From NCBI GenBank assembly GCA_025266875.1, contig JALLLT010000046.1:248001-312000 (forward strand): 64,000 nt of DNA, in the 5' to 3' direction. This DNA comes from Fennellomyces sp. T-0311 (Eukaryota; Mucoromycota; Mucoromycetes; Mucorales; Lichtheimiaceae). Below the pieces are notes generated by a model that did not search any database, was not told where the DNA came from, and saw nothing but the letters and a program-made list of their open reading frames with translations. The translations under genes and the position numbers were made by a program. Each line of letters opens with the position of its first letter. Within the stretch, counting starts at the first letter, position 1. This document shows positions 1 to 64,000 of the stretch, one piece after another.

Positions 1-3000
1 TATAACTCTAGTTATCAAGAGTGTGTTGGTCGTTTTTACGCGTATAGAATGTACTTATACATAATGTCCTACGTATGCACGATTGACGAGGGATTATGCT
101 CTGTAAAAGTATATTATCAATGGCCGACGTAATAGCGAATACATGAGACTGGAAGATTCAAAGAATTACATATAGACGGTGATATCTACGAGATCGACTG
201 TGGCTTGTCAGTAATGTAACTGAAAACATAAACAGACCGTCAGCATGAAGCGCTACCATATTATGATATATCGACGAACCACATCTTAGTATCTCTTTGT
301 GACACGTTATTCTATACAAGCTGACAGATATGATGCTCTGACTTTAGACCTTCGGCCTTGTCTTACAGTACAAGTGGCCAAACGAAGTTAAGTAAGATCA
401 ACAATCGATTAAATACAGTATCATGGCTTTTGGTTCAATATGATACCTTGTAAAACCTACTGAACGCTAAAAAAATTTGCAAAGACTCTTTTGCTGATCA
501 AATTGATGAGCGTCGGCAAAACAAGTCAATCTTACAGCCACTCTTTCCAGCCACCAATCATTTTGTATTACAAAGCACTGGTGAAAAAAAAGAGTACCCA
601 TCATCATTACACCAGCAAAATTAGTTCGATGCGCTTTGCGGGAATTCGATTCCAATAAATTTTCGTGCGCGCACGTTTTGTTTACAAACAAGATTCAACA
701 CCGTTCGATAAACCTTACATTTAGCATTGTGTCGTGCAGATTGGTATCACCGATATATGTGTGAAAAAAAGTTGTACAGAAAGGGGAGTCAAGAAACTTT
801 TTCCGCGCAAACTTGATAAGCTTGCTTTTGTTAGTTTCTTCCCTAATGGCTTTTTGTACGATGTTCTCTTCGTCCAATCACGGTGGTCGGCATTTATTGT
901 ATCCGCTCGGTCGGAATTTGTCCGTTGTCTCGGGTGATGGTTGAGTGCCTGACCATTTGCAATATATGGAAAGGTGCTCCGGGTTTGGAAGTTGTTTCGG
1001 ATTTCCCACACACGAGTAAAACTTTGGTGAACAATTGGCGGCTGATCAAAATTTTTTTTTCTGGTGATCGTTCCTGGATCATTATACTGATAACAAAACT
1101 TTTTTTCTCGCTCCGCCGGATTAATTTATTGGAACCCCCCCAAGTTGCTTAACGTTGTACGCACGGTTACTTTCGTCATCATTCGATGGAATTCTTCTAA
1201 TCGATTAATCGTCTATTTTTACCGTGGACTATTTGACAACTTTTTATCGGCGGATTGGCGCTAGAAATATCATGTTGAAATAATGCTTGTTTTGTATTAG
1301 CTCAATAGGAAATAAATCGTTCAATGAGTCTTTATTCTAATTGGTAACGTTTTGATGTTCATACGTACAACATCTTTGTCTGGAAGAAAGTCAGTACACA
1401 GTATCGTGCTATATAAGTTGCAGATAGTAATTGATACAGCAGTCATTCGGAAGTAACAGTAACAGAAAACATTCGAATGAATGAAAGGGTCTTTAACTGC
1501 AGTATAATGCCGTTGGTAATCACTGACGAACCATGTGTTTTTCACAGCCAAACCTAGGTTTTGATCCGCGTAGAATAGGCACGTGTTCAACTGAGTCGAA
1601 GAAAGAATAACATGAATGCCGATGCCGAAGTAAAGAAGGATATTCGTCAAATTTACTATACTTGAATGATTACCGTATCGTGGTCAGTAGAATATAGTAA
1701 GCTTACAATAGTCATTAGGTACTAATAATAGCTCCTTTAATGGTTTCCGGAGTTATGCTATAACTGTTCACAAGTGCGCATTAGAATGACGTTGAATGGT
1801 CTTTAGTCTCTTGTTGTCCCAGCATTCAAGATAATTATTAGAAAAAACGTACTTTTTCTCTTTTGTAAACGAGATCGCCTCACTCTTCGTATATCTTTGG
1901 AAATACTATGTATATTCTACTGAATCTTATGGGAAGTTGCTTGATACATCACAGTGGGATTATCAATTAGTGCGTGGTCAATGCCTGTAAAGAAAACATA
2001 GAAGATAACTCCTTTCGAAACACCAAAAGTCATTCTAATACGTGTAAAACCCATGTGCCAGAAGACACATAACCCACAGAGTCGGAAATCACTAAATATG
2101 CTAGTGGAGTTTAGTAAACGTTCATAAGACCTTAATAATAAGGAAAGTTTATTCTTATATGAGTGTAAATGCATAGTAGTAGCATTTTTCTTTGATGGCT
2201 TTTCAAAAAAAAAAGTTCGTTATAACTGTTGGATAGCTTGGAACGCATAAAAATCTTGTAAGCAAGGAATAATCGAATAGCCAACTCAATTTTTTTACAC
2301 CTATGACCTTCGGAGACTCACTGAGCTCTTCTATTACTGTAGCGGACATCGTGATTCAAGTATACTTGTTGAGCAATATTTACGAGCAATCTTTCAACGA
2401 GAGGCTCGCTGGATAGGCACCAACATTAATATACCGTTATTCGCTAATATCCAGGGTTTCCCATGATTCTGCTTTGCTTTGCTATCACAAAGTAATGTTT
2501 GATTGTGTATTTGATGTGCGTTCATTTGTGAGTAGGAGGTATAAGGAGCATTGTTGTCTCAAATAGATGGGGTGTTGTCCAGTGCAAAATTGCATAATGT
2601 AGTTTCTCAGAGCTATTCGACTGATACGTAGTGTATCATCATATTTTTGTAGAGTAGAAAATCAAAGGGCACGAAGAAAGGAATAGAACAAATGTGATGA
2701 AAGTAGATATACGGCCGGGTTTACAGTAACTAATTCTTGATTTGTGCTGTTTGGTGAACGTATGGACATTTAATATTCCGTCTTTCATAATTAATCAATC
2801 AATACAAATTACAAGTGTTTAGCTTACAAGAAGGACAGATCTTGCTCATCTTCTGGGTGTTTTTAGGTCACTCGCGCTTTCGAGATCTACTGAATCAAAA
2901 CCCCCAAATGCAAATACTTTATGAAAATACGATGCTTGCGTCTCCCAAATTTTGGCTCTCCTTACCGATTTTTACGACGATCTACAAGCTATGAAATTAG

Positions 3001-4864
3001 TGTGTTTTACTCCGTAAAGAAGAATCCGAGCTATAAATACGAGATTCGTTCATTTAGAGTTAGTTACTTAGCGAAAAAAAAATAGTGGACAAATGCCCTA
3101 TTAACTTCAAGTCAATCCTGCACATCTAGTTCTTGGAAAGTTAAATGGTAGTGAGCTATTCGCTTATTAACTCCACTTTGATTGTGAAAGAACCGGTCGC
3201 TGTAAATGGATGTCACCCACATGAAGCCTAGAAAAAGTCCATCGTTACCACAGGTTAACGACAGCACCAAGAAAATTGAATTTGGTCAATTCATGTTGTT
3301 CAAATCAGTACAGATTCATGGAACCACTTGTTTGTTAAGTAGTTGTTTAGGGAGGCCGCTGCATTAAATTAGAGTTTGATTGTTGTAGTAGACGATATCG
3401 TGTTGATATGCCACAATCACGCCGTGGTTGATGGACTTATCAATATTTGCATCTACATACTATAATAAAATGGTGTATGCAAGTTCATGATTATGAATCT
3501 GACAGGAATCTAATGCAAGAGTGATCCTTCTTGCATGATGTTGGTATATTGCTTTAAACTAACCTTATATGCACCTAACAACTACTTTTTTTTGAAGCCT
3601 GGATTATACTCCATGCATAACATTCTTTATTCTGTTGCAGCGTATTTTCGAATGCATTTTCGATTCCATGCATATACATCCGCCCTTATGCATGTAAGTG
3701 CTCAAGGCGTTTGGAACAACTCTGCAGCGAGCCTACATTTTGACTTGACCTTACTATAGGGGAGCTTCTACAAGTTTTGTATTAAAGTATATGGCCACAG
3801 GATAAAGAAAGAAATCTTCATGTAATACCTAGGAACACTTAGCTAAACAGACAATGCATACTATGTCTGGTCTATATTCCGTATATGATTCTTTAATCAA
3901 TGGAAGCCTTTTCTTCTTCAGCGGAACGAAAGTGTGCACGGGCGACAGATGATCTACATCGTACTGTTTATCCAATCACTCCTTCATCATACATCCACGT
4001 ATCTAGTATGTATTTCAATTATAAGTATAAATGGTAGTTCAACGACTTTTGTCACATTGTATTTACTAAAGTTACCCCAGCAAGTTACGTATCTAAAGTG
4101 TCGCAAAAACATGGGCTAGGCATAGCCAAACATTAACTATTGGCAGTGTATCGCAAGCATATGCAGTAGGCGTATATACAATACATAAATGAAGATATAC
4201 AAATGAGGAAAAGTAATATCTGTAATTAAGTATGTGGCTCGAACAAGAGCGTGTCAGAGATTAACCGTTCGGCGTAGGGTCAAACATATACTCTACAAAT
4301 ACCTTCCTGGTGCCCAATACGGATACTCCCACGAGTTAAAGCCTTACATTTTCACTTTTGCGCAATTTTGATTGTATACAACTAATTCCAACCACGGTGC
4401 TGCCGGTGATATTCCTGCCATCGCTATCAGCCTGTTCATCCTTGACACCTTCTTCCGAATCCCGACAGACCGCACACTTACCCAATGATATACCACTGTG
4501 GGAGTGGCCAATTGGCTGTTCACTTTAATCCCCCCCGCCGAAGTCATATTACACGGACAGATTTCTTCCTATTTAAATAGCTTAGCAATATAATCTTACA
4601 GTTATACTAAACGTGGGTTGCGAGGGAAGCTGCCATAATCCATATAGTTTATGGTTTGTAGGTAATTAAGTACTTTCAACGGATATAGGAGATCTCACGT
4701 CCTGGGATGAGGTGGCAGCTTGGTCTTGGTATAAAATTCAACGATATTTTGGAATTGATTGAGAGTACGATGTATAAAAAAAACTTTTCAAGATGAGATA
4801 TCCTCATCGAAACCAAACGGATGCATAATCTAACTTGTTACGAAGCCTGCATATATTTAACTTT
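1..4864. other. AT-rich intergenic region, no gene recognised
   Basis: I see no convincing gene here. Open frames are short (up to about 110 codons), overlap each other on both strands, and carry no recognisable motif, splice pattern or transposase signature. Homopolymer A/T runs are frequent. The right end must contain the 3' flank of the pyrophosphatase gene, whose stop codon is at 4865-4867. I cannot exclude short non-coding RNAs or highly diverged relics. Confidence 0.6.
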
Positions 4865-6298
4865 CTAAAGGCTTGCTCTAATGTAATACCACTTGTCGTC
4901 CTTTCCTTCTACCTTCGGTTCCTGTACGGCGACAGATTCCTATAACAACATCCCATCAGTAAAACACTTCACACGCCGCCTCGTCTGTCATACCGAATCA
5001 TCGGAGGACTTGTGCGACGCATCGCCAGCTCTGTAGGGAGATCCCTCAACCGCCGTATTGATCCTATTTTCCGAATCCCATGTAAGCTATTCAGCAATCG
5101 ACTATGCTCTTCTGCTCAACATACACACTGATATCATGGGTATCTGCCTTGCAAGGGATCTTGCCCTGAATCAAACGATTCCAAGCATCGTGCGTTTCTT
5201 CAATCACATGCGTCGCATATGCCTATAAGGAAACTTTAGAGCTCCGATGCTTTCTTTGGGCTTCCCCGCATTTCATTACCTTGTCTTTACATTGACCGTT
5301 AAACGCAAACTGGTTCGCTGGCTTGCCATCGGGCATCTTGTAAACCTTGAACCAATGGCGGGTTGCATCGATTAATCCTGGGAGATGCTTCTCGACGTCG
5401 CTGATATCTGAATTAATAAAGTGAGCCGGGGGTCTCTGCCTGTTTATGCAAATCACAATATACCGTTCAACTTTTCGGCAAGGGGATCTCTGTTATCAAT
5501 TGCGATCAGCTTCCAGTCGGTTTCGCCCTCGTCAAGAAGGGCCATCACGCCAAGCACCTTGACTTGCTTGACTTGACCGCAGTATCCAATGCGTTCACCG
5601 ATCTCACACACATCAATAGGATCGTTATCGCCACGCGCCTTGGTGTCTGCGTTCACAGTGGTTGGATCTTCCCACGTCTAATAGATCCTATGTCAGTATT
5701 ATCAATAAGCCGGATCTGGATCGCCACTTACCTGTGGCAAGGCACCATAGTTCCAAATATAACCCTTGTAGGGGAAGCAATTGCGAACAAAACGCACTTT
5801 GCCCTTCTTGACGTCTTGCTTGAGGGGATTGAAGGCTTCACCAGTGGCAATCTATTTTATCGTATCAGACATATTGAACAGGAGACACCACCCCACATTC
5901 TTTCCCCTTTCGCCTGGTAGCTTCAACATGCCTCGATTTTAGCATTCGTCCAACGAGGAATCTCGACTACCATGTTGAGCAACGTCTTTTCCTTGTTGGC
6001 ATAGAGAGGGATGTCATGGAAAGGTGAGATCTTTTTGCCGTCCTTTTCTATATATTAAAAGTGAGTGCGGGTATTCCATGATAAACTCTTTAAAAGTGTA
6101 TAGATATATAGATATATTTATCTGTATAAATAGGATCAATAACGTACGAATGTGGACACGGTAATTAGGCGTAAATGGCTTGCCCGATGTTGCGACTTTG
6201 TAGGCAGAGGAAGACGACATTCTTGTAGAAGAGAAAGAAACTTGTGCAAAAGAACCAACCGAAAACGGTCTTGTAGCTCCCAGTAACCGTGCACTCAT
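4865..6298 (-). CDS. IPP1: Inorganic pyrophosphatase (family I), with mitochondrial-type N-terminal extension
   Basis: Hydrolyses the pyrophosphate released by biosynthetic reactions. Eight exons: 6148-6298, 5932-6047, 5732-5851, 5464-5677, 5280-5407, 5125-5222, 4994-5063 and 4865-4939, in frame for 323 residues. The protein shows the family hallmarks [29 protein letters not shown] and the catalytic acidic motif [12 protein letters not shown], then GETDWK and [12 protein letters not shown]; the last exon ends in DDKWYY, like the DKWFF end of yeast Ipp1. The first 26 residues ([11 protein letters not shown]...) are basic, Ser-rich and free of acidic residues, as in a matrix-targeting peptide. 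A second ATG at 6218-6220 would give a 297-residue cytosolic form close to yeast size. Intron 2 uses a GC donor (5930-5931). A pyrimidine-rich acceptor just upstream, near 6340-6360, suggests a leader intron. Function is certain; the exact start is inferred. Confidence 0.95.
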
Positions 6299-9200
6299 AT
6301 TTCTGCTTACGGAAGCTATTGAAAGTTCAAGGCGTCGGAGCGTTTGACACCTGAAAAAAAACATGTGAGCGGTGTATAGACACTATATCGGTTCCTGCTC
6401 ACCTTTGAAATTGTCAAGAGTTCTAATACCCATGCTTCCATAGCGTTCATTTTGTTTTTTGTTCTTATTCACATGAGAATAATAAACTGCAGGATGACAA
6501 AGTATCATGCCACGGTTATTGGTATTACAGGGTGCATCTTTTTGGGATCTGCAGACGGGCAACACCGACTGTGTACCGGAGCTCTTTATTATCTTGTTGG
6601 CTAGCAACCGTTGCCAGGTTACTTTATTTGTAGGTGAAGTCATGGCGGCGTTATACCACCCGTAAGCAAATTTCTTCGATTTCATATGTCAAACAAACGT
6701 GATCCACTTGTTATAACCCGTTTTATGTGATGCTAACAAATAGTGCGTATTAACGGTCAATGAGATACATTACTTACGCCATACATCATGCTTTTATAGT
6801 TAAGCTATAACAATTGGTGCTATGTGCGGCTAGAAAAAAAAGAACCGAGTCCAACATGAATGGTGCAACGCACAGCCTCTATGAGTAAATTAGCGTTGAA
6901 TAATGCCGACTGACATCATACATATACAGTGCTCCAGTAATGTAGATACAGAAACCTTTTATACACAGAGGTGAAGTCAAGCCTTGTGATATTTTATTGC
7001 TCTTGATTGTAGAATTTGGATCTACACTCAACCTGCAGCAATGCTTGATTAGCCCCTATATGCAATTTTGGATATCCACAATTTGAGCTACATACGCAGT
7101 TTTTGTTATTTGACTATCAAGTTCTCCATAACCGATCAATTTAATACTGAAGTTAGCACCGACAGCGAATGAATTGACAGAGTTCCTTTACATTTTAGCA
7201 TAAGATTTCGTTGTTGTCGTTGGTGGTAATTTAAATATCGTGTTGATGGCTATGTATGTAGACACGTATCGGTGATTAACTATTCCCACTCGACGTACGT
7301 AGTTTAGCTTTGGAGGCACAAACAAATCATTAAAGCTTGCAATAGACCACATCTGTGTCACAGATACATAACCCACTAAAACATCAATTCAAATAGTGGT
7401 TGCTATATCATTCAGTTTAAAAACTAAGGCATAGAATACCGCATTGAAAGCATTTTATCCGATTTGCCATTGTACTTGCAGATCAAGAAAAGGCCAATGT
7501 GACACCTGCAGCTTCATCTATGCATGCTGTCAAATAAGAGATAAATGATTGCTCCGTTTCCTATAGACTATACTTTTTAGGCAGCAATACCATGCGTAAA
7601 ATGAGTCGCTTAAATTACATCGTTTATAGTACTGTATGTACTGTCATATATATCCATGCAGCCTCGGTGTGACTAGACGCAAGTACACGGCTGAAATTCA
7701 AGTGTTCTGATTTGCTCAATGCGGTCTAAGTATGAACCGGATTTGGTAGTCAAGATAGCGAACAAATATGTAGCAATAGCAAATCGTGACATTATTGATC
7801 GAACATTCCTGTTGTCTCCTGTTTAATTGTTGGACGCATCTATAAGAGCTAAAAAGCTACTAACTTGATGATAAATAATTACAACGCACTTGTTTGATGG
7901 CATTCCATTTGATCTAGGGAGAATGAGCAAGATCCGACTTATCTATAAGGAGGTAAGGCAGGATTACATTTGTCTGATGAGAAATGGTTAACTATATCAA
8001 AGTTAAAACAATATAGTACTTTGTACTAGCAGAAAATAGATAATGCTCTTTACTTCAGAAACGAGCAAGGATAAGCCGATGTTGTTACACATAATATTCG
8101 TGAAGGTCTATGGAAGAACCAAAGTGTTCTAGGCGTTTCCTTTCAAATTAAGCTTCGGATGTCTAATGGGATCGGCGACGACATGACTACAAGTGTATGG
8201 GATGATAGGAAAGGACTATCGGGAACGAGGTTCTATGTACTTTTAAATATAGCTGGATTGTTGTGGGCTTAGCTCCTATAGAGTTTGGTGCAATAGTGCG
8301 TAAATGCCAACGACGCAGTGTATTCCTCATGGGTAACCGCCGCCATGTAGGTCACTTGGATCCCGTGATCTTTACATAGGTTGTCGTCAGGGATACCGTG
8401 GCAGCAATAAACGCTCTTTTTGACAATATCTACATCAAATGACAGATTGCAGGATACATACACAAGCAAGTGTAAAGACTTTGGGTTAACATACTTTGTT
8501 AATTGAGTTGATTCGATCAAATCATCGTGCACGGTCAATTAAGTTTCTCACTACGAACAAAACGACGCATTGGAGGTTGGTCGATTACCTGCTCTTGTCG
8601 TTTCCTCGATACTAAAGTTGCTGCACCTGTAGCCGTACTGGTCGGACTGAGCTGTCTCACTGGTTATTCATGACCTGATATTTTTTTTAGTGTGTTTCTG
8701 ATACTCCTAGGCAAAGTGAACGGATATTACGGATCTTATATAATAATCCGAGTGCTTTTGTGTCACTTTAGAATACCCAAAAGCGACTCCATTGTTTACT
8801 GCTGCAAGTGTGTTACAGATACACAACATGTGGGGTGTAAGGGGGACAAAGGGACATCGGGTGTACACTATCATATCACGACGACATTGTGAATGTCGAT
8901 GGCCCACTTGACAAAGAAAAGTGTAGACCTCCTTAAATGTTCTAGTGTCCCAAAGCTAGCATGAGCTGCACCACAGCACCGACCACCTGCGTAACCATCT
9001 AAAAGCTGGTGTGGTTTGCGTGGTGCGTTGGATAGATAGGGGAAGAAGCGAAAAAATAACCCTAGCACTTGTCGAGAGACGCAAAGGCGACTATTCACGC
9101 GAGACAATGCAAGGATATTCTTTTATGCTCGCTGCAAGGCGAAGACCCGCATAAGATATGCGCGGGGAGCAGATCGTCTGTTGCTGTACACGTTTGTGTT

Positions 9201-9734
9201 CTTATCATCTGACCCACTCGCACAAGTCAGTCTGTAACCCATGGCGCCATTTTTATAGGCAGCGGTACTTTGTGTAACGTTAGATTGGCCTCCTCCCCCC
9301 CACTCCTTTGACTCCTCTTCGGACCATCACACAGCAAACACTACAATTTTTTTCCGAGTGTTTTATCGCAGACCAGGCCTATCTCCAAGATTTTATCCGA
9401 GCAAGACCAAAATAAACACTGGACGTATCTGCTGGCGTTACTAGTCCAGATGTGGATCCCAACGGGCTAGGGGAGATTGAAGGAGTATAGTAGGTTTTTT
9501 AGGTGGGAAACGGAGTCGGGGGTGACACCCGCAAGCGCTTACTGAATTTTTTTTTCTCGTATCGAAAGCTACTTTTTGTGCCTTGAGGAATTATATCTTT
9601 TTCTCTTCTTTCTTTACTCCACTTCGCCTATTTTCGGCCCGGGCTTTGGCTATTGTTCGAAGCTATAAAACCTCATTGACCTTCATTCCCCTACCTCGTT
9701 CATCCCGCAACGCGTGTTCATCTACCTGAAACGA
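6299..9734. other. Intergenic region between IPP1 and ERG5
   Basis: About 3.4 kb holding the IPP1 promoter at the left and the ERG5 promoter at the right. Small open frames (for example 6383-6685 minus, 8269-8538 minus, 8871-9107 minus) show no motif, and I do not call them. The last 400 bases are pyrimidine-rich with long T and C runs. They include a short GC palindrome, gggtgacaccc, near 9520-9530, which is a plausible regulatory element for the sterol gene but not proven. Confidence 0.5.
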
Positions 9735-9830
9735 GTAAGTATCACCTTCCCTGTACTCATTCGCGATGGAGATTTTTTATACCGAGATCTTTTGCTAACA
9801 AGTCTTTTCTTTCGTTGCTTCTTCGTGCAG
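9735..9830 (+). other. Leader intron of ERG5
   Basis: A consensus donor gtaagtatc and the acceptor cttcgtgcag at 9821-9830 bracket a T-rich 96-base segment. The acceptor ends one base before the ERG5 start codon at 9832. This is what a 5' UTR intron would look like; transcript data would be decisive. Confidence 0.55.
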
Positions 9831-9831
9831 T

Positions 9832-11767
9832 ATGGCCACCAGCAGGTAAGATCATTGTTTTCGCGACCCGTCAAATTTCTGGGGTCAACTGACACCTCTC
9901 TAATAGTATCTTTGACCCACGTACCTTGGAGTCGGCCAAAAACACCCTGACGGCCTTCATGAAGACTGCGTTCTCGCAGCCTAACATCTCGACAACCGCC
10001 ATTGTCTGCTCGGCCGTTGTCGGCCTCTTTGCTTATGAACAGTACTGGTATCTTAGCAAGAAGAAGTCATTGCCTGGTCCCAAGTTCAAGATCCCCATCA
10101 TTGGTGCGTTCTTAGATTCTTTGTACCCTACTTTCGAAGGTTATATGAGCAAGTGGAAGAGTGGTGAGCTTTCCTGCGTCAGTGTGTTTGACAGGTAAAA
10201 AAATCAGCTGTTCCAGATTTTAAAGTTTATTAGGTTCTTTAACCCTTAATATTTCTTGCGAAAATAGATTCGTTGTCATTGCCTCGACCTGCGACATCAG
10301 CCGAAAGATTCTTAACTCGCCTTCGTTTGCTGAACCCACTGTCGTCGACTCAATGACTTATATCTTGTGCCCCGACAACTGGGTCTTCCTGAGTGGCAAG
10401 GCACACGTAGACTACCGTCGCGGTCTGAACGTTCTTTTCACCAGACGGGCTCTCGGGTAATTGCATAGAAAAATAAGGGGGTTGCCTAGCAGCGTGGTTG
10501 CTAACCAATTGGTTAATCATAGTATTTATATTCCCATCCAGGAGAAGGTCTACGAGCGCCACTTCAATGAATGGCTTTCGTTGAACGGCAAGGTTGAAGC
10601 ATATCAGCTGCGTTTCCGTGAAATCAACATGGAATCGTCGTTGCGCGTTTTCCTTGGTGACAAGATGAGCGACGAGGTTGCTAAGCGTATTTCGCTGGAA
10701 TACTTCAACATCACTGCCGCGCTCGAACTTGTCAACTTCCCGATTCCTCTTCCAGGTACTAAGGTCTACAAGGCCATCCAGTCGCGTAAATACATTGTGA
10801 AGCAATTTGTGGACTGTATCCAGGATGCGCGCAAGCGTATGGCCGCTGGTGCCGAACCAAAGTCGTTGATGGATGCATGGCTTCAGGCAATGAGAGAAGA
10901 GGAGATTGAATGCGAAAAGGCTGGCAAACCAGCTCCGCGTAAATTCGACGATCGCGAAATTGCCTTGACAATCTTGACGTTCTTGTTCGCCAGTCAAGAC
11001 GCCACTTCTTCAGCTTTGACCTGGGCTTTCCAATTGCTTGCTGATCACCCTGATATTCTTGATCGTGTGCGCGAGGAACAGATCCGTGTCCGTGAAGGCA
11101 AGCTGGACCAACCCTTGACTCTTGAGTTGATGGAGGCTTCCACTTACTTGCGCCAGGTTACCAAGGAGATCCTTCGTCTCCGTCCACCAGTGCTCATGGG
11201 TAAATATAGCCTTATCCTTACCCCTTACTTGCTCGAAGCTTAACGGAAACAATATTTTTTAGTGCCCTACAAGACCACTCGAGACTGGGCCATCACTGAT
11301 AACTATACGGTGCCCAAGAACTGTACGTGATAAATTTAATGCAACTTGTACAACTCAAACTAACTGGTATGTGATAGCCATGTTGATTCCTACCACCTAT
11401 CCTGCGTTGCACGATCCCGTCGCGTACCCGAACCCGGACAACTTTGATCCCGACCGCTGGGGCCCCGATGGAAACGCTGAAAAGTACCCCAAGAACTTCA
11501 TGGTTTTCGGCAACGGTCCCCACCATTGTTTGGGCAAAGAGTATGCTATGATGCATTTGATGGCTATCATGGCTCAGGCCTCACTTCAGCTCGATTGGAC
11601 CCATTACCGAACTGAAAAGAGTGACGAGATCTCGTAAGTTTTTATCGAAGGGAAAAAAGAATTACCAGTTTTCTCATGCCTTCGTTTCTTCTTTTAGCAT
11701 TTTTGCAACCATCTATCCGCAGGACGGGTGCATCATGAGCTTCAAGAAGCGAGAGACTGTCGCTTAA
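9832..11767 (+). CDS. ERG5: Sterol C-22 desaturase, cytochrome P450 CYP61 family
   Basis: Introduces the C22(23) double bond in the sterol side chain late in ergosterol synthesis, in the ER membrane. Seven exons (9832-9845, 9907-10194, 10268-10456, 10523-11199, 11263-11322, 11378-11633, 11698-11767) give 517 residues. An N-terminal hydrophobic anchor around residues 35-48 precedes a Pro/Gly hinge (LPGPK). The I-helix near residue 319 reads FASQDATSS, the Asp-Ala version typical of CYP61 rather than the usual AGxDTT. The ExxR motif is EILR near 377. The heme loop is [10 protein letters not shown], with Cys near 460 and His where many P450s have Arg. The ALGIYIPIQE segment fixes the exon 3/4 junction. 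The protein is intact. The neighbouring P450 downstream is unrelated in subfamily. Confidence 0.95.
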
Positions 11768-13640
11768 GTTTCTTATACTAACTTGCCCCAATTTCCTTTT
11801 CATTATTTTTGAACTTACTCCTCTACTAATCTTTATCCGGTGTGGCCTACTTTTTCTTTCATTTTTGTTCCCGTCTTTGGACCGTTCTTGTGCCTTTATT
11901 AATTTTGATCCTAATACTTCTCCCTTATAAGTTATTTCGAAATCAGTTTACTTAATACAACATTGTATTTTGCATGTATTTCTTCTGATCATTTCTTTTT
12001 TGTGTCGGTAACAAGTACTTTTTACTCTATACCTTGTTTGATAATCCGGAGAGGGAGTGTTGTGGCCTTGTCTGTACTCTGGTTTGACATCTCCTGGAAA
12101 GGAATGTTTTTTTTTGTCTTACACCATGTGGTTGTTCTTAACGGATACCGAAATAGATTCTCCGGGTACGAGTCAGTCCCTACCGAATTCGTTCTGTAAA
12201 AGTCATTGAATATACTCGATATATATGATCACACTACTTCTCACAACAAATGTACCGCAAAGCTTTACTTATTTTAGAGTTAAGCTTGTGCGGGTATACT
12301 TTTGTATATTATTAACTTACATGATCGTTGGGGTGGTGGCGTCAAAGGTAACGACGGACTTACCATATATTAAGGAATATTGACCATGTACTTCAAAATC
12401 TTGCATATATACAGGGTTAGACGGGGCCCATCTGATAAATATTTGTCTGCCTTTATCAGAGAAGACGATTGGCTATGGTCATACGACTATGACCTCAGGT
12501 ATTTTCGAAAACATCCACGTGCAAAGATCATCCATGCATTCTAAAAGGCGCGCAATGATGTCAAAGTGGTAATATGATTATACATGATTCAGTCAGCTGT
12601 TGCCCTTTTGACCTTTTAAACAACCTTTCACGCATCCCACGGATCGTATAGTGTGAAGTACAAACCAAGCAATCGCATGGTTCATTATCTATTTTTAAAT
12701 CTTTTGTGTATAAGTTTGGCGGTACAGGTTGGTAGAGGGTAATAATATCTGATAAGCATGTATGGGGAGGATGTTTGTATCGGATGTTCAGCAAAGAACT
12801 TTCTGTTACCTATGATGGCTGTGATCTATGTTATTTATACTACAGAGCCGACCAACATATGTCAATTGGCGTATTACGATTTCGGTCCCTTCTGGATCTT
12901 CCTAAAACATAGAAGCTAGGATGGATACCATATTAATTCAGCTAATGTTTGTAAGAATGCGTGTCTATTCACGCAAGTAACGAAAAGCTTCGAATAAAAG
13001 TACTATGCTGCGTACTATAGATTATGAAAGAGATCTTTTTTATACGTATGTCAGTGTTTGGGATAAAGGAAGTATATACGTGCTGTGTTTCGTTCTTCTC
13101 GCGCTTTTCTTAAGTCTAGATATACGTGTCGTTACTGGGTCTATACCTTGACAAATGTCTCAGATACCATGCTTCCATCGTTTCCGCCGTTTCTACCAGA
13201 CGAAAAGGGTGTTTCACTCATAGAGAACGAATGAATCGATTTGGTGATAGTCGACTTTAACGATGCCTGTAGAGTATACTTTGCTTGACAGTCTAATAAC
13301 AACTATCGTGTTTACGGAGAGCTACATAAGTAGCACCATGCACCCTATGCATATCGTCATGCATCTTCAGCCATAGTTCCAAACTCAACACTCTTGAACT
13401 GGGAGTAGTAGTATGTAGAGCAAAAAGGAGCAAAGAAGCAATGAGTATGAGTAAGCTTCGGAACATATATGTAGAATATCTCGAAATACGCGATACTACT
13501 AGAATAAAGGGGTCTCGAAGTGCGTTTTATCCAAACAGAGACTGCATCCAATGTGCATGGATTATGCCAACTAGGGGTCGGGTTTTTTAATCCATGCTAC
13601 GTGTCTTTCTCCCTTTTATTCCCTTTTTTAAGAAAAAGCA
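11768..13640. other. Intergenic region between the two P450 genes
   Basis: Contains the ERG5 3' UTR (T-rich, 11768 to about 12000) and the promoter of the second P450. Open frames are short and featureless. The 60 bases before the downstream ATG are T-rich, with a long pyrimidine run. I see no repeat or RNA gene. Confidence 0.5.
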
Positions 13641-15617
13641 ATGATGAAGAATCTCTTACACGCCAATAGTCAGAACAAAAAAACGGCAGCCCTCAGCCTT
13701 GCGATTCTCTTCGTTATTCATCGCCTTTATGATGCTAAGAAGAAAGAACAAAAGCGGCAGAAGCAGCTCAGATCTGGAACATATATTATACCTGAACCTA
13801 ACGGCGCGTTCCCTTACATTGGTTTGTCAAAAGTAAAAGGAAAAGAAGCCTACGTATTAACAAAAGAACAGGTCACTTATTGGCTATCGAGAAAAATCCG
13901 AGAAAACGACTTTTACAGTGGCATCGCGAACTTGGTAACATAAAAAATGGAAGGCCATATTTATTTCGATCATTGCTTTTTACTTAAATGGAACAAAGGA
14001 CCGATATTTAGTCTTCGCTTAGGAGTCAAGCCATGGATTGTGATAGGGAATGCCGAGGTTGCGTATGAGATCATGCATAAAGAGCGCAATTTTACCTCAG
14101 GCAAACCATACTATCGTCTACTGTCCGAGTTTTACAGCTGCGAAGAAAAGTAAGCATTCTCGATACAACAGGAAATCTGTGGCTGATCTTGATGAGATAG
14201 GGGGATTGTATTCTCGCAACCGACGCCAACATGGAGGCAAGCACGCGCAGCAGGTACGTAGCAATAAGTTCCTCATTTGAATGAAAGAAATGTTAAATGT
14301 AAAAAAATAAGTGCTATCGGTGCTGAGTCCCAAGAAACTTGAGCACGAACTTGGTGATGTACTGGAGCGAGAAGCGAATGAATTACTTGATATGCTTGCG
14401 ACTGGCCAAGATATTGATCCAATACCCCACTTGCTACGCGCTTCACTCAATTTTATTCTTATCAGATGCTTCAACAAACGTACATCTTCCATCGACGATC
14501 CACTCTATGTCACATTAATTGACCTTTTGAAGATTTGTATAGCCCATTCCGATATAGTTAAATACCATATCGGTGCATTCCTCCCAATCTTTTCAACATT
14601 GAATCAATGGACAGGCACTGAGGAAGCGTTTGCCAATATTTTGATTAACAAGCGAAATCCATTTTATATGCAACTCATTCAAGAAGCTCTACAGACCGAA
14701 ACCGATTGCTTGGCAAAGGTCCTTATGGAGCGCGAGAGATTGGAGCCAGAATATGTGATTGCAACACTCAGTAAAGTATTCTCTTTCGTGTTATAGGTCA
14801 GGTATTAAAAGAGAGAAAAAAAGATGATATGGTTATTGCAGGCTCCGATACGACAACAGTAACACTGGGATGGGCATTTGCTATACTATGCACCCGGCCT
14901 GATGTACAGAAAAGAATTCAACAAGAACTCGATGAATTTATATCTAAGCATAAACGGCTACCCGCTTTTTCTGACCGAGATGCAGTACCTTATCTTATTG
15001 CTGTTCAGAAGGAATGTCTTCGATTTCGTCCCACGACACCGTGTGGAGCGCCCCATCAAGTGGAGCAAGATGGTAATATACGGATTGCTACAGCTTCCTG
15101 TGGAAAGCTAACGATGATAAAAAAGTGGAATGGCGAGGCAATATCATCCCTAAAGGAACAACTTTAGTTACCAACATGATAGCAATCCATTTGAATCCAG
15201 ATACGTTTCCAGATCCTGACGAGTTTCGACCTGAGCGGTTTCTGGAAAAGTTGGAGCCTATGTCGATCCTAGCAACGAAGAAATTCGATCAACGTGATCA
15301 CTTTAACTTTGGATGGGGAAGGTATTTATTACTGTATGCCGCGTTGAATACTTTTATGTACTCACAAGGTTAATGATAGACGCGTATGCCCGGGTATAGC
15401 ATTGGTACGTATGTCTCTAACCGCTTATTTCTGGTGCTAACGCGGTCCATAGGCCGAAGTCCAGCTATTCAACGTTTTTGTTCGCGTGTTTAACAAGTGC
15501 ACCATCATGCCACCATCATCCGGCGAAAGAATTCGTCTCGAGGATTACTTTTCTGGAGGTGTTGGCGCCGTTGCCCACCCACCACAGCAACGACTGCGGT
15601 TCGTGGATCGAACTTAA
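13641..15617 (+). CDS. Cytochrome P450 monooxygenase, substrate unknown, nine exons
   Basis: Exons 13641-13821, 13872-13934, 13999-14149, 14201-14253, 14312-14770, 14824-15072, 15126-15321, 15380-15404 and 15453-15617 join in frame to 513 residues. Order of landmarks: basic N-terminus with one hydrophobic stretch, the FPYIGH entry motif, WHRELGPIF, WRQAR in the C-helix, I-helix AGSDTTT near 307, the K-helix ExxR (ECLRFRP) near 364, PERF, and the heme loop FGWGR/RVCPG with Cys near 453. The tail VGAVAHP is in the usual place. All core residues are present, so the gene looks functional although, unspliced, it appears broken into many small frames. It resembles the CYP family expanded in Mucorales (CYP509-type), but I cannot assign a substrate. 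Its stop lies only 58 bases before the helicase start. Confidence 0.85.
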
Positions 15618-15675
15618 TAAATTTAAGCGCATAGCTCAAAGTCCTTTCATTTTCCCTTGTTGATAAAATCATAAA

Positions 15676-18288
15676 ATGGGCATCAGCCAAAAGATCATTG
15701 AACAGAAGGAAAACTTACCGACATTCGAGTACAAAAAGGAGCTGATTGAAGCAATCCGAGAGTACAATGTCCTTGTTGTGATCGGTGAAACCGGTAAGTG
15801 ATTCAACATGTCAAATAATCATCAACTTACTCGACAAAACTAGGTTCCGGCAAGACGACGCAAATTCCTCAGTACATTCTGGAGGACATTCCAGAATTAA
15901 AAAAGATTGGCGTTACGCAGCCTAGGTATAGAATGACTCATTTACTTTTTTGGGGGGCAATCGATGAAAGCTAACGTTCCACTTTTCCATAGACGTATTG
16001 CTGCCATCACAGGCAAGTTTCGATTGAACTACAGAAGCATAACAAAAACACGACAACTAAATTAAACTAATAGTGGCAAAACGTGTGAGCGAAGAGCAAG
16101 GTGTTCGGCTTGGTTCAACAGTGGGATATACAATCCGATTCGACGACACGACAGGCCCGGACACCAAGCTCAAATACATGACTGATGGCGTTTTATTACG
16201 TGAAGCAACAGAGGATCCACGTCTCAGCCAATACTCGGTTGTAGTGATTGACGAAGCGCACGAACGTACGCTGGAAACGGATGTTTTGTTTGGTCTACTG
16301 AAGAAAACTCAACGGCTGCGACCCGACCTCAAGATTCTCATCATGTCTGCAACCCTCGATGTCGAAAAGTTCTCTGACTTTTTCGACGAATGCCCCATCT
16401 TTGAAATCCCTGGTCGTACCTATCCCGTAGATATTGTCCATTACCAAGACGCGCAACGTCTGTCGTCGCTGAAGTCCCAGCTGGTGGATCGTGCAGTGGA
16501 TGCAGCCTGGCATATACATACTCATGAACCGCCAGGTGACCTGCTGGTGTTTTTGACAGGTCAAAACGATATCGAGCGTGCATGTCGTGCTTTTCAAGAC
16601 CGTGCTAAGGATATAAATTATCAAAAAGCGGTGCGGTTTTATGATGAGGGGGTAAGAGATATTGCCATCTACCCGTTGTATGCAAGTTTGGAGACATATG
16701 ATCAAAAAGCAGTGTTTGAGCTTCCCAAAGGGGGCGTCCGCAAGGTTGTCTTTGCCACCAATGTTGCCCAGGTAAGTAGTATCCCCATGTCAACAGCATT
16801 TTTCAATCGTCTATTAATAAGGTTGCCATGGTTACTTAGACATCCGTTACCATTCCGGGAATTCGTTACGTGGTTGACTCTGGTTTTGTCAAAGAAAAGA
16901 CTTATGATGCAAATACCGGTATGGATGCACTCCTTGTCACAGAGATCAGTCAAGCTGCTGCAACACAACGCGCTGGCCGCGCCGGAAGGTAGGAACTTGC
17001 TGAATTTCTGTTAAAGACCGGATAAACTGACTGTGCGCTTAGAACTGCCCCTGGCAAAGCGTACCGCCTATATACACCCGATTGCTTCAACCATATGCTC
17101 CCAGATACTGTTCCAGAAATCCAACGAAGTAGCTTACTGGGGACAGTGCTTGCGCTCAAAAAAATGGGCATTGTGGATGTTGTCAACTTTGAATTTATCG
17201 ATCCACCAGACGAAAAGCTTGTCCGAAACGCGTTGAAACAACTCTATTTACTGGGAGCCATTGATGAAGTCGGCAAAATGACACCACTTGGCGACAAAAT
17301 GAGTTACTTCCCGTTATCGCCATCGCTTGCTCGAGTCTTGGTCAGCTCTGCCGAAGAACACAATTGCAGCCACGAAGTTTTGACAATTGCAAGCATTCTT
17401 GCTGGCGAGAATGACTTGTTCCGGGCACCCTCAGCACGTAGCCGTGGTGGCGAACAAGCTGTGATTGAGGCAGAAGAATGCAAGCTACGGTTTGCTCACC
17501 ATGCAGGAGACCATATGACGTATTTGAACGTGTGGCATGAATGGAAGCGACACGACAAGAGCCGATCATGGTGCAGAGAGAATTGGATCAATAGCAAGGT
17601 TTTGGAGACGGCAGCTAATGTTCGTCGACAGCTTGAGGACGTGATGGACAAGGTGCATTTGCGAGTGACACGGGCGCCACGATTCAAGCCAGAGAAAAGC
17701 AAAAAGCGGCGAACGATGGGCGAGGACGAGAATGGACGACATATCGACCCAGTCCCGATCTTAAAGTCTTTTCTTTCCGGATATTTCACTAACATTGCAA
17801 ACAAAGGCGCCAATCGAAGTGTGTTTTCGCACTATTCCCCGGATCAACATTTGACGGAAGGCATGACAGCTGAAGTCGGAGACTTTGCTGGCTCACCCAC
17901 ATCATTGGTCGCGTTACATCTCCATCCGCTATGCGCATTTTCGGATATGCTGGACCGAAACCGAATCCGTTATTCAGAACTCGACTGGGTCATGTATATG
18001 CATGTAACATATACCAATAAGGCTGTCATGAAAGGTGTAAGCAAGATTCTATGGGAGTGGATCAAGTCTGGTGAAGGCCGCGAGCGGATACGAAAGTTAC
18101 CAACGACGCGGTTGAATGGTGAGGATGCTCCCAACGTGTTGGAAATGGATCACGATGCCGAAGTCGAAAAGGCCAAGCAGGAGGATCAGAAGATACTTGA
18201 ACAGATCGCCGAAGATAAGCGGAAGCGGCGTGTAGCTGAAATAGAAGAAATCAGACAACGGGCGTTGGCGCGGAGACGGGTGCAATGA
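15676..18288 (+). CDS. DEAH-box RNA helicase, DHX40-like
   Basis: Six exons (15676-15793, 15844-15925, 15993-16012, 16074-16771, 16840-16988, 17043-18288) give 770 residues, the size of human DHX40 (779) and of Prp43. Motif I is GETGSGKTT (about 37-45), followed by TQPRR, then DEAHERTL near 132, SAT near 164, LVFLTGQ, TNVAQTSVTI and QRAGRAGR near 348. A winged-helix/HA2 region follows with LDPP-like FIDPPDEKL and NALKQLY, then an OB-fold-like end and a charged coiled tail. The [16 protein letters not shown] and SWCRENWI segments resemble DHX40 more than Prp43, Prp22 or DHX35. There is no long N-terminal domain. The 20-nt exon 3 is followed by a GC-AG intron (16013-16073). Role: ATP-dependent RNA or RNP remodelling; exact target unknown. 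Confidence 0.85.
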
Positions 18289-18358
18289 TGGATGTATAAT
18301 ATATAGATCAAAACTTATACAGGCGTTATTCACACACACACACACACACTCTCTCTCT
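18289..18358. repeat. CA/CT microsatellite between two convergent stop codons
   Basis: The 70 bases between the helicase stop (18286-18288) and the ATG13 stop (18359-18361) hold about nine CA units (18331-18349) followed directly by six CT units running into the ATG13 stop codon, which reads cta on this strand. Both 3' UTRs must therefore overlap and transcribe the repeat. Confidence 0.9.
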
Positions 18359-21027
18359 CTATTTGTGCTCATAAAGACCAAGTTCGCTCATTTTAAATAC
18401 TAGAGAATCATCATCCTCGTCCTGCGCTGTAGGCGAGGTTGGCTCCTCATCCTCCTTATCATTTCCACTACTGCTGCTTGTCGATTCAGTGTCCACTGTT
18501 AGTCGGGTGCTCTCTCGTCGTGAAGTATATTGAGGCATCCGTTTCGGCTGCGGCTGTGACTCAATAATGGATACAGGTTCCAATTGAGGGCGGAATGGAT
18601 CCTTGAATTGCGATGGCAACGGATGCGTTTCGTTTGATTGACTACGTTGAGAAGAGTACATGAATGATGGATATAGGTCACGGTGCTCACTACTGGCATC
18701 GCTGTTACTGTCAGGGGTATGCTGCTCATATCGTTGTAAAGGTATTTTAACGGGTGATGTTCGTATGTCTGTTGTAGATGGTTGCTCGGTATGTAACGGT
18801 GAGGGTGCTCGTGGTTGATACAGTCGACTCATAGGGGATCCTTTGAGCACTGACGAGGATAGTAAACTGCTGCTGTTACTCGCAATGATATCTTCCTTTG
18901 AAGCACGAACACTTTGCTCTTTAGTCACACTCATTTGCTGCTGCTGTTGTTGTTGCTCAGGATGCGATAGAATGGTACTTGATATTAGTGATTGTGACAG
19001 TGAATCGTGCATCCCTCGCATATTCTGAAAACGGGCCAATGCTTTCTGCATCGCTCATAAAGTTAGCACACACTGTATCCTTCCTTTTGCACTGCCTCAT
19101 CCTACCTTGGATCTATACACCGTTGATGCTTCTAATGAAGGCGCATAAAGATCCTCTTCAATTTCGTCGCTTAATATCCGGCTCTGGAAACCAGGGGACC
19201 GTCGCAAGTTGAGCGATCGCACAAAATCTTCGAGCTCTTCGTCCTACCGTATACCTTAAATGACCATATTTGAACGGCTTTCCCTTTTCTAATTACCTGC
19301 TCGGAAGCAATTGATAACCTTCTTGTCGCTGAATAAGACCTTCGGCTTCTTATACTACCTGTAGGAGATGTTGGTCTATTGTTTGTTGTATGCTGTCCTG
19401 TGGGCGCGCTGTGATAATGGAGATCCTGGTGCCTATCAAAGCTTGACGAGAAACGACGGGTGGTATTCTTTCTCTGATTATCATCGCCCTTTATAGAGTG
19501 CAATGCTGAGCAAAGAAAGTAATTAGCAACGAGTAATTGTCCAGTTAGTTGTCATCCGTACAGAAAGTGGAGGAGTGCTGCGAGGAAGAAGATAAAGTGG
19601 GGGATTTGAAGGGCGATACGTGCAGCTTGGATGGTGGCTCAGCAGATCGAGTGAACAAGTTCTCATCATCAGTCATGGAAAGTGGACGAAGAGATAAGGC
19701 GGGAGGACGAGTGCCCCTGGATGTCGTAGATAAGGGACGTCGGGAGCCATGCCGCTGCTCGGTTGTCGTTGTTGTCTTGGTGATACGAGCCGATTCGGAT
19801 CTACGTGGTACAGGTGGCCATTTCGTTATTGTCTTGTGAGCCACCTTGGTACTTTCACCATTATCGTCATCACTGGAGCCGAGGGTGTACTTTGCAATTG
19901 TTGGCTCAAAATAATGGTGGCCCAAATCCATCAATTGCGTGCTCGGGTCCAGCTCGGCCAACGAGTCGTGGATGACGAAATCACAGTTTGCTCGATATTG
20001 CACTTGGAGGCCCAGCGTTCTAAATTAGGAATGTTCTAGTGTTTGGTTGTTTTTAAGACGAAAAAGGATAATCTTTCGCTTACCCTAATGGCGTGACGAT
20101 GTTATCAAGGCTTTGAGTAACAACGCTGGAATCCGGCCCTTCATCTAAATTGTCTAAGTATCCAAGTGGCTTTATCTTTTGTCGCTGGCCGTTACCTAGT
20201 GCAAGCTCGTCGGGCATGGGAGCAACAGAGGACGTCAGCCTGTACCCAATGGAACCGTCGTCGCCTGCTGAGCCGGTGTTGATGCGCTGATTCGTCCTGT
20301 ACGCAGGCAACAAGCGGGCAAAGGCGTACAAAGTCCTAAAAAAGAGTATGGAGCGCTTGTATACGTTGCCAAGGTCAAGGGCCTGCGTGGGAAGAGGGTG
20401 ACTACGGGTAACCCAACAAACTGATAAGAACAGAGCGCCTTGCGTGCCACATGGAAAGGGCTTACTTTAACGTCAAGATCCAGTTCTCCAAGATAATGCG
20501 ATTCCTTTTGACTGGTTCATGCAAATCGACAATGCAAGGCTGATCCAGTCTCCGACCGCCTTGCAGTTCCAGCTGTTTGTCAGGTGGAATGTTCGAGACA
20601 TCCAAGTACACCTCGATGATCAGTGGCGGCGGCTGGGTAATGGGAGAGACGAGTGCCCTGGTAATCCAGTATTTCAGCTCGGACCGCAGGGAGTCTGGAT
20701 GTTCGCGAGTGTTCATGTTGAACTGCCACGCCGTCAATTTATAATTAAGGATTTAGTTCCTGTTGCCAGCGTGCATTGTCTATCATATACCCATCGATTC
20801 GTGCGCTTTTTCTCGTCCACGTCCTGCTGGGGCTGACGCGATTGTATGATGGTCTGTGCAGCTTTGATATAGAAATTCTATGTTTGATTGTTTGGCACTC
20901 TTTTCCTTCATGGTGTGACAAGACATTGCTTGTATACCTTAACAATGCTTTCGGCTTTGGAATCGCTCGAGTTGGGTGTAAATGATAATCGAGAGGGCGA
21001 GGGCGAGGGCGATTGCGAATGAATCAT
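18359..21027 (-). CDS. ATG13: Autophagy protein 13, regulatory subunit of the Atg1 kinase complex
   Basis: Scaffold of the Atg1 complex at the phagophore assembly site, controlled by TORC1 phosphorylation. Eight exons (20938-21027, 20791-20877, 20466-20722, 20084-20401, 19562-20019, 19297-19505, 19106-19243, 18359-19045) give 747 residues. The N-terminal HORMA domain (roughly 1-260) shows NFYIKAAQTIIQSR, then NRW-FNM, PPPLIIEVYLDVS, ILENWILTL, YKRSILFFRTLYAFARLLP and QVQYRANCDF, all diagnostic of Atg13. The rest is Ser/Thr-rich and disordered, with a short Gln run (about 18940-18960). It includes a conserved-looking acidic piece DEELEDFVRSL and ends in DDSLVFKMSELGL, as in other fungal Atg13 tails. 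The start at 21027 is the first ATG in frame. The 3' end is convergent with the helicase. Confidence 0.92.
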
Positions 21028-21508
21028 TCTTGGAGGAAGCGAATGTGCAATGGCGATTAATCAACGAAGGCAATTGTCGATCGAGCGATTGCAACTCGGA
21101 GGGTAAGGTCGTATGGTAACGTCAAGGGTAAGGTAAAAACGGGTTGGTGCTGCGAGTGATAAAGTGATCTGTACTTAAGGCAGCAGAAAGAAAGAGAAAA
21201 AGAGGGAGAGAGAGAGAGAAAGCTGCGCCAACGGACATGGCAACACGCACACTATAAATTACAATCGGTTCAGGCACCCATGATATTCGCGCATGGGACC
21301 GGCACTACATTTTCAAGAGGTCGGCTGATCCACCCTTATCGATAGTTAAAATGATTCATGTTCTATATGAATTCAACTCGGTTTTGGAATTTTGGAATTG
21401 GGGAAATAATACAGTTTAGATGCTTTGGAGGAGACACGCAAAAGGGGGAGATGGGATATGAAAAACGCAAGTTGATGAGGGTAAATTAGTTCTTTTTTCT
21501 TACATAAT
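21028..21508. other. ATG13 promoter and chitin deacetylase 3' flank, with AG-rich repeat
   Basis: About 480 bases without a gene. The strand contains a short GA-type simple repeat (21190-21222), some GAGGGC repeats immediately upstream of the ATG13 start (20990-21012 continue into its coding Ser/Pro repeat), and runs of A near the deacetylase stop. Confidence 0.6.
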
Positions 21509-22891
21509 TTAGAGGTGCATGCTGATCAAAGACGCAGCAATCGTGCCAGCCGCAACCAGAAGCGTCGCGGGCATGATCGACGACGCAGCCCCTTCACCGT
21601 TGCTCTGGCTACCAGTACCCGCAGTCTCCTTGTACACATCCTCAGCAGACATGTTGGCGCACGACGCAACAGTGGTCAGCTGGAATCCATCCTTAAGAAT
21701 AGGCACCACGTTGATCGCAACCGCAACGGTCTCATTAACACGGTCGTGCTGCAGCGAAATACCACCCGTAGCGGTGTTCACCCTTATAAAGAAATTTTGT
21801 GTCATAAAAAATGCTGATAATAATAATAATAATAAAAAGAACACCTACCAGTTTCTGACTTCTTGTTCGATGGATTGGGCAGTGACAGTGGGCTTGCTTC
21901 CGATTTCCCAGTCAAAGGTATCGTGGTCCCAGATGGCAACTAACCGAACGAGCGGTTAAAACACATATTTTAAAAAGGAGACGATAATATATCACTTACT
22001 CTTGAAGCCGAGTTGTTGAGTAATGTTGCGAATACGGTCATCCATATCACCCTGTGGCTATATTGATTGTCAGTATATGATTCCTTTTTTTCCTCTAGTT
22101 ATTCATTCTTACCGGTCGAACAAGGACAGGCGAAACACCAATGATTTCCTTGATCGCCTGCTCAGTCCACTTGAGTTCAGCGATCACTTGTTCGTTAGTT
22201 TGCGTAGTCAATTGCGTGTGCGACCTGAAGTATTCGGGATAATAAGTCGATCTGGGACGGTTGATTTAAAAAAGTATATAGACATACCATGTATGGATAG
22301 CAATTTCGTGGCCGTCCTCATGCATTCTCTTTACCATCTCGGGGTATTGAATGACCTACAATAATAAAAGTATTAGAATATTTCATCGTCAGATTTTTTG
22401 TTGTTATGGTAACCATACATTGCCGCCGATCAAGAAAAATGTAGCCTTCAAATTGTTGGTTTTCAAAAAATCGTAAAGAGGAGGACTGGCGACAGTAGGA
22501 CCATCGTCGAAACTCTGTCATATAAATTGATGAGCACGGGACCATGACAGATAGGTTACTCGAAGAAAGATCTTACCAAGCCCCAGTGACCCTGTTGACA
22601 CGTATAAATGTCAGAAGGACGTTTACATTGAGTCGAAGTCCAGTGGCAGTAAGGGTCATTGCCAGGAACCGAGGGAATAGCGATAGGTGCGTTAGGAATT
22701 GTCGAATTATCTATTTCAGCGACCCATTCGGCTTTTGGCGAAGGTACGGTGAGAGGCAATGGATACGCTTCTTTCCATTGAAAGTTGCTCGTAGGTGTTT
22801 GAAGACTCGATGGACCGCCAGTTGTAGGGGTCTGTGCGTACGCTTGCTCAAGCGCAAGTAAAGCGATCAAAAAGGCGGTTTTACGAAACAT
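21509..22891 (-). CDS. Chitin deacetylase, secreted and probably GPI-anchored
   Basis: A carbohydrate esterase family 4 enzyme that removes acetyl groups from nascent chitin to give chitosan, a main wall polymer of Mucorales. Seven exons (22577-22891, 22419-22514, 22288-22355, 22113-22224, 22000-22057, 21849-21939, 21509-21782) give 337 residues. A signal peptide ([20 protein letters not shown]) is followed by a Cys-containing linker and then the NodB domain. Motif 1 is SFDDGPT near residue 106, with the catalytic base Asp and the metal Asp. Motif 2 is HTWSH near 158-162, giving the two metal His. Motif 3 is RPPQGDMDD near 195, with Gln where an aromatic residue is common. Motif 4 is WDHDTFDW. 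The C-terminus is Ser/Gly-rich and then hydrophobic to the end, as in GPI signals. Intron 6 carries a TAA repeat. Confidence 0.92.
21816..21835 (+). repeat. TAA trinucleotide repeat in an intron of the chitin deacetylase gene
   Basis: About six consecutive TAA/ATA units inside the last intron (21783-21848). The repeat is outside the splice consensus and only lengthens the intron. Confidence 0.85.
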
Positions 22892-23723
22892 AAAGAAGGA
22901 CAAGGGGATGTAAAAGAAAAGAAGGCAAAAAAAAGAAGGGAGAACCGGTGGGAAGTTCAAAGAACACAAGTGTCCTTTATAAGTTGGATATCGTCCCCTT
23001 TTCGCAATAGCCCATCAAAAAATAGTAACGAGCGCACTAATAAGTGAAACCATGGAAATGACAGAAGCCAGGGAAAACGTTTCTTAGCCAACCAATATTG
23101 TCGCGCTTCCCGATCCAGCCCCTTTTCGCTTTCATTACCAAAAATAAACTCTGAGCATGTCTGTCCCCGGTAACGGATCTTCAATGGGCGTGGCTGGACC
23201 CAATGGATCCAAGTTGTACAAAATTTGGTTTTGACCGGGCGCGGAGGGTTGTCCTATTTGCATGCATATATGCCCAGAAATAGATACAAAAAAAAACTAT
23301 CACCTGTGATGTATTTAGACGCGGAGATCTCCTTCTCCTCTTTTGTCTTAAGGTTTCTACAGAAAATAAAAAAGCTTTCTATTATTTTTGTTGTCGTCTA
23401 TTTTTTATGCCCATGTGCTTTTTTTACCCCGCCAACAAAAAAAAGACCCTTTAGCGCGGTGCCACAAACAGGCTAGGTGCTTAGCATCTGCCCGACAAGG
23501 CATCCCGTCGATCCGTTAAGGGCTTGTACAGTTGTTCCTGTCCCCCAAACGCCGAGCCTGGTTGCAACTCAGATCGAAACTATACCCTTCTTAACAAATA
23601 AACGACGCACAGAATCATGTGTGTTACAAATCCTCTGACGTTTAACATGACATTAAAGGGAATTAAATGTATATGTACAAGGTTTCGTTTTTAATGAGCA
23701 TATGATACAAGTGGAAGGTGAGG
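22892..23723. other. Intergenic: chitin deacetylase promoter and NPR2 3' flank
   Basis: About 830 bases with no gene. It is rich in A/T homopolymers (for example 22916-22945 and 23286-23400). I see no conserved element I can name. Confidence 0.6.
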
Positions 23724-25541
23724 TCACCTGTAAATAAACTTCACAGACCAGTGATTGCGGTTTGTATACAGCGCCAAGTCGTCGTCTTCCAAACGCGACT
23801 TTTGTGCCGGCAGAGAGTGTTGGTGGACGTCAAGATGCTCATAAGCCGTGGTATTTCCATAAACACTTTCAAGACGCTTATTCTCAGCTTGTTTCAATAC
23901 GGCATGTTCAAAACTGCTGCTGCTACCGGTACTCGGTGTCTGCAGTTGCTCGTCCAATTCTTGAGGGGAACAGCCAAGCGCGGTGCAGATCTCGTCATAG
24001 TGGTGCAGACCATCCAGATAGGGAATAATGTCGGGGTGGATGGGCGATCCTGTGTTGTCGTTGATTATTTTGCCATGCATACTTTTGGGTGGAAGTCCGA
24101 GAGGCGCGTCGCTCGCATCAACATTGGTTAAGATCGGATATTTGTGTACCCGGTAAATCAGTCCTTTAATAACACCAAATGAAATGAAACGACTATTAAT
24201 GAAGGTTAGTACGACTCCAACCCCGAATATTACATTTCCTTGTTTTGTCCTAATTCACTTTACCGCACGTCGATCGGAAGCGTGGCTACTTGGTGTTCTT
24301 CGATCCAGTCTCTTACGGATGATCCATACTGTAGGCCGCAGTACAATGCAAATACACGTGCAAGCGGAGGAGGTGCTGCATCTAAATGTTTAGAATTAGT
24401 GTTAATGCACTATTATCCTTCTTGGATTTCCACACGCTACCAGGAACCGTGATGTATTCAAGGCATTCTTGTGCCAAGCCAGATTTTCCGGATTCAAGCA
24501 TGCGAGTGATCTCTGGTCGGACAGCGTATACATTCGAGAACTGAAAAACATCGGTCATGATAATACATCCATAGTAGCTAAACAAAAATTAGTGTCTAAT
24601 TTGCTGGATGGAACATTCACATGTGTTACTTACAGCAAATGCTGCATCGTCTGTCGCGCCCAATCTGGTTTTACATTGGCCAACGCGGCAATCGCCTTTA
24701 CATGGTTAATCCCATCAATATGTGGTACCATCTGTTGTTCCTCGTGCATTAGACATTTTGCAGAATTTTTCCTGTCCAAACTTAAACAGCTCACCTTTTG
24801 TACCGTTAGATCCCAATTAACCGTCATCATGTGCTTCAAATCCACTGTGCATACTGGCACTTGGTAGTCGTGCACAGGAGGGGGGTTTTTATAAGTAGGG
24901 AAAAGCTTCAGGTTGATGGTATTGGAAGCGTCTAGTGAATAAGCTAGACTGACCCATGAGCCGTCTCCCTGTTATATAAGACTTACTTATAGGAATCTGA
25001 CATTCACAATACGTATTGAGATCCTCAAATAGTTGCTCAATGACATTTTGTACTGTACGGCTTTCTGAACTCGCATCGTGGGACAAGAAATCGCATTCCA
25101 CCTGGATCCATGATAAGAACTTTATCATCGCACACTTCCTTTTTCCTTGTATACCTCCAAGACTTCCAAAACACGCGCTAGTTTGCGAACGACAGCTTCG
25201 TAACTACTTGTTTCAGCAGAGCGCTCAAACACGAAGCACAGGTTGAAACGGAATTCGTTTCGAATGGACTGATACTTTTCGTGATTGTTAATGGCAACAG
25301 GACAGCCCATGATCTTGTACTTGTCTGTACTAATGGTGACGAGTCGTTTATATAGTTGTGGTTTTGGAATAATGTATTCACGGATTGCTTCAAAGTCGAT
25401 CAATGGTCTCGGGACATTGGTGCCAGGCTTTTGTGATGCAACGCTTCCTTCGGGAACTTGATGCTTCACAATGCTTCCCTTGACAACATCAAACACAGCA
25501 TAAAAGATGCAATGAATGCGAGGGAAACCAGGAAAATCCAT
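23724..25541 (-). CDS. NPR2: Nitrogen permease regulator 2, GATOR1/SEACIT subunit
   Basis: Part of the complex that acts as GTPase-activating factor for Rag/Gtr GTPases and restrains TORC1 under amino-acid limitation, at the vacuole. Seven exons (25155-25541, 24987-25101, 24795-24931, 24634-24731, 24441-24577, 24264-24381, 23724-24192) give 486 residues. The start IHCIFYAVFD...KHQVPEGSV and DFEAIREYIIPKP is the Npr2 longin domain; NNHEKYQSIRNEFRFNLCFVF is characteristic. Middle and C-terminal winged-helix parts show PHIDGINHVKAIA, HLLYYGC, VRRFISFGVIKGLIYRVHKYP, and LDGLHHYDEICTALGCS. No breaks. It lies next to ATG13 with one gene between them; the two act on the same TORC1 axis, though linkage may be chance. 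Confidence 0.93.
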
Positions 25542-26850
25542 CTCGGATTCAAAGTGGTTGAAAACTCACGAAGTCGTTTATTGAATCCCAGTTAATCCAT
25601 TTATCGAGAGATTGAGGGTCATGTTATATAAGGCGCTATAGATGTACTTTTCGTTGCAATATGGTATTGGTGAAGGTGCAGTTGCAATGTAATCTTCTAC
25701 ATCAAATGGTCCGATCTTTATCCAGATATATCACTTTGAGCTTAGTTGAAAAGTATTATTTTATTATCGAAGACTTGCCACTTTGAGCTTACATTGTGTA
25801 GCTGGCATGATAAATCGCATATGAATCTGGATAAACATAAGTGTGGAGAAAGATACAATATGGAGTGAATATTAGCGATGAGTGAAGCACTACTGGATGA
25901 CCAATGAGGCATTCAATAACTAGAAAATGCTGTAAGGACAGTACACGATGTGCTATAGTTAACAGTATAAATAAGACACTAGATTAGCATATGAAAGCAT
26001 TGTCTTAACAGAGATTTATTTTGCGATTTCAGCGACTCTCTATTGTTGCCAATTGAACCTTCTATATCACGCGCACAACTTGTTGAAAGTCAGATATCAG
26101 CTTCATAGATCCTTCCGATGGTCCCTCGATTATGCATGACTCATAGTTGCCACGGGAACCAACTGTTATGTACAGACACTAAGATAGTGAAACCTTAAAA
26201 ACAAGTTTTTGACGACATTTGAACTTGTCAAAACCTGAATTTTATTTATGTAGCAACAATTTCGGAGTATAGCAACTGCAAGCTACCTGTGGAAATGTAA
26301 CCTAAAGAGCATTATCACTAGCCTTTCACATCGAGGATACATTCCATAAATCAAAGTACGTACCACAATCATAGTAACAGAAAACCTACGTATATGAGAA
26401 GATAACAAATCCCTGCTTTGAGACGTGAAAACCAACAACCGAATCATAGCTACTACTGCTATGATTTATTGTGTATTGAAAAGTTAGAGTGTGTGGGATT
26501 TATTAAACGGATACAGCGCTACTGTAAGGGGGTTTCGCTGATCGGGACTATGTTTTTTCCGTGGATTCAGAAGTTCACCTGTAATAATAAGTGCGGTAAT
26601 ATGGACCATTATCGATATACTTCCTGATTCGTCAACAAACCAGAGCCTCATACACTACAGCTCAAAAGTTTCTAATCCAATACACCTAGTTTCCAATACT
26701 TACAAAGCTGAATAGCTCGCTCCCTTGGTGCACCAAATCTCCACCGCAAGTTGCCCATTTTCTGCACGAGCGCTGTCCAAACGCTGTTTGGTGCAAATTA
26801 TGTGCCTCATGAGGAACATACTCTGAATTGGTTTTCGAATCGTCGAGGAC
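25542..26850. other. Intergenic region upstream of NPR2
   Basis: AT-rich, with no convincing gene. A short repeated phrase (actttgagctta) occurs near 25732 and 25782. Frames are short. The right end grades into the degraded leucine-rich relic. Confidence 0.5.
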
Positions 26851-26859
26851 GTTGATATT

Positions 26860-27580
26860 AAATCTTCAAGTTGTGGAAATTGCTGATTATACTAATGCTA
26901 GTATGATAACTGTAGTGATAGTGATGTCTATACATTTCAGATTGGCATACAAAAGGCATAAAGATAAGCATGGAATGCTGCGTAACTTTCAGGTTGTCAA
27001 CCCACTCAGTAATCTGATAGCCTGCCAGTTTCACCATGCCTGATACAGAAACCAATTTTTTGTGGCTCACGTGCGAGTTAGCGAGCTTACGACTGCATAC
27101 ATATCTCCAGTTTTTTCTCTTTGATATAAAGATATCTGACAAGCTCGAATTGAGTACAATACTTGAGCGTAGCATAGTACATGGTACCTTCTTTACCATA
27201 GGCAATGACATCAACTAGGGCGAGACTTTGAAGGTTGGAAAGGTGTACGAATATGTCTGTACAGAAAACACGATCGTAGTCTTCTTTCATATCGAGATGG
27301 AGGGCAGTAAGGTTGATAAATTGCTCAAATTCCCGTATCTGCCACCCTTACTCATCTTCGTTTTCACCAATACTCCATCAAATTCAAATATCGCCATCCT
27401 GAGGAACGTTGTCGTTTGATTCGAATTTCACAAGGCGAGAGTTATCGATTTTATGGGAAAGGAATTTAAGGTTTTTGAATCGGTCAAGGATAAAGCTAAT
27501 GATCTCGTTAAAGCTTTGCGATGATACGTTTGTCAGCAACGAGAGTTAAGTAAGGCTTGTAGAAGCAAATTCTGCGAAAC
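26860..27580 (-). pseudogene. Relic of an F-box/leucine-rich-repeat type gene
   Basis: On the minus strand three pieces of leucine-rich-repeat-like protein lie in order but in different frames. About 27570-27375 has FNEIISFILDRFKNLKFLS. About 27345-27090 has INLTALHLD followed by LSNLQSLALVDVI. About 27180-26990 has a basic, hydrophobic continuation. In-frame stops and at least one frame jump separate them, although one junction could be an intron (acceptor tggcag near 27350). No F-box is visible. I read this as a decaying member of the family that also occupies 27.8-31.9 kb. Confidence 0.45.
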
Positions 27581-27780
27581 TTGCGAGCTATTGCTGTACA
27601 AATACCGAATGCGTTTAAAAATTTGCTAGTATTTATACGAAATTCATTTGGTTATAATTCATTCTCTCATGGCTTAAATCGGCGCACTTATTTTCATAAA
27701 CATTGTTTACAATTTATATTGGTTTACATGACTAGTTTCACATCAAATAAAGCAGAGACAAGCAAATAGTTTATGACGCT

Positions 27781-29240
27781 TTAACGAGTACAGCTAAAGC
27801 TTACGTCTGCTAATCTAGGGCAGGTCTTTTGTAACGCATCAACAGAACTTTGGTTTGCTTTTTTGATACCATCCAGATGAAAGGCATGTAACTGTGGCAT
27901 CTGTCTCAACATATATAACCATTTGTTATTATCATCGATAATTTCGTATTCCTTGTTTGATCGGTGATCTTTCCAAAGTTTCATACTGACTGTGAAGCGC
28001 TCGAGTCGACCAAAATAGTACCTAGCCATAAAGTCCAAGATGCTACTATCACTGGGAGCAAGGTCTATTTGTGTCATTGTGCTGCTGCAAAGGGACAAAA
28101 TGGCTTTGGTGTGTGATTTTGTCAGGACATCTCCGACTTTGCCAATAATTCGAAACTCTCGACTCAATGTTGCAGTCTTTTGGATAAAGACATTTACTAT
28201 CGCTAGCGGCTCTGAATCCGTTGTATCACTGCTTAGGATTCGTACCGGTGGATCGTGGCTAGAAATGACTAAACCGGCTATTGGACTGCGGTAATGATAG
28301 CTGACAGAATCTAATACCGGGCAATGCCCGATCAGCGTTTTGTATAGGTCATTTATCCTACCGTAGCCAAACCACCCAGTTAGCATAAATTTTCGAAGTC
28401 TGGGCAAATGGGAAAACGCGTCTAAGTCAAACCAACCAATTACGAGGTCTGTGTCAATATGTAGCGAAGTAATATTTGATTGAGAAAATGTCATGGGTAA
28501 CGTTGCTTTGATATTCCAATCAGTCATACGCTGCAGGTGTAAGGAAATGGATCTGTTATGACACAAAAAGTAGTCCAGCTTAAACAGATTTAGATAAGTG
28601 TCGTAGTCGGTGCGAAGGTGGAGAGATCGTAGGGCTGAGAAGTTATTAAGAATATAGTTTAGGACAAATGGGAGTCTATCCCTATCTACGTTTGTTGACA
28701 AGAACATCTCGGTGAGACTGGAAGAAGCAACCTCCACAAACATGGGCAGCCATTCTTGCAACGAGTCCCAGTGTGTTGAAAAGTTGGCTACATATAAAAG
28801 AGCCCTATCATTATTTTGCTGCTTATAATGTACAAAGTGTGGGAAATCAACAAACCCTTTTGGATAAAGTTCCAATTCGCTGATTGAAGTAGGTCCATGA
28901 GCAATTTTAACTCTAATGTGGTATCGTTAAGAGACCCTTTAGCCATGATTACCGATGATCCTTGAATCGGTTTGGTAAAGTTAATCTCAGAGATATCATT
29001 GATTCTCAAGAGCTCGATAAATGGTTGCTCTAATACTTCCCGTACAAATTGAAAACGCTTGTATTCATCCAAGAGAACGACTAGTAATTCTTGATAGGAT
29101 TTTACCCCATATACTACCAATCTATGATTGACTAGTAAATCTTGTATACAGCTCCAAAAGTCATGGTATGTCAGCTTTCGGTGTTGAACCAAGGTTGATA
29201 GTATGTTTCTTGATGATGTAAGACTTTCTTGGGGGTCCAT
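27781..29240 (-). pseudogene. Leucine-rich (F-box/RNI-type) protein gene with an internal frameshift
   Basis: Two long open segments overlap. The upstream one starts at 29240 and reads about 113 residues before the break; the downstream one covers about 360 residues to the stop at 27781. The downstream part has irregular leucine repeats (TSLHIDTDL, LPRLRKFMLTGW, CPVLDSVSYHY, MPQLHAFHLDG, CPRLADVSF), as in RNI-like domains of fungal F-box proteins. Protein continuity is restored only by a one-base shift near 28903-28908, inside a run of A (ELK then IAHGPTSISELELYPKGF). I tested the only nearby donor (gtaatc) with the acceptor attag 40 bases on; it leaves the wrong phase and an in-frame stop. 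So it is either a recent pseudogene or a homopolymer sequencing error. The N-terminal 110 residues carry no recognisable F-box. Confidence 0.55.
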
Positions 29241-30400
29241 TGGAAGTAGGTATCAGGCGCAAAAGTGTGAGAATAGCCTTGGGTAATTGTGTGAATACAT
29301 TTTATAATTTTCTAGGGAACAAAGAGAACATATTGAAAGATTTGAAAATTTTCTCGTTTAGTTAGCAACATGAGGACAATGAAGAAAACCAGCATATATA
29401 TGTGAACTTTTCCATATTAATCTATACCGTGTCCTTCATTTTTATAAATCAAACGATTCACTTGCTTATAACAATGACATCGTTATGAAATGTTAGTTAT
29501 ATGCTGTAGTCATTTAACGCCCCTTTCGACGGTACCCTTTAATAACTCTGTATATTCCCAGGATAATGACCATTTAAATCACATGGATCGATCCTAAAGA
29601 ATACAATAAAGAGTTTCTGAGTATAAGTGCCGTTGAATAATGTCCAACATTAAGCACAACGCCTGACTATTAGTAGTGCTAAGGACAATGGTTCCTATCA
29701 GGTAGTGCTGCTATGACACTTACATTGCATTAATATAGTCCCTCGCAATCGAATTTCCGCCGTTGACATTGGAGGGTACGTACCAGCAAAAACTAAACTT
29801 GGATTATGCTTATTATTCCAAGTAGCCAAGACCGTGTAAAATAGTATTCAGAAGTTATTTGGTTTGCTTGTATTAACACCTCGAAATAAAAGCTAATATA
29901 GTACTAGAAAGCAATGTATTGAACATTGTAATAAGGGAAGCTATGACAGATTATTATGCATAAAATTCGAATAGTATCACGAAGGACCTTACATAGTGAC
30001 TTGTGTCACTAAGATCTCAACCTTAGAAACACCAACTGTTCTTTGTTGTGCTGTGTTTCTACTTTCCCTCGGACTATGTCGAAAAAAATCACGCAAGCAT
30101 ATGGAAGGGTTATCTCAGAATTTTCCAAATATCGAGCTGAAACAGTACAGCGGTACAGAAACCACCGTGTTGTCAAAAACAGAGTAAACCTAGGGAAGAT
30201 CCAATGTTCTGCTCAGAAGCAGATACTTAAGCGATTGACATTTGCCGAAGGATATCTAGTCTCTGGAGACATTTATCGATGGCCAAGGAAAACCACGGAA
30301 GGCTCCGGACATCTATAATCAAGTATTGTACTCGGTACCAATTGCTGGTCGCTGCCCGCTGAAAGAGGAAATGGTTGCAGTTGCCGCCACACTTGCTGAG
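29241..30400. other. AT-rich spacer between leucine-rich gene relics
   Basis: No gene recognised. Small frames at 30043-30318 may belong to the start of the next relic but show no motif. Confidence 0.4.
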
Positions 30401-30423
30401 CGCCAATATGACTTTCGTAACCT

Positions 30424-31866
30424 GTGCCATTTGACAAATCGTGCTTAATATTCGAATATCTCGAACCAAGGGCTTTTAGAGGTTACGTACGTGTTTGTAA
30501 AGGACGGATTACATTTGTATTCTCACTATCTATCTTTTGGAAAAGTATATCAGTATGTGTATTCAGACCAGAAGATCTGCGTTTCGATTTATTATGCCCA
30601 GATCAAGAGTTGCGTCTACATGATACCTCGGTCGAAGTTATAATGAATGACCTACTTTTTATATTATCATACATTTATAATAAATCTGTTGGAGCCAAGA
30701 GTAAGTTCCCATTAAGTACAACAAAGATACAGACATATGCACTACTAGCAGTTGTATTATTTTAGATTTCATAGAATACTATTTCCCGAGAAAGATACAA
30801 ACCAACTGGCGCTCACATTTCGATCAATAGGCATACCGGTATCACGAGTGACGTTTATACTTCTCGACTAGGCCCAAGGCTGTTTCATTGATATTGCGTT
30901 CATTTTCCAGACTACAGCACATGTCATTTTCAAGCTGCGTTGCCTCGAAGCTATCGTATGTTTCTCCCACCGGTAGGTTACTCATTCCTGACATACTTAA
31001 AACTGGGCATTCAATGTGAAGCCAGTAAGTCTTGGGAAAATAGAGCATATCACAATCCAATGATCGGAATTATTCCCGGATGTACGAATCTAGAGCACTT
31101 ACTACTACCTACCGGATGTGCAGATCATCAAAGTGAATGTATTATGAAGGCGCCCAAGTCTTGTCCTCGATTGAAAGCCATGAGCATAAACCATCAAGTG
31201 CGTATTCCTGAAGATATACCCGAAGACATCCTCGACGTTATCACTAGTACCATTGGCCGACCATCAGGGATGCGCAGACATGTACTTTGCACGATCTATA
31301 TCCAGCTTAGAAATTCCGAGATGTATACAATTTACCGCAAAAGTCGAGCATCTGGAGAACTGTTGTACTTATATTACGAAGGTACGATGACTGCTTGTGA
31401 AACATCCCGAGTCTATGAGAGCAATGGTGGTTACCCAAATGCGACAGTTCGACTTGACGACTCATATAATTATTACAAAATATGTCGGAGTAGTATTTAT
31501 ATGCAACAAGCATTGCGATCCTTTTTCTTCCAATGCCTGTTGCTAGAAAGAATAATACTGAAAAGCGCGTATTTCGAAACTATCGCTTCGGGCTGTCCTT
31601 TGATTCCTCACTGAAAGTTTTTGGTATCAAGAAGCACTTTACGGCGTTTATAATGTATCGGTTTACTACAGGTTGAGGGTAGAAACCCATTTACCTCGGG
31701 ATCGATATTGAAAGGGGCTATGCACTTGGACTGGTCCAGAGGCTTACCAATTCGAAATCACTGGATATCGTTAAGAACCTCAGTGGACAACGAATTAAAC
31801 CAATGTCTCAACCCCATAATCAAAGAGATTATCAAATTCTACATGAGCGCGGCAGATCCCTGATTA
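30424..31866 (+). pseudogene. Degenerate F-box/leucine-rich-repeat gene
   Basis: Near 30425-30500 the plus strand encodes an F-box-like helix (LIFEYLEPRAFRGYVRVCK, with LPF before it). Frames then break. From 30940 to 31614 there is a 224-codon open segment with leucine-repeat texture (CTNLEHLLLPTG, CPRLKAMSI) and DYDDD-poor linker. After a possible intron with acceptor tttactacag near 31672, a last open piece runs to a stop near 31863 (HLDWSRGLP, ISLRTSVDNEL). Between 30500 and 30940 several in-frame stops occur that I could not remove with standard introns. It lies opposite in orientation to the two relics on its left. An F-box gene would encode a substrate receptor for an SCF ubiquitin ligase; this copy is probably dead. 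Confidence 0.45.
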
Positions 31867-34470
31867 TAGACAAACCTTATTCTGTATAGACAACACTCTC
31901 TCGAACTGTGCTTATAAAGTAGTTATTTATGTACTAAAGATATCATTTTTGTTTCATCGTTAATCTATGTAATAATGGGTTCGGAGTCCTGTTGTCTGGT
32001 TTCTACAGCAAACAATGCCTTAAACTAGAAATGGTCAATCTTCTATATCTCCCAAAAAAAGTGTAATTATAGGCGAAAACGTATTCACATATAATGCTCT
32101 AATACGTGTATTTATTGCAAGTAACTTATATATTTAAAGCACAAAAAAGCTTGATTACAAAAACAAACGACTTTTTCGGAATTACGTCTTCGTTGGACTC
32201 TAAAGCTAAAATATATAGCACTGATGTCATTGACATCTATTAAAAAAAGAAGCTTTTTGACAAACCCTTAGAGAAGTTTGACAGTAATGTACTACGCAGG
32301 ACCAGGATCGGGCAGTTACTCATATTAAGCCTGTTCCCGCACCCCGCCGGACCTAATAATAGCAGTCGCCGATATAAATACCGGCCACTGTGCATGTAAC
32401 ATGTGAAATTACGTAAAAGTGAGAAAAAGCGAATCTCGAAGCCGCGGCTGTGGCACTCCATGCTGTGGCACCCATTATGATGGTCATTCTGCCACTAGCT
32501 ATGAACAAAGTGTATTGATGTACAGGGTAGTGCCTAAATATTATCAATATGCTTATTATAGAAAAAATAAAGCCATGCACTCCGCCAGCTCGCCAAGCAC
32601 GTACGTAACGCCTTGGCATATGGCTTTTTCTCGCGGAAGGTTCGGACAAAGGTTATTGCCTTGTGTAATTGATGCCCGATAATTTTATGCATGAAGATCC
32701 AAAGTATGGGTAAGGGAGATCATTAAGCACTATAACTCATTTGTAAAAATAGTGATTTAAGTTCACAAACAAAAACAGTATAACCGAACATACATATGTA
32801 AAAGCAAGTAATATATGAGTTACATATACACTAAGATAAAGAGCCTTTTTGTGATGTAGACAAGCATGAGGTATTGCATTAAGCCCCATTACGTAGATGA
32901 GGTACCGGTTGCTAAAACAGGAACATGTTTCTATTCTCCCTTTATTTGAAAAACTTAAATTATTAGCCACGTTGTGCGATGGTCAGGGATGTGAGATTTT
33001 CTTTATAGTTCACGGACCGAACTGTCAGGGGCTATATGCAGCAAGACGGTAGGACCCCTGAAGATTTTCTTCGCGTGCCCATCTTCTTGTATATACTCTG
33101 CATTTTGATCATGTTCTCGAATTTCGGTATCCAATATATGACTCACATATAGATTATGCATTTCTATATACAAAACATGATATTTTTGTTTATGATGCAG
33201 CTTAATCAATTGTTTTTTTGAATGCGAGATCGATCGTGAGAAAATATCAAAAGCATTTCCCGATCAATCTATTGTTAATACAAAGTTGCAGGTCGTGCAT
33301 CGGAACTGGATCTTTTTGAGAAACAAAAACATAATAACAATAGGAGAAATATTATCGACTGCAAGTTGTTGATCGGAAACTTGTGAAAAGTAATAGGTAT
33401 AGGAAATTTTCCATTCGAATCGTCGTTAGGAGACTTATTTGTCCATGTGTCTTCTTTAACGGGCGTTAATATTTGTAATCATCAATTTTTTGTCAAAACA
33501 CCCATATAGAAATCATCAGTTGACATTTCTGCAGTAAAAGTGATTATTTTCGGTGCAGACGACTGGATTTAGAATGAAGCTCAAGTTATACTTAGTGATT
33601 ATCCGGAACATAAACATACACAGGTACGGCGACTGTTCCGATTAATTTCAAGGGTAATAGCATGACGATTATCGTCCCAACAGAAGATACAAAAGCCAGT
33701 GTATGTGTATGTGTGTGTGTGTGTGTGTGGTACTGAAGTTACTGAAATTGCTTTTTTTTTACACGTAAGCGAACCACTTAGTCGGTTGCAAATAATAATG
33801 TCCGCCACATGAAACCGCAGCCATCACTGTACAAAGAACGATCGGTATAACGTCGTGGCAGGTAACACGGCAACCGAAAAAAATGACGGTTAGATCGATG
33901 ATAGAAAAAGGGAAACCTGGGGTTACTTTTCACGTTAATTCGTGAAATGGACCAATATAATTGTTATCAGTTCCATCACAACTGAAAGTGTCAAAGAAGA
34001 ACACTGCGTTCGTCATCATTCGTAATCTTGGCAGTCCCAGACCTGTCCCGTGGTTTAAACCAAATGCCCGTGATCAATGCATTCGTTGGCATAGAAGGTT
34101 AATGCATGTGTTTAATTTTACGCATCTTCAAGCATATGCAGCACATATCGTCATGCCGAGAAAGAATGGCAAAACAAGTGACTCTCTATCTCACGCTCCG
34201 CCTCTCCGCAATAAGTGAGAGTGGAGCCTTCCAGCAACAAATGAATATGGGGTCAAATGGTTACACGGCTTCGTTCAATTAAGGAAGAGGTTGGATATAA
34301 TAATATTTCCGATTTCGCGCGCGAAAACAGATTCCAAGGACAGTTGCATTGCCTTGCATTCAAAAAGCCTAATAGGCGGAGTCGGCACGGTTTCTTTCTG
34401 TTGTGAGTGGAGGGAAAGAACTGGTACAACTTGGAGTGATACAAGTTTATCGCTTTTAAGTGGTTATATG
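31867..34470. other. AT-rich intergenic region with a GT microsatellite
   Basis: About 2.6 kb without a recognisable gene. It contains a GT dinucleotide repeat at 33699-33730. Frames are short and overlap on both strands. Confidence 0.5.
33699..33730 (+). repeat. GT dinucleotide microsatellite
   Basis: Interrupted (gtatgtgtat) and then about ten uninterrupted GT units, followed by a T-rich tract. Confidence 0.9.
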
Positions 34471-34499
34471 AGAGTTTAAAGACTGAAAAATCGTACGAT

Positions 34500-34910
34500 A
34501 AATGTCGATCCCTACGATGATTTACAAATTGGATGTAACGCTTACACAGCAGGGCAAATGGCATTTATGGCCTTTGTGCAAACACTACACGTCAATATTT
34601 CCCCGGTCAACAGCTAAATTTAGGAAAAAGTGATCGGAACTGTGGTACAGTTTGCCTTTTCGAAGCAAGAATCATCGTCAAGCTGCATTGCATATTCCAA
34701 GACATCAGAAGGATTAAAAAGAACGGTGACACGACATGGTCAAAGCCATATACGAGTAACCCGGCAATGTTTGTTGTTCGTGACAGTGTCCGTGTTACAG
34801 GATATGCACAGTTTAGCAATGACATAGAAAAAAGTGGCTTTATTTATATGTATACTCGTAATTACAAAATGAATGATAGCAGCAGAGGAAGAAATACACA
34901 CAAGTTGGGG
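34500..34910 (+). pseudogene. Broken coding relic of unknown family
   Basis: Two open segments follow each other in different frames: about 34503-34590 (YDDLQIGCNAYTAGQ) and about 34577-34890 (FPGQQLNLGKSDRNCGT, then DTTWSKPYTSNP and VRVTGYAQFSND). The second is about 105 codons with a balanced, protein-like composition including Gly, Trp, Tyr and Cys, unlike the surrounding AT-rich noise, and it has no start codon in place. I do not recognise the family. The texture suggests a beta-rich secreted domain. It ends in a G-run (34907-34917). Confidence 0.35.
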
Positions 34911-35017
34911 GGGGGGGCTATAGCACAAGTTAAGAAGGGGAAGAGTGTGCGGTATAAATGGAGTGATTATGTACTATGGGGATATCGTTGGATATAAAGG
35001 AGGCGATGGTACGTTAT

Positions 35018-35314
35018 TTAGTGCGAGGTTGTACTGGATGTTGGCGACGGAAGGTACTTTTGACGTGGAACGAATGCATTTTGAGACGGAACGTAGACCC
35101 AGCAACGTGTACAGTAGTCGTCGGTATTCAGTGCCAAGATTCGACTGCAAGTGGAACACTTCTTATGACAGTTGGAGCAGAACCAGTCTGCACCCAAGGC
35201 CTTGTTGCATGACCCGCATACGATGGAGGGCTCGTTGTCCGTGGCGACGTAGTCGGGATCGTCGAGATGTTCAAATGGCGAAGGCGATGAAGGAGGAGAC
35301 GGAAAGTAATTCAT
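35018..35314 (-). CDS. Small cysteine-rich, probably zinc-binding protein
   Basis: A single exon of 98 residues beginning MNYFPSPP. The N-terminal third is Pro/Ser-rich. The core (residues about 33-71) holds four CxxC pairs: CGSC, CSNC, CSTC and CTRC, spaced like a double zinc ribbon. The C-terminus is Pro/Ser-rich again. The start at 35314 is preferred over an in-frame ATG 54 bases upstream, because the intervening residues are a low-complexity Thr-His run from a GT repeat. I do not recognise the family; protein binding or nucleic-acid binding would both fit. Confidence 0.65.
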   Translation of the reverse strand: MNYFPSPPSSPSPFEHLDDPDYVATDNEPSIVCGSCNKALGADWFCSNCHKKCSTCSRILALNTDDYCTRCWVYVPSQNAFVPRQKYLPSPTSSTTSH

Positions 35315-35821
35315 TGGAAAAGAAAGACTTGTGTGTGTGTGTGTTGGAGGGAAACGTGGCAACAGCAATTGTATTTATATATACTTTTTTTCATGCACGG
35401 ACAATGGCCGGTCGGTGGTTTTTTTTTTGTTGTTGCGCAAGGTGAGAGGAGAAAAAGTGAGCGGGCGAACGGATCGGCCGGCTGCCTCTATGCTGCTTTC
35501 TAGCTCTCTTCCCATGCAGCCAATGTCACACCGCTTTGTTGGGCGACAGAAAAAGAATTCCACGTGGAGACCCTTTCATATCCACGGCAACCCCTTCTGA
35601 GAGGTCGATCAACAGGAAATAGGGGAGTTGCAACACCCCCAACCTGAATTGCGCGCTGCAAAGTCGCCGAACTCCCTATTTAATCATTGATATATATTTC
35701 TAAAAAGCAGGTTACAACTTGATGTCATGCGCTCACTCTATGCATGCACCCTCATGCACTTACCTAAAACCGCTTCGAAACCACACCCACACAACTCTTT
35801 TTTTTTTACAATGATGCGCTT
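35315..35821. other. Promoter of the Cys-rich gene and RPAP1 3' flank
   Basis: About 500 bases. A GT repeat lies at 35329-35343 and a T-run near 35420. Pyrimidine-rich DNA lies just before the RPAP1 stop codon. No gene seen. Confidence 0.55.
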
Positions 35822-38800
35822 TTACTGTTTATTATTCAACAGATTGCGAATGTCTCGCTTCAAATTTTCCGGTGCATCATCTGCATGCTTCAAGAGCTCA
35901 TCTACTGCAAACTGTCGCATCGCTCCTACCACCTTGTCTTCCGCCACCGCAGACATGTACGCCCTCAGCAGTGCGCTGTTGTGATTGGTTGATCCGCCAA
36001 TGCACAATTCATTCGACTTGACCTTGATCGTTGGCAGAACATCGCGGTAATCGCTCCACAGCAAGTACTTGTAGTCGATGCTGCCAGGTTGGGTCACCAC
36101 GTAGGCTAACAGACGTGCAAATCCGGCATGTCCGAAGGAAACTGAGGCATATTGCGCAACAAATGCCTGATAAAACTGATAAAACGGCTGTCGGATATGT
36201 GCCGATGATCTCCGCCATGCAGCTTCGAGAGAGCCCGCATCCGTCGGTCGTTGACACAATAGGTCAAGCCAGGAATTCATCTGACGAGTCACTCGATCAT
36301 TCCAGAACACTTCTCCGTCCTTGTCATTGACCATAAAGACCTTCATCAGCGAGACAACTGCGATGTCATGCTCCACATTGCTTTCCAGCAAGATGGCTGC
36401 GGCTTCCAGTGTGGCTGCGATCACTTGTGCTGAGCTATGCGTACAGCTTTGTGCGAGGCGAGATTTGTCCATGTGGTACACTTCATCGATTGGTGAAAAC
36501 ACCCATGCAGTGACACTTGGAGAAGCATCTTGTTGCTCGGGATACACCAATGTTTGAAGCCGAGGTCCATTGTGGTCTAATAATAGGGGAGATGCTTGCG
36601 ATTCCCTTAAATAAAACGTAGTCAAAGCCGAGGCCACTTTGCTGTCCAACCGCTCTAGTACACATAACTGCACCAGTTTTTGCGCTAATTGCGTCTCCAA
36701 TGTACCCACATGCGCGCTGCCCACGGTCGTTTCAAGCTCAGCTGCAGCGTACCCATGGCCCCAGAGCCTGATCCGGACAGACCTGCTCTCCACATGGGAA
36801 GTCCACGTCCACATTGCTAATCTGCCAAGAAAGTCGCGGTTGTGGATGGGCTTGACAAGTGCCACCGCAGCCTCTAGTCGAGCATTGGCATCTGATTCAA
36901 ACGTTTTCGCCGTCGCAAATGCACCCAGCAGTTGCACATACCGCAAGACGCTGTTGCTACATGATCTCACTGCCGCCGTCGATCGTTCCATAGTAACTTT
37001 CCAGATATCCGCCGTTGTGATAGTATCATCCACCGATGGGAAGCGGTCAATGTAGCTTGCCAATGTTGCAAAGTATCCGAGAGCAGCATCCAAAACCATG
37101 GACGGTTCGCGGGTACGTAGGATGGCCAAAATGACTGGAATGAATGCAGTGGGTTGATGCCAATCAATGGCATGTGGCGGTGTTGTCTTGTGAGGATCTG
37201 CGGCGGCATGTAGTGATATCTCAAGTAAGCTGATTGTGGTTGCAGCGCGGGCATCGTCTAATTCGTTCATGGACAATCCGGCTCGCAGCCACGACATCAT
37301 AGGTTCATGCAGATCTTGAAGCGCGGGCATCACCAGACCGTAGCATATAAGCACCCTAAGAAGTTTGATGGTTTCCACTTGCAATGCATACGCGCGCTTT
37401 TGCAGACTTGCGCATGCTGCTGCAGGTGATGTAGCAAGGTATCGTAAAAGACATGTTGCTTTAGCATTAATTTGTTCGGCCACACGTCGACTGCCTTGTG
37501 CCAGCACCGTCAATAGTCGCACCGCAGCAAGGCTTGGATATGCATCGTCATTATCGTCCTCGGTCATTGGCCAATCGCACCTTAATATGCCCCAGTCAAG
37601 AATTTGATCTAGTAGATCGTGGTCCGTGATGGATTCACAAACTTCTGCACCTGATCGAGCGAACCGAATAAGAATGCGTACCAACTGACCAATCGATTTC
37701 GAATCCAATTCGCTGTTTTCGGATGTGAGATATCGGATACGTGGCAAAATATCCATACGCAGCAGTCCTTGGGTCAGATCACGTTGCGCCAATTGTGCAT
37801 CATCTTCTGGTTCTTCTTCTTCCTCAGTACCACGCAACTTATCCACCGTTGCAGCAAACTTTTCACCCAATCCTTTGGCATGTTCCTTGATTTTGATTTG
37901 AGGACGAGCAACGTAGCCGAAATACTCATTGAATTGCTCGACATCCAAGCTTGCATCTTGATCCAATTCATCGCCTTTTTCGAGAACAAGCGCTGCCATG
38001 GCTTGTACAGCGCTCACCAAGACCACCAAATGTCGATCATCCATTGCAGAACGTAGATAGATTGTGCATGCTAAATCAGGTCGCAGAAACAATGCCAGCA
38101 CCTTATCCCAGAATTCGTCGCCTCGATTGACTTTGGCGTTTCGCAAAATGCGGGTCAATGTATTCAAAACCATGGTTCGTTGAGGCGCCATTTGGCTGCG
38201 AACAAGATGGAACAATTCGGCCAGCGTGTATCCCGCCTTGTCTGGTTCGTCGCCATGGTGATGAAGTCCTTGATGTACCGGTAAATCCGTGTTGGGATCC
38301 ACCGGGTTGCCTTGGAAATCGAAACGGGTATGACGAAACATTTTATCGCTTTCAGTCATTTCTTCCTGTTCAGGTTGTTCTTGGGCTTTGATGTCGAATC
38401 GACTATCCATCCAGGCCAATTTTTCATATTCGGTCGGGACATCGGCGAAATATCTTTCCTTCATCACCATCAGATCCTCTTCTCCTTCATCCTCCAGGAC
38501 GTGCTTTTGTCGTTTATTCATCAACATGGCGATCGAATCCTCGCTGAGGCTTTCCATGATTTCTTTCCGTGCAGCTTCAATTTCTTCTTCTGTCATGTTG
38601 GCAATGCGATCGATATTATCTTGTTCATAATCAGTGGTTGATTTCTTTGGTGCTGGTGATGCTGGCTGTGTTGGGTTATTCTTGGCGTCCATGCGCATTT
38701 TGAATAGACTGCGACGCGCTGGCTTGGGAAATCCTTGGACATGCTGTTTGGATCGCTCGGTGCCTGGCCTTACCGAGGGTGCTTCCACCTTGTCAACTTT

Positions 38801-39199
38801 ATTTTCAGTCACGTCGCCAAGTACATTGCCTAGCAACGATGTCAGATCGAGCATTTTCTTTGACACGGGTACATGATCGCTTGAATCGGGAACAGTTTCA
38901 GGCCTGTTGACAGGTTTCAAAGCTGGCCTGTCGACCGTTTCTAACGCTGGCATGTCAACTGTTTCCAAAGCTGGCATATCCACGGTTTCCAGCGCGGGCA
39001 TGGACGCCAAAGCATCGTCTTGTTTGGCAGCTTGTCGTCGCTGCGCAAAGAGACTTTTCTTTTTGGTGGTAGTGGGAGGTGGACCTCGAACTACCGATGC
39101 AGAAGGCTGTGTCTTCTTTTCAAAGAATTCGCGCTGAAGTTGTTCCAAATCTTCATCATCGTCTTCAGCGTTAAACTTTGGTCGGATCGATCGTTGCAT
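35822..39199 (-). CDS. RPAP1: RNA polymerase II-associated protein 1 (RPAP1/Rba50)
   Basis: Needed for assembly or nuclear import of RNA polymerase II in yeast and animals. It is one uninterrupted exon of 1125 residues, unusual here. The RPAP1 N-terminal domain appears near residues 195-245 (IANMTEEEIEAARKEIMESL). The RPAP1 C-terminal domain near 290-360 has the diagnostic DLPVHQGLHHHG and AGYTLAELFHLVRSQ. The remaining 750 residues look like helical (ARM/HEAT-like) repeats. Residues about 66-105 are a tandem repeat of an eight-residue unit (MPALETVD). The start at 39199 gives MQRSIRPKFNAEDDDEDLEQLQREFF, matching the usual acidic start. It shares a 164-bp divergent promoter with MBF1. Confidence 0.93.
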   Translation of the reverse strand: MQRSIRPKFNAEDDDEDLEQLQREFFEKKTQPSASVVRGPPPTTTKKKSLFAQRRQAAKQDDALASMPALETVDMPALETVDMPALETVDRPALKPVNRPETVPDSSDHVPVSKKMLDLTSLLGNVLGDVTENKVDKVEAPSVRPGTERSKQHVQGFPKPARRSLFKMRMDAKNNPTQPASPAPKKSTTDYEQDNIDRIANMTEEEIEAARKEIMESLSEDSIAMLMNKRQKHVLEDEGEEDLMVMKERYFADVPTEYEKLAWMDSRFDIKAQEQPEQEEMTESDKMFRHTRFDFQGNPVDPNTDLPVHQGLHHHGDEPDKAGYTLAELFHLVRSQMAPQRTMVLNTLTRILRNAKVNRGDEFWDKVLALFLRPDLACTIYLRSAMDDRHLVVLVSAVQAMAALVLEKGDELDQDASLDVEQFNEYFGYVARPQIKIKEHAKGLGEKFAATVDKLRGTEEEEEPEDDAQLAQRDLTQGLLRMDILPRIRYLTSENSELDSKSIGQLVRILIRFARSGAEVCESITDHDLLDQILDWGILRCDWPMTEDDNDDAYPSLAAVRLLTVLAQGSRRVAEQINAKATCLLRYLATSPAAACASLQKRAYALQVETIKLLRVLICYGLVMPALQDLHEPMMSWLRAGLSMNELDDARAATTISLLEISLHAAADPHKTTPPHAIDWHQPTAFIPVILAILRTREPSMVLDAALGYFATLASYIDRFPSVDDTITTADIWKVTMERSTAAVRSCSNSVLRYVQLLGAFATAKTFESDANARLEAAVALVKPIHNRDFLGRLAMWTWTSHVESRSVRIRLWGHGYAAAELETTVGSAHVGTLETQLAQKLVQLCVLERLDSKVASALTTFYLRESQASPLLLDHNGPRLQTLVYPEQQDASPSVTAWVFSPIDEVYHMDKSRLAQSCTHSSAQVIAATLEAAAILLESNVEHDIAVVSLMKVFMVNDKDGEVFWNDRVTRQMNSWLDLLCQRPTDAGSLEAAWRRSSAHIRQPFYQFYQAFVAQYASVSFGHAGFARLLAYVVTQPGSIDYKYLLWSDYRDVLPTIKVKSNELCIGGSTNHNSALLRAYMSAVAEDKVVGAMRQFAVDELLKHADDAPENLKRDIRNLLNNKQ
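38905..39007 (-). repeat. 24-bp coding minisatellite in RPAP1
   Basis: About four tandem copies of a 24-bp unit encode (M/R)PALETVD with diverging third bases. The last copies are altered (PALKPVN). The repeat keeps reading frame, so copy-number change would not break the gene. Confidence 0.85.
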
Positions 39200-39363
39200 A
39201 AGTTTTTTTTAGATACACAAGAACGGGTTGTGCGCAGTATTTCACCTCATTCGCAGCAGAAATCGCGTGACTTGCTGTGTCTGCCCTTAAATAGTCTTCC
39301 ATCGGCTTTCTATAGCCTTCCTTTGATCGCCGTATTTTTTTCTTTATACACATCTGTTAAACC
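39200..39363. promoter_or_regulatory. Shared divergent promoter of RPAP1 and MBF1
   Basis: 164 bases separate two start codons on opposite strands. The segment has a poly-A/T tract at each side (39201-39208 and 39333-39343) and no other gene, so both transcripts must start inside it. Confidence 0.7.
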
Positions 39364-40047
39364 ATGTCTGGTGAGTAGATAAAGCCAAATCCAATGCGCC
39401 GGCAGCATGCTCATATTAAATCTCGGAAAAATAGACTGGGATTCCGTTACCGTTATCCGTAAGCGCAATGCTGATCGCACCAAGGTCACACGTAGCGAAA
39501 GCGATGTGAATGCTGCTAGAAGAGTAAGTTTGGCGGATTGTGGATCGGGAATGAAGGATGACGTATTTACAACACTCTTTGATTAGGCCGGTGCAGCCAT
39601 TAGCACTGAAAAGAAGAGTAAGTTTGTAAACGGCTGAGCTCTGCAACAGGGAGACTGATACACAATCTCATCTATCTTAGCCATGACTAACGCTGGTCAT
39701 GCCAACCGAGACCATCAGCGTATCGCCAAGCTCGATCGTGACAATGATGTGGCTCCCCCGGCCAAGGTCGATGTTTCCGTCGGCCGTGCAATTCAAAAGG
39801 CTCGTATGGAGAAGTCCATCACGCAGAAGGATCTGGCTCAAAAGATCAACGAAAAGCCCCAAGTCGTACGTATATTCAAGTGACCACCGAGGCATAGGCT
39901 TACACACTATTCATTTAGGTCAACGAGTATGAGTCTGGCAAGGCTATTCCTAACCAGCAAGTGTTGGGCAAGCTTGAGCGTGCTTTGGGTGTCAAGCTGA
40001 GAGGCAAGAACATTGGTGAGCCCCTCACTTTTGGCAAGAAGAAGTAG
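39364..40047 (+). CDS. MBF1: Multiprotein bridging factor 1, transcription coactivator
   Basis: Bridges sequence-specific activators to TBP and has a role at stalled ribosomes. Five exons (39364-39370, 39435-39523, 39587-39617, 39681-39865, 39919-40047) give 146 residues. The first exon codes only MSD up to the splice. [11 protein letters not shown] is the conserved N-terminus. The Cro/C1-type helix-turn-helix is [55 protein letters not shown] in meaning, with the QKDLA and EYESGKAIP parts the clearest signatures. The end GKKK fits the family. Complete and intact. Confidence 0.96.
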
Positions 40048-40324
40048 AGAGATAGAGAGAGTGCAGTCAAGGAAGCTCCCCCTTCCAAACCAGTTATATA
40101 CATATACAAGAAAGTGAGCGAGGATCCAATGGGTTTGTGACAAGGGCCAACACTGGGAGAGGGACTGTTTTCCCCCCTATAAACATAAAAAGACGATACC
40201 GATAGACATCCAGCTTGGTAGATGCAAGCCCAATGGTCATTTCTCCTCTCTAACAAACAATGTACATTTTTTTCTATATTTTCGATCTGCTGCGACGTGT
40301 TGTTATGGTAACCGCAGCAATGGT

Positions 40325-41556
40325 TTGACACTTGTTACTCATGGTTACACCAGCGAACGGAGTTTTTTTATGACCAGACGAGCAGTGTGCATGGCTCCCT
40401 TTTCCTTTTCTCATTGCTCTCAACGAGCCCTCCAAAACGAGAAAACCAGAAATATGATTACAGAAAGCAATGCCGTCCTGGGACTTGTCACCCCCGGAAA
40501 CTCTCAAGAAATCAGAGACTCTGATGACGAACCAATCTTGAATGACCATTCACTTGACCAGCACTACATACATAATGTCGTCTGGATCGATACAGACACC
40601 TCCGAAGACGAAGACTATCTCCCACAAGACCAGCACATAATTATGCCCTCGCCACCACGGTTAGACAGGAAACGGAGTCGGTCCAACAGCCCTGTCGAGG
40701 AAGAGTCGCCGGGGCAAAAGGTTCGACGAGCGATCGACGTTGCCGTGGATACCGGCGTCGATTATGTTGACTTGAGGTATGTTGCAACGAATGAGTTGGT
40801 TTTTTTTGATTATTGCTTACTCATCAATAAATTAGTGGGTTGGGACTCACCGAACTGCCTCCAGAGTTCATGGATGTTCGATACATCACTGTGATAAAGC
40901 AAGATAGCGTCAAAAATACCGCTCTCAAGCTGTATCTCCCCGGCAACTTACTTACCGACTTTCCTTCTCCATTATTTGCACTCAAAAACCTGTCTGTTCT
41001 CAGTCTACGTAAGAGCAAGCAATGGGGTGTTGAATAAAAGGTTGACTAAAAAATATGCAACAGGCAGCAACCAGCTCAAAGTTCTCCCACCGGAAATTGG
41101 ACTTTTGCAAAACCTTGTGGAAGTATCGGTGGGCAATAATTTACTGGTATGCACGGATATAAAGCATGTCAGTATATCACTGATCAGGTCCTTTTTTCTT
41201 AATAGGAGTATTTACCCAGCGAATTGATTGAACTACCTCGACTTACCATCCTCTGCTTATCACCCAACCCGTTCATGGCCAAGGAGGCGCAACCCCGCCG
41301 ACTGTCTTTAACCGCAGTACCCAGCCTAGTCGAAATGATGAGCCGTGAATTTTTAAAGACAAACTCGGCCGTACCCGCTCATCTCCCCGACGAGCTGCGG
41401 GAAAGGCTGGCCAATGTATCAGCCATGAACGTTTGCCACGCTTGTCGGACAAAGTTTTGCAAAGCTGCGGTGGAGCAGGTCACTTGGCAACAAGTGTTCG
41501 GAAGGATCGATATTCCCATCGCATATCGCTTTTGTTCGGTGTATTGCAGTCGCTAA
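40325..41556 (+). CDS. Leucine-rich-repeat protein with a C-terminal Cys motif
   Basis: Exons 40325-40776, 40836-41008, 41064-41146 and 41206-41556 join in frame. An acidic, Ser-rich first part has RKRSRSN and VRRAIDVAV. Then come plant-type short leucine repeats (LTELPPEF, LLTDFPSPLFALKNLSVLSL, LKVLPPEIGLLQNLVEVSVGNN, YLPSELIELPRLTIL). The last 60 residues hold CHACRTKFC and FCSVYC, a possible metal site. The start is uncertain: 40325 gives 352 residues, while 40454 (MITESNAV) gives 309 and looks more natural because the stretch before it is Cys/Phe-rich. Fungal LRR proteins of this layout are poorly characterised; I assign no function. Confidence 0.75.
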
Positions 41557-41784
41557 GTGCCTCGCAGCCCCCATTTTTGATACCCCTTCAACTCCTCACT
41601 CTTCCTGTGTATATTGTCGTTGTTTCTTTTTTTTTTCGTTGCTTTCAAGTAAATCTGTACACACTCGCACTCACATATTAAGCGTTTCTGCATTTTATTA
41701 AATATAAAAAAACAAGTACAGCAGTATTGTGCTTGTAAAAAGGGATATACAACCATTACGTAATTAGTAAACTTTTTCATGAAC

Positions 41785-43657
41785 TCAATCCAGAGAATTG
41801 GAACAGCATGGGCACGGGACACAATGCAAGAAAGCCAATACCTGCGATAATTGTGAGTGAATAGCGTTCTCGACTGCCATGAAACAATCTAACGGACCTG
41901 CATAGACAATCAGCTTGGTTACAATGTCAACATCGTAACGCAACGGGGCATCTTCTGCGACAAGCAAGGTCGTTGGGTCATACACTGGAGATTCTACGGT
42001 GGCACTTTCCTTTTCATCCCTTCCTCCACGATGCTGCAGCTGTTGCTCGTACACGGTCTTTTCATGCAGGTCAATCGATGATTGGATACCCACGTGCTCC
42101 GCCTCGGCCACAGTTCCGGCCAGGTGACGCAGATCCAGCACAGAGGGAATGGGATGGATGCTTTCTCTGTTCAAACTCTTGTATGTCCTGGTTTTTCCGA
42201 TGAATACCTTCCCTCTCCTTTGCCAATGTCTCTCGTTTACCTGGCGCCAATTTCAAACTTGCGGTGCGGAAGGTTGAATGCTCGATAAATAGGAGGCAGG
42301 ATGAAGTAGCATGCCTTTTTGCACACAATGCGCCAAATAAATAACGTGGCAACGCCCAATACCAGTTTGCTCAACACCACAAACGCAGCCACCGGCAAGG
42401 TAGATTGCGTCAGCGCGAGAGTCTGCTGTCCCATGGTGCAGTACTCGGAGTGGTTACACAGCCAGCCCCCTGGGAACAGACCAATCAATACACCCATGAA
42501 GCACACACTATCCTCGAAACATGGGCATCGCTCGATGGGATCAGGGCTATCGGGTGCATCGTAAGTAACAAGTGCATATCATGAGCTACGCAGAACTTAC
42601 TGAAGGCCGACCAACGATAGACAGAGAAGAATGGCGACAACAACTATAGAGAAAGTCGCCTTAAATAAGCTGATCTCATCCTTTTTTGGCTTTGTATGGA
42701 TAGTTTACCAGGTACGATGGAATCGGTCGTGAACATGCTGTTGAACTCGTCACGGAAGGTCCACTGGAACCAATACAGCACGTACGCCAGAACACCGCCG
42801 CCCACAATGTCTACCGATAGGTCCCAATAAGCAATTAGCGCTCGTCCCAGACAGTCGTCGGATACTTACCCGTGACACTGTGCATGCCACAGTACACTCT
42901 GCCAAAAACGATGCTGGTAGCATAAAGAAACGCGCCAATGATGCAGACTACGCGCAGGGGCGACTCGGGGTTGTACGACTCACATGCAAGCGAGATCATG
43001 AACAAGGCGGCCGAGATAGAATTAGTGGAGTGGGTGGATGGGAACCCATATTCGAGCGAAGTGGAGCTTGACATGCTGAGTCGATGGACGGGCGGAGATA
43101 GCGGGCGTGGAAGGCACATGAAATCCTATTTCTTCATGTTAAATCAACCTCACAACCTTTGATCCAACCCCCTTTTTCACACCTTGATGAAGCCTGAAGT
43201 GAACACTCCAACTGCGGCCATGCATGCTATACTGAGAAGAATCGCGTGTGAATTTTTTTGGATGTTCTATGCATGCTTCCATATTCTTCTGCATACCTCT
43301 TAGCCATGTTGCTGGCATCAAACCAGACCAAGATGGGCAAAAAGATCATGAAGAAAGTGTGTGTACCGAGATTCGCTGTCCATAAAAAGTAGCTGTCGAG
43401 AACCGGTGTTCGTATCGTATTCTACCGTTTTGTTCGTAATGGAGATGAGCAAACCTAAAATCTTTTTTTTTACTTGTTTCAAAAAAACAAACCTGGAGCT
43501 TGGCAATGTAAGGAGTTTCGGCTCGAACAAGTGGAATCAACCAACGGCGGATCTTGGATCGCCAGGGATGTAAGGCTTTATCATATAATCGCTCATCATG
43601 AGTTCCGGCATCAACGTCGCTGGCCACGGGTTTGAATACCACTCGGCGTAAACCCAT
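41785..43657 (-). CDS. LCB3: Sphingoid long-chain base 1-phosphate phosphatase (PAP2 superfamily)
   Basis: Dephosphorylates dihydrosphingosine or phytosphingosine 1-phosphate in the ER, recycling bases for ceramide synthesis. Eight exons (43493-43657, 43297-43421, 43183-43231, 42870-43125, 42709-42810, 42601-42643, 42241-42546, 41785-42175) give 478 residues. Order: RTPVLDSYFLWTANLGTH, the phosphatase motif C1 (CLPRPLSPPVHR), C2 (GFPSTHSTN, catalytic His), C3 (GRVYCGMHS then DIVGG). Several hydrophobic spans follow, and PDPIERCPCFEDSVCFMG is a Lcb3/Ysr3-type signature. The last exon is hydrophilic. Convergent with the LRR gene, 228 bases apart. Confidence 0.9.
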
Positions 43658-46600
43658 ATTTTTGCAATAAAAAAAAAAGAAAGCACCGGATCTCGTGAGG
43701 CAGATCTAATTTCGATTTACACTTAGAAAGTGACACGTGATTCCACCCCAATTGCATTGTCATGGCTCTCGGATGCCCAGGCAGCTTGGGCTCAACGCTT
43801 GCTTCTCGTCCGTGATCACCGGTCCCTTCCGCTTTGCAGAAAAAAAGTGTGTGCTCCTGGCGTCAAGCAACGGACGACCCATGGGCTTTCGCACATTGAC
43901 AGCCTGCCATTATGCGAACAACATATCATGCGACCTCCACGAGCTTCAATGTTAAAGTGATGATCATATTACCAGCCTGCCTGGACGTGCTGATTTGGTC
44001 AAGTTTCTTTCGTTTCTTCGGTGATACAGAAGGTGTCACATGTGTCACTCTCCGGAAATAGGATATATGCAATTACCATGACAGCTTGGTCCTACTTTTA
44101 TCTTTCAAAGTATCAAAGTATGAACAAATAGTAACGCTCAATGCCAGTACATATATATTGTTTGCAAGGCGCATCCGACATACGGCGACCATCAGCACAC
44201 TATGCCCGATAGCCGATCTTTGTAAGTGTGTTATGCGTTAGGAATTGAAGAATAAACTCGACGGTTTAAGTTGTTAAAATAGTTCGTGTACGTCGACCTT
44301 TCATCGGATCGATTAAATAGTAGACAAATAGCCCAGTTGAGCATGTTTTTCGTAAATACAAGTGTTCTTCAGTCATCATCAAGCCACTCCACCAGCGGAC
44401 ATTCAAAGTGGATATATCTTCAAGAATGATGAGCGTTATCTCGCTGGCGAGAGTTGTATGCATTCCGTTTTGTGTTGAATCCTTTTTTAGTAACTTGTAA
44501 ACGGAAAACGAATAAGCGGGTGACCATGTCGTCTGTCACCCGTCTGATTTCCCAGGAAAAACTCGGGTTGAACCCCGCGTAATGTCTTTGCGAGCGAAAA
44601 AGACCTCCGGTAACGGGTGCTCAAACGTGGATTGCACAAACTACAACGAGATGTGCATTCTTGGTTAGAAAAATACGTATACCATGTTCCAGAACTGGTT
44701 CTCATTCTGTTGTCTTTATCGCCTTGACTATTTGAATAGTCTGCTTTCTCTCTGCCTCTTGTTCCTGTGTGTCACCCAGTTCGCCGTATTTGCTTTTGCC
44801 TTTTGTCGCATCTTCATTAAAGTTTTTGGGAGGGGTGTTTGCATTAAATTGTTGTGTAACTGCCATGTTGCTACCAGTCAATCAGAGTAAACCTACTCCT
44901 CATACCACACTCCCGCACAGATACCAAATACACCCAAGCAATGCTAAATATTTGCAAGAATCGCATGAGTTGCAGGGGAAAACCCTTATCAGACATGTAC
45001 GAAGACATTATTAGCTGTATTAAAAGACATATTTACCATTGTCTAGGATAGTAATAAATACTCACTCCGATCACCGTATGCTTCTCTCCAGTTCATTCTT
45101 ACTCAACGTTATAGAGACTTGCACGTTTAAATTGCAAAGCATCGGTTATATGATTTGTTATTTTTGTTACTGGCCTGTATGGGAAAACGTATATGCGGTT
45201 TTAAGTCCAGCGTCGGGACACATTACTTGCTGCATCATTGGTACGGTGAGAAGTGGTCACCACGCTTTGTCTACGCATTCCGGTCTGTCTTTTTGCGTGA
45301 CATATTCTGACTATTAGACTTCGCAAGCTGACCGCGAATTTGGATGGCACATAATACAACATTCTGATAATTGCTTATTGTGTTACACTGGTGTTCAATA
45401 TACTTGGTCACCGTCTTCTTGCCTATGATTGTGCGTACTTTTATCAACTAGGCCAATATCTATTGATATAAAACGTTTCCCTCCTGTGCATTGGTAATAA
45501 TTATGGTCCCGTTAGCGAGTTTGATTACTGAACCTACATGTCTGTGGTCTAACTGGTGCACTCGTCTCAATTTGTTTATATATACTTCATCTATTTGTCG
45601 CTGATTTCTGTCAGTATGTGGTGTTATCAGATCGTAGCAGAGTGGCTTCTGCTCTTGTCTGTCATAGTAAAGATGGTAATTCTTTGGGCCCTTATTGTCA
45701 TTAGTGGTTGCTTATAACTGTTTGGGCATGGGTAATACTAAAAGTTCTTGATATCCTTTTTTATTACTTGAATTACCACTGTCCACTACTGTCAATAATG
45801 TGTCCTCAACTCATGGCGCATCGAATCTTCGCCATTGTTTTTTTGTATTCATTGCGTACACATTGGGATACACTCGCAGCAAATATAATGCCTATTATTT
45901 GGACGTATTACATTTTGGGGTGTAGCGTACAAAGCTCGCACCCAAGCGTTTGAACAGATATTTGTGAAAGGTATGTATTATAATCGATAATAAGAGATAT
46001 AGGAGCATTGCTTACCCACATTGCCGCTGCTACGAAGTCAATATCTGTTGTGTAGTCAATAGGAAAAGAATTGGCTCTAGATTAGTGTTATTTACTTTGA
46101 ATATGTCTCGCATAGATAGGTCGGATCTTGTATTTAAGCAGGACAACATCATTGTACAATGAAGAAGCCACGTATATATATGCATTTGAGCTATTAAGCT
46201 TGCATTTGTCGGTTATTTCTTCTGGTTGCAGGTGATGTGTACCTGTCTCCCAAGATCATACGGATAAGCGGGATCACCCAGTGGTCCATCGTAAAATCAT
46301 CAGTATTGGTATGTGTAAGTCCGTAAGTGATGATTGTGGAAGACATGCGGTGGATGGAGGATTGCACCTCAAGTGTATTGTGACGGTGCTCAAAGCCGTT
46401 GCATGGAATTTGTAATCTAGCTGGCGCAAAGTTACAAACCATAAAACTATGAGGATTACTTCCCGTAGCTTTTTATGTATAATTTTGCAAAGCTATTCGG
46501 ATGATAATCGTTTAAAGTGGCCTTGTTTCCCGCCAAATCGGACTGGAACTCGACATATGACATGTGTAGCTTTACTTATCATTGATGGCTCAGGCTCCCA

Positions 46601-49600
46601 CATAGGTTCCTTGAATGATAATAATTGAATGCTAGTGGCTTTTCTATTGTTTTTCAATGCATATTGTAACTGTGAGCTCCGATACGTCTATTATAATGTC
46701 GATGTTCTCACTATACGCACATAGATTTCATGTACGTACAATCCGTGCCTAAGAGTTTTTAGTAGTAACTTGAGGTCCCATTCTTTCCTAAAACAGCATA
46801 ATTCTTTGAAGTAGACTTCGAATGCAACCAATTTATATCAAAGCAAGAAAATGACTTGCTGATGAGGTCATGATTCGTCTTGAACATTGGATTATAGTCA
46901 ACCTTTTTAGGGTAACTATGCTTATCGATCAACTAAATACCAACGCATGCGAGTCATCGATATAAGGGGTTATGTAACGGTATTGTTTCTGAACCTTCAC
47001 TTTATGCAGTTTCTCGCGTTATATTGTGAATTACATGAAGTCTCTCCTTATAAATATCTGATCTTTACAAAGAGTGTTTAGTGAGAGCCTACCAGTTCTA
47101 AGCCCTCCTTTTCGGATCGTCACGATGCGCGCTATCGCTGACCCTCGAAGGTCACTCGCAAGCGTGCTTTTTCTTTGTTTTCATCGAAAAGGACGTGTTC
47201 TATCTGGGTATTGAGTACCGGCCAACTTTAAAGATATAATACATGACAGGGATGTATCCTCGCTATATACATTCCTTGCGCAAAAAGAAATACTTTTTTG
47301 TTTTACATATATATAGGTATCCATCTATTCATACTTACTATTACACTGAAAGGATATTAGCTTGAGCTTTTATTACCCATACAGTGTAGGAGGATGGCGT
47401 CAAGATGGTCATGTGTGCAATTCGGCTATCGTATATAAGACCGATTTTGGACATCAATTCACGCAGACATTGCCGGGGGGGGGGATATGATCTTTGCAGC
47501 GTACTGGTGTCACGTATAATCTCCAAGTTTATACCGATTCTTCTTTTTATGTTTCAAGAAAATATTGAATTTTTTCAGGTAAGTTTCCTTTTATTCTTTT
47601 CGGATAATTGGATATTCATATTAGTAAGGAATGGCGCTTATTACTAATTCGTAGTATGAACAAGGCTCAAATCGAATACAAGGTTAGCGTAAGAATGGTA
47701 TAATGTTGACAATGAAAAGGATATGTGGTAGAGTAACGATTGGAATAAGAGTTTTCATGGGGCGGAAACATAATACTAATGGCGGTTTTTGTGTGGATGG
47801 ATGAATGAACTAGTAGTAAATGAGACATATCAATCTGGTCACGGGAAAAAGGAATGGAATGAATGAATAAGACTATTATGTTGTCATAGCCAGTCGTAAA
47901 CACCAACACAGCTGTGTCACTGACAATATATGTAAATCTTATAGTTGCTCTATCGTCGTGAGGGCTTGCGTGGGCGGCTCTCAGAGCCTTTAAGCACAGA
48001 AGGCAGAAAGAAAAGCTTTTAATATTTGCCACAACGTATACAAGTAAATAGATTTAGTTTCCGTATGTTGCTACCGGTACAATGTCAAAACATACCACAT
48101 ATACCATTCCCAAAAGTTTTTTCATCCATGTGACAAGGAGTGATGTTATTCAGTGGCATCCGAGGACAAAATTTTTCGAAGCATATACACTATGTAGTCG
48201 TTTGACAGTTGTATCAGGGAACGAATATGAGCATGACAATAATAATTTCACCTCTTGCTCTAGTTGAGACCACGGAACCCATCTGGAAATCTGTACTAGT
48301 ACGCCCAGAGGTTGCGCAATACTTGAAATATACGAAACGCATGGTTATTCGTCCCTGCTAAAGAGATCGCACTTCCGTAAAATTTGCATGAGCGTAGAAC
48401 GCTCTTGGGCATATTCATGGTTCGTTGAAGCATCATGATGAATATGTGCCTTGAACCAGTGGATGGTATAGTAAAAGTGTTTTGACTACTATGTGCAACT
48501 TTTTTCGAAAAATTAATACTATCTTTTCAATCGTTCTTGGTAATGGCCGATTGCCGAGATGAAGCAGCCTTTAGCTCAATTTCAATTGCTAAATACGTCT
48601 CGCGAGAGGTTGAAATTCCTTCTTGAAATAGCGCATGTAGCAATGAATGATTGCTTCGCTATGTATAGCGCCCAAGAAAAAGTTGAAACCGTCAAAATAC
48701 ATCGTTGTTTCACATTTACGCTTACAGTCGCACGGTGGCTTTAAACTTCAAAAATAACGGCTCCGGTGTAGGGTTAACCGATAGAGTTCTGAAGATTCTT
48801 TGTGGTCACCAGTGCTTGAAACTTGGCGTTTTTTCTTTGCCATTATGCTCGCTTTCTTCGGGCATCCTTCTGATGCAAAACGGCTGTTTAGGCCTCAAAA
48901 ATGCAGTTACTGTGGCCATTCTAATATGGGTACTTTTTCATGGCTTTCACTTCCATTGAGAAAAAAAGCCGAACCTTTTGCTAGCTATTGGTCGCTAATT
49001 AGCATCATTAAATAGCTGTCAATAATTGCACTTGTACACAAGCATCCTTGTGGCAACCGTTTGACCTCATAGAATGAAGAGCACTCGCTCCGCTTCTTTG
49101 ATCATAATCAAACAATGAGCAATTTATCAAATTGGTCTGAATACCTACGTAACTGTCAGTATATATGGAGCATACTTTTGGAACATCCAATACTTGGCAA
49201 GAAATATCTTCAATAGTCTATCTGATGCTTCTTATGAGGTGACTTTAGGTTAAATGGTGGCTAGACGTATCCTATTCGTGAATTCCATCGCTCTCAGAAG
49301 CTTTTGGTTTCTGTTGGTATCAGTTTCCCGTTGAATGATATCTTATACAACTATCAGGGACAAGCCGTGCTCCAAATTCAGTACTGGTATAAGGTGTGAT
49401 TTGCCTTTGAAGCTCTGTTCGATGGGCGGCTTAAGATCTTTTTACCTCATGAACTGTATAAGTCTCATATGACTTCTTAATCGCCATTAGTACATGGAAA
49501 AAAGCAATTCTTAACTTACGAACAACGTGGAGAACCGGTGTAGAGGATTTATAAAACCATTCTTTTCGTTCTGGCACATTAAGTCAATGAAGAAATTTAA

Positions 49601-51097
49601 ATATTCCCCACTCTAAGAGCATATGCAGTACCGGTATAAATTTTTTTAGATCACTTATCATTTAACCGTAATCAGGCCTCCTCTTTTCCTACTGGGTATC
49701 ATTATCTCCCATTATAAAAGTGGTCATGTTACAGTTCTTTATATGCTCATGGTCAATCGCATATGATCCTGTTGTCATCTGTAATCGTAATACAGAGAAA
49801 GACAGTAGCACCATGGTTTGCGATATGTTCATTTTGCCGCGGCAATATCCTAGTGAAGCAAGAAATATTACACAGGGCTGAAGATATTTTGTGAAAAGAG
49901 AGAGTGTTACATTTGCACACCTCGTCAATATTTATTGTTTGACAAAGTTATTTTGATAACCTCAGCCTAAAGAGCGTCGTCAAAAGTCAAAAGAAGGTGA
50001 CTGGTTGCCAACAACTGAACGGGATGTCACCTTATCATCTCCTACACTTGATGCCCAAAACCAATAAACAGTTTCAGTATACTTCAGCACGACATTTTCA
50101 ATATCGCAAACTTTGTTTTCTTTCGACAAATGAAGTCTATCACTGGTGCGTACTTTTAAATGCGTTTTGGATCTCAATAACATAAAGTTTAAAGTGGATG
50201 ACATGCATACATTACCATTGACCAATATCATTTGACAATCAAAGCAGGCTGAGGTGAGAGCCTATCGATTTCATATTTAGAATAGAATCATTATAGATAA
50301 GGTCAATGGGAATGTTTTACACTTTTTCCCTTGATCACAGGTAAATATAGCACCCAGTTTCATCGGTTCCTGTACCACCTCCACCAAAATTATATCGGTT
50401 CGCGGCTCAGCTTTGTCCTTTTCTTGAGCTACTTTTTCTTCCTCTGACAGCCGTCTTAAGTAGATGCGTGGGTAAAATAAATCCCCGTTTATGAATTTCA
50501 CGTTGAGCTATTTCGGCGGGAAATGCCATATTCGTTCCTGTAGAAAAAAGTTTCTTGGTCTGTTTTTAAGCTTTTTGTTTTGTACTCAAGCCCCTTTTCA
50601 TTTTCTGTTGTTCGAAATGAAATTCATTTTTATGCTTGGTAGGACAGGGATAAGGATCAGCCCTTAATATCATATACTATTAATATATTACTTTAGCCTT
50701 TGGACTTTTTTATATTTTTTTTTTAAAAACGCTGCTACTGAGTTTTGTTATAAAGGCATGCATACCCTTTCACTCCGATAATTCGATAACTGGGATAGAA
50801 TGTTCGTAAGCATGCTCTGTGCAACAAAAATATGTTCATGTCAATGTCACACATGGTGCATCTGGACCCCAGCATTGGCAGAGATGCTTGGTTTGAAAAA
50901 AGATTGCGAAACCCAGTTAGGACTGTATTTGCCGATCCTTTGCGTATCACAGAAAAAGAGGGATAGCGGAAAAACCGGGCTAAGAATTGTTTCTTGACTG
51001 CTACTGCGACGCAATTGCAGTATATAAACAAGCCAAGAACTCGGTCATCGTGAACTGCATTGTTTCTCTTCTTCTTTGAACTCCCTACTCTTTAGCA
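43658..51097. other. 7.4-kb AT-rich gene desert with relic-like fragments
   Basis: No intact gene recognised. There are fragments of protein-like texture. A GC-richer patch at 43730-43960 is open in two frames. A minus-strand piece at 50330-50540 (FINGDLFYPRIYLRRLSEEEK) appears frame-shifted against an ATG just upstream (MAFPAEIAQ). A Cys/His-like piece lies near 48880-48960. An 8-bp inverted repeat sits at 44517-44542 and a G10 run at 47475-47484. The last 100 bases include the promoter of the next gene. Confidence 0.5.
44517..44542. repeat. Perfect 8-bp inverted repeat with 10-bp spacer
   Basis: The arms cgggtgac (44517-44524) and gtcacccg (44535-44542) are exact reverse complements around catgtcgtct. 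It is isolated in AT-rich DNA. It could be a dimeric-factor binding site or a small hairpin. Confidence 0.6.
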
Positions 51098-51997
51098 ATG
51101 GCTGGCCTTCCCGACTTTATGACTGATCCCAACGCCGTCCTCAATGATACGGACCATGAATGGCGTTACAACCGTGTGCCTGACTACAAGAAAGTCAATC
51201 AGGCATACGATGAAGGTAAAGGTTGAGCGATTATGTTTCTTAAGTAAGATACTCATTGTTTCGTTTTCAATGATCAATAGAAAAGACCGTTACTCACGAA
51301 GAGGGTTCTCTCGGATGGCTCGTTTCTAACCTTGTCAAGGTAATCCAGAATATTTTCTGAAAAAAAAAGAAGGTTTCTAAATGCTCTTTCTATAGAACTG
51401 GGAGAAGGAAATGTCATACAAGCTTCGTGCCGATCAAATCCGTACCATTGATCGCTCCAAGTATCGATTCAATGTGAACGGTGGAAAGTGGCATACTGTT
51501 GATGAGATGCTTCAGGTTAGTTGGGGTAGGGGTAGACGGAGTAAATGAGAAGACGTTTGATATTTACAAATGTATTACAGATTGGCACGTACAATGCCCT
51601 GATTGGTGATACAGAATTGTACAAAGCAAGTGAGAGCGACTTTAGCGACTCGCACAAGCTGTTCAAGCGCGCGCTCCGCACATTCTCATGGGAGGTTCTT
51701 GAGGTGTACAGCGGACCTCCTACCGTTGCCTTCAAATGGCGCCATTGGGGTACCATGACAGGCAACTTGTCGGTTAACTTGGGCAATGGCCAGAAATTGG
51801 AAGCCGAGGCCACCAATGAAGTCGTTGCTACTTTTGGCGTTACTGTTGCAAAGGTCAATGAGAAGTTTGAAATCGAAGAACTGGAAACCTTCTATGACCC
51901 TTCGGATTTGATGCGTCAGTTGTCCAAGAACAAGAAGACTCCTAGTGGAGAACAGACTGTGTCCGGAGGCAAATGTCCTTTTGCTCCTTCGCAGTAA
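51098..51997 (+). CDS. Homologue of plant pathogen-related protein (SnoaL/NTF2-like fold)
   Basis: Four exons (51098-51215, 51281-51339, 51396-51515, 51581-51997) give 237 residues. The order of landmarks matches the barley-type pathogen-related protein: a start with WRYNRVPDYKKVNQAYDE, GSLGWLVSNLVKNWEKEM, IRTIDRSKYRF, NGGKWHTVDEML, IGTYNALIG, FSWEVLEVYSGPPTVAFKWRHWG and a C-terminal CPFAPSQ. No signal peptide. The biochemical role is unknown even in plants; the fold suggests small-molecule binding. The promoter has a T-rich leader. Convergent with the next gene, with stops 130 bases apart. Confidence 0.85.
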
Positions 51998-52127
51998 ACT
52001 AGATGGGCAGGCACCTGATAATCTATAAATACCCTAGCGAAGAAGGCTTTGTTTTTTCTTTTAAATTAGTTGATGAAAAAATCAAAACTAGTATAACTGT
52101 ATTCGATAAAACTATTATAAATTACTA

Positions 52128-54283
52128 CTATTTCAATGATTGCAAGTATCGATCCTTTTCTCGCTGTGCTGGCGTTTTATCAGTACTGCTTTGTCCGCTC
52201 ATCCATGGAATGCCGCCACGCTGTTGTTTCCGACCACCCCGCACTGTGGTGGCAGGCGGTCCAGCAGGTTTTGGCGCGGGTTTTGGTTTGAGCGTGATTG
52301 ATTGGCGTTGATTGATTGGGTTACTTCGGCTAAATGATCCCTGCTGTGCCTTGGGCTGTTGCTTTGGTTTTTGTTGCTCCTTATTATCCTGGTATTCACC
52401 TTCGGGAATCATAGTGCGTACTGTCGATGACGAGAATGATGCAGTTGGCATTGGCCCTTCTTCATCCATGAACCCAGCTGGCATGGCAGGACGCTGTTGG
52501 AAATTGTGCTGGCCCCGAATGGATAACATATGGTGATGGCGACTAGCGACACTACTATTGGCGCTGCTACTGTTGCTATGGTCGGAACTCCATGTCTCTT
52601 GTAGTGTGCGGCGGACCGAATTCACATTGCTCGTGTTGCTGCTGATGCTGCTATTGCCCACGATCATCATCCTTTCCGCCGCCGACAGTCGCGATAAGCT
52701 TCCCAAGCTTGCTCGAGGTGAACCATTCATACCAGAAAATAAACTACTGGCAGGTCTCACCGCAGACGATTGTCGTGATAATGGGTTCTGTGTGGCATCA
52801 CATGTCAAAATAAAAAATTCTAGCTTTCCCAAAAAAGAAAGAAAAAACTTACGTGCACAGACGGCGGAGGTGACACCTTGGGTGTGTTGCGTTCTTCAAT
52901 TGGCGGTTCCTCTTGTTGCATAATGGAAGGAGTCGTCAAGGAATTGTTGCTTTGACTACTTTTAAGCGATGATTCCTTTTGCCACCAACTGATGATATCC
53001 TGAACACTGGGGCTACTGCGAGAGAAATCCGAATTGGATGATGAAGGTGACAATTTTCCTTCTGCATTGCGTTGTAAATCAGCTAAAAATGATCGGCGTT
53101 TTGATCGAGTTGAGGCGAATTGAATAATCTTGTGAGCTTCAGTTTCGGCAGACGAAGTTGGCTTCTGTTCAGGTTCCGGGGATGGTTGCTTTCTGATGAT
53201 AGGCTCCCTATCAACATGTTCCATAGCAAATGATTCCCTAGCAATTGACGGTTCCCTAGAAATCGAATCTCGTGTAACCGATTGGCTGTGCACCATTGCA
53301 ACCGGCTCCATTGCCTCCGAGAAAATTGGTTCCGGGGACAGGGTCGTTGCCATAGCAACCGGTGCCACATCAACTACCTCAGGCTTGTCTACGACAGGCT
53401 CAACAATCACTGGTTTTCTTGTTATTCTTATCGGTTCAGGATCAAAAGGACGGGAGTCAGGTTCAAAAGATTTTCGCGGGTAAAAGTTATCCACTGCGAC
53501 TTTTTCGGCAGCAAATGGCGGTAAAGCAGGCGGGGGCGGGGGCGTAAGTGGAGTCAACGGGGTATCGGGTGTTTTGGGCGAGACTGGCGGAATCCTTGAT
53601 TCCATTGATGATCGACGACTAGGAGGACGATCAAACAGATCCCGCAAAGGTGTAGTTGAGGATGATGATTGCTTTGACGACCGCTGCCGTCTCAAAGATT
53701 GACGCAATGTGCTTTTAAGCGTTGCTGCCTTTTGCTGCAAAGAGAATCGTTGCTTTTGTGTATGATGGGCATCGATAGAGACAATCCCATCCCCGTTCAT
53801 ATACTTTTTGTAGAGCTCCGTGGCTTCGTCTGAACTCAGCTCTAGTTTGTCGGAAAACAATGAGGTCGAGGCCGGAGGAAGTGGGAGGGTGATTTTGAAA
53901 TCTTCGTATTTCGTTGGCATAGTTGGAGGAGGTGCTTCTGATTCTTCTGAACAGCATCGTTCGATCTCAATCGATTGATGATGGTTTGTCTTTTTTTCTT
54001 CACTGCTTGTATATGTTATGGATGGCTTGGTTGTCGCTGCCGGTAGCACGGGTTTGTCTCGTCGTAGATATCGGGTCACAAAGTAGACGACAGCGATAAC
54101 CGCGACGATAGGTAAAATAATGATAATGGCGAAAACATAAGCAGGTGTACCATCATCTATTTTTTTAATGTGATATCAATTTAGTGATAAAGAGTGCTTT
54201 TTCAAAAATTATTTTTATCTACCTGCAAGGACGCATGGAACCAGCAGCGCAAGCAGTAAAGACAGCAATACACCGGTAATCAT
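52128..54283 (-). CDS. Single-pass membrane protein with a long disordered cytoplasmic tail
   Basis: Exons 54223-54283, 52853-54156 and 52128-52787 give 674 residues. Exon 1 is a signal peptide (MITGVLLSLLLALLVPCVLA). Exon 2 starts with only about seven residues (DDGTPAY) before a transmembrane span (VFAIIIILPIVAVIAVVYFV) and a basic stop (RYLRRDK). The rest is Ser/Pro-rich, with a Pro-run (LTPPPPPALPP), a repeated acidic (I/A)(S/R)REP(S/I) segment, and Gln/Ser-rich stretches towards the end; no catalytic domain. The topology would be type I with almost no ectodomain. I do not recognise the family; a cell-surface or polarity scaffold is possible but unproven. Confidence 0.7.
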
Positions 54284-54951
54284 TGCTCAATCCAAGTGTT
54301 AAGGAAGAAAAAAAGAAAGAGAGAGAAAAAAAGAATGACGATGGATAATAATAAACCATGTTGAACCCTTTTTCCACGGGGATGATTGATACGCACCGTG
54401 AAGAGAAAGAAAAGTGAGGTAGATGCACTGCTAAAGAAGGGAGGTCAAGGGGATATCACGCCGAGTAATGTCAAAATAATATTACAGACAACGTGAATCT
54501 GCTAAAAAACGAGAACAAGTTAGTAATAGCTGACAGGGGTTATGAGTATATGTCCGAACGAAGAAAGGAGCATTGCGTTATGTGAGGGAGAGAGCTAAAA
54601 AAATCTTGAAGCTCCTTTTCTTTTATTAAACAAAAGTATTTTGCTTTTATTTTTTTCGTCTCTCTTGGATCCCCTTCATAACGACAGATTACACAACACC
54701 TTCCTCCTATTTTTTGGAAAGCTTATGAGTCGAAAAGTGATGGTTACCACAAGTTGCTAAGTATGGTTTTATCTATCGACAGCGGTCCGATTAGCTGCCA
54801 ACAAGGGATTCCGACAAGTGTGAACAATATAGTCGGAAATGCTATTAAGCGGACATTTAGTTCGTGAGTTACCGAATTCTCAATCGTTTCTTACGCGTTC
54901 CCGTCTGCAAGATCCTTTTGAAACAGAAGAAAAATGAAAAAAGTTTATTTT
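54284..54951. other. Promoter of the membrane protein gene and 3' flank of the small basic protein
   Basis: About 670 bases, purine-rich at 54300-54345, T-rich near 54620-54660. No gene seen. Confidence 0.55.
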
Positions 54952-55314
54952 TTAAGAAGGCTGTATGCGAGTCTTTCTCTTATTAAACCAATGCCTCTTC
55001 TTATCGTGCTTGGGTGATAATTTGAGCGCCGATAGCTGATTTGACAAGGCTTCTTGCTCGCTTCTTGATTTGTGTGAGCGGATCATCTGTTTCAAGTGTG
55101 GCCACAGACTCCGCGGCCGTTGCGTAGCAACGTGTTGGTCCCGTTGCCTAGCATGATTAGCAATGGCAGGAATGTTCGGTTGATCAGGCAACGCTTCATT
55201 AGGAACAACAGTAATGGGAAACGAGGCCAAAGGGATACACGGCGACGCGTCTAATGGAGTTGCCAAGCTCACAGTGTCGTCTGTTTCATACGAGACAAAC
55301 GAGAATCGATTCAT
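54952..55314 (-). CDS. Small basic hypothetical protein
   Basis: A single open frame of 120 residues starting MNRFSFVSYETDD. It has an acidic, hydrophobic first third and a strongly basic, Ser/Lys/Arg-rich second half (HDKKRHWFNKRKTR). An in-frame ATG 129 bases upstream would add 43 Phe/Ser-rich residues and is less likely. No domain recognised; it may be a short regulatory protein. Divergent from the next gene, with 216 bases between the start codons. Confidence 0.45.
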   Translation of the reverse strand: MNRFSFVSYETDDTVSLATPLDASPCIPLASFPITVVPNEALPDQPNIPAIANHARQRDQHVATQRPRSLWPHLKQMIRSHKSRSEQEALSNQLSALKLSPKHDKKRHWFNKRKTRIQPS

Positions 55315-55530
55315 TTTTATAGAAAAAGAAAAAAGAGAGAGAGGGAAAGTATCGATATTGAGACTAGAACTATCAGGAACAATGCAAGAGAAAAAAAAGT
55401 TCCGAAGTTTTGTGCGTATTGCTTCTTGCGTTTCTTTTGTCACAGGTCCAGTTTACGACACAACTTTCAAGTTATGGCCTTGGCCGTTTTCGCCCTAGTT
55501 GTCAGGCGCTGGTCTCCGAGCGGGTTCGTT

Positions 55531-56363
55531 ATGGCCGATTATGAAGCTTATCGTCACTTGGCCGACTATGTAAATGGCTAATGTTGATCCGATCCATGGT
55601 CCTTGGGACATTCGTGCGTCCATCAACTCATACAGAGATTCTTATATTAGCTACCGAAGGAGCTCTTTGAGCAACGTACTGCGGTCCTCCATGCTCTTGC
55701 CAAAGAAAAGTATCCAGATATCTACCCGGATACGTACATGTTCATGGCTGCCGTAAGCTTGGTGATCGTTACGGCTGCTTTCTCAATCGTTGCCCGAGGA
55801 CTCGATATATCCATGTGGTACCCACTGCTCATTCTGATTGCTCCGGCGCTGCTTGCATTTGGAACAACGCGACGTCGCAGTATGCATTATCGAAGATTCC
55901 TCGAGGTAAATATAGAAGCGCTAGTTTGTTTGTATGGTATTGAAAAACAATCCAGTTCCAGGATACACTCCAAACTACTTTAAAGGATATGACTGCCCAC
56001 GATCTTACTCGACACTTGAAATGGGATTATCGGCGCCTGCGTCACGGCGACACGGCAGAGATACTGCATCTTCAAAGGCCGCTGTCTAGTTGGACTATAA
56101 GCCTGGTGGTGGAGATTATTCAGATTGATCCAGAAATTCACCTGAACAGGGAGGTGGGCGAGGCGTTACCGAGCTACGGTGATGCTACACAAGACATTGT
56201 ACTTGATATAGGCCCCGCAGCACATGACACTGTGCTGCAATTGCGAGAAATGGATTTAACGGACTGCCGGCCGCCTCCGGATTATCACGAAGCTCCTCCA
56301 GCGTATAACCCTTCTGAAAGTGACCCGTCTGCGAGAAATAGTCGACTGACTTCTGTACCATAA
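55531..56363 (+). CDS. Two-span membrane protein with PPxY motifs, putative Rsp5 adaptor
   Basis: Exons 55531-55569, 55651-55905 and 55956-56363 give 233 residues. After a short soluble start (MADYEAYRHLADY, PKELFEQRTAVLHALAKEK), two closely spaced hydrophobic helices appear (MAAVSLVIVTAAFSIVA and WYPLLILIAPALLAFG). A soluble domain follows with HDLTRHLKWDYRRLR and WTISLVVEIIQI. Near the C-terminus PPPDYHEAPPAY contains PPDY and PPAY, the type of motif bound by WW domains of Nedd4/Rsp5 ubiquitin ligases. This would make it an endosomal or Golgi adaptor. The family itself is not recognised. Confidence 0.7.
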
Positions 56364-56563
56364 GCGAAATCGCTCTCTTTCTATTGTATATCATTAATAA
56401 GTGTACCGAATAGCCCCTATATGTAATATGTAAGTCTTGTATCGCTATCATTCGCCTTTTCAATGCCTTAATGTTTGGACAATGTGGCTTGGCTTTAACC
56501 CGTCAAGAAATGGACAAGGCCAGGTTCTCCGCTAGGGCAACTTGTACATAATATATAAAGAAA

Positions 56564-57001
56564 ATGCTCTCGATTGTACGTCGCCAATGCCCAGCATTCG
56601 CCCGGCGAGTACGCCATGCGAGCACAGGACGCCCTGGTGAAAACAATGCAGCCAGCGGCGATTCTCGCGTCGAACTCATTCGCCGAGTCCTTTTCGAATC
56701 ACCAGCACGCGAACCCACCATAAAACTTGAAGGCGAGGCTTTAGAGCAGCATGAAACGATCGAGCGCGCATGGAAGTTGCACAAGATGCGTCAGCGGGAA
56801 CAAAAGCATCAAGCACTGGAGCGTCAGTTCCGATCGATGCATGCGGCCATGTCCGAGTTAGAAAAGACCAGCGACAGACTGTACAAGGGCGCTATTGTCA
56901 AAAGCCGGCATATCACTTATCCAAAGCAGGCCAAGATTCCCACTGAAACTCCATCACCCCAGGGCTGGGACTATAGCTACAAGGCTCCCGTACAGGAATA
57001 A
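56564..57001 (+). CDS. MRPL28: Mitochondrial large ribosomal subunit protein mL40
   Basis: A single exon of 145 residues. The start MLSIVRRQCPAFARRVRHAS is a typical matrix-targeting sequence. A basic coiled region with REQKHQALERQFRSM follows. The end IPTETPSPQGWDYSY is the mL40/Mrpl28 hallmark, as in many fungal mL40 proteins. Its stop codon lies only 13 bases from the stop of the convergent neighbour. Confidence 0.85.
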   Translation: MLSIVRRQCPAFARRVRHASTGRPGENNAASGDSRVELIRRVLFESPAREPTIKLEGEALEQHETIERAWKLHKMRQREQKHQALERQFRSMHAAMSELEKTSDRLYKGAIVKSRHITYPKQAKIPTETPSPQGWDYSYKAPVQE

Positions 57002-57014
57002 ACATGTTACTTTA

Positions 57015-57792
57015 TTATTTGGTTTTGGATACTCTGTGCCATTTGTGTTTGGTGGCCTCATAGTCGGCCATGTCGCTTTGATGCGACTCATGGAAGCATG
57101 GATTGCAGTACTTTTCCTCGCACCCAACGCACTCAATCGTGCCGTCGTCGTTGCACATGCAGCACCAGTCATCCATCTCGTCGTGGAATTCGTCTGCTTG
57201 GATTGGTTTGGGAGGAGGGCCTGGTAGGTTGGAATTGGATGATGGGCTGGAAGTGGGTGACGGCGATGACCATTTGAGATGGGTTTTCTTCAGGGCATCA
57301 AAGCGCTCTTCAAGATCCTTATCACGTTGCTTGTCCAACGAGGCGTATTTGCGCTCAACCGAAACTTGATCTTTGACTTGTTGCAATAGCTCGTTGCTCT
57401 CGTCGTCCAAACCAGGATCATCTCCGAGAAACGCCTTTTGTACGGCCTGGAAACGCTCGTCTTGAACACGGTTGTCGTCGTCGTCGTTGTCGTCACTTAG
57501 ATCACTCAGCAAACCGCTTTCCTGCAAAAGCTTATCGACCTGGAAATACATGTTACTAAGATATTTGGTTACCCAGCAACAAGTGACACTACCTCGTCCA
57601 TGTCCGCATCGTCTGGAATGGCGTACTTGTTTGGCTGTGACGAAAAAATCTTGTCAAATCGCTGCTTCAGTTCTTGATCGCTGAAAGAGTGAGTTCATTG
57701 CCTAATGGCATCAATATTAGAGCTTACGTCTCTTTCACTTGTTTCTCGTCCTTGAGTTGGGCGACACGTTTAGCCAGGTCGTCATCGTCCAT
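57015..57792 (-). CDS. ANCHR/ZFYVE19-like protein with C-terminal B-box-type zinc finger
   Basis: Exons 57728-57792, 57593-57680 and 57015-57539 give 225 residues. It has a short acidic start (MDDDDLAKRVAQLKD), a middle with LLQESGLLSDLSDDNDDDDN, and a linker rich in Ser/Pro. The C-terminal zinc finger is CCMCNDDGTIECVGCEEKYCNPCFHESH, resembling the C-terminal B-box of abscission checkpoint regulator ANCHR (ZFYVE19); the N-terminal FYVE finger of animals is absent. A role in ESCRT-linked cytokinesis control is inferred, not shown. Convergent with mL40 and divergent with SUMO. Confidence 0.75.
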
Positions 57793-57906
57793 GGTAAATG
57801 CATAAGCGGAGGGAGTAGAGCGTACTCCACGCTCAAATTTTAAATTTTGACCGAGTCCCAGCAACGACCGCAAGGTTTAACTCTTTTCCCTTCCACAAAA
57901 CAAAAC
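57793..57906. promoter_or_regulatory. Shared divergent promoter of the ANCHR-like and SUMO genes
   Basis: 114 bases lie between two opposite start codons. They include a short AT block (57837-57850) and no other feature. Both transcripts must start within it or inside the neighbour's leader. Confidence 0.65.
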
Positions 57907-58332
57907 ATGGACGCTGACAAGAAAGTCGACAAGAAGGAGCCTGGTGCCAGCGAGCACATTAACATCAAAGTTGTTGGAGGCGTAAGTAAATTAAGCTTGA
58001 ATCTCTCGATTAGCTTTGAATTAATCCTTGAGTCCATTTTTTTCGCTGGTTCTCCTTTAGGACAACAATGAAGTATTTTTTAAAATCAAGCAGACTACCC
58101 CATTGCGAAAACTGATGGACGCCTACTGCGAACGTCAAGGCAAGTCCCTTGACAGCGTACGGTTCCTGTATGATGGTCACCGTGTCCTTGCAACCGATAC
58201 GCCGCAACGTGTAAGTTACGCACAATATCGCAGCAAGTTAGGTCGAAAATTCATGCCCTAGTGTTTATGTAGCTGGATATGGACGACGGCGACACTATTG
58301 ATGTCATGGTTGAGCAGATCGGCGGTTGCTAG
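57907..58332 (+). CDS. SMT3: Small ubiquitin-like modifier SUMO
   Basis: Exons 57907-57981, 58061-58210 and 58273-58332 give 94 residues. Charged, lysine-rich start ([12 protein letters not shown]), then [10 protein letters not shown], the beta-grasp core ([20 protein letters not shown]), [27 protein letters not shown] and a C-terminal tail of one Cys after the conserved diglycine. Ulp-type proteases would have to remove just that residue. Conjugation uses the E1 (Aos1/Uba2) and E2 (Ubc9) as elsewhere. Confidence 0.96.
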
Positions 58333-60170
58333 TGGTTTTTCTTTCTACATTTATTCATGAATACATATATGGTGATCTTCTCCCTACACAAGCCGGGGCT
58401 TTGTTTTCTTTGCAATGTTGGAGTTCGGTACACAAGCGGCGAGGGGGAGTCGTCAGTAGGAACAAAGCAGGCCTATTCCTTCTCCAGCTGAGCCTGAGCC
58501 GCGCGTCTGGAAGTGTCCCGGTTACGCAAATCACGGTCGAGTCACGTAAGACATGCGCAGTAGCTGAAGGGCCGTGGATGGGATGCGGGATCACTGGAAG
58601 GTTGCTGCGTATGAGCCACCTAAAGCATATGTAATTCGTGTCGATCCATGTAATAGTATATAATCATCCCCACTCTACCGGCGGATTAATTGCGTGATCC
58701 GGACCAAGATAAAGAAAGCGAAGCGCGGTCACATCGTTGACTGGTCCGCCGACAATTGCAGTACAAGCCTGTTTTGGATAATCAGCCGTATATAATTAGT
58801 ACAGTTACTTGTAGTATGAAAGCACGGTGGTTTCGGCTGCTGATAAATGGTTTGGACCACATGCGTCTCTAAATCGATGTACCCATCTGTGGTTTCCACA
58901 CCCAGGGACGCGATCATCACTTGCAGCTATATGAATAATCGCTATTCAATTTCGACTGTGGATTGCAGAAACGCGGTTGCGTTTAGTGATGATAGTTGGA
59001 AACAAACACAAATGCCCGTAATTCTTACTCTATACATCTAATCGAGCCATTGAATGAGGTAGACTTCTCAGTTACGTAATAGATAAACTTATACATACAT
59101 ACTGCAACCAGAACGCAAGTGATGATGGTACATATGTCCGCCAAGGTACCATCTTTTAGTATTTTCTGTCAACTGCACTTTTTAAATACATGGGCAAGGT
59201 TAGTGGTCATTGTGGATAGGATGCCTATATTAAGCTCAATTGGATCCACTTTCTGGTGAATATAAGAAAGAGTTAGATCACGGTAATACGTGGCACACTA
59301 TTTGGATGGCACCTACAAGGCTAATTTACTCAATCCTTCATTGATCACGCTAGAAAAATATACCCATAAACTAATTGAGCCTGAAGTAAGATCGGATATG
59401 AGCCATACGAAGTAGTACAATCATCCTTATTGATGATATATATGTACGTATCCTTTAAGGGAGCAGATATACAGCGGGTATGGTGTCGATGAATTTAATA
59501 ATGTCTTCCACCTGGATACGTATCTAAACTTGGTTAATTTACACTACGTACGTATGTAGTCTATTGCTACGTTGGATAATATGTTAATTGTCATGGAGTA
59601 CGTATCCACAGCCACCAGCTTCACGTCTTCCGAATCAACCTCCTTTGAGTTAACCAGCACGTACGCACATAAAATATCGACAATGACAGCTCATTCTGGA
59701 AAATAAAGTAAAAGTCAAATCAAACGAGTCCAAAGTACTCGCCAAGATATCGGTTTGCTCGAAAATATTTTGGCAGCTTCGAGCCAGAATCAGCAATGTG
59801 CATTGATACGATTGCCAGCAGTTTGGACATCGGCTACTTAACCTTCTTTGTATGTGGCCAATGGACTACTATTTATGTAATCTATCTTGCGAACCGCTGG
59901 AGATTGTACATGGAAGTTATCATAGCCAAACATCGACGCAGGAAATTTTTCTTGCTCAACTATTGCACTCGTGCGTAGTACTTGGTACGAGTTCATAAAA
60001 GGACGACGCTCATCATAGAGCGTTCAATTGCTAACAATTAAAAAAAATGTGGAAGAAGGTGAAGTACAGACTCTGATGGCCAAATTTACAACCGATGGCC
60101 AAATTATAGCTTCTAACACTTTTTTTGTATTGGGATGGTACGAATAATAACGGAAAGGGAGGGATTAAAC
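58333..60170. other. Intergenic region between SUMO and eIF3a
   Basis: About 1.8 kb holding the SUMO 3' UTR and eIF3a 3' UTR. A small frame at 58326-58634 is not supported by any motif. AT-rich, no RNA gene or repeat seen. Confidence 0.5.
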
Positions 60171-63100
60171 TTATTTGCCAGTACGACGCCAGCCATCCTC
60201 GTCAGGAGCGGAAGCACCACCAGCTTGACGGTGGCGAGGGCGCCATGGTTGCGTAGCAGGCTGTTCATCACGCGACTCACGGGCAGGGGGACCACGTCGT
60301 TGAGTTGACCATGCACCATCACCACGGCTACCCATACGGTCACCATCGCGACCAAAACTACGGTCATTATCGCGACCAAAATTGCGTTCACCTCTACGGC
60401 CAAAGTCGCCACCACTACCGGCACCGCCACGACGATCACGCATACCGCCGAATGATGAAGTACCAACAGGTCGGCCAGTGCGCCAGTTGTCCTCAGCAGG
60501 TGCAGCATTCGCAGCAGCAGCAGGAGTAGCACCAGCCTGTTGTCTACGCAAAGCGGGGGGTACGTAGGCACTGCCAGTAGCACGGGCAGGAGGTGCTGCA
60601 GCAGAAGCTCGCTTGGCCATCTTTTCTTCAATTTCGCGTTCGCGTTGTTGCTGCTTGCGCAGTTGTTCTTCTTGTTTTCTATATCAAAGGATTAATTATC
60701 ACTTTCAATTTTGTTGTTCGCTTAAAGAAACGTACTTGTTGTATTCTTCGCGCTCTGCCTTCTCTCTGGCAAGTCGAGCAGCCTTTTCAGCAGCTTCACG
60801 CTCTTCGGCTTCTCTGCGTTGTCGCTCTTCCTCTTCGGCGCGCTTACGCTCAGCTTCTTCGGCTTCACGCTTCCGGATGAGCTCTTCACGCTTAGCACGC
60901 CATGCGGCAATGCGCTCTTGCTTCTCCTGTTCAATGGCCTCATCAACAGCACGGCGCTGAGCTTCCAAGATATTTTCTAACTTGGTCTCTTGCTTCTTCT
61001 TGTATGTGGTAAAGTCATCCATCATACGCGATAGACGAGCCTTGATCTTCATGTTCTCTTCATGCTGTGTCTTGGATGACTGGAGTTCGGCCTTGCGAGC
61101 AGCTTCATAGAAGCTCTTGTCAGCCTTTTGTTGACGTTCGTAATCCTTCTCCAGGAGAGGAATCTCTTCCTTTCGGTATGCACGTTCGGTGTGATCCAAG
61201 CGCTTGCCGATCTGCTTGAGACGGTCGCTCAGTTCGCGCTGTTCGGTCTGGAGACGTGTGACCTTCAAGTCCAACAACGTCTTGACATCAGAGTTTTCAA
61301 TCTCTTCAGGCTTGAGTTGCAAACCAGTCTTGGCTGTGATTTCTTCGGCGATACGCTTGGCTTGATCGCGTTGAATTTCTTCCTGAACACGCTTCTTGCG
61401 TTCCTCCTCACGACGACGCTGCTCTTCTTCCAGACGCTTCTTCTCAGCCTCGGCCTTCTTGGCGGCAGCAGCGGCCTTTTCTTGAGCCGCAAGCTTCTCC
61501 TTGCGAGACAATTCAGTCTCAATGATTTCCTTGCGACGTTCAATCAAGGTCTTGCGCTCGAGGGTAGCCTTGTGCTCCTTCTCGATACCCTTGATGGCAC
61601 GTTGAAGAGCCTCCTTCTTGGATTCTGCGGCGTTAGCCTTGACAGCAGGATCGATCATCTGAACAACAGCATGGAGACTGTTACCAAGACGAGACAGCTG
61701 AGTGCGCATGAGGTCAGCTGGCGATGACTGAAGTTGGATACCCTCTGTGACGGTGTCTTTGGGAGGGGCAAACAGGTCAGTCTCGAACATCAAGCTCTGG
61801 GAAGAGTGATCGATACGGATGTTGAGTTCACCACGCTTGCAGCCGTTCATGATGAACTTTTCAATGGTGGCAGCGTCGTAGTTGTATGGTGCGGGGAAAG
61901 AGGCAAGCTTAAGAACAAAGTCCAGCTTGACGGTGGTGTAGACCTGGGACAGCTGCTGCAACAAACGGGTGAGGATGACTTGATGGAGCGGGCGGACATA
62001 TTTGGCCATATCAGCGTCTTCGGAAAGCTTGGTCATGATGGGGTTGATCTTTTTGCAGATGGAGAGAGGGTGGAACTGCACTTCAAGAATGTTGTACAGG
62101 TCACGGATCTCAGGTCGGACACGCGACAAGATGTTCTTGTTGAGAGCTTCCTTCAATAAACCAGTGCGAGTGGGGTGTTGGTACAGGCCCATCAGCATCG
62201 ACAAACGGTTGAGTTTCTGGATGCGGTGCTCATCAGCTTCGACGTAGCCGGGGCGGGTCTTGGTCGTGGTGATGATAGGGATGGCGAGTGCAGAGAGCAA
62301 GACAATTGAAGCCATGCGCGACTGTTCCTCATCGGTCAAGTTCTTGTTGATGATACGTTCGATAGTGGAGTAGCTGTTCCAAGCGGCGGAATGGAAAAGA
62401 TAATCCTCGCTGACCATAAAGATCTTGGTGAGTTTTTCATAATAGTTAGCCATCATGACAGGCTTAGGAGGACGCTTGGAGGTTGTCAGCAGAGTGTGAA
62501 TATCCTCAACCGACTTGAAGGCTTCCTGCCACAATTCGAGTTCGGCAGCGGCGTTGAGCTGGGTGAAGCGGGCATCAAGGTATTGTTGCAGCGTTTCGGG
62601 ATCGTTCAAGTTGATCGAATGAGGCTGGTGCGAGTACTTTGACATGTTTTGGAAGTGATTGCGCAAAATCTCGCACAAGCGACGGAACTCGGTCTTACGT
62701 GCGTAAGTCAAGCAGAACGAGAATGCCTTGTTGGTAACCGAATGATACAACGTTTCGAGACGAGCATTGTTGCGAAGCATATCGAGAACCGTACGATACG
62801 CCTCCCACAAAAACTTGAGCCAGGGCGTGACGACCGCGCGATCAGTACGGTCTTTGGTCTGTTCGCCGCTGACGGTGCTGAGCATGATAGATTCAGGTGT
62901 TTCCGAGGCTTCGAGATCATCAATATATTCGACGGCAATCTGATCTGCCTTGGCGCGTGCTTCAGCAACCTTTTGTTCCGAGAGCTCGAGAAGTTTGTTG
63001 ATAATAGTCTAGAGCATTTTTTTGTTGAGTTAATTGTTCTTTCTTTCTTGAACGTCATTACGTGCTAACCTCGATGCTGTGGACACTCGTGTTCTGGGCA

Positions 63101-63391
63101 ATGTTACGGTACTGATGGAGGCCTTCCTTGACCATCTTGCCCTTGCGCAGAATAACGCAAAGCTCAATGAACTTGAGCATAATGGGCTCCATCACATTGA
63201 GCGCATAGCTGCGAGAACGCTTCGACAGAACAACTTCATGAAGGGTCTGCAATGCGACGGCATCTTGACCGGCGGCGCACAACTCTAAATCCGTCCGTTA
63301 ATCATCCATCCGTTCATCCATCCATCGATCCAGCCATACCTTCAGCTCGCTTAAGAGCGTTGTCTGGCTTGACAGCGTAGAATGGAGCCAT
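60171..63391 (-). CDS. TIF32: Translation initiation factor eIF3 subunit a
   Basis: The largest eIF3 core subunit, needed for 43S and 48S complex formation. Four exons (63340-63391, 63070-63284, 60736-63008, 60171-60678) give 1015 residues. The start MAPFYAVKPDNALKRAEE is the conserved eIF3a start. RKGMVKEGLHQYRN-type helix (KGKMVKEGLHQYRNIAQN) and SAYDLARYNN-like FLWEAYRTVLDMLRNN follow. The PCI region is around residues 320-500 (QVILTRLLQQLSQVYTTV). The next 270 residues are a long Lys/Glu/Arg coiled coil. The C-terminal 150 residues are Gly/Arg/Asp-rich (RGGAGSGGDFG). The exon 3-4 junction keeps the KKQEEQLRK run. An in-frame open region extends upstream of 63391, but family conservation supports the start given. 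Confidence 0.95.
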
Positions 63392-63860
63392 TGTCGGCTT
63401 GGTTAGAGGGTACGATGGTGGAGGCACCAGAGGGGGCGACTTGGGGACCACCGTCAAACTCCGCAGTCGCCTTTGATCATCGTTCATGCATGTTTCGCCA
63501 CTATGATGCAGCAGCAACTTCTGGTTCAGTACTTTGCTCCATGGCAGTGGTATCCATGACAATCAATAGATATTTCATCAATACTCTACAGTAATCTCTG
63601 TAACTTCTTATGCGATGCGCAATCTAACTTTTTGTGTTACGTATCTTGTTTAAATATCGATCCCATAAGCATCAGTTGCAGGCATTAATTTACAATTTTC
63701 GTATTTTACGACAATGGGATTCATATTAAAGTGTTATACCAATACCCATCGAAAAATCAGACGTTCTATACTACTTTAAATCCACCGTCACGGGGGAGGC
63801 AAAAAGCACCTAGCGCTGGTGTTCCTTCAATCGCTCCATGGAGGCAGCGAGTTGGAAGGT
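63392..63860. other. Sequence between eIF3a and the Fanzor-like fragment, including a possible broken coding piece
   Basis: On the minus strand an ATG at 63557 opens 18 codons (MDTTAMEQSTEPEVAAAS) and then a stop. One base out of frame, a Pro/Ser-rich piece (MNDDQRRLRSLTVV...PPSYPLTKPT) continues to the eIF3a start codon, in frame with it. The two together read like the N-terminus of one protein with a frameshift near 63500. From about 63563 to 63860 I see no coding; it is the stretch where a guide RNA of a Fanzor element could lie. All of this is tentative. Confidence 0.3.
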
Positions 63861-64000
63861 TTAGTCGTGGGAGCGGGAGAAGGGTGGGATGGGTAAATTA
63901 TTGTGAGATACAGCTTTCGAAAGGCCACTGACAGCGATGTTGAATGCTGCTGCTGCATCACGGTTGAAAGTATTCGCATGGTGGAGAGGACAGTCCGGAT
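63861..64000 (-). CDS. C-terminus of a TnpB/Fanzor-like RuvC nuclease, cut by the window edge
   Basis: Partial frame of 45 residues plus stop (63861-63863), entering from beyond the right edge. It begins PDCPLHHANT, where C-x2-H could be the second half of the family's zinc finger. FNRDAAAAFNIA follows directly, the RuvC-III motif of TnpB/Fanzor proteins (usual form NRDxNAAxN[IL]), with the catalytic Asp present. A short Pro/Ser/His-rich tail follows. TnpB and eukaryotic Fanzor proteins are RNA-guided DNA endonucleases carried by transposons; Mucorales carry many copies. Identification rests on one motif and its zinc-ligand spacing, because the body of the protein lies outside the window. Confidence 0.6.
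   Translation of the reverse strand, partial: PDCPLHHANTFNRDAAAAFNIAVSGLSKAVSHNNLPIPPFSRSHD

Follow-up and report, generated by a model that had tools for sequence, protein, structure and literature searches.

Fanzors are eukaryotic relatives of CRISPR nucleases and are studied as compact RNA-guided nucleases. Most Fanzor1 proteins are described as 600-700 aa long (PMC11423790), and some as about 800 aa (PMC10711439). According to Bao and Jurka, Fanzor and TnpB proteins share the motif D-X(125,275)-[TS][TS]-X-X-C4-X(5,50)-RD (PMC3627910), while DPG at RuvC-I and a Glu six residues before the first CxxC are given as features that distinguish Fanzors from canonical TnpB (PMC10711439). Bao and Jurka also described the CRe Fanzors, which are carried on Helitron2 elements and show duplications where the 5′ end is altered (PMC3627910). 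For TnpB and for SpuFz1, the Spizellomyces Fanzor of known structure, the RNA of the right end is reported to run 14-15 nt into the flank, with CA left of the element and CATA as the target-adjacent motif (TAM). No literature on Fanzors in Mucoromycota was found within a limited collection of papers.

Here we analysed a stretch of 64,000 nucleotides of Fennellomyces sp. T-0311, a fungus of the Mucorales and Lichtheimiaceae (the window, C124:248001-312000), against the whole genome of 45.6 Mb in 182 contigs. At its right edge the window very probably holds the 3′ end of a Fanzor1 gene residing in a multicopy DNA transposon; the intact form of this gene has five exons and encodes 1,357 aa, and the element inserts directionally after (C)CTTTTT.

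A Fanzor C-terminus at the edge of the window

The translated minus strand of the window (63861-63998) gives a protein end PDCPLHHANTFNRDAAAAFNIAVSGLSKAVSHNNLPIPPFSRSHD, then a stop. Once read beyond the window edge, this frame amounts to 253 aa in all and carries GIDPG (RuvC-I), NEYRSSKTCPEC (the RuvC-II Glu and the first zinc half), CTNPDC, and FNRD (RuvC-III). A Pfam scan of the genome contigs placed a Cas12f1-like_TNB (PF07282) match of 26.6 bits at C124:311936-312127, that is, window 63936-64127, the cut-off being 26.3 bits; the 253-aa frame scanned alone scored 25.5 bits, slightly below it. The initial annotation had proposed a Fanzor/TnpB-family C-terminus with a retained catalytic Asp, and both the FNRD of RuvC-III and the profile search that it had suggested for this frame agree with that. 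RuvC-I, RuvC-II and the first zinc half, predicted to lie upstream in the same frame, were found within about 200 residues; RuvC-II reads NEYRSSK, with the Glu six residues ahead of the zinc finger. The zinc ligands, by contrast, are not of the unusual CxxH type that had been suggested. They form an ordinary C4 ribbon, CPEC...CTNPDC, and the aligned Spizellomyces Fanzor has CTNPNC where CTNPDC stands here. The CPLH taken for a zinc half was rejected as such: the Cys in it belongs to CTNPDC, where it is the second Cys and the last zinc ligand, and the window edge splits this motif.

Table 1. Features at the right edge of the window (window positions unless a contig is named)
Feature	Position	Strand	Remarks
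eIF3a_PCI_TPR-like Pfam matches	63058-63282, 60705-62885		E=4.7e-23, E=3.5e-113
eIF3a start codon (MAPFYAVKPDNALKRAEG)	63389..63391	-	read by eye; element 360 bp away
Right flank, host DNA upstream of eIF3a	63717..63751	-	would serve as guide under the TnpB/Fanzor rule
Right terminus of the element, ...GTAGTATAGAACGTCTGATTTTT	63752..63823	-	99% match at C124:311752-311823
Fanzor1 last exon, 3′ part	63861..64000, on to about C124:312622	-	RuvC-III FNRD; TAA 63861-63863
Cas12f1-like_TNB (OrfB zinc-ribbon) match, part inside the window	63936..64000	-	26.6 bits; frame alone 25.5

The window copy (locus L009) is itself broken: it lacks the region around intron 1, has a TAG at model codon 925, and ends in an early TAA at codon 1258 (63861-63863), 51 nt before the stop position of intact sister copies. 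Such defects (a TAG in frame, a premature TAA and an internal deletion) are what one would expect of a chance motif or of a dead relic without significance for any family. We give this reading practically no weight. In the same genome PF07282 has 17 matches, of which 5, that of the window copy among them, exceed the cut-off, and the last-exon DNA has 29 matches, fragments included, so the motif is not a chance one; moreover, there are three intact sister copies, purifying selection and conserved relatives, which argue against a relic. For the Fanzor family the relic reading is refuted, and it is true only of the window copy.

The intact gene encodes an unusually long protein

In a gene model built by homology, which is longer than the models deposited for these loci, five exons separated by GT...AG introns join into one open frame of 1,357 codons at loci L010, L011 and L012, three of the 12 near-full-length copies; stops or frameshifts occur in the other nine, among them the window copy. 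The RuvC-I Asp is residue 1110, so that 1,109 residues precede it. The three copies exceed the usual Fanzor1 size of 600-800 aa, which is a size range and no definition, and encode a protein roughly double the length that is usual for Fanzors in the reports cited above. Purifying selection acts on the long N-terminal part: in the three pairs that can be formed among the intact copies, dN/dS is 0.29, 0.42 and 0.38 for residues 1-640, and 0.31, 0.37 and 0.32 overall. No reproducible Pfam match was obtained for this part, PF07282 being the only profile to match more than one of five members (E 0.1), and an AlphaFold2 model of one relative, P0002, computed from four sequences, had a mean pLDDT of 38 and was unusable.

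Related proteins are found in other fungi and in a metagenome. P0004 from Circinella umbellata, with its 1,415 aa, covers the whole architecture and is about 40% identical; 40% identity also holds over 96% of residues 1-660. The others are Zychaea P0001 (763 aa), Circinella minor P0002 (975 aa, ending before RuvC-II), Zychaea P0005 (702 aa, partial) and a metagenome relative, P0003. The Circinella and Zychaea proteins (P0001, P0002, P0004 and P0005) are alike in architecture to the Fennellomyces protein as far as each reaches, with 34-45% identity; they are listed as hypothetical proteins. P0004 differs in reading TDKY where others have NEY or TDEY, with Lys in place of the RuvC-II Glu; this protein, full-length in other respects, may be a Fanzor that is dead or has been repurposed.

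Fennellomyces sp. T-0311 itself has five deposited proteins that match the family (contigs C150, C98, C139, C103 and C90). The models at these five loci, P0006-P0010, are 419-469 aa long and are listed without Pfam domains; since they are short and carry no domain, the Fanzors seem to have gone unrecognised in the annotation.

Three of these models end after exon 2 (P0007 and P0008) or soon into exon 3 (P0006), and the 763 aa of Zychaea P0001 begin within the part encoded by exon 3. This could also mean that roughly the first 640 residues form a transposon gene of their own and that the Fanzor is an ordinary protein of 600-750 aa starting in exon 3 or 4. Such a split is improbable. P0004 is a single annotated protein of 1,415 aa that spans the whole architecture, P0002, P0005 and P0006 cross the exon 2/3 junction, the spliced frame is continuous in three copies, and residues 1-640 are constrained as is the remainder. 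One long gene is the model retained below.

Relation to Fanzors of known structure

A single-sequence search found SpuFz1 as a weak match (E 0.3). With a profile built from four relatives, three from other fungi and one metagenomic (A1), SpuFz1 was matched at E=6e-5, the next PDB match having E 1.2; another profile, A3, gave E 0.0027. The profile-SpuFz1 alignment runs through DEY..S..CPxC...CTNPxC...NRD. In the protein of L012 the motif of Bao and Jurka is present, with D1110, SS 1262-1263, C1266, the last Cys at 1298 and RD at 1308-1309; the landmarks of the intact protein are D1110 in DPG, CPEC 1266, CTNPDC 1293 and FNRD 1306. Both the DPG (GIDPG) and the alternative Glu (NE-YRSSKT-CPEC) that distinguish Fanzors from canonical TnpB were found. 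The PF07282 scores of single proteins were below the cut-off, 22.0 bits for spliced L012 and 18.6 bits for P0004.

The protein thus resembles the Fanzor1 proteins SpuFz1, GtFz1 and PpFz1 in the DPG of RuvC-I, the Glu six residues before CxxC, the C4 ribbon, the CTNPxC (as in SpuFz1), the RD of RuvC-III and its location on a transposon. It differs from them in its length of 1,357 aa and in that the TDG motif, reported from the WED domain of Fanzor1, was not seen here; at the expected place, as positioned by judgement, there is RLTYVNKYQVRVLG (VNK). We conclude that the window-edge gene is a genuine Fanzor1, broken in the window copy, from a lineage of unusually long Fanzors. Judging from its motifs, the intact protein would be an RNA-guided nuclease.

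Two families of copies and their short derivatives

Among the 29 genomic matches of the last-exon DNA, 17 cover 652-653 of its 653 bases at 93-100% identity. The loci compared also number 17: 13 belong to family A (12 near full length, and L019, which is 5′-truncated) and four, L022-L025, to family B. Family A copies have a common unit of about 4.8 kb, of which about 275 bp are missing in L009 and L021, and a different stretch in L020. L016 (C13:846664-847314) has a 142-bp inversion within the RuvC-bearing exon. No second gene was found within the element, and a scan of locus L009 with Rfam gave nothing at the gathering threshold.

The family B protein, from an approximate splice, is 39% identical to that of family A. 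The bodies of A and B do not align in blastn apart from the left ends (a 325-bp B relic aside), and yet 9 of the 11 left ends of B type are 95-97% identical to A over its left ~75 bp. Right ends of B number 35 (one being the C124 duplicate of that in C114) against 11 left ends, a rough comparison, as the left ends were sought with a family A query. Five end pairs are spaced 2.0-2.2 kb apart, and the gene body is absent from them judging by this spacing; two of them, read in part, are of family B. The spread of these short derivatives suggests movement in trans.

Ends of the element and its target site

On the right, the flanks of different copies diverge after TTTTT (63752-63756); on the left, TTTTT is directly followed by AGGCGTTCTAACGG... 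The element closes with short inverted repeats (AGGCGTTCTA and TAGAACGTCT) and a T5 string, and its terminal sequences read, left to right, AGGCGTTCTAAC...GAACGYCTGATTTTT. CTTTTT precedes all 15 tabulated A left ends and all nine B left ends read, always on the Fanzor sense strand, so the orientation is fixed in 24 of 24; position -7 is C in 11/15 A and 9/9 B left ends. These 24 come from 31 matches, one duplicate having been dropped and six weaker or partial ones left unread; the left flank of L009 (C124) is that of L021 (C114) and was removed from the target counts.

Ten of the 13 two-ended A copies have an intact 5′ end (first base A or G) and no duplication past TTTTT, save for two more shared bases in L013 that could be due to chance. 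L011, L012 and L014, whose 5′ ends are altered, carry a second copy of 8, 6 and 9 right-flank bases immediately behind TTTTT, and the duplications join the element through a short shared sequence. Since TTTTT stays upstream of the duplication in copies without the first bases of the element, CTTTTT is taken to be the target. The junction of L019, 5′-truncated deep inside the element, shows neither TTTTT on the left nor a visible duplication, and runs counter to a strict TTTTT rule. The five B-derived elements with both ends read have no duplication.

When the flanks of 13 copies were joined, paralogous empty sites were found for two, L017 and L018. Around the joint, their length agrees with that of the joined flanks to one or two bases, and they contain one T-tract. 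L018 has at least 12 paralogues, and the five that were aligned all read TTTCT against TTTTT in the joined flanks, so either the target copy had TTTTT or some of the T's came with the element. The one paralogue of L017 is 84% alike and departs near the junction.

Candidate transposition machinery

Pfam scans of five ORFs of L009 and of five aligned proteins revealed no transposase. The genome has 44 Helitron_like_N (PF14214) matches, and the open frames that hold several of them are about 1,400-1,800 aa long; Helitrons are thus numerous in this fungus. None of the 31 left ends listed lies within 20 kb of the 44 Helitron_like_N matches listed, and no Helitron partner sharing the 118-bp left end was found.

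In its T-tract insertion, lack of a target site duplication (TSD) and T-string ends, with duplications in the three copies whose 5′ ends are altered, the element behaves as Helitron2 and Helentron elements do. The inverted repeats lie directly after TTTTT at the 5′ end and 7-8 bp from the 3′ end, T5 included; the asymmetric repeats of Helitron2/Helentron lie 0-4 bp from the 5′ end and 20-60 bp from the 3′ end, and the 3′ position is therefore different here. For the left-end DNA the folds had z -1.57 in A, where the hairpin is formed without the repeat, and -1.81 in B, where it uses the repeat; for the right-end DNA, z was 0.07 (A) and -3.47 (B). The 3′ hairpin is upstream of, that is, internal to, the 3′ inverted repeat.

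As described by Bao and Jurka (PMC3627910), Chlamydomonas CRe-1, -2 and -3 likewise insert into a T-tract, have no TSD when the 5′ end is complete, and show a TSD right after TTTT when it is altered, similar to what we see here. They also share an excess of 3′ over 5′ ends, a spliced Fanzor1 and the absence of a transposase of their own. Unlike the CRe elements as described, the present one has no Helitron found with the same ends, a nearly terminal 3′ repeat, and a left flank extended to CTTTTT. Helentrons and FoHeli1-2, of the Helitron2 group, are in the accounts cited (PMC4067079, PMC5148889) alike in their T-rich target, their T-string boundary or ATTTT end, the lack of a TSD, short inverted repeats and hairpins; the element differs from them in having no RepHel gene and in the placement of the 3′ repeat and hairpin. 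In its mode of insertion, the element resembles the Helitron2-borne Fanzors, with a different 3′ end and with no transposase tied to it.

The main rival on the question of machinery is a Crypton-like tyrosine recombinase, by which a circle with the junction TGATTTTTAGGCG would recombine with a genomic CTTTTT. It is in keeping with the single T-tract of the empty sites, the T5 at either end, the fixed orientation and the lack of a TSD in most copies, and Crypton-associated Fanzors have been reported (PMC10711439; MCi-2A). Against it stand the altered 5′ ends, where duplications of 6-9 bp behind TTTTT join the element via a short shared sequence, and the 35 right ends of B versus 11 left ends (a rough count made with an A query), which look like one-ended Helitron2 insertion. 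We consider such a recombinase a real but minor contender. A DDE transposon with short terminal inverted repeats and a 5-bp TTTTT target duplication would account for the inverted repeats at both ends and for T5 on both sides; a T5/A5 duplication should, however, occur both ways, and with T on the same strand in 24/24 left ends this explanation is very unlikely. The closest likeness, to Helitron2, is the one followed here, and the element may move in trans by Helitron2/Helentron-like or other machinery.

Insertion beside eIF3a and the assembly of the contig

The suggestion of the initial annotation that an element had inserted near eIF3a was borne out, the right end of a mobile element lying just ahead of the eIF3a start codon (Table 1). 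On the eIF3a side, inside the window, there is no sign of assembly trouble. To the left of the element, C124 and C114 differ by 16 one-base indels and zero substitutions over 6.6 kb, and the next 2 kb further left are 100% identical; in the element body the two differ by about 2% substitutions. Captured upstream DNA or a segmental duplication, that is, a transposed unit of more than 11 kb present in C124 and C114, was considered and rejected, as there are only indels left of the element. From the sequence comparison, C124 beyond the left end of the element is a probable assembly mis-join at a repeat; alternatively, the identity of C124 and C114 may reflect a very recent duplication. C124:316224-326000 (L009, L055, L057), in the part compared, which reaches as far as C124:325000, equals C114 apart from 1-bp indels. 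A family B relic lies just left of the element at C124:316455-316779 (minus strand of L009), and in C114; if the mis-join reading is right, this relic is native to C114.

Discussion

By analogy with TnpB and SpuFz1, transcription of the right end of the element would yield a guide-RNA scaffold that continues into the right flank. The putative scaffold would end about the right terminus of the element (63752..63823), and the guide of the window copy would derive from the region upstream of eIF3a. The TAM would be the (C)CTTTTT of the left flank, and by cutting the empty site the nuclease would keep the element there. The RNA fold of the right end is unremarkable (z -0.17 and -0.01). The short derivatives show the same CCTTTTT, and so the transposition machinery alone may explain the motif.

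A bolder and rather doubtful idea is that the N-terminal extension of about 700 residues, which has no Pfam domain, supplies an extra activity, possibly transposition, such that one protein both mobilises and cuts. It is prompted by the fact that A and B, at about 39% protein identity, keep the extension together with nearly identical left ends, and that no separate transposase with A/B ends was found. If true, a Cas9-sized Fanzor of the Lichtheimiaceae would insert its element into CTTTTT and cut the empty site with a guide derived from the flank.

The unusually long Fanzor lineage on a T-tract-targeting element is a new form of the known Fanzor1. As the deposited models are short fragments without a domain name, such genes may be overlooked elsewhere. 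The copies predict a target motif, (C)CTTTTT, and guide sequences, which are directly testable, and the rough doubling in size of a conserved lineage raises the question of what the extra domains buy: guide length, specificity, partner proteins or transposition.
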